A stretch of 43,680 nucleotides of DNA, taken from assembly GCA_002706365.1 (NCBI GenBank), contig PALM01000006.1:1-43680 (forward strand), read 5' to 3'. Under the pieces are notes generated by a model. The model saw only the letters and a program-made list of their open reading frames with translations. It ran no database searches and had not been told where the DNA came from. Of this stretch, positions 1-43,680 are shown in pieces; position 1 is the stretch's first letter, and every line of letters starts with the position of its first letter. A program made the translations under genes and the position numbers. This stretch comes from Flavobacteriales bacterium (GTDB lineage Bacteria > Bacteroidota > Bacteroidia > Flavobacteriales_E > Vicingaceae).

Positions 1-240
1 CGCTAGCAACCAGCAAGCATTGGCTGGAATCTTAAAATTGCAGCTACCGATCAGATATGTTAGCCGCCTTGGGGCGACGAGCGCTTTCTGATGGCGGCGT
101 ATCGGTGGCATAGCACTACCATATGCGGCAAAAGCGACTAAGCCCTTATGGGCTTAATGAAATGATCTTTAGAAACGGGGTGGAAGTGGACCGCCGAAGG
201 GCGGGAAACAGCCCATGCGGTATGGCCAGTGTTAGCAGCT
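1..240 (-). repeat. attC-like recombination site of cassette 1 (partial)
   Basis: This is the site that follows the 224-aa gene. On the gene-sense strand it starts at the arm AGCTGCTAAC (240-231), directly after the stop codon, then continues with the conserved CACTGGC and a CATGGGCTG block. A variable hairpin follows (CCGCC..GGCGG, around 190-205). Shorter blocks such as TGGCTGGAATCTTAAAATTGC (21-41) are shared with the other copies. The far end, with the closing G|TT junction, lies outside the window. Confidence 0.65.
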
Positions 241-241
241 G

Positions 242-916
242 TTATTTTATCATTCTTTTTTGGTTGCCTTGATTCATGAGTTCCCAAACATCATTCATTA
301 GTTGTAAATTCTTTAAATCATTCTTGAATGTCCAATCAAGAATCTCATTCTTATATTTCCTTTTTAGTGTACTTGAAAAGACTAATTCCTTACCAGTTGA
401 TTTGTACTCTTCAACGGTAGGGAAATAAACCTTACCAATGTCCTTTCTGCCAGCGTTTAGGATTATATGAAAATGTGGTAGACCGTGTTCATTTCTGCCT
501 AGACCTGCATCAGAACCACCTCTAATGTCTAAATAGAAGTTAGAAAAATCTAATGCGCTAATCCTTTTTAAGGCAACCAAAAAAGAATTTTGATCTGGCT
601 TATATACCCGAACTCCTTCTTTAGTTGGGGCATCAAATAAAATCAATGATTTTACAGTGCCTTCTTTGATAAATTCAAAGCCTTCAATAATTGCATATTT
701 AACATACCAATCACCTGCTTTGAATTTTTGGTTTGGAACTCTTATTTCACCATGAATGGGTAGCATTACTTGGAAGGTTTCCCGAATGATCCCTTTTATT
801 TTAAGATCATTTTTTGCCTTTAATTCCGAAGTGATTAAAGGCAACTCAGGGTTCTCTATTTTACCTTCAATTGTGCCATCATCATTGATTTTAAAATCTG
901 ATAGCGATATTTCCAT
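242..916 (-). CDS. Cassette 1: unknown 224-aa protein
   Basis: Unrecognised protein of 224 residues. There is no signal peptide and no membrane segment. The only distinctive motif is a histidine-rich stretch, EHGLPHFHI, near residue 143, followed by a charged C-terminal helix region. It weakly recalls the 'PPHFH' signature of DUF4160-type proteins, but the rest does not clearly match. The start ATG is only about 16 bases after the cassette boundary and the stop codon is 1 base before the attC arm, so the gene fills its cassette exactly. There is no room for a promoter inside the cassette, so transcription must come from the preceding attC-like site or further upstream. Function unknown; coding is likely because the ORF is long and fits the cassette limits. 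Confidence 0.75.
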   Translation of the reverse strand: MEISLSDFKINDDGTIEGKIENPELPLITSELKAKNDLKIKGIIRETFQVMLPIHGEIRVPNQKFKAGDWYVKYAIIEGFEFIKEGTVKSLILFDAPTKEGVRVYKPDQNSFLVALKRISALDFSNFYLDIRGGSDAGLGRNEHGLPHFHIILNAGRKDIGKVYFPTVEEYKSTGKELVFSSTLKRKYKNEILDWTFKNDLKNLQLMNDVWELMNQGNQKRMIK

Positions 917-926
917 AAGTAATAGC

Positions 927-1236
927 TGCTAACGGTCCAGGCTAAAAGCCGTGGGCCTACGTTTTTTGATTTGGAAACTAAAGATAGCGAAAGCCAGCCA
1001 AGCTAGCAGCAGAGATAGCTGGAATCTTAAAATTGCAGCAAGCCTTAGCTTCACAGAGGCCGCCTTGGGGTTGGCCTTAGCGTTTAATGTGGCGGCAAGC
1101 TTAATGTGAAAAGCCAAACTCTGGCTGAGCGGCTCGTGGCCTTTGGCCACTTTACGTTTTGGATCTTAAAAGTAGAATTGAGCGACCTGCCGGCTGGCGG
1201 GGAGCAGCCCATGGTTTTTAGCCAGTGTTAGGCGCA
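927..1236 (-). repeat. attC-like recombination site of cassette 2
   Basis: About 310 bp. On the gene-sense strand it begins with arm TGCGCCTAAC (1236-1227) and ends with the G|TT junction at 933/932. The ends form a long imperfect stem: GGCTAAAAACCATGGGC near 1225-1208 pairs with GCCCACGGCTTTTAGCC near 957-940, with unpaired bases between arm and stem. Inside are a GTGGCC-AAA-GGCCAC hairpin (around 1134-1151) and a variable hairpin next to the stem. It is roughly 85% identical by eye to the cassette 4 site. Open frames across it (for example 929-1150) are by-products of the repeat. Confidence 0.7.
979..986 (-). promoter_or_regulatory. Position-conserved TATCTTTA inside attC of cassette 2
   Basis: On the gene-sense strand TATCTTTA fits the Bacteroidota -7 pattern TAnnTTTG except for the last base. 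It lies 46 bases before the G|TT junction and about 63 before the start codon of cassette 1. The same relative position holds TACTTTTA in the cassette 3 site and TATCTTTA in the cassette 4 site. No good -33 element is seen at the usual spacing, so this is a candidate promoter for the next cassette, not an established one. Confidence 0.35.
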
Positions 1237-1237
1237 G

Positions 1238-1615
1238 TTATTTTAATTCTTCGAAGAGCTTATTATTATAGAAAATCTTTATTGAATGGACTTTACTTGA
1301 TTTAACCTCATCAATCTCCCAAGTTCGTTCCATATTTAATTGTGATTTTTTAGGAATATCAACTAATTCTACTTCTATATACAATTGATCATTTATAAAG
1401 AAAAACAGCCCATTGAGCTTTCCGGGAGGTTCGTCAGCCCATGCAACTTCTGTGTCATATGACGAAAGTTGTTCGACTAATTCATTTAATTCTTTACCAA
1501 TCAATTGTTCCTCAGCAAATGATTTTTGAATTTGATTTCTGAGTTCAATTGAATCTTGAGAATATGACAAGGAGCATGTTATAGAAGTCAATAATAGAAG
1601 TATAATTTTTCTCAT
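1238..1615 (-). CDS. Cassette 2: small exported protein of unknown function
   Basis: A 125-residue protein starting with a Sec signal peptide: Lys/Arg start, hydrophobic core LLLLTSITCSL, and a cleavage region SYSQ-DS near residue 20 that is typical for Bacteroidota. The mature part of about 105 residues is acidic and rich in Glu, Leu and Lys. A possible helical N-terminal half is followed by alternating hydrophobic residues suggesting beta strands. No family recognised. The start lies about 17 bases after the cassette boundary (1631) and the stop TAA is directly followed by the attC arm, so the gene fills the cassette. As an exported cassette product it probably acts in the periplasm or outside the cell; this is inference from the signal peptide only. 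Confidence 0.75.
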   Translation of the reverse strand: MRKIILLLLTSITCSLSYSQDSIELRNQIQKSFAEEQLIGKELNELVEQLSSYDTEVAWADEPPGKLNGLFFFINDQLYIEVELVDIPKKSQLNMERTWEIDEVKSSKVHSIKIFYNNKLFEELK

Positions 1616-1625
1616 TATAAATTGC

Positions 1626-1921
1626 GCCTAACGGTCCAGGCTATACACAGTTGGCTACGCCTGAACATTATTTCCCTTAAAAGTAGCGAATGCCGCGCAA
1701 GATTAGCCGAAAAATGGCTGGAATTTAAATTGCACCAACCCTAGCAGCCAGAAAAAAGCCGCCCTTGGGCGGATATGGCTGCGATAAGCGGCTTTCCCTG
1801 AGTTAAAATACCAGACTAGCGGCAGAGCGGTTACTTTTAAACGCGATGTTTTTTTAGGAGAAAACTGAACCGCCCGACCTTTGGCGGGCGGGCCAATTGG
1901 GTATAGCCAGTGTTGTTCGCC
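1626..1921 (-). repeat. attC-like recombination site of cassette 3
   Basis: About 295 bp. On the sense strand it begins with arm GGCGAACAAC (1921-1912) and ends with the G|TT junction at 1632/1631. Its sequence is much more diverged from the other copies, but it keeps CACTGGCTATA near the start and TAGCCTGGACCG at the end. The variable hairpin is here a strong GC stem, CCGCCCGCC pairing with GGGCGG around 1870-1893. A second hairpin (GCCGCCCTTGGGCGG-like) lies near 1768-1783. A TACTTTTA (1678-1685) sits 46 bases before the junction. The divergence shows that structure is kept better than sequence. Confidence 0.65.
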
Positions 1922-2099
1922 GTTCTTTTTTTTTAATTGCAGCGTAGCTAGCAAATAGATCCAGAGATAGAAACTCAAAAAGATGATTGCTAGATCTAGC
2001 TGACCTGACTTTATTATAAAAAATAGCTAGCTAAAAGCTGCAGACTTCAGAAGTGGCAGTGCTGTTAGTAAACAGCACAACTATAGGAATGGCGAACAA
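1922..2099 (-). other. Cassette 3 payload: no convincing gene, strong hairpins
   Basis: About 180 bp between the cassette boundary (2099) and its attC arm. I find no ATG-started ORF of useful length on either strand. On the sense strand there is a perfect 8-bp hairpin GTGCTGTT-TACT-AACAGCAC (about 2060-2079), the 12-bp palindrome GCTAGATCTAGC (1988-1999), and an A/T-rich TAGCTAGC stretch. A non-ATG frame would encode a short hydrophobic stretch (AIIFLSFYLWIYLLATL) followed by lysines, starting at a TTG at 1978 and running into the attC site. The unit may encode a small RNA, a tiny membrane peptide, or nothing. Confidence 0.4.
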
Positions 2100-2401
2100 C
2101 GGTCCAGGCTAAAAGCCGTGGGCCGCGTATTGTTTTGTTTGGAAACTAAAGATAGCGAAAGCCAGCCAGCCTAGCAGCAGAGATAGCTGGAATCTTAAAA
2201 TGGCAACGAACCTTAGCTTAACAGAGGCCGCCTCTGGGTTTGGCCTTAGCGTTTAATGTGGCGGCTAGCTTAATGTGAAAAGCCATACCCTGGCTGGAGC
2301 GGCTCGTGGCCGTTGGCCACTTTGAGAATGGATCTTATAAAACGTAATTCAGGCGCGAGCTTCGAGCGCCAGCCCATGGTTTTTAGCCAGTGTTAGCGTG
2401 C
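2094..2401 (-). repeat. attC-like recombination site of cassette 4
   Basis: About 308 bp. On the sense strand it begins with arm GCACGCTAAC (2401-2392) after the toxin stop codon and ends with the G|TT junction at 2100/2099. The terminal stem is the same as in the cassette 2 site. The variable hairpin is GGCGC-TCGAAGCTC-GCGCC (about 2371-2389), and the inner hairpin is GTGGCC-AAC-GGCCAC (about 2307-2321). The loops and hairpin arms differ from the cassette 2 site while pairing is kept, which points to selection on structure. TATCTTTA lies at 2147-2154. Confidence 0.7.
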
Positions 2402-2408
2402 GATTTTT

Positions 2409-2678
2409 TTATTTAGGGAAGTACTTGTAGATATCCTTGCGGTGAAGACATCTGATAAGAGTGATTTTGCCTTCTTGCAATTCTAAGCCGATTCTGTAAT
2501 CTCCAATACGAATTCGATAAAGGCTTTCCTCTCCTGCAAGTTTTTTAATGCTGGAAATCTGATCTATAGAATCATTTTTTTGGAGTTTTTCAATGAGTTT
2601 GAGAACTCTCTTGTTTAGACTTGGGTCTTTTTGCTTTTTAATGTCCTTTTCGAAGGACTTATCAACTTGCAAAATCAC
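2409..2678 (-). CDS. RelE/ParE-family toxin, cassette 4
   Basis: An 89-residue protein with the RelE/ParE fold pattern: an N-terminal beta strand (ILQVDKSFEKDIKK), two helices (LNKRVLKLIEKLQK), then the family signature KKLAGEESLYRIRIGDYRIGLEL and a final strand with LIRCLHRKDIYKYFPK. The R-x-R-x-GDYRIG element and the terminal 'HR..IYKYF' block are standard for mRNA-cleaving RelE toxins. It overlaps the upstream antitoxin gene by 17 bases, implying coupled translation. Toxin-antitoxin pairs are common in integron cassettes, where they stabilise arrays. Here the pair occupies the cassette nearest the recombinase. Family assignment is firm; the cellular target is inferred. Confidence 0.9.
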   Translation of the reverse strand: MILQVDKSFEKDIKKQKDPSLNKRVLKLIEKLQKNDSIDQISSIKKLAGEESLYRIRIGDYRIGLELQEGKITLIRCLHRKDIYKYFPK

Positions 2679-2871
2679 TCTTCAAGCCTTTGATGAAATT
2701 GTCTGTATCGGAAAGCTTACCAGTTTTACCTTCTTTGATTGCAGCAACCATTGCGATCTCTTCAGTTGCTTTTTCAGACAATACAGAGACCTCTACACCA
2801 AGTTTTTTAGCAAGTTTGATGAGCAAATTCAGGTTTTCTTTAGACTTAGCTTTTAATAGAATTGTGTCCAT
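2662..2871 (-). CDS. Antitoxin partner of the RelE-type toxin
   Basis: A 69-residue protein immediately upstream of, and overlapping by 17 bases, the RelE-type toxin gene. It begins with a short strand (DTILLKAKSKENLNLLIKLAKKLGVEVSVLS), then an acidic central part and a C-terminal amphipathic segment (TDNFIKGLKSDF) suited to binding the toxin. This layout is usual for small Bacteroidota antitoxins of the type annotated DUF2683 or RelB-like; I cannot pick the family with certainty. The gene has its own promoter inside the cassette (2888-2895), as expected for an autonomous toxin-antitoxin cassette. Confidence 0.85.
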   Translation of the reverse strand: MDTILLKAKSKENLNLLIKLAKKLGVEVSVLSEKATEEIAMVAAIKEGKTGKLSDTDNFIKGLKSDFAS

Positions 2872-2887
2872 GACACTAAAGTTTATT

Positions 2888-2895
2888 CAAAGGTA
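2888..2895 (-). promoter_or_regulatory. Bacteroidota -7 element of the toxin-antitoxin cassette
   Basis: The sense strand reads TACCTTTG, a perfect TAnnTTTG, with TTG about 21 bases upstream as a -33 candidate. It lies 17 bases before the antitoxin ATG, so the transcript would have a leader of about 10 bases. The promoter is inside the cassette and would move with it. Confidence 0.6.
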
Positions 2896-2939
2896 ATCAA
2901 TCTTAATATACCGCAATTACCTTATCGATTGCACGCTAA

Positions 2940-3049
2940 CTCGTTTCTATCCCAATCGATTGTTGGGGTTAACAACTCTTGAGGAGTGTTATCCAAACAA
3001 TTGCTTTGGTTTTATAACGAGCCATTGATTTTTGATTAATAATTACCTT
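2940..3049 (-). other. Putative attI-like attachment site between recombinase and first cassette
   Basis: A 110-bp non-coding stretch between the recombinase stop codon and the first cassette junction, whose sense-strand sequence is ACGAG|TTAGCG. It contains the 10-bp palindrome CAATCGATTG (2953-2962) and an ACTC-CTCAA-GAGT mini-hairpin. CTCGTTA and AACGAG form inverted arms about 75 bases apart. CAATCGAT recurs just inside cassette 4 (2924-2931). By position this would be the insertion site for new cassettes; no experimental support can be seen. Confidence 0.4.
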
Positions 3050-4219
3050 CTAATCTACGTCTTTTCCGGCATCTTTCATAATCCGATCCAGTGGATTTTC
3101 TACCGAGTTGATATCCTGTTCATTCAAATGAATATAGATCTGCGTGGTCTTGGTGCTGGCATGCCCCAAGATCTCTTTCAACAGATATACACTGCCGCCA
3201 TTGCTGATGATATGCGTGGCAAAACTATGCCTTAAGGTGTGAGCGGTCACATGCTTCTTGATGCCGGCTATCATACAAGCTCGCTTTATGATGTTGTTGA
3301 CGGAAGTGGCGCTGTACGGACCGCCAAACTGCCCTTCCAACACAAACTCCCTTGGATTATAGCGCTTCAAATAGCGTAAGTACATTTCCTTTAAACTCTT
3401 TGGAAAGGGAACCAAGCGGTCTTTTCTTCCTTTTCCAATTTTTACATGTACCACCATCCGATCCAGATCAATGTCGCGCTGCTTAAGCTTTGTAGCATCA
3501 CCCACCCGTAAACCGCAACCATAAATCAGCTTTAAGGTGAATTCATGCTTTAGATTATTGGTGCACTCAAATAGCTCCATTACTTCCTCCTTCGACAAGA
3601 CCTCGGGTAGCTTTTTACTTCTTCTAACCTTAGGAACATCGCTAAACTCCCGATCTTCTCCATGCACATACTTATAAAATAGCTTCAAGGCGCCGATCAA
3701 TTGCCTCTGGTAGACTTCCGAATACCCACTGGGCAAGACTACATCATTCATATAATTCACCAGATCGTCATCTGTTAGCTCTTCGCTTTTCTGAAGCTTG
3801 TAGTAGGTAAAATAGCGCTTCAAAATGCTCAAATAGCTCTTGAAAGTGCTAGCGCTATATCTTTTGGCACGCATCTTTCTCACGTAGACATCCAATTCCT
3901 CGGCTATCTGCTCGCTGAGGTCAACCTCATAATGATACTTCTGATTGACTATCTTCTCAACTTGCTTCTGCTTGAATCGTCGGATGTCTACCCAGGCTTC
4001 TCCTCGAAATACTTGAAGGATCTTTTCAAAATTCTCTTCATTGTAGTCTAAATACCAAATTCCCTGATGCTTACCCCAAATCGCTCCAATTCGCTTGCAG
4101 ATCTTTGTTAGAATTTTATCATAATCGAACTCTAAACCAATATATCGCTTGCCTTTGTGCTCCAAAGGAATGGCAATGATCTGCTTTGAGAATGATCCAA
4201 AGCCTTTCTTTGTCTCCAT
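3050..4219 (-). CDS. Tyrosine recombinase adjacent to the cassette array
   Basis: A 389-residue site-specific recombinase. Catalytic residues are all visible: Arg238 (GCGLRVGDA), the beta-hairpin Lys266 (GKGRKDR), His327-x-x-Arg330 (HTLRHSF), His353 (LGHAS) and the nucleophile Tyr362 (TTQIYIHL). Residues about 103-190 form the SAM-like DNA-binding domain. An extra N-terminal domain (about 12-85, with IGLEFDYD, GAIWGKHQGIWYLD) is seen in many Bacteroidota recombinases. The roughly 20-35-residue insertion between the catalytic lysine region and the HxxR box that marks integron integrases (IntI) is absent; the spacing is that of XerC/D. The C-terminal NPLDRI recalls the 'SPLD' end of IntI. It is transcribed toward the cassettes, unlike most integrons. 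Probably catalyses cassette insertion and excision; that role is inferred from context. Confidence 0.9.
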   Translation of the reverse strand: METKKGFGSFSKQIIAIPLEHKGKRYIGLEFDYDKILTKICKRIGAIWGKHQGIWYLDYNEENFEKILQVFRGEAWVDIRRFKQKQVEKIVNQKYHYEVDLSEQIAEELDVYVRKMRAKRYSASTFKSYLSILKRYFTYYKLQKSEELTDDDLVNYMNDVVLPSGYSEVYQRQLIGALKLFYKYVHGEDREFSDVPKVRRSKKLPEVLSKEEVMELFECTNNLKHEFTLKLIYGCGLRVGDATKLKQRDIDLDRMVVHVKIGKGRKDRLVPFPKSLKEMYLRYLKRYNPREFVLEGQFGGPYSATSVNNIIKRACMIAGIKKHVTAHTLRHSFATHIISNGGSVYLLKEILGHASTKTTQIYIHLNEQDINSVENPLDRIMKDAGKDVD

Positions 4220-4371
4220 AATTTATAATTTAACTTCTATATAAGTTACGTCATTTCCCAAAACCCGGCAATATTCTATTTTATGGCTTTTCACTTCCAG
4301 CTTCTGGCTTCCGGCTTCCGGCTTCCAGCATCCTCAACTAATTTCTTAAACCTAAATATTACCTTCGCAAA
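4220..4371. repeat. Intergenic spacer with three tandem GGCTTCC copies
   Basis: This is the divergent spacer between the recombinase and the first glycosyltransferase. It contains three exact 7-bp tandem copies of GGCTTCC (4306-4326) inside a longer CTTCC-rich stretch (4291-4330). A similar GCTTCCGGC phrase recurs at 29611-29632, so it looks like a dispersed intergenic element. Confidence 0.6.
4360..4367 (+). promoter_or_regulatory. -7 element for the glycosyltransferase pair
   Basis: TACCTTCG differs from the Bacteroidota -7 consensus TAnnTTTG by one base and ends 4 bases before the start codon at 4372. Transcription would begin at or just before the ATG, giving a leaderless or nearly leaderless mRNA. 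Confidence 0.4.
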
Positions 4372-5148
4372 ATGCAGATCAAACTATCAGCAGTGGTTAT
4401 TACTTTCAATGAGGAGCGAAACATTGCTCGTTGTTTGGATTCTCTTCAATCAGTCGCCGATGAGATCTTGGTAGTTGACTCTTTCTCTAGCGATGCCACC
4501 AAACAGATCTGCATTGAGAAAGGTGCTCGTTTTATCGAGAATGCCTTTGGCGGACATATAGAGCAGAAGAACTTTGCTAAAGAGCAAGCTCAATATGATC
4601 ATGTGCTTTCTCTGGATGCCGATGAGGCGCTGGATGAGGAATTGCAGACCAATATTCTTAAGATCAAAGAGAATTGGGAACATGATGCCTATAAGATGAA
4701 CCGCCTCACAAACTACTGCGGCTCTTGGGTGCATCATTCGGGTTGGTATCCTGATACTAAAATTAGACTCTTCGACCGCAGAAAAGGAGAGTGGGGTGGA
4801 GATAATCCGCATGATAAGTTCATTCCACATAAAGGTGTTGAGGTGAAATGGATCTCGGGAGATATTTTGCATTACTCCTTCTACGATAGGGCCGGACATC
4901 TACAACAGATCGAGAAGTTCAGCAGCATCGCCGCCCGCGCGCTGCATAAAAGAGGTAAACGCTCCAATATCATCAAACGCTGGATCAATCCTGCAGCGCG
5001 CTTTATCAAAGCCTATTTTCTAAGATTGGGCTTTCTAGATGGAAAGGCGGGCTTTGATATCGCCCGCTTTTCGGCCTATGCCAATTGGCTTAAATACCGC
5101 AAACTCCAAGAATTACATTCCGTAAACCATGAGCAATCCAACTCATGA
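4372..5148 (+). CDS. Family 2 glycosyltransferase, WaaE/KdtX-like
   Basis: A 258-residue cytoplasmic inverting GT-A glycosyltransferase, probably adding a sugar to lipopolysaccharide core or another surface glycan. The N-terminus has the GT2 nucleotide-binding start KLSAVVITFNEERNIARCLDS, then VVDSFSSDAT and the metal-binding SLDADEAL (about residue 80). The part NRLTNYCGSWVHHSGWYPDTKIRLFDR and the GGDNPHDK block are typical of the WaaE-like subfamily (beta-1,4-glucosyltransferases of LPS core). The C-terminus has a basic, membrane-associating segment. Length is normal. The stop overlaps the start of the next gene (ATGA, 5145-5148), so the two glycosyltransferases are translationally coupled. 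The acceptor cannot be read from sequence. Confidence 0.88.
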   Translation: MQIKLSAVVITFNEERNIARCLDSLQSVADEILVVDSFSSDATKQICIEKGARFIENAFGGHIEQKNFAKEQAQYDHVLSLDADEALDEELQTNILKIKENWEHDAYKMNRLTNYCGSWVHHSGWYPDTKIRLFDRRKGEWGGDNPHDKFIPHKGVEVKWISGDILHYSFYDRAGHLQQIEKFSSIAARALHKRGKRSNIIKRWINPAARFIKAYFLRLGFLDGKAGFDIARFSAYANWLKYRKLQELHSVNHEQSNS

Positions 5149-6236
5149 AAGATCTTCGAATACTACATATCTCAACGGCCAAAAGCTGGCGAGGCGGCGA
5201 GCAGCAGTTAGCGTATCTCCTGGAAGAATTACAGACTGAATGTCAAAATTTTGTCTTCTGCAGCGAAGGCTCCGAAATGCAAGCACATTGCGAAAAGAAA
5301 GCTTATCCTCACCTGGCTGCTAAAAAACGTTTTAGTGTGGATCCGGCCTTTGCAATGGCCATTAAAAAATACTGTGATGAGCAAAATATCCAACTCATCC
5401 ACACCCACGATTCCCACGCCCATAGCTTGGCCATTATTGCCGCTACCCTTTTTGGGAATACCGTGCCTATAGTGGTGAGTAGAAGAGTTGATTTCCCAAT
5501 CCAGAAAAGCCTCTTCTCCCAATACAAATACAATCACTCCCTGGTCAAAAAGATCCTCTGTGTGAGCAAAGAGATCATGCGGATTACCGCTCTGGGAATT
5601 AAGGAGCTGGATAAACTGCAGACGGTCTATTCGGGTGTCGACCTCAATAAATTCTCCGCTGATAGTGGCAAGCTGAGAAGGGAATTGGATATTCCCAAAG
5701 AGACCTTCCTTATCGGAAATACCTCTGCCATCGCCGACCATAAAGATTACTTCACCTTCATCGATACAGCAGAAAAATCGCTTAAAGAAGATCCCTCCCT
5801 GCTCTTTCTCATCATTGGTAAAGGACCTATGGAAAATGAGATAGCCAGCTATCTCCGACTGAAATCATTGGGTGACTCAGTGAGAATGATAGGTTTTCGA
5901 AACGACATCCCCGAGATCTTGGCCGAACTAGACCTTTTTATGATCACCTCTAAAACCGAAGGCCTCGGCACCTCCATTATCGATGCTTTTGCAGCTGGAG
6001 TGCCTGTCTTGGCCACTGAAGCAGGAGGTATTCCCGAATTGGTGGAAAATGAGAAAACAGGACTGCTCTGTGATGTGGGCGACTCAAATTCATTGTCGGA
6101 GAGTTTAGCCCGACTAAAAAACGATGCTCAACTCCGCCAAAAACTCATCGCGGAAGCAGCTGAAAAGGTGAAAAAGTTCTCTAAAGCACAGACTGCTCAA
6201 GACACCCTGGCTGTCTATCGCGAATTGCTTTCTTGA
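5145..6236 (+). CDS. Family 4 glycosyltransferase
   Basis: A 363-residue retaining GT-B glycosyltransferase. The N-terminal domain starts with LRILHISTAKSWRGGEQQLAYLLEEL, the GG-x-E/Q acceptor-side motif of GT4. The C-terminal domain has the linker VYSGVDLNKF and the donor-binding block TEGLGTSIIDAFAAGVPVLATEAGGIPELV with the E-x7-E-like pattern (about residues 270-305). It is coupled to the preceding GT2 gene by a 4-base overlap, and the next gene (opposite strand) is an O-antigen ligase family protein, so it likely works in LPS or capsule sugar assembly. Its 3' end overlaps the convergent ligase gene by 22 bases. Sugar and acceptor are unknown. Confidence 0.9.
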   Translation: MKDLRILHISTAKSWRGGEQQLAYLLEELQTECQNFVFCSEGSEMQAHCEKKAYPHLAAKKRFSVDPAFAMAIKKYCDEQNIQLIHTHDSHAHSLAIIAATLFGNTVPIVVSRRVDFPIQKSLFSQYKYNHSLVKKILCVSKEIMRITALGIKELDKLQTVYSGVDLNKFSADSGKLRRELDIPKETFLIGNTSAIADHKDYFTFIDTAEKSLKEDPSLLFLIIGKGPMENEIASYLRLKSLGDSVRMIGFRNDIPEILAELDLFMITSKTEGLGTSIIDAFAAGVPVLATEAGGIPELVENEKTGLLCDVGDSNSLSESLARLKNDAQLRQKLIAEAAEKVKKFSKAQTAQDTLAVYRELLS

Positions 6237-7852
6237 GGCATTCCCAATACAAATAGCGCATTGAAAAAGGCGAAGAAGGTCACACCGGCCTGAGTCTCCA
6301 AAGTATCTTCTGTGAGAAAAGATAGCATTGCAATAGCAAGAAAAGCCGGATAAAAACTATTCCAATTGCCCCTCAATGGCCAAAGCAGATAGAAAAGGAA
6401 GTAAATCATTCCGAAAATGCCGTAAGTCAGCCAAATAGTGAGGTACTGATTATGCGCTCTTCTGCGATTCTTCTGGCTTAAGGAAGTCTTATCCATATGA
6501 TATTGCATATCAAATGCATCCTGCACATCCCCTGTTCCCACGCCCATTAAAGGCTGCTTCTCAATTATGCGTTTGGCCGTTTTCCAAAACTCCAATCGCA
6601 TCCCCAAAGAAAAACCCTCTGCATAGCCAAAGTCAGAATACATTTCCAATTCATAAAGTGTGGTGTATATCCGGTTTTGAAGTGGATAATGATCCAAATA
6701 ATAGCGGTTTGGAACACCTTGCTCAATTGCCTTGATCTCTTCTTCATTCAATTCAGCCATTCCAGCCGAATCCTTTGTAAGTCCTTTGGATGATAGGAAA
6801 CGAATCAATGTCTTTCGAATAGGATTGCCCTTTTGATCCTCTCCGTCATAAGCGATCTGCGACCTTTCATCCCAACTATTGGCCAACTCTTTTTCCTGCA
6901 AATAGCGATAGAGATACACTCCATTTTCTTTGCGCAAATCATTCTCCTTATGGAAGTAGGGATTACCGGCCGGACTATAACCCATCAATAAGTTTTGGTC
7001 ATAATTCATCTCTGGCAGTGACTGGAAGTCAGTATATACCTGCCTTATTTGGAAGAGGCCGGTACCGGCCACGACGAGGACGAGGACGAAGACGCTGAGT
7101 TTTAGGTATCGATTGAGTTTTCTGAATAGAATTAGCTTTAGGATGTAGATTCCAATTATGAGGAATCCTATCAATAAAGCAGTGTAGAGCTCGAGTACAA
7201 CTAAGGAAGTTAGGAGAGTAAAAGAAAGGATGTAAATGAACCAAATTCGTTTGGGCCGGGTTCGAAGACCGAGGCCGGCATTCTTACTTCCAAGGATCAT
7301 TGGGGCAAAGTAAATGGCCAATAGTGCCCCTAATAGCAGATTGAGTCCATATCGTATATGAGAAATGAAGATAGATAGTTCTCTTTTATCGCCAATTGGG
7401 CTGTCTGAGAAGATACCGAAGGACTTGGCCAGACTTGTTAAGTAGAGTAGTAATAGGGTGATCAGATAGACTCCGAAAATAAGCCTGATCTCCTTTTTCT
7501 TTAATCTTTCTGTGGTTCCAATGAAGAGTGGCAATAAAAAGAGAGGGAATTTGATCCGTGCATCTTTGAGGGCATATTCGATATTATCTGACCACAAAAA
7601 ACCGATTAAGACCAAGCCAAAGATTGAAAGCAGCAGTCCTAAGTGTTTTTGCTGCTTAGATTGCTGCCATTTAGCTACAAAATCGCCTTCTAAAAGCCAA
7701 TTTCCGGCTAAAATGAACTGTCCAATGCTCATTAAAGCGTTCGACCAAGCCAAGCCGCATGCGATGGTCATCAAACCCAAAATGTAGAGGGCGCGATGGA
7801 TCTGATCGACCTGCTCCGGAGGCAATGGTAATAATCGAGAAAGAGGCTTCAA
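6215..7852 (-). CDS. O-antigen ligase / polymerase family membrane protein
   Basis: A 545-residue integral membrane protein with about ten or more hydrophobic segments and a large central periplasmic loop (about residues 270-430). The Wzy_C block EFWKTAKRIIEKQPLMGVGTGDVQDAF followed by RAHNQYLTIWLTYGIFG contains the Arg/His-rich motif of WaaL/Wzy proteins. Such proteins ligate or polymerise lipid-linked glycans in the periplasm. The chosen start is a TTG at 7852-7850, directly after and in the same frame as the TAA stop of ctpA. The first in-frame ATG (residue 28) lies inside the first membrane segment, so the TTG start is more plausible. It is the last gene of the rnpA-yidD-ctpA operon. Confidence 0.85.
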   Translation of the reverse strand: MKPLSRLLPLPPEQVDQIHRALYILGLMTIACGLAWSNALMSIGQFILAGNWLLEGDFVAKWQQSKQQKHLGLLLSIFGLVLIGFLWSDNIEYALKDARIKFPLFLLPLFIGTTERLKKKEIRLIFGVYLITLLLLYLTSLAKSFGIFSDSPIGDKRELSIFISHIRYGLNLLLGALLAIYFAPMILGSKNAGLGLRTRPKRIWFIYILSFTLLTSLVVLELYTALLIGFLIIGIYILKLILFRKLNRYLKLSVFVLVLVVAGTGLFQIRQVYTDFQSLPEMNYDQNLLMGYSPAGNPYFHKENDLRKENGVYLYRYLQEKELANSWDERSQIAYDGEDQKGNPIRKTLIRFLSSKGLTKDSAGMAELNEEEIKAIEQGVPNRYYLDHYPLQNRIYTTLYELEMYSDFGYAEGFSLGMRLEFWKTAKRIIEKQPLMGVGTGDVQDAFDMQYHMDKTSLSQKNRRRAHNQYLTIWLTYGIFGMIYFLFYLLWPLRGNWNSFYPAFLAIAMLSFLTEDTLETQAGVTFFAFFNALFVLGMPQESNSR

Positions 7853-9523
7853 TTATTTGCCCTTTTGTTGAGGTGTTTTGCCGGCCAATATTCCATGGTA
7901 TCGACCTTCATCTTTCAGTATTTCAATGGCCTTTTGCACATCTGGATCCTCATTCAAGGATTGTGCAATCCTACCATTCTGAAAATAGTATCGAGATACG
8001 ATCTCATTTTCCAATACTTGCTTGATCTCATCTTTGAAATGCTTCAGATCATCCTTCTTTTCAGCGGCGATCTTTTCTTCCAAAGCTCTGAATTGCTGGT
8101 CGATTCGTTGATAATACTCTTCATTCTCAGCGGTTTCTTTTACCTCTTTAAGCAATTCTTCAGAGCGTGTGGAATACTCATAAGACTTATCGCTCAGGTA
8201 TTTTAAGAAGTCAATGTACTCCTCTTCGCTAAGCTCAAATTCAAGTGGATCTACAATAGAGTCATGTGCTAATCTGTATTCAGTAGCATAATTGAAAATA
8301 TGATGCTTTTGCAATAGCACTGTGGCGATCTTACTCAAGGTCTCTTGCTCCATTTTTACATCCGGCTTGATCCCCTTTCCATCGAATACTTCTCTTTTAT
8401 TCACTAAAGTCTTGAAAGACGAAATCAATGAATCAGGCACATTTTGGGCCTTCCCATTCTTGTTCTTATGGAAATAGTCGATCTTTTGGATACATCTTCC
8501 ACTTGGAATATAATATTTAGCCACGGTTACTTTCAATTGGGCATTGTAGCTAAGCGGACGGGTCTGTTGAACCAAGCCCTTTCCAAAAGTCTGCTGACCT
8601 AGAATAACCGCTCTGTCGTAATCTTGAAGCGCACCTGAAACGATCTCAGAAGCAGAAGCAGAATTTCCATCTACCAATACCACCAAGGGAATCTCTGTGT
8701 CGATTGGCTCTTCTTGAGCGGTGTATACCGATTGCCATTCTTCCAATTTGCCTTTGGTTTCAACGATCTTACTTCCTTTAGGAACCACACTGTTCACGAT
8801 CTTTACTGCCTCCATAAGCAGTCCGCCACCATTTCCTCTAAGGTCGAAGACCAATTTCTTCATGCCTTTGTCCTTCAATTCATTGAAAGCCTTCTTGTAT
8901 TCTTGAGAAGCAGTTTGAGTAAAGCTGATCAATTTGATATAACCCACCTCATCATTCAACATGGCATAATAAGGTACATCATCTACCTTAATATTCTCTC
9001 TAACTACTTCAATGGTCTTGTTTTCCCCATCGCCAATCGGGTCAACTAGGATCTTTACTGTAGTACCTGCTTGTCCTTTCAAGAAATCACTGATCTGAGA
9101 GGTGTTTTTTCCTTTCACACTCTTTCCATCGATCTCAAAGATCTGATCACCTGCTCTCAATCCGGCCTTAAAAGCTGGAAAACCTTCATAGGGTTCAGAG
9201 ATGATCACTACATCTTCGTATTTGTGGATTAGCGCACCAATGCCACCATACTGACCGGTGGTCATGAACTTGTAATCTTCAATCTGTGATTCTGGAATGT
9301 AGTTGGTGTATGGATCTAGCGACTGCAACATTTCATCTATAGCAGTCTTCATCAATTCTCCGGGCTCTGTCTCATCCACATAATAAGTGTTCAACTCTTT
9401 GAACAAAGTGCTGAAGATGTCGAGGTTCTTCGATACTTCAAAGTAGTAATCGCTGAAGCCGTAAGAGACAAATGAGACTAACCCTATGCTTAGGGCGATG
9501 ATGGTGAGCTTAAATTTCTTCAT
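7853..9523 (-). CDS. ctpA: Carboxy-terminal processing protease (S41 family)
   Basis: A 556-residue periplasmic serine protease. It has an N-terminal signal anchor (about residues 5-25) and a helical N-domain. A PDZ domain (about 95-165, [33 protein letters not shown]) precedes the S41 catalytic core, with the Ser-Lys dyad in GNSASASE (near residue 290) and [10 protein letters not shown] (near 313). The C-terminal 180 residues are a charged helical extension usual in Bacteroidota homologues. It trims or degrades periplasmic and outer-membrane proteins, recognising hydrophobic C-termini. Its start overlaps the yidD stop (ATGA, 9520-9523), and its stop touches the start of the O-antigen ligase gene, so it is in the middle of a tight operon. 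Confidence 0.93.
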
Positions 9524-9753
9524 GATTTAGGTTTAGGTACAGGATCATAACCATGTCCACCCCAAGGGTGACAACTTAAAATACGTTTTAGTCCAAGCCA
9601 TCCGCCTTTTAGCGGACCATGAATCTTGAGGGCTTCCACCGCATATTGAGAGCAGGTGGGTTGGTAACGACAATTCGCGCCCAAAAAAGGGGAAAGGGTC
9701 AGCTGATAAATGCGGATCAAAAGAACCAGAAATCGACTAATGATCTTGCTCAT
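9520..9753 (-). CDS. yidD: Membrane protein insertion efficiency factor YidD
   Basis: A 77-residue member of the YidD (haemolysin-like, DUF37) family. The signature is complete: [44 protein letters not shown], with the conserved cysteines. It is a small inner-membrane-associated protein that helps YidC-dependent insertion. It lies directly after rnpA, overlapping it by 17 bases, which is the classic rnpA-yidD order. Here rpmH and yidC are not adjacent, and ctpA follows instead. Confidence 0.95.
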
Positions 9754-10129
9754 AGATAGCTTGCAAACGTTGTAAAAGTAAGATTATTTTACCCTCAATC
9801 AGGCTGTAATCGGCTATTTCATCAGCCAAAAAGACGGGCATAATCAGGAGTTTGTGATCGCCTTCTTTAAAAAGCGACTTCAAACTTCCATTGTGTTTGC
9901 GATAGGCTTCTTTGATCCTTCTTTTAAGAAGATTGCGATCTACAGCCCTTTTGAATTTCTTCTTGGGCACACTAACGCCAAACCGCAAACCGGCAGCTTC
10001 ATCGCCCTTTTCGATACTTAGATGGTAGAGTTTTATTGGATGCTCGAATATGGAGTCGCCCTTTTTGAAAAGCCGCTGAATATCGTCTCTCTTTTTTAAT
10101 CGCTCAGATTTTTTCAGGCTTTGTCGCAT
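9737..10129 (-). CDS. rnpA: Ribonuclease P protein component
   Basis: A 130-residue basic protein that binds RNase P RNA and assists 5' maturation of tRNA. The RNR motif is visible in [27 protein letters not shown] (about residues 50-76), after the N-terminal [19 protein letters not shown] typical of RnpA. Length is normal. rpmH, normally just upstream, is missing here. The gene is instead preceded by the terminator of hemD, with its own -7 element at 10146-10153. Confidence 0.95.
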
Positions 10130-10145
10130 AGCATCATCTATGGGC

Positions 10146-10153
10146 TAAAGATA
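10146..10153 (-). promoter_or_regulatory. -7 element for the rnpA operon
   Basis: On the minus strand TATCTTTA matches TAnnTTTG except for the last base and is 17 bases before the rnpA ATG. It abuts the T-run of the hemD terminator, so termination and initiation are packed in about 40 bases. Confidence 0.45.
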
Positions 10154-10186
10154 AAAAAAGGGCATCAGTTGAACCGATGCCCTTGC
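10153..10186 (-). terminator. Rho-independent terminator after hemD
   Basis: On the minus strand a perfect 7-bp stem GGGCATC / GATGCCC with a 9-base loop is followed by seven T. It lies 21 bases after the hemD stop codon. Confidence 0.85.
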
Positions 10187-10206
10187 TTAAATCTATAATT
10201 AGAAGT

Positions 10207-10953
10207 TTACTTCTTGTTCGACTTCTTAATGTATTGCTCAAGGGCCATTGTCATGGAAGGAGCTTCCGGCTTAGGCGCTGCAATATTGATTTCTAGTCCG
10301 GCTTGCTCAGCTGCTTTAGCTGTAGTTGCACCGAATACCGCAATGCGAGTATTGTTTTGCTTAAAATTTGGGAAGTTCTCGAATAGAGAAGCAATTCCGG
10401 CAGGACTAAAGAAAACCAATACGTCGTAGTTTACATTTTCCAGATCGGAAAGGTCAGAACAAACTGTTCTGTACAACATTGCTTTGTCGAAATTGATGTT
10501 TTGCTCTTCCAAAGTGTCTGGAATCTCCTTCTTAAGGATATCAGAACAAGGAAGTAAGAATTTTTCTCCTTTGTGTTTCTTGATCAAAGGCATAAGGTCT
10601 TCAATTCGCTGACGACCGTGGAAGATCTTACGCTTTCTGTAAACTACATATTTCTGCAAATAGTAGGCAGTAGATTCCGAAATGCAAAAGTATTTCAATG
10701 AATCCGGCACATTGTAACGAGTTTCCTCGGCAATGCGGAAGAAATGGTCAACTGCATTTCTGCTTGTAAAGATTACCGCACCATAGTCAGAAAGATTCAG
10801 CTTTTGCTGTCTGAATTCCTTAGACTCAACTCCTTCAACATGAATGAAAGGACGAAAATCGACCTTTACTTTGCAGTTTTCAGATAGATCGTAATAAGGA
10901 GATTTTTCAGTTTCTGGCTCTGGTTGGGATACTAGGATAGTCTTAACTTTCAA
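10207..10953 (-). CDS. hemD: Uroporphyrinogen-III synthase
   Basis: A 248-residue cytoplasmic enzyme that closes hydroxymethylbilane to uroporphyrinogen III in haem biosynthesis. The two-lobe HemD pattern is visible: LSDYGAVIFTSRNAVDHFF in the first lobe, and YDVLVFFSPAGIASLFENF followed by RIAVFGATTAKAAEQAGLEINIAAPKPEAPSMTMALEQYI in the second. Sequence conservation in this family is low, but these 'SRNAV' and 'SPAG..' blocks and the length are diagnostic. The DUF4271 gene directly upstream on the same strand is its usual partner in Bacteroidota, so both probably form one transcript ended by the terminator at 10153-10186. Confidence 0.92.
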   Translation of the reverse strand: MKVKTILVSQPEPETEKSPYYDLSENCKVKVDFRPFIHVEGVESKEFRQQKLNLSDYGAVIFTSRNAVDHFFRIAEETRYNVPDSLKYFCISESTAYYLQKYVVYRKRKIFHGRQRIEDLMPLIKKHKGEKFLLPCSDILKKEIPDTLEEQNINFDKAMLYRTVCSDLSDLENVNYDVLVFFSPAGIASLFENFPNFKQNNTRIAVFGATTAKAAEQAGLEINIAAPKPEAPSMTMALEQYIKKSNKK

Positions 10954-10996
10954 AGCAGGTTGTTTTTAGTGTTAGTTTTGAATGTATCTGCGAACG

Positions 10997-11812
10997 TTAC
11001 CAATTGTTTTTCAGGCTTTTAATAATCAAAATCCATGGAACAATTTCGAGGGTGCAAAGATACAAAATTATCAGATACAAGCTTTTCCCTTCACTTCTTC
11101 CGATCATAAAAGCTCTAGCCGTCTGCAAAGTCAGAAATAGTATGAGTATCAGCATACTGAAGTTGAAAAGGTAGTCGATACCAATAGGTGAATAGATGAG
11201 TAAAATCCACATTCCGATGAGCAAAACGCCCATGAACTTGCTGTAAAGATTTAACTGAAAGACATATTTATTGATCAGTGATCCTTCATCAAATAACCAG
11301 GCCGAAAATCGGTAGAGAATCAGTTTAACAACAAAGTAGATGACCAAATACATCAATATCCGCTGCCAGAGGAAAATGAAGTCGTATTTGCTCAATTCAC
11401 TGCCAATTTTGGCAAAGAATAGGGGGAAAAAGATCAAAAAGGCCAGCATTAGGAGAATATTCACCGGATGCGAATGCACTTTTTCGTAGCGGATGATCTG
11501 TTTAGAGAGTTTCCAATTGAAGAGCACTCCCAGCAAGAGCTCAAATCTTTTTCTATAGAATGCGATAACTGCAGCCAAAATGCCTACACCCAAGATACTT
11601 ATCATTAGGAAGCCCCAACCATACGAATGCACCACCGCTTCACCGGCAAGTGTTGACTCTTGGGACTTTTCGATCTCAGCTTGATATAGAGATTCCGACC
11701 ATTCGCCAATCGATTGAGATTCAGGATGGTTTGCTCCATCCATCAATACCCCTTCTTTTGGGATATGCTTAGCTGTATTTGAACTGTCGGAAAGTATAGT
11801 AGTAGATTTCAT
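10997..11812 (-). CDS. DUF4271 membrane protein
   Basis: A 271-residue protein with a polar N-terminal part (about 1-65) and roughly six to seven membrane segments, from FLMISILGVGILAAVIAFY to a last segment IVPWILIIKSL. It matches the Bacteroidota-specific DUF4271 family, whose molecular function is unknown. It lies 43 bases upstream of hemD on the same strand. This pairing recurs in the phylum and suggests, without proof, a link to haem metabolism or simply a conserved transcription unit. The start ATG at 11812 is followed by a long polar stretch, so an internal start is possible. Confidence 0.85.
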   Translation of the reverse strand: MKSTTILSDSSNTAKHIPKEGVLMDGANHPESQSIGEWSESLYQAEIEKSQESTLAGEAVVHSYGWGFLMISILGVGILAAVIAFYRKRFELLLGVLFNWKLSKQIIRYEKVHSHPVNILLMLAFLIFFPLFFAKIGSELSKYDFIFLWQRILMYLVIYFVVKLILYRFSAWLFDEGSLINKYVFQLNLYSKFMGVLLIGMWILLIYSPIGIDYLFNFSMLILILFLTLQTARAFMIGRSEGKSLYLIILYLCTLEIVPWILIIKSLKNNW

Positions 11813-11868
11813 GCAAATTTAAGCCAATTTGAAATCTTCTTACATAAGGTTAGCCCCTTCTTTATGCA

Positions 11869-11876
11869 TAATTTTG
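11869..11876 (+). promoter_or_regulatory. -7 element for the acyl-CoA dehydrogenase gene
   Basis: TAATTTTG is a perfect TAnnTTTG, 16 bases before the ATG at 11893. A TTAG around 11850 could serve as a weak -33 element. The leader would be about 10 bases. Confidence 0.6.
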
Positions 11877-11892
11877 CGCCAAAGCATTTTCT

Positions 11893-13071
11893 ATGAAGAC
11901 AGATAATTTCCAATCACCTGATTATTACAATATTGACGACCTACTTAGCGATGAACATAAGCTGATTAGAAATACAGTTAGAGATTGGGTAAAGAAAGAA
12001 GTAACACCAATTATTGAAGATTACGCGCAGAAGGCAGAGTACCCTCAAGAACTTAATAAGGGTATTGCAGAATTGGGCGGATTTGGACCATACATCCCAG
12101 AAGAGTATGGTGGAGCGGGCCTAGATCAGATCTCATATGGTTTGATCATGCAAGAATTGGAAAGAGGAGATTCTGGAATTCGTTCTGCTGCATCTGTGCA
12201 GAGTTCATTGGTAATGTTTCCGATCTATCAATATGGAAATGAAGAGCAGCGCAAGAAATACTTGCCTAAGCTCGCAAGCGGAGAATTTGTCGGTTCATTC
12301 GGACTAACAGAGCCGGATCACGGATCAAATCCTTCCGGAATGATCACCAATTTCAAGGATCAGGGAGACCATTATCTATTGAATGGTGCGAAGATGTGGA
12401 TCACCAATGCTCCAATTTGCGATGTTGCTGTAGTTTGGGCGAAGAATGAAGAAGGAAGAATACACGGATTAGTGGTAGAGCGTGGAATGGAAGGCTTTAC
12501 TACTCCTGAAACACACGGCAAATGGTCGCTTCGTGCATCAAGAACCGGAGAATTGGTATTCGATAATGTGAAAGTGCCTAAAGAGAATCTATTGGAAGGG
12601 AAATCGGGCTTGGGAGCTCCACTTTCTTGTTTGGATTCTGCTAGATATGGTATTGCTTGGGGTGCTATTGGAGCAGCTATGGATTGTTACGATTCAGCAT
12701 TGAGATACTCTAAAGAGAGAATTCAATTCGAGCAGCCAATTGCTTCATTCCAATTGGTACAAAAGAAATTGGCAGAGATGATCACCGAGATCACTAAAGC
12801 CCAATTGTTGGCCTTGCGTTTAGGTCAGTTGAAGAACGAAGGGAAAGCCACTTCCCAGCAAATTTCTATGGCCAAGAGAAACAATGTGAAAATGGCTCTA
12901 GATATTGCAAGAGAAGCTCGTCAGATTCACGGTGGTATGGGAATTACCGGTGAGTATTCCATCATGCGTCATATGATGAATCTGGAATCGGTGATCACCT
13001 ATGAAGGAACTCATGATATTCACTTGCTGATCACCGGTCTTGATGTGACAGGGATAAATGCTTTTAAATAA
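11893..13071 (+). CDS. Acyl-CoA dehydrogenase, glutaryl-CoA dehydrogenase type
   Basis: A 392-residue FAD enzyme, end-to-end similar to glutaryl-CoA dehydrogenase, which oxidises and decarboxylates glutaryl-CoA to crotonyl-CoA in lysine and tryptophan breakdown. Diagnostic blocks are SVQSSLVMFPIYQYGNEEQRKKYLP, GSFGLTEPDHGSNPSGM (FAD), KMWITNAPICDVAVVWAK, THGKWSLRAS, ARYGIAWGAIGA, and the catalytic-base region ITYEGTHDIHLLITG, where the Glu of YEGTHD is the expected base. The gene is monocistronic, with its own promoter and a terminator at 13117-13148. A tryptophan dioxygenase gene later in the window would feed the same type of pathway, but the two are not adjacent. Confidence 0.9.
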   Translation: MKTDNFQSPDYYNIDDLLSDEHKLIRNTVRDWVKKEVTPIIEDYAQKAEYPQELNKGIAELGGFGPYIPEEYGGAGLDQISYGLIMQELERGDSGIRSAASVQSSLVMFPIYQYGNEEQRKKYLPKLASGEFVGSFGLTEPDHGSNPSGMITNFKDQGDHYLLNGAKMWITNAPICDVAVVWAKNEEGRIHGLVVERGMEGFTTPETHGKWSLRASRTGELVFDNVKVPKENLLEGKSGLGAPLSCLDSARYGIAWGAIGAAMDCYDSALRYSKERIQFEQPIASFQLVQKKLAEMITEITKAQLLALRLGQLKNEGKATSQQISMAKRNNVKMALDIAREARQIHGGMGITGEYSIMRHMMNLESVITYEGTHDIHLLITGLDVTGINAFK

Positions 13072-13104
13072 GAGCCTAGAGCCTAGAGTCTAGAATCTAG
13101 ACGG
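13072..13104. repeat. Four tandem 7-bp CTAGA units
   Basis: Directly after the dehydrogenase stop codon are GCCTAGA, GCCTAGA, GTCTAGA and ATCTAGA (13074-13101). They resemble in size and setting the GGCTTCC tandem at 4306-4326. No function is evident. Confidence 0.7.
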
Positions 13105-13116
13105 ATTGCATTAAAC

Positions 13117-13148
13117 AAAGGCCTCTTGAGAAATCAAGGGGCTTTTTT
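13117..13148 (+). terminator. Terminator after the acyl-CoA dehydrogenase gene
   Basis: AAAGGCCTCTTG pairs with CAAGGGGCTTTT over 12 bp including two G-T pairs, with a 6-base loop and a run of six T. Confidence 0.75.
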
Positions 13149-13507
13149 GTTGGGGTGAGAAGCTTTGAGAACCATTGAGCAAGCGTAGCGCCTTTGCGAG
13201 CCTTTGTGTAACAGCTAAATATGCAGCTATGGCACGAGGGTTCGCTAAGGATTCCTGCCTTCGGTAGGCAGGTTTCTCAAAGTTCTCGCCACCGACTATC
13301 CTTCGATACAATTCCATTAGCTTGTCGAGTGATTCCGATGAAATCGGAATAGTATCGAGACATGCGGAATCACTCCCACCTTCATAGCCTTTGGCTAGTA
13401 TTATGGTGGGCATGCAGGAGCGGTCGGGGCAAGCAGAGTTTCTCAGAGTGACTCTGCGCATACCTGCCTTCGGCAGGCAGGCTCAGTGTAACACTGTGGT
13501 ATAGCAA
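13149..13507. other. Non-coding stretch with dispersed-repeat-like hairpins
   Basis: No believable gene in about 360 bp. Seen here are two copies of a CCTGCCTTCGG-type GC hairpin (near 13254-13272 and 13463-13482) and a perfect ATTCCGAT-GAA-ATCGGAAT hairpin (13332-13350). There are also phrases such as 'gcctttgcgagcctttgtgtaac' that look like the intergenic repeats scattered through Bacteroidota genomes. A 116-codon minus frame at 13111-13461 crosses these hairpins and the terminator and is not a credible protein. Confidence 0.55.
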
Positions 13508-13544
13508 ATAAAAAAGCACCGCTTGGAAAACCAGCGATGCTCTT
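13508..13544 (-). terminator. Terminator after the giant secreted protease gene
   Basis: On the minus strand GCATCGCTGG pairs with CC(A)AGCGGTGC around a TTTT loop, followed by six T. It starts about 30 bases after the stop codon at 13572. Confidence 0.75.
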
Positions 13545-13571
13545 ATTATCTATACTCTTAAAATCTGCACT

Positions 13572-16500
13572 CTAATCTAAAAGGATAATCTTCTTACTCA
13601 GTATCCCATCATCATGCAGATATCTCAAATAGTAAATACCCGCTGCTTCTGAACTTAGATCGATCTCGATTTGATTTGCAGATCGTCTCACAAAATTGCT
13701 GCTTACCAATCTACCGTTTGCACTATACAATTGTAGTTGACTCAAGTCGATTCTATCTATTCCTACTCCTTCAATGATAACTAGATCACGAGCCGGATTA
13801 GGATAGATCTTCAAAGAGGCTTCAGATTGATTGTTCTCTGATAGTCCAATAGCTCTCACCGTATCCTGTGTTACGGTGATCGTTAGTGGAACTTGTGGTG
13901 GAGAAAGAATTTGGATCAAACCACTTCGCACGGTTCCGCTATTATTATCCTCAGTCGCTTTGACTTCAATTCGTTGACTAAATCCTCCGCTGTCCGGACT
14001 CACTTCCATCCAACTTGTACTTTCATTGAGCGTCCAGCTCAATAAGTTCGAGCTGATATTAAAGAATACCGTATTTGCAGAATCCGAACCAAGACTAAGC
14101 GCGCTTGGAGCCGCCTGGAAGAGTGGAGTAGAAGAGCGTTGAACGATTACAATGGTGTCATTGCTGAAGCCACTTGCCGTTCCCACTATACTTCCAAATC
14201 TAGGATTGCCAAATGTATTTCTTGTAGCAGCCAAAACTGTAACATCTGCTGAGTTATTTCCCGATGTAGGGTTCACCAACAACCAAGGGGTATTCTCACT
14301 CAAACTCCAACTGGCCTGATTGCCTAGAACAGTAAATGTTCCTGTACTTCCTTGTATTTCATCCACATAAAGTGTGTCTCTAGAGAATAGGAATACAGGA
14401 GAGGTTCCATCGATCTGCTGCACTGTAACAATTACATCCGGCACTCCTACAGCAGAGAATGTGAGGTTGGCCAATCGAATGCTTCCCGTGAGATTATCAC
14501 TATTTGCAGTAACTGTAATGCTGGCATTACCTGTTCCACTGCTAGCAGACAAGTTCAACCAACTCACTGGATTCGTTACCGTCCAGCTTGTGCTTGATGT
14601 TACATCTAGCACATCATTACTACCATTGAGGAAGTTTAGGTTAACTGCCAATGGTGTTACCCTTAGTTGTAAAGGCACTCCCTCTTGTTGGATCACCACG
14701 GTGTCTGTATTCAATGGATCCGAAACATCTGTAAACACCACTTCACTAAATCGATCTGCTGTATTCGTATTTGCAGTAGTGGAAGTAACTGTAATAGATG
14801 CATTGCCTATGCCATTGCTCTGATTTAAACTAAACCAAGCTGCAGCGGGAGATGCATTCCAGGAAATTGTGCTATTTAAACTTATAATTCCCGGAGATCC
14901 TGCTGCTGAAGCTAAGACCACCGTATCTGGCGTTGCATCAAGAGAAATGACAATGGTGTCTTGAATTACAACTACCGTATCAGCTAACATTTGTCCTACA
15001 TCCGCCAAGGCTAGATAAGATATTCGAGCGGCAGGACCATTATTGTCTGAATTAGCTGTTAGAATAAGATTGCCATTACCACTATTCGTATTCAAGCTGC
15101 TGCTAAAGAATGGGGCTCCTTCTACTGCCGTCCACACCCCATTGGATAGGAATGTCACATTTGCAGTGCTACCGATTTCTCCATCTAGATAAACAGTATC
15201 CTGATTTGCTTCTAATATTGGATTGGTTCCGGTTTGATTGATGATCACTGTATCAAACCTGCTTCCCAATATATCTTGCAAAGCCATAAATGTGGTTCTG
15301 GTAGGACCAGTGGTATTGGCTGAAGTGGAGGTCAGTATAATGGTGGTATCGCCAAATACAGGGAAAGAGGTCACATTAGGACTAACCCAGCTCGCAGGAG
15401 AAGTGGAATTCCAACTAAAATTGGAAGTCACTCTGAAACTATCCACGGAATTTGTAGCCTGATTGAGGTTAACAACCTTAGGATTGGCTGATAAAGTAAT
15501 AGGCTGACCATTTTGAGAGATGAAAATGGTATCTCTAATTGCGCCATTTGCTCCTTCTAATACGATAAAGGAATTCCTTGGATTGGCGAAATTATTTGAA
15601 GTTAGAGCTTCTATCAGCAAGCTAGAGTTTCCATTGCCACTTTTTGGATTAACATCATAATTTGCAGGATCGTCTAGAGTAGCAGTCCAGTTCACATTTG
15701 AAGTCAAGACTGAGTTGGCTGAACTACCCATATTTGCTCCTAGAGTCACAAAATCAGGATTGGCCGAAAGAACTAGATTTCCTCCCAATTGAGTAACAAA
15801 GACTGTATCGAATACAGTTCCGGCAAGATCTTGAACGGCTACAAATGAGCTTCTTGTGCCTGGCTGACTATTCATACTAGTTGTAGTAATTCCAACGGTA
15901 TTTGTATCTGAAGTAACAGCAGGGTTTTGAATGCTTAACCAGTTGGCAGGTGAGGAAGTCTGCCAATCCGTATTGGAATTCACTGTGAAGTTTCCGGTGC
16001 TTCCCATCGCTTGAGCAAGGGTTATGTTAGAAGGATCAACACTTAGAAGTATACCAGCCGGAGCTTGCTTTACAAATATGGTGTCATTTGTTACACCTAA
16101 ATTCCCACTAGCTACGATATAGCCCACTCTCTGAGTTCCACCGCTAGATGTAACATTGATCTGGCTACTGCCATTATTACTACCACTGTTTGTCCCTATT
16201 GTGATCCAAGGGAAAGTAGTGTTCAAACTCCAGTTTACGTTGGTCACTAAATTAATGGCCTGACTTCCCGAAGGATTTGCTTGGAAGAAGAGCGTATCCG
16301 GATTTGCGATGAGGTATCTACCGCTAGATAGTTGCTCAACTACTACAGTGTCTCTAATTGTGTTGTTGGTTGTGGCCACATACACTTCTCCATATCTGAT
16401 CGGTCCAATATTTGGCTGAACAGCGATTACCGTGACATTCTGATTTCGATTTCCATTTATTGGATTAGCTAACATCCAGGCACTATTATCGGAAGTTGTC

Positions 16501-19500
16501 CAATTGGTATTTGAACTCACACTGAAGGTATTCTGACTACCAAGTGCTGCATTTATAGTTATGGTATCCGGACTAGCAGATAAGTTGGCATTACTTGATG
16601 AGGTATAGGATGCATCCCATCCCTGATCCGTTACCGAAAGATCTGATGTAAACTCTACAAACATGGAGCCTGTAGTAGCTTGCAATACTGGTGGTGTTGC
16701 AGAGCCCGAGAATGTGCCCAATAAGGTTCCACCACTGCTTGTGCCATCATAAACCCTTACAAAGTCGAAACCTGTCTCTGTTCTGAAGTTATTGAAAGTT
16801 AAGCTTATGGTGATGGCTCCCGGAGGTTGGATCAACCAGCTACAATTCACATTATCCGTATAATTGGCTGTAGGACCGGACCCATCATCAAAAGAGCCAC
16901 TAGCAGCTGTTAGTGTAGTTTGTCCATTACAAGATGGTAGAGGTATCGATTGATAGCTACCTCTCCAACCATTTGCCGTAATACTATTATCTGTATTGAA
17001 AGTGATCAATAGATCTCCACCACTACTTGTGATAGTTGGAGGAATACTTGTTCCTGAGAAGCTTCCCAATATTGGGTCTGCAGTGGATGTTCCATCGTAA
17101 AAAGTTACGGTGTCGCTTCCCGCCTGAGTATTGAATTGCAAAAAGTTGAATCGTATCGCTTGATTGGCAAGTCCGGGTGAGATCTGCCATTGACAAGATG
17201 TATTGTTGAGGTAGTTTTGATTGAATGGAGATCCATCATTAATGAGACCATTTGGAGCTGTCAGCGTTGTATTTACCGAGCAAAAGGAAGCTGAAGAAGA
17301 ATAAGTTGCATCCCAACCTGCTGCAGTAGCTGAACCGTCGGTCGTGAACTCCAAGAACATACTTCCACTGAAGGCGGTAAGTGTGCCACCTGTATTATTG
17401 AAGAAGAAGGTGCCCAGAACAGTTCCGGAATTATTGCTTCCATCATATACCGTCACACGATCATTAAAGCCGGCTGTATTCATCGAATTGAAATTCAATG
17501 TGATTGAGGCCGGACTTCCGGGAGGTTGGATCAGCCAGCTACAGTTCAAACCATTGTCGTAGTTTGCCGAAGGCCCACTTCCATCATCAAAGCTACCGTT
17601 GGCGGCAGTTAAGGTAGTGGTACCAATACAAGAAAGACTAGATGTAATGGTATAGACTGCTTCAAAGCCTTGAGCAGTATTGCTAGCGTCTGTGATGAAT
17701 TCCACGAACATATCACCTCCAGTAGAGCTCACATTCGTTGGAAGGGCAGAACCGCTTAGACTTGCTATTCTCGGAGCTGTATTGTCTACTCCATCATAAA
17801 TGATCAAACTGTCACCTGGATTATCCAAATCGAATTGCAAGAAATTCAAGGTGATGCTTGTGGCTGTTGGTGGCTGGATTAACCAATTACAACTTAGATT
17901 ATTGCCATAATTCGCACTTCCACTTCCATCTCTTAATGTATCACTTGGATTTGTGAGTGTGCTATTACCGAAGCACTGACTATTAGTTGAATTATATGTA
18001 GCCTCCCAGCCAGTTGAGTTGCTGAAAGCATTGGAATTAAAAGTAACAAGCATAGTTCCACCAGAAGAACTCAAAGATGGCGGAAGGTTGGTTCCAGTAA
18101 ATGCGCCAAGTCTAGTAGCGGAAGTTGTGCTTCCATCATAAACTTTCACGGTATCGCCAAAATTTATGCTAAATCGATTGAACTGTAAGTTAATGAGATT
18201 AGCTGATGTTGGCTGGATCAACCAGCTACAATTACTGTTATCTACGTAGTTTCCACTCACAGGTGAACCATCGTCAAAAGTCCCACTTACTCCAGTTAGT
18301 GATGTTTGTCCAGCACAGAATGGAATTGGCTGAGTTTGATAGAAGCCTGAAAAGCCGTTAAATTGATTCGTTCCGTTTGATTTGAATGTGATCAACATCG
18401 ATCCTCCAGAAGAAGTAAATGGGTTTGAAGGTAATGTGCTTCCAGACACTGTAGCCAAAATTGGTGCGTTTGTGGTATTCCCATCGTAAATGGTAATCGT
18501 ATCATTATTCAATTCAGTGTTTAACTGACTAAATGTAAAGCGCACAGCTACATTACTGGCTACAGGTTGGATCAACCACGAGCAGTCTGTATTTGGAAGA
18601 TAATTTTGATTGAAAGGTGATCCGTCTGAAATGGATCCAAAATTGGCGGTAAGGGTTGAACTGCTCAGGCAAAAACTAGTCGATGAGTTGTAAGACACAC
18701 TCCATCCCGGACCAGTATTGAATCCATTAGTAGTGAATTCAAGGTACATTGCACCGCTGAAAGCAGTAAGTGTACCTCCGGTGAAAGTCCCACTTCTAGT
18801 CGCTAAAAGCGTACCTGTATTGTCGGTACCATCATATATCCTCACAAAATCTTGATTGAATCCTCCTACTAGATTAATACTATTGAAATCAAGGTTAATA
18901 ATTGCTGGATTTCCAGGAGGTTGGATCAACCAACCGCAGCTGAGATTATTATCATAGTTGAATGTGCCTGATCCATCTGTAAAGGATCCACTAGGTGCTG
19001 TAAGTGTATCTGTACCAGTACAACTTGGTCTTCTGTTTGAGGTATAGGTCAGATCCCAACCTGCATTATTTACCGTTCCATTGGTAACGAATTCAACAAA
19101 TGCGTCTATCGAAGTACCCGATACCACAGTTTGAGGTGGGATGCTGTTTCCTGAATAACTTGCTACAAGCGTACCTGTGTTATCAATTCCATTGTAAATA
19201 TTCACTACATCATTGGCGCTTTCCGTATCAAAAGCTGTAAAGTCGATCTTGATCGTATCTGCACGTGCTGGTTGAATAGACCATCCACAATTCAAATTGT
19301 CTTGGTAATTCAATGCATTACTTCCATCTGAGAAACTGCCACTATTCGCAGTAAAGAGCTGTGTGGGCAAACATTGTGTACTACTCGAATTATATCTTGC
19401 TTCAAATCCGGTAAAATTGATACTGAGGTCTGAAGTAAATCTCACCAACATAGTTCCGCTATTTGCGACTATGGTACTTGGAATTGAGCTTCCTGATAGT

Positions 19501-22043
19501 CGGGCTATTCTTGGTGCGGCTGTGGTTGAGCCGTCATATACTTCCACAAAATCGAAATTCCTTTCTGTGTCAAAACGATTGAAATCCAGCGTGATCAAAC
19601 TTGCTCCTGCAGGTTCAATTAGCCACTCGCAGCTACTAAAGCTTCCGTATAGAGATGTAGGTAAGGTTCCATCTGTAAATGTTCCACTTTGATTGCGAAG
19701 CGTATCGGCGCCGCTACATCCGCTTCTTCCCAACCAGCTTATTTGCCATCCTTCTGCATTGATAGTGGCATTGGTTTTAAACTCCACAAATGCATAGCGA
19801 CTGTTAAGTGTAAGGGTGGTAGCCTGACTGTTATCTGTGATGATTGTGGCTACTGGAGCTGTATTGTTCTGGCCTGCATAGATGATGATTGAATCATTTG
19901 TCGACTCTATATCCAAAGAATCAAACTTCAATTGAATGGTTGAAAGTGTACCATCGATTTGCCAGCTGCAGTTTAGATTATCGTTGTAATTCACTCCCGG
20001 ACCACTTCCGTCATCAAAAGTTCCACTTACTCCAGCAAGATTAGTCGTTCCACTACATCCGGTAGAAGGAGCGCTGGAAGTATAGCTCACTTCCCAACCT
20101 AGGGCAGTTGTTGATCCGTCGGTAATGAATTCTAAGAATAAGCTATTTCCAGTTGAGACTGCTGCTGGTGGAGCTGTGCTGCCGGTATATTTACCAATTA
20201 GACTTGCAGAGCTATTCGCTCCATCATAAATATATAATGTATCGCCACCACTGTCTAGGTCGAATCTATTGAAACTTAGATTAATTGGGCCGCTCGTTGG
20301 TTGGATTAACCAGCTGCAATTGAGATTATTGGCATAGGGTGTGCCTGTTCCGCTTCCATCATCAAAAGTGCTTGATGCAGCAGTTTGGTTTGAGTTTCCA
20401 CTACAAGTAACCACAGGAGCAGGACCAAAATCGAAACTCACTGTAGATCCTACTTCAGTGATATTTCGAAGTTGAAGACCTGTATTGGCATTGGTGTATG
20501 TTTTTGCATTCGGACTAGAAGAGTCGTCGAATGTAGAGTTGTTTGAGCTACCCGGGAATAGGTCTCCATTATCGCCGCGATTCACTTCATTGTCTAGATC
20601 ATTGTTTCCATCGGCTTCTTCAAGATCCACACCTTTCAAATTCTCATCGGCATTTACACTATTTCCAGGTGCATTGGTTTTATTGGTGTTGATATGCCAA
20701 ACTGCCAAGCCTTCACCCGGTAGTTCCACATCTAAGCCTTGCTTTTGTCTATTTTCTAACAGGAAATACTCATTTGCTAGAGCCGTATTGACCCTGTAGA
20801 TCTCATTTTGATTGCTCACTGATGGCTGCATCGTATAAGAACTACTATTGCCAATTGTAAGATTTGTTGGAGTTGCCCAACTGTTCTCTATTCGGCACCA
20901 AGCACTAAAGTTAGCAGGCCTGTGTTCTCCACCTAACCAGCCCCCGCCGGCCATTAAGCACCAGTTTCCTATACCCTCAGAATCTCCATTGCTATTGTCT
21001 GTGTCGTAGAGGTCGGGCAGTCCAATGTTATGTCCGAATTCATGACAGAACACACCAATCCCCACAAGATTTTGAGCAGCTCCGGCAGTTCTGATCTCTG
21101 GATTGATCATATAGTCGTTGATCAATTTTCCATCATAAGTCACTGCACCTAAACTCCCACCTGCTAGTACCCAGCGATGCGACCAAATATATTGTGTTCT
21201 TGAGCCTTGTTCAGCTCCTGGTCCGGCATGAACGGCTAAAATGCCATCAACTCTATTGTCGTTGTTGTTGTCGTAATTCGCAAAGTTTACACCTGCAGTT
21301 TCTGCTGCATCTACAGCTTCTCTCACTAAATCTGCCGCCCTGGAAGTTCCGCTATCCCTGCTGTAGTAGAGGTAGTTGTTTGCAGCTCTAAACCACCCTC
21401 TAACGTCAACATCAATTGTGATTGCACTATCTGAAGAAGTTTCATAGTAGTACTTAAAACTCCCATCTCCACTTCTATAGTTTGAGGCATACAATAAACT
21501 ATCGAAATTGCTTTTAGCGAATGTGCTTTGAAGGTTAGGATAGTCGATAAGCAAAGCCAAGACCCGAATATTTCCAGTTGTAGGGAAGGTCTTGCTTAAA
21601 ACGCGATTGCGAACCTGATTGAGAATCGACTGATTGAGTGGGCTAAGATTGGGTTTAGATGATTTTGGCAGGCTACTTACAAAAGTGTTTTCAGATGGCG
21701 TTCTATCGATTGGATCATGTGCTAATACTCCGCTTGGTACCAAATTCCCATTTACTTTATTTGCGTATTCATAAATGCCGTTGTTCAGTACAATAGTGTA
21801 TCCGTCTATGGTTTCAGTCCAATTGTTCACCATATTCCCTTTGCCAATTATGGTGATGGTAGTATTGTTAGGCTGATTGATTATGGTTGGATGCGGAGAT
21901 GCGGGACAGTTTGAAAATGGTGGAACATCTTCACTGAAGGGTACCGTTTGCTCAGTTGGGGTTTCTTCTAACTGAGTATCATTTTGTTGATCAACAGAGA
22001 AAAGGGATAAAGTGGATAGTAGTAGACTGTAAAATAGATTCAT
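13572..22043 (-). CDS. Giant secreted M6 metalloprotease with CUB and BACON repeats and T9SS tail
   Basis: A 2823-residue exported multidomain protein. After a signal peptide (about 1-18) and propeptide region comes an M6 (immune-inhibitor-A-like) zinc protease domain with HEFGHNIGLPD at about residue 332, giving the HExxHxxGxxD zinc site. From about 545 to 1812 I count 11 CUB-type domains, each opening with a Cys, then a [TS]FxDGS..NY..N..C.W signature. From about 1815 to 2730 are about 10 BACON-like domains, each with '[ST]..NW' and ending near 'DTV.V.Q'. The last 80 residues (SLKIYPNPARDLVIIEG ... GIYYLRYL) are a type A T9SS sorting domain. It should be carried across the outer membrane and act at the surface or outside, degrading proteins while the repeats bind glycans or proteins. 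Monocistronic, with a terminator downstream. Confidence 0.92.
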   Translation of the reverse strand: MNLFYSLLLSTLSLFSVDQQNDTQLEETPTEQTVPFSEDVPPFSNCPASPHPTIINQPNNTTITIIGKGNMVNNWTETIDGYTIVLNNGIYEYANKVNGNLVPSGVLAHDPIDRTPSENTFVSSLPKSSKPNLSPLNQSILNQVRNRVLSKTFPTTGNIRVLALLIDYPNLQSTFAKSNFDSLLYASNYRSGDGSFKYYYETSSDSAITIDVDVRGWFRAANNYLYYSRDSGTSRAADLVREAVDAAETAGVNFANYDNNNDNRVDGILAVHAGPGAEQGSRTQYIWSHRWVLAGGSLGAVTYDGKLINDYMINPEIRTAGAAQNLVGIGVFCHEFGHNIGLPDLYDTDNSNGDSEGIGNWCLMAGGGWLGGEHRPANFSAWCRIENSWATPTNLTIGNSSSYTMQPSVSNQNEIYRVNTALANEYFLLENRQKQGLDVELPGEGLAVWHINTNKTNAPGNSVNADENLKGVDLEEADGNNDLDNEVNRGDNGDLFPGSSNNSTFDDSSSPNAKTYTNANTGLQLRNITEVGSTVSFDFGPAPVVTCSGNSNQTAASSTFDDGSGTGTPYANNLNCSWLIQPTSGPINLSFNRFDLDSGGDTLYIYDGANSSASLIGKYTGSTAPPAAVSTGNSLFLEFITDGSTTALGWEVSYTSSAPSTGCSGTTNLAGVSGTFDDGSGPGVNYNDNLNCSWQIDGTLSTIQLKFDSLDIESTNDSIIIYAGQNNTAPVATIITDNSQATTLTLNSRYAFVEFKTNATINAEGWQISWLGRSGCSGADTLRNQSGTFTDGTLPTSLYGSFSSCEWLIEPAGASLITLDFNRFDTERNFDFVEVYDGSTTAAPRIARLSGSSIPSTIVANSGTMLVRFTSDLSINFTGFEARYNSSSTQCLPTQLFTANSGSFSDGSNALNYQDNLNCGWSIQPARADTIKIDFTAFDTESANDVVNIYNGIDNTGTLVASYSGNSIPPQTVVSGTSIDAFVEFVTNGTVNNAGWDLTYTSNRRPSCTGTDTLTAPSGSFTDGSGTFNYDNNLSCGWLIQPPGNPAIINLDFNSINLVGGFNQDFVRIYDGTDNTGTLLATRSGTFTGGTLTAFSGAMYLEFTTNGFNTGPGWSVSYNSSTSFCLSSSTLTANFGSISDGSPFNQNYLPNTDCSWLIQPVASNVAVRFTFSQLNTELNNDTITIYDGNTTNAPILATVSGSTLPSNPFTSSGGSMLITFKSNGTNQFNGFSGFYQTQPIPFCAGQTSLTGVSGTFDDGSPVSGNYVDNSNCSWLIQPTSANLINLQFNRFSINFGDTVKVYDGSTTSATRLGAFTGTNLPPSLSSSGGTMLVTFNSNAFSNSTGWEATYNSTNSQCFGNSTLTNPSDTLRDGSGSANYGNNLSCNWLIQPPTATSITLNFLQFDLDNPGDSLIIYDGVDNTAPRIASLSGSALPTNVSSTGGDMFVEFITDASNTAQGFEAVYTITSSLSCIGTTTLTAANGSFDDGSGPSANYDNGLNCSWLIQPPGSPASITLNFNSMNTAGFNDRVTVYDGSNNSGTVLGTFFFNNTGGTLTAFSGSMFLEFTTDGSATAAGWDATYSSSASFCSVNTTLTAPNGLINDGSPFNQNYLNNTSCQWQISPGLANQAIRFNFLQFNTQAGSDTVTFYDGTSTADPILGSFSGTSIPPTITSSGGDLLITFNTDNSITANGWRGSYQSIPLPSCNGQTTLTAASGSFDDGSGPTANYTDNVNCSWLIQPPGAITISLTFNNFRTETGFDFVRVYDGTSSGGTLLGTFSGSATPPVLQATTGSMFVEFTSDLSVTDQGWDASYTSSSNANLSASPDTITINAALGSQNTFSVSSNTNWTTSDNSAWMLANPINGNRNQNVTVIAVQPNIGPIRYGEVYVATTNNTIRDTVVVEQLSSGRYLIANPDTLFFQANPSGSQAINLVTNVNWSLNTTFPWITIGTNSGSNNGSSQINVTSSGGTQRVGYIVASGNLGVTNDTIFVKQAPAGILLSVDPSNITLAQAMGSTGNFTVNSNTDWQTSSPANWLSIQNPAVTSDTNTVGITTTSMNSQPGTRSSFVAVQDLAGTVFDTVFVTQLGGNLVLSANPDFVTLGANMGSSANSVLTSNVNWTATLDDPANYDVNPKSGNGNSSLLIEALTSNNFANPRNSFIVLEGANGAIRDTIFISQNGQPITLSANPKVVNLNQATNSVDSFRVTSNFSWNSTSPASWVSPNVTSFPVFGDTTIILTSTSANTTGPTRTTFMALQDILGSRFDTVIINQTGTNPILEANQDTVYLDGEIGSTANVTFLSNGVWTAVEGAPFFSSSLNTNSGNGNLILTANSDNNGPAARISYLALADVGQMLADTVVVIQDTIVISLDATPDTVVLASAAGSPGIISLNSTISWNASPAAAWFSLNQSNGIGNASITVTSTTANTNTADRFSEVVFTDVSDPLNTDTVVIQQEGVPLQLRVTPLAVNLNFLNGSNDVLDVTSSTSWTVTNPVSWLNLSASSGTGNASITVTANSDNLTGSIRLANLTFSAVGVPDVIVTVQQIDGTSPVFLFSRDTLYVDEIQGSTGTFTVLGNQASWSLSENTPWLLVNPTSGNNSADVTVLAATRNTFGNPRFGSIVGTASGFSNDTIVIVQRSSTPLFQAAPSALSLGSDSANTVFFNISSNLLSWTLNESTSWMEVSPDSGGFSQRIEVKATEDNNSGTVRSGLIQILSPPQVPLTITVTQDTVRAIGLSENNQSEASLKIYPNPARDLVIIEGVGIDRIDLSQLQLYSANGRLVSSNFVRRSANQIEIDLSSEAAGIYYLRYLHDDGILSKKIILLD

Positions 22044-22075
22044 CGCAAATACTTTGGCATCTGAGTTTTAGACGT

Positions 22076-22083
22076 TAAATATA
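22076..22083 (-). promoter_or_regulatory. Candidate -7 element for the giant protease gene
   Basis: The minus strand reads TATATTTA, close to TAnnTTTG, 32 bases before the ATG at 22043. No clear -33 element was identified. Confidence 0.35.
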
Positions 22084-22111
22084 AGCAATGGTTGCAGTAT
22101 TTAGCGGATTA

Positions 22112-22972
22112 TCAGTCGGTCTCCGCTTCCTTCTTTCTCAAGGTATTTTTGATCTCTCGCAATTCTCTTTGCAAACCACTTATACTTGAGTTGAGTTGAT
22201 CTCTGTTCAAATTTGGTTCTGGCATCTCATTGCTGATGTAATTCACGAACTTCCAGATCTCGTTCACTTCATTCACATTGATCTCGTATGGCTCGTAAAT
22301 AGGGTTGGTTGAGCAGAGCAGAAGGGTTTGGTTCTTGTCGAATTGCTTGTAGATCATTTTGAATACAATGCCCTCATTCTCAGTAACCACAATATATGGG
22401 TATCCGTCTTTGATGGTATTCCAATTTTGAACAAACTCGCCAGTAACCCAAGACTTATCTGATACAGGTGGCATAGAGTCGCCATTGATCTGAAATGTGC
22501 GGAACTTTTTGCTTCTATCCAGAAATGGCAGTTGGAAGGTGGGAAGCACCTTAATGAAATCGGGATCGCCATATCCGGCAGAATATCCAGCCTTAGCCTT
22601 AATAGGCACTAATTCAATGTTCTCTTCATTCTCGCCATCTACTGTAGTGGCGAGTACCCTGAGTTTAGCACCGGTAATATCTACATCAATACCTTGCTCT
22701 AGCTGCTTGAGGTATACTTCAGATACCGACTGTAAATTCAGTTTAAGCAACTTATCCAATGAGATCTTGAAGAACTCCGAAAAACGCATTAAAGTATCAA
22801 AGTTGGGTTCTGAATTACCCAATTCATAACCGCTAAGTGAGCTTCTTTTGATTCCCAATTCGGTGGCCATGTCTTCTTGAGAAATCTTTTTGCGTTTTCT
22901 GAGGAATTGGATGTTGCTGCCGAAGTGAATCATGATATTAAAATTGTCAGTGTATGACAAAAATAATGTCAA
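22112..22972 (-). CDS. LexA-like regulator: XRE helix-turn-helix plus S24 peptidase domain
   Basis: A 286-residue transcription factor (about 273 if the more likely second ATG at 22933 is used, since the first residues before MIHFGSNIQFLRK look non-native and overlap the operator). The N-terminal HTH_3 domain is RKRKKISQEDMATELGIKRSSLSGYELG. The C-terminal S24/LexA-type domain has an Ala-Gly site (AGYSAGYGDPD, about 127-132 by the long start), Ser165 in INGDSMPP and Lys204 in GIVFKMIYK. The Ser-Lys pair is intact, so self-cleavage is possible. A coiled-coil tail follows. Bacteroidota often use such proteins instead of LexA. The inverted repeats just upstream (22944-22976), shared with the dinB promoter, suggest it represses itself and dinB. 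Confidence 0.85.
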   Translation of the reverse strand: MTLFLSYTDNFNIMIHFGSNIQFLRKRKKISQEDMATELGIKRSSLSGYELGNSEPNFDTLMRFSEFFKISLDKLLKLNLQSVSEVYLKQLEQGIDVDITGAKLRVLATTVDGENEENIELVPIKAKAGYSAGYGDPDFIKVLPTFQLPFLDRSKKFRTFQINGDSMPPVSDKSWVTGEFVQNWNTIKDGYPYIVVTENEGIVFKMIYKQFDKNQTLLLCSTNPIYEPYEINVNEVNEIWKFVNYISNEMPEPNLNRDQLNSSISGLQRELREIKNTLRKKEAETD

Positions 22973-22976
22973 TTAA
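22944..22976 (-). promoter_or_regulatory. Operator-like inverted repeats upstream of the XRE/S24 regulator
   Basis: The plus strand reads TTGTCA-GTGTA-TGACAA (22944-22960), a perfect 6-bp inverted repeat. Its second arm is also the first half of TGACA-AAAATAA-TGTCA. The block lies directly upstream of the preferred start at 22933. A nearly identical three-half-site arrangement precedes dinB (29702-29728), so it is a strong candidate for the regulator's own binding site. Confidence 0.6.
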
Positions 22977-22996
22977 TCAGAATTCCAATTTTCGAA

Positions 22997-25219
22997 TTAG
23001 TTTTCTTGCATGGTGTCTTTGGAGATCAATACTTCTCCAAAACTTACGTCCTGAGCGGCAAGAGCGAGGATTGTGGTAGGTAATTTTGAGATTCTTTCCT
23101 GTGCTTTCTCATAATAATCGATGAAATTCTCATCGGGGGTTGCCATTCCCATGAATACCAGATCAGCGGCTTTTGAACTCTCATGTAAGATAGAGTCAAA
23201 ACTTCTTCCTTCGGCCGCAATTACATCGATCTCTGCCTGTATTCGGATTTCATCTAGAATTCCATGAAGGTTTTCTTCAGCTCTGGCGATGGCTTTTTCA
23301 TCTTCAACAACCATTTTTAGATGCACTGTTGATTGTTTCCAGTCGATGCTGTGCGACATCAAATAGGCCAAGATCATCATCAGTCCGCCATTGCCTTTTA
23401 AACCACCCCACCATACATCAATCCGCTTTTTATCGCCAAATACATTTTCATTATCCCCTTTATGTACTATGAGGATATTCCTCTGTAATTGATAGAACTG
23501 ATGAATCATTTGACAATACTCTTGCTTGTCTTCAGCTTTCTGAGTGGTGCCAACGATCACTGTATTGGGTTGAATCGATCCCAAACCATAAGACTCAACT
23601 AATCTACCCACACCATCATAGGCATTAGGAGCTGAGATCACTTTAACCAATCCTTCAATTCCTTTCTTTTTAAGGAAGTCCTTCACATGCTGTCGCATAC
23701 TTCCAATCTGTTGAGAATCGATAGTTCCATCGGGAATTATACTGGCTACAGTGAGTATACCTTTCTTATGCGTAAAGGTGTTGGCCAATTCGATCAAATG
23801 CCATCTTCTATTAGGAGAGCCCACAAATACAATTGGTTGTGGTCGCCAGTTCTTCGGGTCTTTATCCTCACCCAACTTCAATAGGGTAGCTCGAATGATC
23901 GCCATGCGCACACCGCGACCAACATTGCCCCAAACAGATTGAAGCTGACGGCGCTTTAGCAAAAAGTAGATCAAGGCAATAAAGGCCAATGCAATTATGG
24001 TGGCTAGGCTATTGATGAGAAACATCACTGCGATACAAGCAACAGCACCAAGTATAGAGAATGACCAATGCACTTTAAAGGTGGGTCTAAAAGAGGGGGA
24101 GTGTAGGAATTTTTCCAATCCTGCGGCGATATTCAAAACACCATAGGTGGTCAAGAAGAACATAGTAAGTACAGGTGCAATCATATTCAAATCGCCCAGC
24201 CAAACGGCAAGCAATACAATCACCAATGTGAACAATGTTCCCAATCGAGGCGTGTCATCTTTTCCGGCACCCTTGCCCATCCATTTAAGGAAAGAAGGTA
24301 AAACATCATCCTTGGCCAAAGCCTGCAGCACCCTTGGCGCACCAAGTATACTTCCCACAGCACTTGAGAGAGTGGCTCCCCAAACACCAACCAAGATGGC
24401 GTCGCCCCAAAATGAAATACGGCGCATGATCATGGGATCTTCAATAAGTGAGCTGGCATCTGCTCTTGATGCTAATATGATTGGCAGGCCCATGTATATA
24501 ATGTATCCTACTCCAATTGCCAGGAAGGTTCCTCTGGGGATCGACTTCTTTGCATTCTTCAGATCACCCGACATACCCACACCGGCCATGATTCCAGTAA
24601 CAGCTGGGAAGAAGACTGCAAAGACTACCCAAAAAGGCACACTTTCAGAGGCTGGGGCACCCCACATTTCAATTTGAGAATCTTCCAATGGAGAACCAAA
24701 TAGGAGGGAGACAAGTGAGATGGCAATCCCGATCATGATCACATACTGAGCTCTGATTGCCGCTTTTGCTGAGGTGAGCGCTAACATGGCTACACCCACA
24801 ACGGTGATCATCCCCGCCATCTTTTGATCGATATTGGGGAAGACTTCCAAAAGGCTTTCTGCAAAACCAACTGCATAGAGCGCCACTGATAAAGCTTGAG
24901 CAAAATAAAGCGAGATGCCAATTGCCCCTCCAGATTCTAAGCCTAAAGATCTAGAGATCATATAATAGGCACCGCCAATCTTCACTTTTTGATCGGTGGC
25001 AATTGAAGCAATTGATAAACTAGTTAGAAAAGTAATGCTCGTTGAAAGGGTCACAATTAGAAGTGTGCCTATCAATCCCACGTTTCCAACTACCCAGCCA
25101 AAACGCAGATACATGATCACGCCTAGGATAGTGAGAATAGAGGGTGTGAATACTCCGCCAAAGGTGGAAAGACCCGCGCCCCTGCTGTCGGAAATGGAAT
25201 TTTTATTGATGCTTTTCAC
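22997..25219 (-). CDS. Cation-chloride-cotransporter-like (SLC12/APC) permease
   Basis: A 740-residue membrane transporter. The first 430 residues hold about 12 membrane segments with the APC-superfamily opening GLSTFGGVFTPSILTILGVIMYLRFGWVVG and KIGGAYYMISRSLG, which match bacterial relatives of the animal Na-K-Cl cotransporters (SLC12). The segment MAGVGMSGDLKNAKKSIPRGT after TM6 is also family-typical. The last 300 residues are a soluble cytoplasmic domain with a Rossmann-like, USP-like look (QPIVFVGSPNRRWHLIELAN; DLVFMGMATPDENF), corresponding to the SLC12 C-terminal regulatory domain. The substrate cannot be told from sequence; ions with chloride or amino acids are possible. Single gene, with its own 5' region. 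Confidence 0.82.
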   Translation of the reverse strand: MKSINKNSISDSRGAGLSTFGGVFTPSILTILGVIMYLRFGWVVGNVGLIGTLLIVTLSTSITFLTSLSIASIATDQKVKIGGAYYMISRSLGLESGGAIGISLYFAQALSVALYAVGFAESLLEVFPNIDQKMAGMITVVGVAMLALTSAKAAIRAQYVIMIGIAISLVSLLFGSPLEDSQIEMWGAPASESVPFWVVFAVFFPAVTGIMAGVGMSGDLKNAKKSIPRGTFLAIGVGYIIYMGLPIILASRADASSLIEDPMIMRRISFWGDAILVGVWGATLSSAVGSILGAPRVLQALAKDDVLPSFLKWMGKGAGKDDTPRLGTLFTLVIVLLAVWLGDLNMIAPVLTMFFLTTYGVLNIAAGLEKFLHSPSFRPTFKVHWSFSILGAVACIAVMFLINSLATIIALAFIALIYFLLKRRQLQSVWGNVGRGVRMAIIRATLLKLGEDKDPKNWRPQPIVFVGSPNRRWHLIELANTFTHKKGILTVASIIPDGTIDSQQIGSMRQHVKDFLKKKGIEGLVKVISAPNAYDGVGRLVESYGLGSIQPNTVIVGTTQKAEDKQEYCQMIHQFYQLQRNILIVHKGDNENVFGDKKRIDVWWGGLKGNGGLMMILAYLMSHSIDWKQSTVHLKMVVEDEKAIARAEENLHGILDEIRIQAEIDVIAAEGRSFDSILHESSKAADLVFMGMATPDENFIDYYEKAQERISKLPTTILALAAQDVSFGEVLISKDTMQEN

Positions 25220-25800
25220 GAGATAATTGAGGGCTAAATGTAAGCAAAGGGACTTATTAGGATTGGCTCATCTAAAATTTGTCTTCAAACTTTTCCAATT
25301 GATGTTAGTGTATAATCCAAGGCTATATAATATTTGGATAAGAATACCACAAACAATTTATTCCATTTTTTCTTTAAGAAATTCAATTCTAGTTTAAAAG
25401 GAATTATAAGCTTGAGTCTTTAAATAGATTAGGCTGTGGACTGATCATTCTATTTGATTATTATCGTAATCGACTTCACAAAGCAGCTTTTCTCTAAAAA
25501 TACCGTCTATTATATGTGAGAGGGATAATCGTGTTAAAATTATCTGAATTAATCTTTATTCCTGATGCACAGTCGAAGGATGAGTTTTATTTCTCATGTA
25601 TAAATCGTAAATTGTAACAATTCTAATTATAAACCTTTAAAACCGCCTATGGCATAAAACTACTTTCCCCAAATTTTTTTTGTTCCCCCTTTAATTCATG
25701 ACGGAGAGTCAATCTACCGCCTATGGACCTATGTTCATGAGCTATAAAGAGAAGATTCATTCCGAACTGGGAGAACCATAACATTTAAAAAAACATCATC
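25220..25800. other. 580-bp intergenic region upstream of a secreted-protein gene
   Basis: A/T-rich, divergent promoter region with no gene visible. TAAATGTA (25235-25242) read on the minus strand is TACATTTA, a plausible -7 element for the transporter. ACCGCCTATGG occurs twice in direct orientation (25642-25652 and 25716-25726), 74 bases apart, each close to a run of A/T. The long leader before 25801 could hold regulatory sites. No hairpin-plus-T-run or tRNA seen. Confidence 0.45.
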
Positions 25801-27690
25801 ATGAAAAAATTGCTACTATTTACAATGATCATGGCTTGCACATTTGCAGTCTGGTCGCAAAGTTTAATTAATCAATCGGCTCCATATTCGCCTCATCAAT
25901 TATTTGAGGACGAGCAAGTTATGCAAAGAGCAAAACAACAAAAGGGCCCGAATACACAAGTATATTATGAGGATTTTGATGGAGCCCTGCCTGCTGGTTG
26001 GACTTTTGTGAATCCGAATACAAATTGCTCATGGCAATGGGATACCCTTTATCGTCCTGGACAGTTCACAACCGGTATTAGCCGAATCAATTCTACAACA
26101 GCATCGAATGGATTTTTGCTTTTGCCGATTGACCTCTGTAATACTCCAACTGCATCTCCGATGGATAATCTCGTAGTCTCTCCCGCTATTCCTATACCTC
26201 AAATGGCTGTGGTTTACGTTCGATTTGAACAGTATCTAGTCTATTGTTGTAATGCATCGAATGATCTTGTACTAGAGTGTAGCACAGATGGTTTGACTTG
26301 GGATACCTATGATGCTGTTCCAAATCTTGGTGTGAATGTGCTTTCGACAAATCCACAAGAATTGACAATCAATGTCACCAATACATTGGCTAATGCTGAT
26401 ACAGCTTACCTTAGGTTTAGGGCTTCTGGTTCAACGGCTTATTTCTGGATGCTGGATGATCTTGAGATTCTAGATGGTGATTCAACATCTCTATTGATGC
26501 AGGATTTTAGAAATGTGTTCTCAAGGAACCATCAATTCAATCCTACATACACAACCGTTCCAAGAGCTCTGATGGAGCCAATAGAATTTGAAGCTGATGT
26601 GTTGAATGATGGATTCTTTAGTCAGAATGGAGTAACTACCAATGTAAATATCTTTAATGAAGCCGGATTTGGAGGTGCTCCGGGTTTTGGACAAGTATCT
26701 TCATTGAGTAGCACATTAGGTTCTTCAATCCTTTCTCAGGAAGACACTACAATTGTGGTTGATAATCCTGCATATATCAATTTGCGATCTGGTGATTTTA
26801 GGGTAGATGGAACGATTTCTTCTCCTCTTGGAGTAGGTTCTAGTCCTGGACAATTCACTAGAAGATTTAGTGTAGGTGATACAGTATTTGCTAGAGATGA
26901 TGGTGGATATGGTGGAACAGCCGGACCTTCCGACTATGTTGGAGGAGGTAATGATAATGACGCTTGGGGTTTGTTGTATGAAATGTTAGGTGATAGTGGA
27001 GTAGCAACTTCTATTTCAATTTATGTACCTAATGATACGGATCTGGTAGGCGTAGCTATACAGCCTAGGATCTGGCCATTTGATGATAGTCAGGCTACCA
27101 TTGGAGCGGCTATTGGCAATCCATTAGGTATTCAACCATTCTCTACAACAATTGGCTTAGCCGACTTAGATTCTTGGTTGGTCTTGCCATACTTAACTGC
27201 TCCATTATTGGAACAAGATTCTCAGTATGTAGTAGGATGGGAGCAAATATCCGGAGCTGCGAACGGATTGACATTCTCCGCAGCCAGAGATGGTTCTTCA
27301 TCTGCAATTGCCCCGGATGTAACCAATTTTTGCTTCCTAAATGAAGCGGGAAATGCAAGATGGTTTTGGGTGCCTACTATAGCAGCAGTGAGATTGAATT
27401 TCGGGCCAAATCCTGCCAATGGCAATTTTGTAGTCGGCTTGAACGAAGCAAAAGATGCAGAGTTTAAAATGATGCCAAATCCGGCTAACAATCAAGTATT
27501 CATTCAATTTGATAAAAATCAAAGCTTTAATCTGGAGCTCATTGATATGAAGGGCCGCGTGGTTCTTCATAAGAGAGTAACAGATGCCAATTCCACAGTG
27601 ATTGATGTAAGTGGGTTTGATAGTGGAATCTACTACCTCAGAGCGATTGACGAAAACGGCAGTCGCACTCAAAAATTGATCGTGTACTAA
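25801..27690 (+). CDS. Secreted protein with choice-of-anchor-J-like domain and T9SS tail
   Basis: A 629-residue exported protein. A signal peptide (KKLLLFTMIMACTFAVWSQS) is followed by a jelly-roll domain starting YYEDFDGALPAGWTFVNPNTNCSWQWDT (about residues 57-225), which resembles choice-of-anchor-J / cleaved-adhesin / MAM-type domains that bind carbohydrate or matrix. The middle part is a beta-rich region of unknown family. The C-terminus (MPNPANNQVFIQF ... GIYYLRAIDENGSRTQKLIVY) is a type A T9SS sorting domain, so the protein should reach the cell surface or medium. The gene stands alone behind a 580-bp upstream region and is followed by a clear terminator. Adhesin or glycan-binding role is inferred. 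Confidence 0.85.
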   Translation: MKKLLLFTMIMACTFAVWSQSLINQSAPYSPHQLFEDEQVMQRAKQQKGPNTQVYYEDFDGALPAGWTFVNPNTNCSWQWDTLYRPGQFTTGISRINSTTASNGFLLLPIDLCNTPTASPMDNLVVSPAIPIPQMAVVYVRFEQYLVYCCNASNDLVLECSTDGLTWDTYDAVPNLGVNVLSTNPQELTINVTNTLANADTAYLRFRASGSTAYFWMLDDLEILDGDSTSLLMQDFRNVFSRNHQFNPTYTTVPRALMEPIEFEADVLNDGFFSQNGVTTNVNIFNEAGFGGAPGFGQVSSLSSTLGSSILSQEDTTIVVDNPAYINLRSGDFRVDGTISSPLGVGSSPGQFTRRFSVGDTVFARDDGGYGGTAGPSDYVGGGNDNDAWGLLYEMLGDSGVATSISIYVPNDTDLVGVAIQPRIWPFDDSQATIGAAIGNPLGIQPFSTTIGLADLDSWLVLPYLTAPLLEQDSQYVVGWEQISGAANGLTFSAARDGSSSAIAPDVTNFCFLNEAGNARWFWVPTIAAVRLNFGPNPANGNFVVGLNEAKDAEFKMMPNPANNQVFIQFDKNQSFNLELIDMKGRVVLHKRVTDANSTVIDVSGFDSGIYYLRAIDENGSRTQKLIVY

Positions 27691-27710
27691 TCGCGCGATC
27701 TTGATTTCAA

Positions 27711-27745
27711 GGGGAGAGGGTATTTAAACCTTCTCCCTTTTTTTT
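27711..27745 (+). terminator. Terminator after the secreted-protein gene
   Basis: GGGAGAGGG pairs with CCTTCTCCC (one G-T pair) around an 8-base loop and is followed by eight T. It also touches the 3' end of the convergent glycosyltransferase gene. Confidence 0.88.
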
Positions 27746-29075
27746 ATTTCACACTCACTTTATAGAGTCTGAAATCCTTTGGAAATTCCTTTTCTTCAAG
27801 GATCTCAACATTTTGAGCTTTAAGCGGATCCATTTCATCGAAATTGGTCTTTAATACCCAGCATTCCTTATCGGAAAGACCCATTGTAGCTTTGCTTAGC
27901 CCTTCGCGGTTTAAATAGAAGTTGAGATAATGTGCTTGATCTGCAACAATGTGCTCGGCTTTTTCTTCTGCTAGAAACTGGGCGACTTCCTTCCATTGGT
28001 CTTTGCTGTCGTCTCTAAACTCATCGCGTAAGAAAGCAATATTCAATATACAGCTCACAGCCACAATTCCATAAATCCATTTGCTCTTGCTCAAACCCAC
28101 AAAACTCAATTGTCGCCATGCCTGCATGCTCATAATGTAAATTGCCGGCAGATAGATCAATGTATATCGCTTATGCAACATTGGTGAGCCAATTTTTGAA
28201 ACGAGATAGGGTAAAAGAAATCCCAGAATAATGCTGAGGTATAGCAGGAGCTTCAAATTCTTATCCTTTCCAACTTTAAAATAAAATAGAAGTGGTAGAA
28301 AAAGCCAGGCAAACTCTAAGGGGTTCTTTCCGCTGTAGAGGTAATAGTAATTGAAGAAGTCTCCTATGGTTGGGTCGCTCATCCAACTTTCAAGGCTGGT
28401 CTTGCCAATTAGATAGGGTATACAAGGGGCAAAAGCCAATAATACCAGGAATTGTACACCTACAAATTGCAAGAATAGTTTCTTTGAAGTGCTTTTGATG
28501 ATGAAGTAGACCAATGCCACTATTGAAAGGCTGGCCAACAATATTCCTCCATAATAATGAGTGTAGCAGAGCAATATTGAAGAGATAAAATAGATGATCG
28601 CATGCTTTCGTTTTTCCTCTTTGAAGTACAAGTAGAATTCAGCGGTGCAGATCAAGCTCAGAAGGAATAAAAGACTGTAAAACCTTCCTTCAATAGAGTA
28701 ATAGATGTGAAAGAAATTGAAACTGCAGATGGCCATTAGAAGCAGGCCATTGGTTTTGCTTCCGCCAATCTTCTTTCCATAATGGTAGCATGCAAGCATA
28801 GCTATCAAACCAAATAACAGGGCCAAATATCTGGCGGTGAATTCTGCATTTCCACTCAACTTCAAAGACCAGAACAATATGACATCAAATAGCGGAGGGT
28901 GGGTGTCCTTTAGTGCATTGAAGATCACATCCTTCAAACTGTGATCGGGCGATGAAGCGATCATAGACCAGATCTCATCAAGCCATAGTCCGTTCGTTTC
29001 TAGACTAAAAGCTCTAATGATCAATCCTCCTATAAGGATAACTACAAATAGGATTGTATTGCTATGTTTTAACAC
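27744..29075 (-). CDS. GT39/ArnT-like membrane glycosyltransferase
   Basis: A 443-residue integral membrane protein with about 11 hydrophobic segments. The first periplasmic loop carries the catalytic-type Asp-Glu in GLWLDEIWSMIA (about residue 30), and the next has KDTHPPLFDVILFWSLKL, the H-P-P-L block of polyprenyl-phosphate-sugar-using GT-C enzymes (PMT_2 / GT39). It would move a sugar from undecaprenyl-phosphate onto a lipid or protein acceptor in the periplasm. There are no linked genes on the same strand that tell the acceptor. Its 3' end meets the terminator of the convergent gene. Confidence 0.85.
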   Translation of the reverse strand: MLKHSNTILFVVILIGGLIIRAFSLETNGLWLDEIWSMIASSPDHSLKDVIFNALKDTHPPLFDVILFWSLKLSGNAEFTARYLALLFGLIAMLACYHYGKKIGGSKTNGLLLMAICSFNFFHIYYSIEGRFYSLLFLLSLICTAEFYLYFKEEKRKHAIIYFISSILLCYTHYYGGILLASLSIVALVYFIIKSTSKKLFLQFVGVQFLVLLAFAPCIPYLIGKTSLESWMSDPTIGDFFNYYYLYSGKNPLEFAWLFLPLLFYFKVGKDKNLKLLLYLSIILGFLLPYLVSKIGSPMLHKRYTLIYLPAIYIMSMQAWRQLSFVGLSKSKWIYGIVAVSCILNIAFLRDEFRDDSKDQWKEVAQFLAEEKAEHIVADQAHYLNFYLNREGLSKATMGLSDKECWVLKTNFDEMDPLKAQNVEILEEKEFPKDFRLYKVSVK

Positions 29076-29255
29076 GAGGTAAAGGTATTCTAAAGTTGAC
29101 GAAGACGACTACGATGAGGACCACATTGAGAAACGAGACGAACTCTGTGGTCTCTGTGCCTTCTCTGTGTAGTCCGCATGCTGTAGCCGGAGCTTTAGTG
29201 GAGGCGCTCAGCTGGCGGACCTCTGTGACCCAGTTTAAAAATTTCTTTCTAGTTT
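29076..29255. other. Intergenic spacer with dispersed-repeat phrases
   Basis: About 180 bp with no gene. It contains recurring 'ctctgtgg / ctctgtgcc / ctctgtgta / ctctgtgacc' phrases (29144-29231) of the kind found between genes in many Bacteroidota genomes. Confidence 0.5.
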
Positions 29256-29507
29256 CTACTTTCCAGTTTCAAGACTCTCATCAAAATACTCCCCTCTCTT
29301 CGGCTTTAAGGCATCTCGCACTAGGATCATATTTGCTTCTTCAACTATGATATATGCTTCAGAATGGGAGTCTTTCTGCTCACTTCCAACACCAAATTGA
29401 GCGACATTGGCCTTCGCGCTGTATTCTTCTAAATGAATGGCGTGGTGCTTTGCAGTTTCATAAGCATCATCACCAAAGAAGTCCCAGATCAGTTTGATTT
29501 TCTTCAT
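29256..29507 (-). CDS. Small conserved protein of unknown function (83 aa)
   Basis: A short soluble protein with a plausible start (KKIKLIWDFFGDDAYETAKHHAIHLEEY) and a well-formed end (VEEANMILVRDALKPKRGEYF). The pattern 'IKLIWDF.G.DA..TA.HH..HL' and 'DALKP.RG' looks like a family I have the impression is widespread in Bacteroidota, but I cannot name a domain or function. There is no signal peptide. It is isolated between two repeat-rich spacers, so the context gives no clue. Confidence 0.7.
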   Translation of the reverse strand: MKKIKLIWDFFGDDAYETAKHHAIHLEEYSAKANVAQFGVGSEQKDSHSEAYIIVEEANMILVRDALKPKRGEYFDESLETGK

Positions 29508-29701
29508 GCTTCAAATATCGGATTTGAATTATTATTCATACTGAGTTTTTAACCACGGCGATCTGCCTGCCGGCAAGCAGGTCTCGCTGATTCACGCAGA
29601 TTTAAAATCTAGCTTCCGGCATCTGGCTTCATGCATCCTAAAGAACCAAGTCTTTTTTCTTTATTCTTTTCTCTTTTTTCTAATACCGTTTGATTATATT
29701 A
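29508..29701. repeat. Intergenic spacer with GC palindrome and tandem-like phrases
   Basis: Contains CTGCCTGCCGGCAAGCAG (29564-29581), a near-perfect GC palindrome, embedded in 'accacggcgat...gctgattcacgcagattt'. It also has a GCTTCCGGC/TCTGGCTTC stretch (29611-29632) similar to 4301-4326. No gene. Confidence 0.5.
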
Positions 29702-29728
29702 TTGTCGAAACAATGACAATAAATACGT
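29702..29728 (+). promoter_or_regulatory. Operator-like inverted repeats upstream of dinB
   Basis: TTGTC-GAAACAAT-GACAA (29702-29719) is an inverted repeat whose second arm continues as TGACA-ATAAATA-CGTCA. The block ends 5 bases before the dinB start codon. ATGACAATAAATACGTCAA matches 15 of 19 bases of the corresponding stretch in front of the XRE/S24 regulator. Confidence 0.55.
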
Positions 29729-29732
29729 CAAA

Positions 29733-30944
29733 ATGAAGATAATTCCCAAAAACAGTAGAGATCAGAACATCATCCACATGGATTTGGATGCTTTTTTTGT
29801 CTCGGTGGAGTGTTTGCGAGAGCCTTCACTCAAAGGTTTGCCGCTTTTAATTGGCGGTAAGAGCGGAAGGGGAGTGGTGGCAGCTTGTAGTTATGAAGCT
29901 AGGCGCTTTGGCATACATTCGGCCATGCCCATGAAAACGGCCAAGCGACTTTGTCCGCATGCCACTATCATTGGAGGTGATCCAGAGCAGTACAGCATGT
30001 ATTCCAATATGGTTACCGAGATCATTGCCGAGCAGGTGCCGCTTTATGAGAAGTCGTCGATCGATGAATTCTATATCGACTTAAGTGGGATGGAGCGTTT
30101 CCACAATTCCTATTTGTTGGCGCAGAAGATCAAGGGAGATATTGGCAAAGAAACCGGGCTCAATATTTCTTTTGGTCATTCCATTAACAAAACGGTCTCC
30201 AAAGTGGCTACCAATGAATCGAAACCCAACGGACATTGCAAGGTGGATCGGGGAGCCGAGAAGCCTTTTTTAGCGCCGCTCACCGTAGATAAGATTCCAC
30301 AGATCGGTCCGTCTACCTCCAATACGCTCCGCAGTATGGGAGTGGCTAGGGTGCGCACCTTACAGAAGATGCCGGTAGAGCTGCTGCAGAATGTACTGGG
30401 CAAGAATGGTAGTCGCATTTGGCAGAAGGCCAATGGCATTGATCATAGTCCGGTAGTGCCCTACTCAGAACAGAAGTCCATGTCGTCTGAACGCACCTTT
30501 GATCAGGATACTACAGATGTACATGGCTTGAAGGATCTGCTGGTGGGTATGACCGAGCGCCTGGCATTCAAGCTGCGCAAGCAGAATAAACTCACAGCCT
30601 GCATTACGGTGAAGATTCGCTATTCCGACTTCGATACGCGTAGTATGCAGTGTCGCTTGCCCTACACCTCCTGCGATCATATCCTGATCCAGAAGGCCAA
30701 AGAGCTATTTGATAAACTCTATCAAAGGCGCTTGCTGATCCGCTTGATCGGCGTGCGGCTGAGTCATTTGGTGGGAGGAGCTTATCAGATCAATCTGTTC
30801 GACGATACCGAAGAAATGATTGCCCTCTATCAAGCCATGGATAAGGTGAGGTTGAGGTTTGGAGAAGATAAGGTAAAGCGAGCCGCCGGCATGAAACTCA
30901 GGCACCCTAGGATGAACCCGTTTAATGGAAGGATGGCGGTGTGA
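29733..30944 (+). CDS. dinB: DNA polymerase IV (Y-family)
   Basis: A 403-residue translesion polymerase. Catalytic residues are intact: HMDLDAFFVSVE (Asp17, Asp19) near the N-terminus and SSIDEFYIDLSG (Asp-Glu near 107). The thumb has a helix-hairpin-helix around VDKIPQIGPSTSNTLRSMGVARVRTLQ, and the little-finger domain follows. Near the C-terminus QINLF (about 351-355) is a beta-clamp-binding motif. It copies past damaged bases with low fidelity. The DnaE-type polymerase gene 316 bp downstream on the same strand is a usual partner. The operator-like repeats at 29702-29728 suggest damage-inducible control by the S24-type regulator in this window. Confidence 0.93.
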   Translation: MKIIPKNSRDQNIIHMDLDAFFVSVECLREPSLKGLPLLIGGKSGRGVVAACSYEARRFGIHSAMPMKTAKRLCPHATIIGGDPEQYSMYSNMVTEIIAEQVPLYEKSSIDEFYIDLSGMERFHNSYLLAQKIKGDIGKETGLNISFGHSINKTVSKVATNESKPNGHCKVDRGAEKPFLAPLTVDKIPQIGPSTSNTLRSMGVARVRTLQKMPVELLQNVLGKNGSRIWQKANGIDHSPVVPYSEQKSMSSERTFDQDTTDVHGLKDLLVGMTERLAFKLRKQNKLTACITVKIRYSDFDTRSMQCRLPYTSCDHILIQKAKELFDKLYQRRLLIRLIGVRLSHLVGGAYQINLFDDTEEMIALYQAMDKVRLRFGEDKVKRAAGMKLRHPRMNPFNGRMAV

Positions 30945-31260
30945 TCGGAATCCGGATTTAAAATGTGAAATATGAAATGAGAAATGTGAAAAGCAATCAG
31001 CATTTTATACATCTAATAGAAGCTAAATACTACTCTGTGTCCTTTGAGCCTCCTTAGCGTTCTTGGCGGTTAGAGCAAGTGATAAAATCTATCATCAATT
31101 CATTTTCTTGAAAAAAATAGTTATTGACTTTCTGTCTCACTTTCATATCTCATCTCTCATATTTCACATTTAACACAAACCCAACTCTAGCGCACACCTT
31201 GTCCTTCGGAGCTTTAGCGTAGAAGGATAGCTGCACTTTAGTTGCACTCTTAACTCCCAC
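30945..31260. repeat. dinB-dnaE spacer with inverted A/T repeats
   Basis: About 316 bp without a gene. AAATGTGAAATATGAAATGAG (30961-30981) is nearly the inverse of CTCATATTTCACATTT (31157-31172), so the two could form long imperfect arms around a 'ctctgtgtcctttgagcctccttagcg' dispersed phrase. A TTGACTT (31124-31130) might be part of a promoter for the polymerase gene. Confidence 0.45.
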
Positions 31261-34200
31261 ATGCTCAACTCTCACTCTCAATTTAGTCTGCGATACGGCA
31301 CCATCAAGGCGGCTGAGCTGATCGATATGGCCTTGGAGAAGGGATATACAGCTTTGGCACTTACCGATATCAACAACACTTCAGCCTGCCTGAACTTTGT
31401 GCGTTTGGCCGAGCAGAAAGGACTGAAGCCTTTGCTGGGAATTGATTTTAGGGAGGGCGACCGACAACAATTTGTGGGGATCGCAAAAGACAATCAGGGC
31501 TTCCAAGAGTTGAATGGCTATCTCTCAGATTTCCTACATCATAAAAAAGCTATCCCCGAAAGGGCCAAGAAAATGGAGAGGGTCTATGTGATCTATCCAT
31601 TTCGAAACTACCGTCACCAATTCATCCGACTCAAACGCAATGAGTTCATCGGTATTCGTCTTGATGAGCTTTCACAGTTGCCCTTTTCGCCATGGCGATC
31701 TCACCAGCATCGCTTTGTGCTTCTTCACCCAGTGAGCTTTCGACATAAGCGCGATTATAACATTCACCGTTTGCTCAGGGCGGTTGAACACAATAGCTTA
31801 CTCAGTAAGATGCCCACAACGGCATTCGGAAGCAAGGATGATTATATGCGAAATGCTGCTGAAGTCGAAAAGCTGCTGGAAGATTATCCAGAGATCTATC
31901 AGAACACCCAAAAGATCCTGGAAGAATGCCAGATCAGTTTCACCTATAAGAACCTACAGAAGAGCGGAGCAGTGAATCATAACCGTCGACACTTTGGCGA
32001 GAGTAGACAGACTGATCAAGCACTATTGAGAGCACTCTGCGAAGAGGGATTGAACTATCGATATCCCAACAATTCTGCCCCTGAAGGTTTGGAAGAACGA
32101 CTGAATAAGGAGCTCAAACTCATAGAAGAACAGGGATTTGAGTCCTATTTTCTGATCAATTGGGATATGCTGCGATTTGCCCGTGAGCGTGGCTTTTTCT
32201 ATGTAGGTAGAGGTAGTGGAGCCAACAGCATGGTGGCCTATCTGCTGCGCATCACCGATGTGGATCCAATAAAGTTAGACCTCTATTTCGAGCGCTTTAT
32301 CAATCCCTATCGGGAAAATCCGCCCGACTTCGATATCGACTTCTCCTGGCGCGACCGTGATGAGGTGACTGATTACCTCTTTGAGAAGTATGGAGAGCAA
32401 AATCAGATCGCACTGCTGGCTACCTACAATACGTTTAGCTATCGCTCATTGGTGCGCGAATTGGGGAAGGTCTTTGGCTTGCCCAAGCATGAGATGGACA
32501 AACTGGTAGCCGAGCGAAAGGTGGAAGAGAACCCCGACGATTATCTACGGCTGATCTATAAGTACGCTGCTCACATGGATGGTATGCCCAATCACCTTAG
32601 TGTGCATGCAGGAGGCATCATTATCTCAGAAAAACCGGTGCATTATTATTCCGCCACCGAGATCCCACCAAAAGGCTACCCCATTGTACAATTTGATATG
32701 GTGCATGCCGAAGATGCCGGACTCTACAAATTCGATGTGCTTAGTCAGCGCGGCCTAGGTAAGATCCGCGATTCGGTAGAGTTGCTGAAGCTAAGGGGAA
32801 AGGAGCAAGCACTGGATATTCATCATACGTCTCCCTTTTTCGAAGACCCCAAGATCAAGCAGCTACTTAAGAACGGAGATGCCATGGGTTGCTTCTATGT
32901 GGAATCTCCAGCCATGCGCATGCTGCTGAAGAAGATGAAAACAGATAGTTATCTGGGTTTGGTGGCGGCTAGCTCCATTATTCGTCCGGGCGTAGCCAAA
33001 TCGGGTATGATGCGCGCTTATCTCAGTCGCTCCTTAGACCCTGGCGATGAGTGGCGAAAGACTACTCCCAAAGTGATGCAGGAGATCCTGGAAGAGACCT
33101 ATGGGGTTATGGTCTATCAGGAAGATGTAATCAAGGTGGCGCATTATTTTGCCGGCTTAAGTTTGGGTGAGGCCGATATGCTACGCAGAGGTATGTCGGG
33201 CAAGTTCCGATCCAGAGAAGAGTTTGCCAAGGTGCAGCAGAAGTTCTTCGATAACTGTAAGGAGAAAGGCTATAGCGATGAGCTAACGTCAGAGATTTGG
33301 CGACAAACAGAAAGTTTTGCCGGTTATGCCTTCTCAAAAGGACATTCAGCTTCCTATGCCGTAGAGAGCTATCAAAGTCTCTACCTCAAAGCGCATCATC
33401 CCATGGAATTCATTCTAGGTGTCTTGAATAATGGAGGAGGCTTTTATAGCCTCGAGATGTATATTCATGAAGCGCGAATGCTGGGTGCAGAGATTGAAAC
33501 GCCCTGCGTAAATCGCTCGGGGATGTTGTCGGTCTTATATGGCGAAAACACCATTTATCTGGGTTTTTATCTGATCAAGGATCTGGAAGAGCGGGTGGTT
33601 AGTCGGCTGTTAAAAGCCCGACAAGCAGGAGGGGAGTTCGAAGATCTAGCCGATTTTGTGGAACGCTGTCCGATCTCCATTGAGCAACTTAGTTTACTTA
33701 TTCGCTCAGGCGCATTTCGCTTTAGTGGAAAGAGCAAGCAGAAACTGCTTTGGGAGGCCTATCACCTTTTGGGTCATAGCAAGCGTTCAGAGGGGAGCGG
33801 TAATCTTTTTAAACTGCAGAATCGCGCTCAAAAGCTTCCCAAATTGGATCAATTCCATCTGGAAGATGCCTTTGATCAGATGGAACTCTTTGGTTTTTCA
33901 CTTTGCTCACCTTTTGATCTACTCAAAGAACCCATGCCCACACAAACTAAGGCTAGAGATATTGGCGAGAATGTAGGAAAGACCCTTCAGATCGTCGGTT
34001 ATTTGGTTACGGTAAAGAATACGCGCACTTCAAATGGCAAATTGATGCAATTCGGCACTTTCGTGGATAAGGATGGCGATTGGATCGATACGGTACACTT
34101 TCCACCGGTGGTTGAACGCAATCCCTTCAGAGGTAAGGGCTGTTATTTTATCCGAGGAAAAGTGATGGAAGAATTCGGCTATGCTAGTATAGAAGTCGAC

Positions 34201-34272
34201 CGTATGTTCAGATTGGATTATCTCAATCGCGGAGAGCAGCCAAAAGTGAGTCTAGAAAAAATAAGACTCTAA
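31261..34272 (+). CDS. dnaE2: Short DnaE-type DNA polymerase III alpha subunit (error-prone type)
   Basis: A 1003-residue C-family polymerase, shorter than replicative DnaE (about 1160-1200). The palm has the two catalytic Asp in PDFDIDFSWRDRD (about 358) and the third in YKFDVLSQRGLGKIRD (about 492). GRGSGANSMVAYLL and the finger region VMVYQEDVI..AGLSLGEADMLRRGMSGK are standard. The N-terminal PHP domain is degenerate: the usual HxHS opening is N-S-H-S and the usual TDHG(N) is TDINN, so it has probably lost metal-dependent activity. A clamp-binding QMELF is at about 872, and an OB domain lies near the C-terminus. Size and proximity to dinB point to the damage-inducible DnaE2/ImuC group; the alternative is a second ordinary DnaE. 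No imuA-like gene is present. Confidence 0.85.
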   Translation: MLNSHSQFSLRYGTIKAAELIDMALEKGYTALALTDINNTSACLNFVRLAEQKGLKPLLGIDFREGDRQQFVGIAKDNQGFQELNGYLSDFLHHKKAIPERAKKMERVYVIYPFRNYRHQFIRLKRNEFIGIRLDELSQLPFSPWRSHQHRFVLLHPVSFRHKRDYNIHRLLRAVEHNSLLSKMPTTAFGSKDDYMRNAAEVEKLLEDYPEIYQNTQKILEECQISFTYKNLQKSGAVNHNRRHFGESRQTDQALLRALCEEGLNYRYPNNSAPEGLEERLNKELKLIEEQGFESYFLINWDMLRFARERGFFYVGRGSGANSMVAYLLRITDVDPIKLDLYFERFINPYRENPPDFDIDFSWRDRDEVTDYLFEKYGEQNQIALLATYNTFSYRSLVRELGKVFGLPKHEMDKLVAERKVEENPDDYLRLIYKYAAHMDGMPNHLSVHAGGIIISEKPVHYYSATEIPPKGYPIVQFDMVHAEDAGLYKFDVLSQRGLGKIRDSVELLKLRGKEQALDIHHTSPFFEDPKIKQLLKNGDAMGCFYVESPAMRMLLKKMKTDSYLGLVAASSIIRPGVAKSGMMRAYLSRSLDPGDEWRKTTPKVMQEILEETYGVMVYQEDVIKVAHYFAGLSLGEADMLRRGMSGKFRSREEFAKVQQKFFDNCKEKGYSDELTSEIWRQTESFAGYAFSKGHSASYAVESYQSLYLKAHHPMEFILGVLNNGGGFYSLEMYIHEARMLGAEIETPCVNRSGMLSVLYGENTIYLGFYLIKDLEERVVSRLLKARQAGGEFEDLADFVERCPISIEQLSLLIRSGAFRFSGKSKQKLLWEAYHLLGHSKRSEGSGNLFKLQNRAQKLPKLDQFHLEDAFDQMELFGFSLCSPFDLLKEPMPTQTKARDIGENVGKTLQIVGYLVTVKNTRTSNGKLMQFGTFVDKDGDWIDTVHFPPVVERNPFRGKGCYFIRGKVMEEFGYASIEVDRMFRLDYLNRGEQPKVSLEKIRL

Positions 34273-34345
34273 GGTATAAAGTCTCGTAATTATACTAGAT
34301 CAAAGCCCTAACTGTAACTTTTAGAAGCAAAATATATGATAATGC

Positions 34346-34353
34346 TTATTTTG
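34346..34353 (+). promoter_or_regulatory. Weak -7-like element for the lipoprotein gene
   Basis: TTATTTTG, followed by GCGCG, lies 26 bases before the ATG at 34379. It is one T short of a perfect TAnnTTTG. Confidence 0.3.
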
Positions 34354-34378
34354 CGCGACTTAACATTAAATTAATATC

Positions 34379-34903
34379 ATGAGATTAGGATTTCTTAAAG
34401 GAAAAGTAATGGCTATAGCAGTAGCTGTAGTAAGTTTAACAATGGTAGCTTGTTCTGGTGAAGATGGAGAGGATGGAACAACTGGTGCACCTGGGTCATC
34501 AAGCGTACAAAGCTCAACGTTCACTATTGCAGATACCGCTTGGAGCAATGGTAATGCAATTATTACAGTACCAGGATTAACAAAGGATATTGCTGATAAT
34601 GGAGTGGTATCTGTGTTCTTTACATTTGACTCACTAGGTACTGATACGATCACATGGAATCCATTGCCATATAGATTTGTAGGAAACGTAGGTGGAACTA
34701 ATCAGTTCATTACACTTCAGAATACTGTGAGCATAGGGCAGGTTACAATTTCTGCAAGGTTCTTTGACAATACAGCTATCAACTTCAATACTGAAACCAA
34801 CGCTAGAGTTGTAATGATTCCTAGTGCAAATATGCTAAGTGGTGTAAATCACGATAACTATGATGAAATGGTTAAAGTATATGGTATAGAAGAAAATGAG
34901 TAA
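34379..34903 (+). CDS. Small lipoprotein with collagen-like Gly-rich linker
   Basis: A 174-residue protein with a lipoprotein signal peptide: hydrophobic core VMAIAVAVVSLTMVA and a lipobox ending in Cys26 or so (MVAC-S). After it comes a short run of Gly-x-x triplets (GEDGEDGTTGAPG), as in bacterial collagen-like linkers, then a beta-rich domain of about 130 residues without a recognised family. It should be anchored in the outer or inner membrane facing the periplasm or surface. It has its own upstream region and a strong terminator, so it is a single-gene unit. Function unknown. Confidence 0.82.
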   Translation: MRLGFLKGKVMAIAVAVVSLTMVACSGEDGEDGTTGAPGSSSVQSSTFTIADTAWSNGNAIITVPGLTKDIADNGVVSVFFTFDSLGTDTITWNPLPYRFVGNVGGTNQFITLQNTVSIGQVTISARFFDNTAINFNTETNARVVMIPSANMLSGVNHDNYDEMVKVYGIEENE

Positions 34904-34924
34904 GATTAAACTCTGAATAATTCG

Positions 34925-34955
34925 AAAAGGCTCATGAAAATGAGCCTTTTTTTTT
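34925..34955 (+). terminator. Terminator after the lipoprotein gene
   Basis: AAAAGGCTCAT pairs with ATGAGCCTTTT around a GAAA loop, followed by more T; a near-perfect stem-loop with T-run 19 bases after the stop codon. Confidence 0.92.
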
Positions 34956-35054
34956 GTCCCTTATTGTGCTTTTCAATGCAGAGCCGCGCTCACACACTCC
35001 AATAAACCTCTTGCCGTTTTAGTTGTTGTAATTTTACAATCAAACTCAAGAAAA

Positions 35055-35813
35055 ATGTCAGTTAAGATCACGAAAAAGACCTATCAAGCGAGAGGGCAAT
35101 TCAATGGAGGAGAAATATTGGAAAACAAACCTATCGGTTTTCCAAGAGAGGGAGGTGAATTAAAGCCATACTCAAACCTCTTCTATTGGTCGCATGCATG
35201 GAGTGATGAAGGGAGCACTATTGGATTACATCCACACCAAGGATTTGAGATCCTATCTTTTGTCTTTGATGGTCAAATAGAGCATTATGATACTTCAGAT
35301 GAAGAATGGAAGCCTATAGAGAAAGGTGGAGCACAGATCATTCGCTCCGGAAATGGGATTTCGCATTCGGAAAGATTAAATGCCGGAGCGCATATGTTCC
35401 AGATCTGGTTTGATCCAAATTTGGCAAGAGCTTTGGAAAAACCAGCTTCTTATAATGATTACAGAGATGCCGACTTTCCTGTTGAAGAGAAGGAAGGTAT
35501 GCGCATAAAGACTTACAAGGGAGATGGAGCGCCATTGATGATGGATAGTCCAGGTGTAGAGATCAAAGAGATCAGTCTTGAAGCGGGAAACCACCAATTG
35601 CCTACTGAGTCTGACAAGATCTACTCCTATTATCTGATCGAAGGAGAAGTTTCCACCTCTGAAGGAGATATGGAAGCCCACGATTTTTTGAGAGTGGAAG
35701 ATGAGACTAACTTATCTATAGAAGTAAAGGAAAGCAGTCGTTTCTTTTTAGTGGTAAATCCAAAGGAATTGGATTATCTCACATACTATCAATCGGCAAT
35801 GGCCAATGCCTAA
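35055..35813 (+). CDS. Pirin family protein
   Basis: A 252-residue bicupin. The N-terminal cupin has the metal-binding signature GLHPHQGFEILSFVFDGQIEHYDT (His and His near 59-61) and GGAQIIRSGNGISHSERL (His and Glu near 103-105), complete as in active pirins. Bacterial pirins bind Fe and some are quercetin dioxygenases or redox-sensing partners; the substrate here is not known. There is an A/T-rich TTGTAATTTTACAA palindrome about 15 bases upstream that overlaps a -7-like TAATTTTA. The stop overlaps that of the convergent GSCFA gene by 4 bases. Confidence 0.92.
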   Translation: MSVKITKKTYQARGQFNGGEILENKPIGFPREGGELKPYSNLFYWSHAWSDEGSTIGLHPHQGFEILSFVFDGQIEHYDTSDEEWKPIEKGGAQIIRSGNGISHSERLNAGAHMFQIWFDPNLARALEKPASYNDYRDADFPVEEKEGMRIKTYKGDGAPLMMDSPGVEIKEISLEAGNHQLPTESDKIYSYYLIEGEVSTSEGDMEAHDFLRVEDETNLSIEVKESSRFFLVVNPKELDYLTYYQSAMANA

Positions 35814-36811
35814 GAAGCAGGATGTTGATCTAGCTTATTCTTGATTTCTTCTAGTTCAGCTCCAAGATCTACTTCATAGCTCTTTTCAAATTGCTGAAGG
35901 TCAGTAAGTAGCTTCTTGAGGAAGCTCAAGTGTGCATTACTCTCTGAATTGAATGGACGGTGCGCCATCGAGGCTTGAAGTTTCTCTAATTCCAGAATAG
36001 CTTGCTTGCTTTTATCCTTCAGGCATGCAGATTGGAAATGCTCCCAGATGATATCTATTGCCAATGAATTGGGATGCACGAGATCTCGATCATAGAATCT
36101 GTAATCCCTAAGCTCATCCATCATAATCTCATAAGACGGAAAATAAAGGCAATTCTTATACTCCTGGCAGATCTCTTCCACAGCAAGATGTAGGGTAGAT
36201 TTGCTCAATTGGTTTTCTCTAAAACCATCTTTCAAGTGACGAACCGGACTAACTGTAAAAAGGATTTTTAGCTTTGGGTTCTTCTTTTCTAGCTCATTAG
36301 CCAAGCTTTTCCAAGATTCTACAATATCATTGATGCTTAGAATCGCCTTATCAAATTCCGAGGAGGCTACTTTATGACAATTGTTAACTAGTCGATCTTC
36401 TTTCTTTAGAATATGAACCCAAGCGGTCCCCAGCGAAATAAGCAAACAATCTGCAGACTCAATCCATTTAGCTTGGAGTGCTAATTGCTCATTAACTTCT
36501 TTCAATAAAATTTCCCGATTGGGATTTGAAAAAGCAGAATGCAACTCATAACTGAAATATCTTTCATTAGCGTAATTCAGCTCGCTAAGATCAAATACTT
36601 CATTCTTCAAACTCCGCTCCAGTAAATTGAAGAGCGAAACTGGGTTGTAGCTTATGCCCAAAGGGTTTGTGGCGCAATCAAACTTGAAGTCGGCTAGCTT
36701 CTTACTTATATTTTCAGCAAAGCAAGAACCGAGGAATAGTAGTTTTGAAGCCTGATCCAGTTCAAGCTCTAATGGATTTATGTTTATCTGACTTTGGAGT
36801 TTGCTCTGCAT
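35810..36811 (-). CDS. GSCFA domain protein (SGNH-hydrolase-like)
   Basis: A 333-residue protein with the family name motif LFLGSCFAENISKKLADFKFDCATNPLGISYNPVSLF near residue 30. GTAWVHI (about 127) and HPNSLAIDIIWEHF (about 240) are the other SGNH-like blocks, with a possible Ser-Asp/His catalytic set. GSCFA proteins are thought to be esterase-like enzymes acting on acyl or acetyl groups, but no substrate is established to my knowledge. No signal peptide is evident. It is convergent and overlapping with pirin, and divergent from the K+ channel gene (33 bases apart). Confidence 0.9.
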   Translation of the reverse strand: MQSKLQSQININPLELELDQASKLLFLGSCFAENISKKLADFKFDCATNPLGISYNPVSLFNLLERSLKNEVFDLSELNYANERYFSYELHSAFSNPNREILLKEVNEQLALQAKWIESADCLLISLGTAWVHILKKEDRLVNNCHKVASSEFDKAILSINDIVESWKSLANELEKKNPKLKILFTVSPVRHLKDGFRENQLSKSTLHLAVEEICQEYKNCLYFPSYEIMMDELRDYRFYDRDLVHPNSLAIDIIWEHFQSACLKDKSKQAILELEKLQASMAHRPFNSESNAHLSFLKKLLTDLQQFEKSYEVDLGAELEEIKNKLDQHPAS

Positions 36812-36843
36812 AACTTTCTACAAATTAACTACATTTAACCCTG

Positions 36844-37701
36844 ATGAGTAGTCAGAAAAAAGACTTCAGAGATATTGACCAAGAACAAGCCCCTGATTGG
36901 AAAGTCAGAATGCACGAAGTGATCTTCGAGGCTGATACTCCAACCGGCAAGTTGTTTGATGTGGTTCTACTCTGGGCGATCGTTTTATCAGTTCTAGCAG
37001 TTATGCTGGAAACGGTGGATTCAGTTGCAACTAATCATCGAGAAATGCTAGTGATAGCAGAATGGATCTTTACTATACTTTTCTCTATTGAGTATGTCTT
37101 GAGACTTCTTTCAGTAGGCAAACCCATGAAGTATATCACGAGCTTTATGGGAATAGTCGACTTACTTTCTGTGCTGCCAACATACATAAGCTTGTTTGTG
37201 GCAGGTCCGCAATATCTCTTGGTTATTCGTACAATCAGATTGATAAGGGTATTTAGAATCCTAAAATTAACCAGATATGTATCAGAGGCTCAGGTTCTAG
37301 GAAGGGCATTGAAAGCCAGTTTTGCAAAGATCACCATCTTCATAAGTGGAGTTGTAATCCTTGTATTGATCATGGGAACCTTGATGTATTTGATCGAAGG
37401 TCCTGAGCATGGATTTACTAGCATTCCAACCTCCATGTATTGGACAATTGTAACGATTACAACAGTTGGATATGGAGACATAGCCCCAGTCACTACTTTA
37501 GGACAAACCCTTGCCTCAATAATTATGCTTTTGGGTTATGGAATTATCGCGGTACCAACTGGAATCGTTACTGGGGAATTGGTGCGAAACAGAAGTGTTA
37601 AAAAAGTAGAGGACTTCAATACTCAAGCTTGCCCGCAATGTTCTAAAGAAGGTCATGACTCAGATGCCAAGCATTGTAAATTCTGCGGAGCAAATCTTTA
37701 A
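36844..37701 (+). CDS. Voltage-gated potassium channel with C-terminal zinc ribbon
   Basis: A 285-residue membrane channel with six transmembrane segments. The S4 voltage sensor has arginines at regular steps (VIRTIRLIRVFRILKL, about 126-143). The pore helix and selectivity filter are TITTVGYGD (about 205-212). The S6 segment is followed by a soluble tail ending in a four-cysteine ribbon, CPQC..CKFCG (about 263-283), which is not usual for Kv-type channels and may sense metal or redox. A -7-like TACATTTA lies about 12 bases before the ATG, so the mRNA is nearly leaderless. The gene ends in a 4-base overlap with the convergent M23 gene. Confidence 0.92.
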   Translation: MSSQKKDFRDIDQEQAPDWKVRMHEVIFEADTPTGKLFDVVLLWAIVLSVLAVMLETVDSVATNHREMLVIAEWIFTILFSIEYVLRLLSVGKPMKYITSFMGIVDLLSVLPTYISLFVAGPQYLLVIRTIRLIRVFRILKLTRYVSEAQVLGRALKASFAKITIFISGVVILVLIMGTLMYLIEGPEHGFTSIPTSMYWTIVTITTVGYGDIAPVTTLGQTLASIIMLLGYGIIAVPTGIVTGELVRNRSVKKVEDFNTQACPQCSKEGHDSDAKHCKFCGANL

Positions 37702-38972
37702 TTAGCCGCTAAGAGTTCCTTTTGAAGCGGGATGCCATCTAAGATTCTCTTGTATTCTTGCTTAACCCCTTCGAATTTTTCCTTGTTTTCTTCCAGAACT
37801 GGTTCAGCTGAAGGGAAATCTTCCCTGAGGTGATCCACTTGGCTTCCATGCTTCCAGAAACGGTAGCACACATGCGGACCGGTAGCCAGACCAGTACTTC
37901 CCACATAGCCAATGATATCTCCTTGCTTCACATATTGTCCCACTTTTACATTCCTGCGACTCATATGCAAGTACTGAGTGGTGTACATGCTATTGTGTTT
38001 GATCTTCACATACTTCCCATTTCCTCTAGTGTATGAAGAGTGGGTAACTACACCGTCGCCAGTACTCATGATCGGCGTGCCCGTTGGTGCTGCATAATCG
38101 GTGCCCAAATGAGCTTTCCAACGTTTCTGCACAGGATGGAACCTTCTTCTGGTGTAGCGAGAAGAAAGTCTGCTGAATTTCAGTGGCGACTTAAGGAAAG
38201 CCTTTCTCAAGCTCTGTGCTTCTTCATCGAAATAATCGTCCTTATTCTCTCCCTGCACAAAGTGGAATGCATAGAAATCTTGATCAAAATGATGAAAAGC
38301 CGCTGCTTTGATCTCGCCAATTCCAATGGCTTCGCCATCTACATATTGTACTTCATAGACAGCCTTGTACCAATCTCCTTTTTGGATTCTATAGAAATCG
38401 ACAGTCCATGCGAAAATATCAGCCATCTCAACAGCTAGTGCTGGAGAAGCATTGTTTTCTTGAAGACTTTCATATAGTGAGGAGTTTATAATTCCGGCAA
38501 TCTGCTCTTCTCGAACTTCAACCTCTTTTTGACCTTTGTAGATGTGAATGCTATCCCTTAGATCAAAAACTACAAAGTCTATTGGGTTTGGCTGATAAAC
38601 AAAGTATTCTGCTTTTTCAGTTGAATCTTTTGATTTGAAGATCTTATATGGCTTGCCGGCAAGCATTCTTCTCACATCAAAAACCTCTTTTGACTTCTTG
38701 GCAATTGCATCAATGGTGATGTAATCTATATCATGAGGAAGCAGGATATTGGCCAGAAATTCATTTCGTTTTATACGACCTTCAACAATATTGAAGTCGT
38801 TCTTATTCAAACCAAACTCAATCTTAGCTTCAACAATTTCTTCAGTTATGGTGCTATCCATTTGTACTTCAGTCTCATCCTCGATGTTTTGAGATTCGCT
38901 AATGAATAGTAAGACAAAGGCACCGAGAATCGCCGTGAGAACAGTGCTAATTAAAGTTAGTTTCTTCTTCAT
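37698..38972 (-). CDS. M23 family metallopeptidase (murein endopeptidase type)
   Basis: A 424-residue exported or membrane-anchored protein: hydrophobic N-terminal segment (about 5-25), an OapA/CsgG-like helical and beta mixed region, then the LytM/M23 domain (about 295-395). The zinc ligands are in HLGTDYAAPTGTPI (H-x3-D) and GPHVCYRF (H-x-H-like, here H-V-C), with YLHMSRRNVKVGQYVKQGDIIGYVGSTG between them. The middle position of the usual HxH is the Val, and the second His of that motif appears as Cys-Tyr-Arg-Phe in this reading, so activity deserves a check. It would cut peptide cross-links of peptidoglycan. It is 6 bases downstream of the tryptophan dioxygenase gene, in one operon. Confidence 0.88.
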   Translation of the reverse strand: MKKKLTLISTVLTAILGAFVLLFISESQNIEDETEVQMDSTITEEIVEAKIEFGLNKNDFNIVEGRIKRNEFLANILLPHDIDYITIDAIAKKSKEVFDVRRMLAGKPYKIFKSKDSTEKAEYFVYQPNPIDFVVFDLRDSIHIYKGQKEVEVREEQIAGIINSSLYESLQENNASPALAVEMADIFAWTVDFYRIQKGDWYKAVYEVQYVDGEAIGIGEIKAAAFHHFDQDFYAFHFVQGENKDDYFDEEAQSLRKAFLKSPLKFSRLSSRYTRRRFHPVQKRWKAHLGTDYAAPTGTPIMSTGDGVVTHSSYTRGNGKYVKIKHNSMYTTQYLHMSRRNVKVGQYVKQGDIIGYVGSTGLATGPHVCYRFWKHGSQVDHLREDFPSAEPVLEENKEKFEGVKQEYKRILDGIPLQKELLAAN

Positions 38973-38978
38973 TTATTT

Positions 38979-39989
38979 TTAGGCCTTAGAATTCTTGAAG
39001 AGCACATTTTCATCTACCCAGCTTTTACCCCAGCTATTTAGTTCGTCACCAGTCCATAATGTGGGATAGAAAATTCGTTTCTGGAATCTCGGTGGTAAGT
39101 ATTTCTGCCAGTTGGTTCCTCCCGTAGCAGCTATGTCTTCAGGGTCTTTTTGTAGATATCTGGCTGCCGACTTATAGTGTACAAGTGGCCAGTTGATATT
39201 CACATTTACATCTAAAAAGCGCAATTGCTCGATGAGGTCTTCATTATTTCTTTCTTCTTCCGGAAGATTTGAATATAGCGCCCATAAGTTCTTATCGGCA
39301 TAATCCAATGCCAGTTCTTTGAATTCCTTGGAATACTTCTTTTCGAACTGTTTTAGTGTTAAGGTTTTCTCGCCTGTAGCAAGCTCCGTTGCCCCTTTCT
39401 TCCAGTAAATGTGTTCAAAAAGTTCATCAATTTGCTTCTCATTTACCTTATGCTTGGTAAACTCATCTCTCACCTCTTTGTCGATCAATCTGTGGAAGTC
39501 GGTAGAACAGATCTCTATCATTCTATATTGTCCCGACTGGAACCCACTAGCAGGTAAAAGAGCCATGCGGAATTTTAAGAATTGCTCCTTTTCCATTCCC
39601 TGTATCATGATCTCGAAAGAATGGGTTAAGGCTCTGAAGTAGTTGTTGATCCTCTTTAGACGAGCGATAAAGAAGTCGGCTTTTAGCGACTCTTTGCTTG
39701 CTAGTTGCCTAATTTCATGCAAACAGAGTTTGAAATATAGCTCTGTGATCTGATGATACATGATGAAGATCTCTTCATCTGGAATTGCTGTTCTTGGCTT
39801 CTGTAGGCTGAGTAGAGTATCCAATTGAATGTAATCCCAGTAGGTTACATAATCAGAATAGATCAAGCCATCAAGATAGGCTCCAAGATCTTGCCCCATT
39901 GCGGCATACTTCTCTTCCAATTGACGAACCTTATCAATGATTTCGTCGGATAGTGGGGAAGAGAGGTTTTTAGGATCAGATTTGCCCAT
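38979..39989 (-). CDS. kynA: Tryptophan 2,3-dioxygenase
   Basis: A 336-residue cytoplasmic haem enzyme that opens the indole ring of tryptophan to give N-formylkynurenine, the first step of the kynurenine pathway. Family blocks are FIMYHQITELYFKLCLHEI (about 76-94, substrate side), RMALLPASGFQSGQYRMIEI (about 142-160), and the C-terminal NWPLVHYKSAARYL, followed by GTNWQKYLPPRF. Length is somewhat greater than the proteobacterial enzymes (about 280), as usual in Bacteroidota. It is the first gene of a two-gene operon with the M23 peptidase, driven by the promoter at 40006-40013. Confidence 0.9.
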   Translation of the reverse strand: MGKSDPKNLSSPLSDEIIDKVRQLEEKYAAMGQDLGAYLDGLIYSDYVTYWDYIQLDTLLSLQKPRTAIPDEEIFIMYHQITELYFKLCLHEIRQLASKESLKADFFIARLKRINNYFRALTHSFEIMIQGMEKEQFLKFRMALLPASGFQSGQYRMIEICSTDFHRLIDKEVRDEFTKHKVNEKQIDELFEHIYWKKGATELATGEKTLTLKQFEKKYSKEFKELALDYADKNLWALYSNLPEEERNNEDLIEQLRFLDVNVNINWPLVHYKSAARYLQKDPEDIAATGGTNWQKYLPPRFQKRIFYPTLWTGDELNSWGKSWVDENVLFKNSKA

Positions 39990-39990
39990 G

Positions 39991-40005
39991 TTGAAAGATT
40001 TTCAA
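39991..40005 (-). promoter_or_regulatory. Inverted repeat between promoter and tryptophan dioxygenase start
   Basis: TTGAAA-GAT-TTTCAA is a perfect 6-bp inverted repeat lying between the -7 element (40006-40013) and the ATG at 39989, at the expected transcription start. It could be an operator or an mRNA 5' hairpin. Confidence 0.4.
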
Positions 40006-40013
40006 CAAAAATA
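40006..40013 (-). promoter_or_regulatory. -7 element for the tryptophan dioxygenase-M23 operon
   Basis: The minus strand reads TATTTTTG, a perfect TAnnTTTG, about 17 bases before the start codon. Confidence 0.6.
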
Positions 40014-40085
40014 AGAGATTGCTTAAAAGTTAAGCAGAGATGAAGAACATCTTACTCACAATCTTATCCTCAAATCTTTGAATTG

Positions 40086-40946
40086 CTAATCTACTTTGGC
40101 AACGGGGTTTGCAAGATTCTCATATCCTGTAAGTTCCATACGAATAGAGCCTACAAGGATCTTGGCTTTTGCCAAAACCGGAATCTTATTCTCATCGGCA
40201 GTGATATAAACCGTTAGATCTTCGTCATCTTCAAAGATTCTACCTTCTTGAACTTGAGGGTGGAATACATAACATTTGAATTTGCCCTCCTTGATCTTGA
40301 CAGTTTTAGTGCCTGCATATTTAATTCGAAGTGGGAAAACCTCTTCATCCACAAAAGATTGAATCACAAAGACATCTCCTTTCTTCGCATTACTGAAATC
40401 CATTGTTCTGGCGTAATAGAATGCAGAAAGCATATCTTGAATGGCCATGGGGACATTGTATTTTTCTTTATCCTCATTTACCACATAGCCGTCTTCTTGA
40501 AAGAATTGGTAATCCTGGGCTTTTTCATATCCACCTTCATGAATCCTGCGAATGAACAACCAAGGGAAAACTCCCTTTTCATCGATATAGGTCTCATATC
40601 GATCCCTTACTTTAAAGAACCAATCGAATGCGCTTATACTCTTTCCTTCACCAACAATGTGTAGCAAGTCGCGACCGTGTATCTTTCGATCGACCTTTTT
40701 AACCTCTAGTGTTGCTACTCCGGCATTGATAATTCCGTAAGCGAATTTATAATGCAGCTTTTCACCTGGAGTGAATGCATTGTGTTTGATCTCGCGTAAT
40801 TCTTGCTTTGCGACCTTTTCTTCAGACTTTTTTTTGTCCTGACCTTTGGTAAATCCGGCTTGAGCCAGCATGAATACCATTAAATGAAGCACGATGAACC
40901 TTTTCATAAGCTTTGTTTTGCTCATATTTTTCAAAGTCCGTGCCAT
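40086..40946 (-). CDS. DUF3108 domain protein
   Basis: A protein of 286 residues, probably shorter because the signal peptide begins at one of the internal Met (MKRFIVLHLMVFMLAQAGFTKGQ, residue 14 onward). The mature part has the DUF3108 pattern: FTPGEKLHYKFAYGIINAGVATLEV, then SISAFDWFFKVRDRYETYID, DMLSAFYYARTMDF and the end LVGSIRMELTGYENL. Predicted periplasmic beta-rich protein of unknown activity, widespread in Bacteroidota and Proteobacteria. It lies 6 bases downstream of the TrmH-family gene and is probably cotranscribed with it. Confidence 0.9.
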   Translation of the reverse strand: MARTLKNMSKTKLMKRFIVLHLMVFMLAQAGFTKGQDKKKSEEKVAKQELREIKHNAFTPGEKLHYKFAYGIINAGVATLEVKKVDRKIHGRDLLHIVGEGKSISAFDWFFKVRDRYETYIDEKGVFPWLFIRRIHEGGYEKAQDYQFFQEDGYVVNEDKEKYNVPMAIQDMLSAFYYARTMDFSNAKKGDVFVIQSFVDEEVFPLRIKYAGTKTVKIKEGKFKCYVFHPQVQEGRIFEDDEDLTVYITADENKIPVLAKAKILVGSIRMELTGYENLANPVAKVD

Positions 40947-40952
40947 CTTTTT

Positions 40953-41519
40953 TTAAAGCTTCATTTTCTTGTATAGTTCCCACATTGCAATTCCCGCACT
41001 AACCGAAACATTAAAGGAATGTTTGGTGCCCAGTTGAGGTATCTCAATTGCTCCATCACAAAGGTCGATCACTTCTTGTTGTACACCTTTTACCTCATGA
41101 CCAAATATAAGCGCAACTTTATTTGCTTCGGTCTCAAAATCAGATAGTAATATAGAAGCATGTGTTTGTTCTAAAGCATAAACCCCATAGTCTTCCTTTT
41201 TTAACTTCTCTACTACAGATTTAGTGTCTTTCACATATTCCCAATCCACTGATTCGGTTGCCCCCAAAGCAGTTTTGTTGATCTCTCTATGTGGAGGAGT
41301 TGCGCTTATTCCGCAGAGATAGATCTTTTGTACAGCGAATGCATCGGCGTTGCGGAAGACGGAGCCCACATTGTGTAAGGAGCGTACATTGTCGAGCACC
41401 AGGATCAAAGGTAGTTTCTCGGCATCTTTGAATTCTTCAATACTTTTTCGCTCAAGTTCAGCGATGCTTAATTTCCGGTTCCCTTTATGTGAAAAACTAT
41501 TCATAAATTCAAGTATCAA
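40953..41519 (-). CDS. TrmH/SpoU-family RNA 2'-O-methyltransferase
   Basis: A 188-residue enzyme with a SPOUT knot. Motif 1 is LVLDNVRSLHNVGSVFRNADAF (about 43-64, with the catalytic Arg), motif 2 is KVALIFGHEVKGVQQEVIDLCDG, and motif 3 is IEIPQLGTKHSFNVSVSAGIAMWEL, all three complete. Family members methylate ribose of tRNA or 23S rRNA using S-adenosylmethionine; which RNA is the target is not visible. The true start may be the Met at residue 6. It is divergent from mutS (50 bases) and 6 bases upstream of the DUF3108 gene. Confidence 0.93.
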   Translation of the reverse strand: MILEFMNSFSHKGNRKLSIAELERKSIEEFKDAEKLPLILVLDNVRSLHNVGSVFRNADAFAVQKIYLCGISATPPHREINKTALGATESVDWEYVKDTKSVVEKLKKEDYGVYALEQTHASILLSDFETEANKVALIFGHEVKGVQQEVIDLCDGAIEIPQLGTKHSFNVSVSAGIAMWELYKKMKL

Positions 41520-41569
41520 AGCAATGGCAGCCCTAGAGAGCTGCTTAATTTAGACCACAAAGTTAGGTT

Positions 41570-43680
41570 TTGAAAAAGCAAAAGAGCAGAAAAAAGCAGG
41601 CAAAAGAGACTCCGCTGATGAAGCAGTATCATCAGATCAAGGCCAAGCATCCGGATGCGCTGCTTTTGTTTAGGGTTGGAGATTTTTATGAAACCTTTGG
41701 CGATGATGCGATAAAAGCATCAAAAGTATTGGGAATTGTGCTTACTAAAAGGCATAATGGTGCCGCTAATGAGATCGAGTTGGCCGGTTTTCCTCATCAT
41801 TCTTTAGAAACATATCTGCCAAAATTGGTTAGGGCTGGAAATCGGGTTGCGATTTGCGATCAGTTGGAAGATCCCAAGCAAACCAAAACTATTGTAAAGC
41901 GAGGAGTAACTGAGCTGGTTACTCCGGGAGTAGCTTACAATGATGAAGTGCTCAATCAGAAATCCAACAATTTTCTCGCAGCAGTTCATTTTAATGGACA
42001 GAATGAGATTGGTCTGGCATTTTTGGATGTATCAACCGGAGAGTTTCTTCTAAGTCAGGGAGATCGCGAATATGCATCTAAGCTCATTCAAAGTTTTGCG
42101 CCTTCTGAGGTGTTATTTCAAAAGCAGAAAAGAAAGCTATTTGAAGAGTATTTTGGGAGTCAGCACTTCACTTATATGCTTGAAGATTGGGCATTTGGAG
42201 AAGAGTTTGGGCGCGAACAATTGATCAATCATTTTAAGACCAAATCGCTCAAGGGGTATGGCATTGATTCCATGGACTCAGGTATTACTGCTGCCGGTGC
42301 TGCATTGCATTATTTGGCAGATACTCGTCATGACCGACTCCAGCACATCAGTTCCATCTCCAGAATAGAGAGGGATGAGTTTGTTTGGCTAGATCAATTC
42401 ACTTTACGCAATTTGGAGTTGCTTTATTCTCCAAACATTGAGGCCCGCACTCTTTTAGAGGTGATGGATCAAACCTTGACTCCGATGGGTGGGAGAATGC
42501 TCAAGCGTTGGATGGCAATGCCTCTTAAAGATATCGAGCCGATCCACGATCGATTGAATGCAGTTGAGAGTTTACTCAAATCGGAAAAGGAATCGAATGA
42601 GTTAAAGGAATTGATCCGAAATATCGGAGATCTGGAAAGGCTTTGTTCAAAGGTAAGTACGGGGAGAATCAATCCTAGAGAATTGCTGCAACTAAATAGG
42701 GCTCTCTCTCAAATAACGCCCATTACTAAGCTTTTAAATGCTATCAAAAGCAAGAGTCTCAAAGCTATAGCGGATCAACTTAACCCCTGTAATTCCCTTT
42801 GTGAGCGTATCGAGAATGGACTAGAGCCAGAAGCTCCTGTTCAATTGCACAAGGGCAATGTGATCAAGCAAGGGGTAAATGCTGAACTAGACGAATTGAG
42901 GGAGTTGAGAAGCAGCGGAAAGAATCAGCTTAAAGCGATGCAGGAGAGAGAAGTTGAAAAGACCGGCATAAGCTCACTTAAGATCGCCTTCAATAATGTG
43001 TTTGGATACTATATTGAGGTGCGAAACACACATAAAGATAAAGTCCCTGAAGATTGGATTCGAAAGCAAACCCTAGTGAATGCTGAAAGATACATCACGG
43101 AGGAGTTGAAAGATTATGAGAGTAAGATTCTAGGAGCTGAAGATAGGATATCAGTATTGGAAGGCGATTTGTATGAAAAGTTAGTCAAGGAAGTTGCTGA
43201 GTATATCCACATTATACAGCTAAATGCTGTGCAGATTGCAAAGCTTGATTGCCTGCTTTCATTTTCTGAATTGGCTACGCAGAATAATTACACCAAACCA
43301 GATGTAAACGATAGTCTTCAGATCGAGATCAAGTCGGGTCGTCACCCAGTGATTGAACAAGAATTGCCTTTGGGTGAGGAGTATATCAGTAATGATGTAT
43401 ATCTCGATAATGAACAACAGCAGATTGCCATGATTACCGGACCTAATATGTCGGGAAAATCAGCCTTGCTCAGACAAACAGCCCTAATCTGCATTATGGC
43501 TCAAATGGGTTCTTATGTGCCTGCAACACATGCTAGTATTGGTGTGCTAGACAAAGTTTTCACAAGGGTAGGAGCTAGTGATAATATATCTACCGGCGAG
43601 TCGACATTCATGGTAGAGATGAATGAGACAGCTAGTATTCTCAACAATATTTCAGATCGCAGCTTGATTCTGTTGGATGA
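41570..43680 (+). CDS. mutS: DNA mismatch repair protein MutS (3' end outside window)
   Basis: The frame is open to the right edge, giving the first 703 residues. The TTG at 41570 is preferred as the start because the residues after it, KKQKSRKKQAKETPLMKQYHQIK, match the basic leader and ETPLMKQY start usual in MutS. An in-frame TAG precedes it by 2 codons, and the first ATG at 41618 would cut into the conserved N-terminus. Domain I has RVGDFYETFGDDA, with the Phe-x-Glu mismatch-contact motif. The core and clamp follow. The ATPase has Walker A GPNMSGKSALLRQ (near residue 626) and STGESTFMVEM, and the window ends in Walker B LILLDE. It recognises base mismatches and recruits MutL. Confidence 0.95.
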   Translation, partial: MKKQKSRKKQAKETPLMKQYHQIKAKHPDALLLFRVGDFYETFGDDAIKASKVLGIVLTKRHNGAANEIELAGFPHHSLETYLPKLVRAGNRVAICDQLEDPKQTKTIVKRGVTELVTPGVAYNDEVLNQKSNNFLAAVHFNGQNEIGLAFLDVSTGEFLLSQGDREYASKLIQSFAPSEVLFQKQKRKLFEEYFGSQHFTYMLEDWAFGEEFGREQLINHFKTKSLKGYGIDSMDSGITAAGAALHYLADTRHDRLQHISSISRIERDEFVWLDQFTLRNLELLYSPNIEARTLLEVMDQTLTPMGGRMLKRWMAMPLKDIEPIHDRLNAVESLLKSEKESNELKELIRNIGDLERLCSKVSTGRINPRELLQLNRALSQITPITKLLNAIKSKSLKAIADQLNPCNSLCERIENGLEPEAPVQLHKGNVIKQGVNAELDELRELRSSGKNQLKAMQEREVEKTGISSLKIAFNNVFGYYIEVRNTHKDKVPEDWIRKQTLVNAERYITEELKDYESKILGAEDRISVLEGDLYEKLVKEVAEYIHIIQLNAVQIAKLDCLLSFSELATQNNYTKPDVNDSLQIEIKSGRHPVIEQELPLGEEYISNDVYLDNEQQQIAMITGPNMSGKSALLRQTALICIMAQMGSYVPATHASIGVLDKVFTRVGASDNISTGESTFMVEMNETASILNNISDRSLILLD

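Follow-up and report, generated by a model that had tools for sequence, protein, structure and literature searches.

A probable chromosomal integron-like system of Bacteroidota with a Xer-like integrase that lacks the IntI insertion

Introduction

The closest described counterparts of the locus considered here are the integrons, which combine an integrase (IntI), an attI site near its gene and an array of small cassettes whose attC sites are imperfect palindromes. Sites of class 1 integrons have an A at +1 and a C at -1. Two elements of IntI, alpha-I2 and beta-4,5, grip the extrahelical bases of the folded site (PMC3053210), and XerCD recombine the CTX-phi hairpin, which is without extrahelical bases (PMC4792948). 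According to IntegronFinder 2.0 a domain specific to IntI makes it easily distinguished, and for Bacteroidetes proper the accompanying survey names one complete integron, in Salinibacter (PMC9024848). Because integrons are recognized by that domain, systems of the type we describe would be missed. Smyshlyaev et al. (2021) distinguish a subgroup of "integron-like" simple tyrosine recombinases and note that conservation of the CAT insertion is incomplete in it (PMC8138268).

We analyzed a 43,680-nt stretch of DNA from a Flavobacteriales bacterium (contig PALM01000006.1; hereafter the window), in which a tyrosine recombinase gene adjoins what had been presumed, from the sequence alone, to be a cassette array.

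Results

The integrase

The gene (3050..4219, minus strand) is an intact ORF of 389 aa that encodes an integron-like integrase without I2. The predicted complete set of catalytic residues is there (R238, K263/K266, H327, R330, H353 and Y362), each invariant or nearly so among 17 relatives, and the predicted Xer-like spacing stands as well: K266 and H327 are 61 residues apart, compared with 61-62 in array-linked relatives, 61-69 in Xer proteins and 103-108 in canonical IntI. The best curated match of the enzyme is NF040815 XerA (204 bits, cut-off 220), followed by the integron integrase profile TIGR02249, to which it scores 191.5 bits against a cut-off of 265 in a match that is split into two stretches. 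A search of solved structures returned XerA (5HXY) first and VchIntIA (2A3V) second; the alignment to the latter is in two pieces, and IntI residues ~207-244 have no counterpart in the window enzyme. Foldseek with the whole protein also returned recombinases, with XerA and IntI4 on top, and was uninformative for the N-terminal domain. The spacing and the break in the comparison with Vibrio IntIA bear out the claim that the IntI insertion is missing, and the window integrase does not have the I2/beta4-5 insertion that membership of the IntI family entails.

The cassette array and the attI-like site

Four cassettes lie 3' of the integrase gene on the minus strand, each running from a GTT with seven specific nucleotides to the reverse complement of those seven followed by AAC. 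The pairs (2940/2392, 2100/1912, 1632/1227 and 933/231) form three successive links, and when these 3 kb were Markov-shuffled 1000 times not even one link arose, which rules out an array by chance and upholds the one that had been presumed.

Cassette 1 (2101..2940, minus strand) extends from GTTAGCGTGC (2931-2940) to GCACGCTAAC (2392-2401) and its attC-like folded site (2101..2391, minus strand). It bears a ParE-like toxin/antitoxin pair, in which the toxin ORF (ParE/RelE type, 2409..2678, minus strand, 89 aa) is the Pfam match (PF05016, 2.1e-7) and the putative antitoxin ORF upstream of it (2662..2871, minus strand, 69 aa) matched no family above cut-off. The body of cassette 2 (1633..2100, minus strand; GTTGTTCGCC to GGCGAACAAC, folded site 1633-1911), at 1922-2090, is without its own ORF of at least 60 aa. 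Cassette 3 (934..1632, minus strand; GTTAGGCGCA to TGCGCCTAAC, folded site 934-1226) has an ORF of 125 aa (1238-1615) with a signal-peptide-like start, and cassette 4 (1..933, minus strand; GTTAGCAGCT at 924-933 to AGCTGCTAAC at 231-240) has one of 224 aa (242-916). The cassette ORFs are co-directional with the integrase. Between AAC and the next GTT the folded sites measure 291, 279 and 293 nt, and the fourth (1-230) is cut by the contig end.

Two more sites of the window type are found elsewhere in the genome, one at L010 1220-1530 (G000:C35), which starts with GTTGCCAGCAAT and has an ORF behind it, and one at L007 ~1500-1545 (G000:C20); these are isolated cassettes or remnants distant from the integrase. 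Within the window, a region of repeats every ~350 nt (16700-20400, families D1-D4) probably encodes a long repetitive surface protein.

The attI-like site occupies the interval from the stop codon of the integrase to the first cassette (2938..3049, minus strand), and relatives diverge at its crossover triplet GTT (2938-2940), which in the window family lies ~36-110 nt past the stop codon. The stretch ending in this GTT just 3' of the gene is often a near-perfect palindrome, such as GGATATGACGCACAGAGTGCGTCATATCCACTT before GTT in L058; in the other form seen in relatives the GTT is preceded by TATAAACAA. Two loci from different genera (L041 and L042) share 414 nt at 100% identity, through the end of the integrase gene to AACAAGTT, and are unrelated thereafter. 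We compared 18 pairs of related loci: in 10 the alignment stops 0-3 nt past a GTT, and in 14 no more than 9 nt past one. Breakpoints at GTT are the mark that site-specific entry of cassettes would leave, and the locus has, as an integron does, an attI-like site that adjoins the integrase gene at the cassette entry point.

Folded sites that are mostly unbulged

Of 95 sites, 81 allow gapless pairing of two 18-nt arms. Watson-Crick pairing of the arms reaches 80%, compared with 32% (sd 1.5) when partners are shuffled, despite arm sequences that vary between sites, a contrast somewhat inflated because the arms were picked by maximum complementarity. AAC is followed by A in 100% of the sites, and GTT is preceded by C in 98%. 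The top strand has 126 mispairs in the order A.C and nine in the order G.T, mostly around two places; with both orders counted, A.C/C.A mispairs number 161 vs. 35 for G.T/T.G, and the former become G.T wobbles on the bottom strand, whose fold is the more stable one in 57 of 75 sites. In the three complete sites of the window the arms are gapless, with an A.C mispair at arm position 12 in all three and another at position 9 in two. Near-identical 120-nt sites recur next to different cassettes in different genera. The array is thus of the integron kind with respect to its imperfect, attC-type palindromes and its cassette-specific R boxes.

With respect to extrahelical bases on the bottom strand it is not. 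Scored with the same code, a one-base bulge is found in 36 of 37 classifiable sites from canonical IntI arrays of the same phylum (34 in the 5' arm), whereas 69 of 85 sites of the insertion-less family are unbulged and 16 were scored as bulged (Fisher 3e-17). The two elements with which IntI grips such bases, alpha-I2 and beta-4,5, are both part of the insertion that the window enzyme lacks. Because canonical sites are bulged and those of the family mostly are not, insertion and bulge are absent together. The original prediction held that another part of the enzyme must take over the grip; as worded this presumes that the gripped feature was kept, and it is not supported, the extrahelical base being mostly absent from the sites. 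A site that is built differently, nearer to a duplex mimic, is a more economical answer than a substitute grip.

Distribution of the family

Relatives at E 1e-50 occur in 30 of 46 genomes of the window's order, and 118 of 395 genomes in a sample of the phylum (~30%) match the family profile at 1e-60. Named hosts include Winogradskyella, Algoriphagus, Mesonia, Lutibacter, Psychroflexus, Cyclobacterium, Zunongwangia and a Chryseobacterium plasmid; on a plasmid of Chryseobacterium oryzae a copy of the integrase (L206 11980-13023) is directly followed by a VOC-family gene. Many metagenome-assembled copies have a contig end only a few hundred bases beyond the gene on its 3' side, a position that fits a repetitive array as neighbor.

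We applied a strict test, passed either by an exact GTT+7 complement close to the gene or by a chain link, to loci that have the N-terminal domain and 2 kb or more of downstream sequence. Arrays were detected downstream in 51 of 80 loci and upstream in one of 60, counts that are not independent since the loci are related by descent. Among the 29 negative loci are some that clearly have an attI, e.g., L042 and L045. Canonical IntI of the phylum served as a positive control: 14 of their 20 loci had upstream chains and none had downstream ones. The gene sits by arrays with folded sites in many genomes, contrary to the refuting case of a recombinase from a phage or transposon that is never a neighbor of such arrays. 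On the array and attI evidence we reject both a phage/transposon integrase and a plain Xer resolvase; the gene is patchy and array-linked, not a housekeeping recombinase that resolves chromosome dimers at dif.

The N-terminal domain

An AlphaFold2 model based on 33 relatives (mean pLDDT 86) confirms the additional domain that had been predicted at residues ~12-85: residues 12-83 (3971..4186, minus strand) form a beta-beta-alpha-beta-beta-alpha-beta domain with pLDDT 90-95 (92.5 when modeled alone), followed by a disordered linker (86-98) and, from residue 103, the core-binding and catalytic domains. The fold resembles the HARP/XPB-DRD kind, by matches that are individually weak. Of 27 members' N-terminal domains, seven match the DUF5710 profile (best 6e-5) and three the Pfam HARP profile (best 1.1e-3), and a profile search of the PDB gave SMARCAL1 (4O66) at E 0.88, ranked under unrelated entries. 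In a structural re-search the top rank went to the damage-recognition domains of XPB (Z 7.0, 2.1-2.2 A over 59-60 residues), a value in the range (Z < 8) that may reflect merely a common arrangement; Foldseek gave YciH/SUI1 as best match, with MutS-beta further down. No solved structure with this domain on a recombinase was found, Z being at most 7. The HARP domain, the XPB domain and the mismatch domain of MutS are alike in fold and bind nucleic acids in a structure-specific way, and because the weak matches to them agree, a DNA-structure-binding role for the N-terminal domain is plausible.

Relationship to IntI

In a maximum-likelihood tree of 99 proteins (core-binding and catalytic region, mostly empty columns removed, quick method), IntI forms one clade with support 100 outside the window family, which is intermixed with short recombinases. 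A clade of IntI and the array-bearing members that excludes the short recombinases is rejected (p 1e-4), in a test that also penalizes the nesting of short recombinases within the family, while a clade that joins the whole family to IntI, apart from Xer, is not rejected (p 0.78).

Discussion

We consider it very probable, from comparative evidence throughout, that the window holds a chromosomal integron-like system in which an insertion-less, Xer-derived recombinase moves folded-site cassettes into an attI at its 3' side, reading structure and not a bulge. The array, the position of attI and its breakpoints, the covarying hairpins, the absent insertion and the absent bulge were all computed directly. 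From them we infer catalysis on a folded single strand, the choice of the bottom strand and the role of the N-terminal domain as an auxiliary DNA contact. The recombinase would capture and excise circular gene cassettes by recombining, at the conserved GTT, the folded bottom strand of a cassette hairpin with the double-stranded attI that lies directly past its own stop codon. The hairpin would be recognized by its structure, i.e., by its paired arms, an unpaired spacer beside the core and the G.T mispairs of the bottom strand, and not via bulged bases of the kind that the I2/beta4-5 insertion of IntI grips. The N-terminal domain would add a structure-specific contact, common yet dispensable.

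Could the sites instead be double-stranded, as in Xer/pdif modules, with dif-like flanks and with inverted repeats that are two pairs of half-sites or transcription terminators? The Xer-like sequence of the enzyme, the genes flanked by inverted repeats and the near-perfect palindrome by the GTT in the attI of many relatives, which resembles a dif-type core, would all be accommodated. However, it is pairing that is kept in the arms and not their sequence (80% vs. 32%), the outer 7 nt are particular to each cassette and merely complementary, the mispairs have preferred places and a polarity, and the sites are 110-290 nt long, so that we regard double-stranded sites as improbable. We give still less credence to the idea that the arrays are driven by a canonical IntI from another locus of the cell and that the window gene is a bystander, either Xer or the integrase of a mobile element. 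Canonical IntI (TIGR02249 above cut-off) does occur in 105 of the 395 genomes of the phylum sample, but nothing in the window's own genome passes TIGR02249, and among the matches listed nearly all are outside the window's class, with only one genome of that class having a canonical IntI, whereas the window family is frequent in it. In addition, attI lies directly at the 3' end of the window gene, the breakpoints are there, and the sites differ in kind from canonical ones.

Is the N-terminal domain, then, the grip? That it truly replaces the I2 insertion and is required for recognition of folded sites would fit its association with arrays, which were detected downstream in 51 of 80 loci with the domain but in six of 40 without it (Fisher 3e-8), two of the six (L242 and L048) being frame-broken copies of the domain-bearing form. 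It would fit also the HARP/XPB-DRD/MutS-I type of fold, known for structure-specific DNA binding, although the structural matches are weak (best Z 7.0) and the best Foldseek match is of another kind. Against it, nine integrases that lack both the domain and the IntI insertion border arrays, five downstream (L180, L247, L252, L263 and L264) and four upstream (L261, L268, L269 and L270), and the sites of L270 (in L294) share the spacer and the double A.C mispair design of the window family. A strict requirement of the domain for arrays is rejected on these grounds, and replacement of the insertion by the domain seems to us unlikely. The suggestion of a substitute grip thus retains the array association and the weak HARP/XPB/MutS-type likeness, and fails where arrays border domain-less enzymes; because such enzymes exist, across the whole family the domain is auxiliary at most, although it could be essential in the lineages that carry it. 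The four with upstream arrays (upstream regions L288, L292, L293 and L294) are short Xer-type recombinases of 274-296 aa whose cassettes are placed, as in classical integrons, on the 5' side of the gene; these recombinases are possibly a further kind. L252, L263 and L264 are another group of short recombinases, with downstream arrays and sites that share a different pattern (AACGAGAAAAGAGACGCTCG... in L264 and L252).

A further question is which came first, the insertion or the folded-site cassette. Folded-site cassette recombination may predate I2, with insertion-less Xer-type integrases and unbulged sites as the ancestral state that gave rise to IntI and its bulged attC. We put this forward tentatively and with more doubt than confidence, since the tree equally allows two independent inventions. 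If true, it would settle the "chicken-egg" problem raised in the literature, namely how co-evolution of I2 and extrahelical bases could have come about (PMC4792948). In any case, one phylum with two integron designs, one with insertion and bulge and one without either, is a natural experiment on the reading of folded DNA that bears on this open question and makes the origin of the grip testable. Relatives in ~30% of the sampled genomes, many of them with arrays, would also make cassette capture of this kind widespread in Bacteroidota.

We found no description of such Bacteroidota systems in the open literature, a search with preprints and most subscription journals outside its range. In the available portion of Smyshlyaev et al. 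(2021), neither arrays nor unbulged sites nor the N-terminal domain are described for the "integron-like" subgroup (PMC8138268), and the likeness of that domain to those of SMARCAL1 (HARP, 4O66), XPB (damage recognition) and MutS (mismatch) is one of fold, with weak profile matches.

With the integron (IntI/attI/attC; VchIntIA, 2A3V; IntI1) the window system shares an integrase with a proximal attI and an array of small cassettes, imperfect palindromic sites with an AAC...GTT core that has A at +1 and C at -1, cassette-specific R boxes and a toxin-antitoxin cassette. It differs in that its enzyme lacks the I2/beta4-5 insertion, falls outside the IntI clade and has the N-terminal domain, in that its array lies 3' of the integrase and the integron's 5', and in that its type of site is unbulged with A.C/G.T mispairs and, in the window, very long (280-290 nt). 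The system appears to work like an integron, yet because insertion and extrahelical bases were looked for and are lacking, we do not file it under the IntI family. With XerA and XerC-XerD at dif (5HXY, 1A0P) it has in common the catalytic spacing, the best sequence matches and, in many relatives, a palindromic attI, and the attP hairpin of CTX-phi is a precedent for Xer recombining a folded strand without extrahelical bases. What sets the window enzyme apart from these recombinases is its own attI, its cassette array and its extra domain, in a genome that encodes two other Xer-like proteins (L002 and L003) which group with Xer in the tree.
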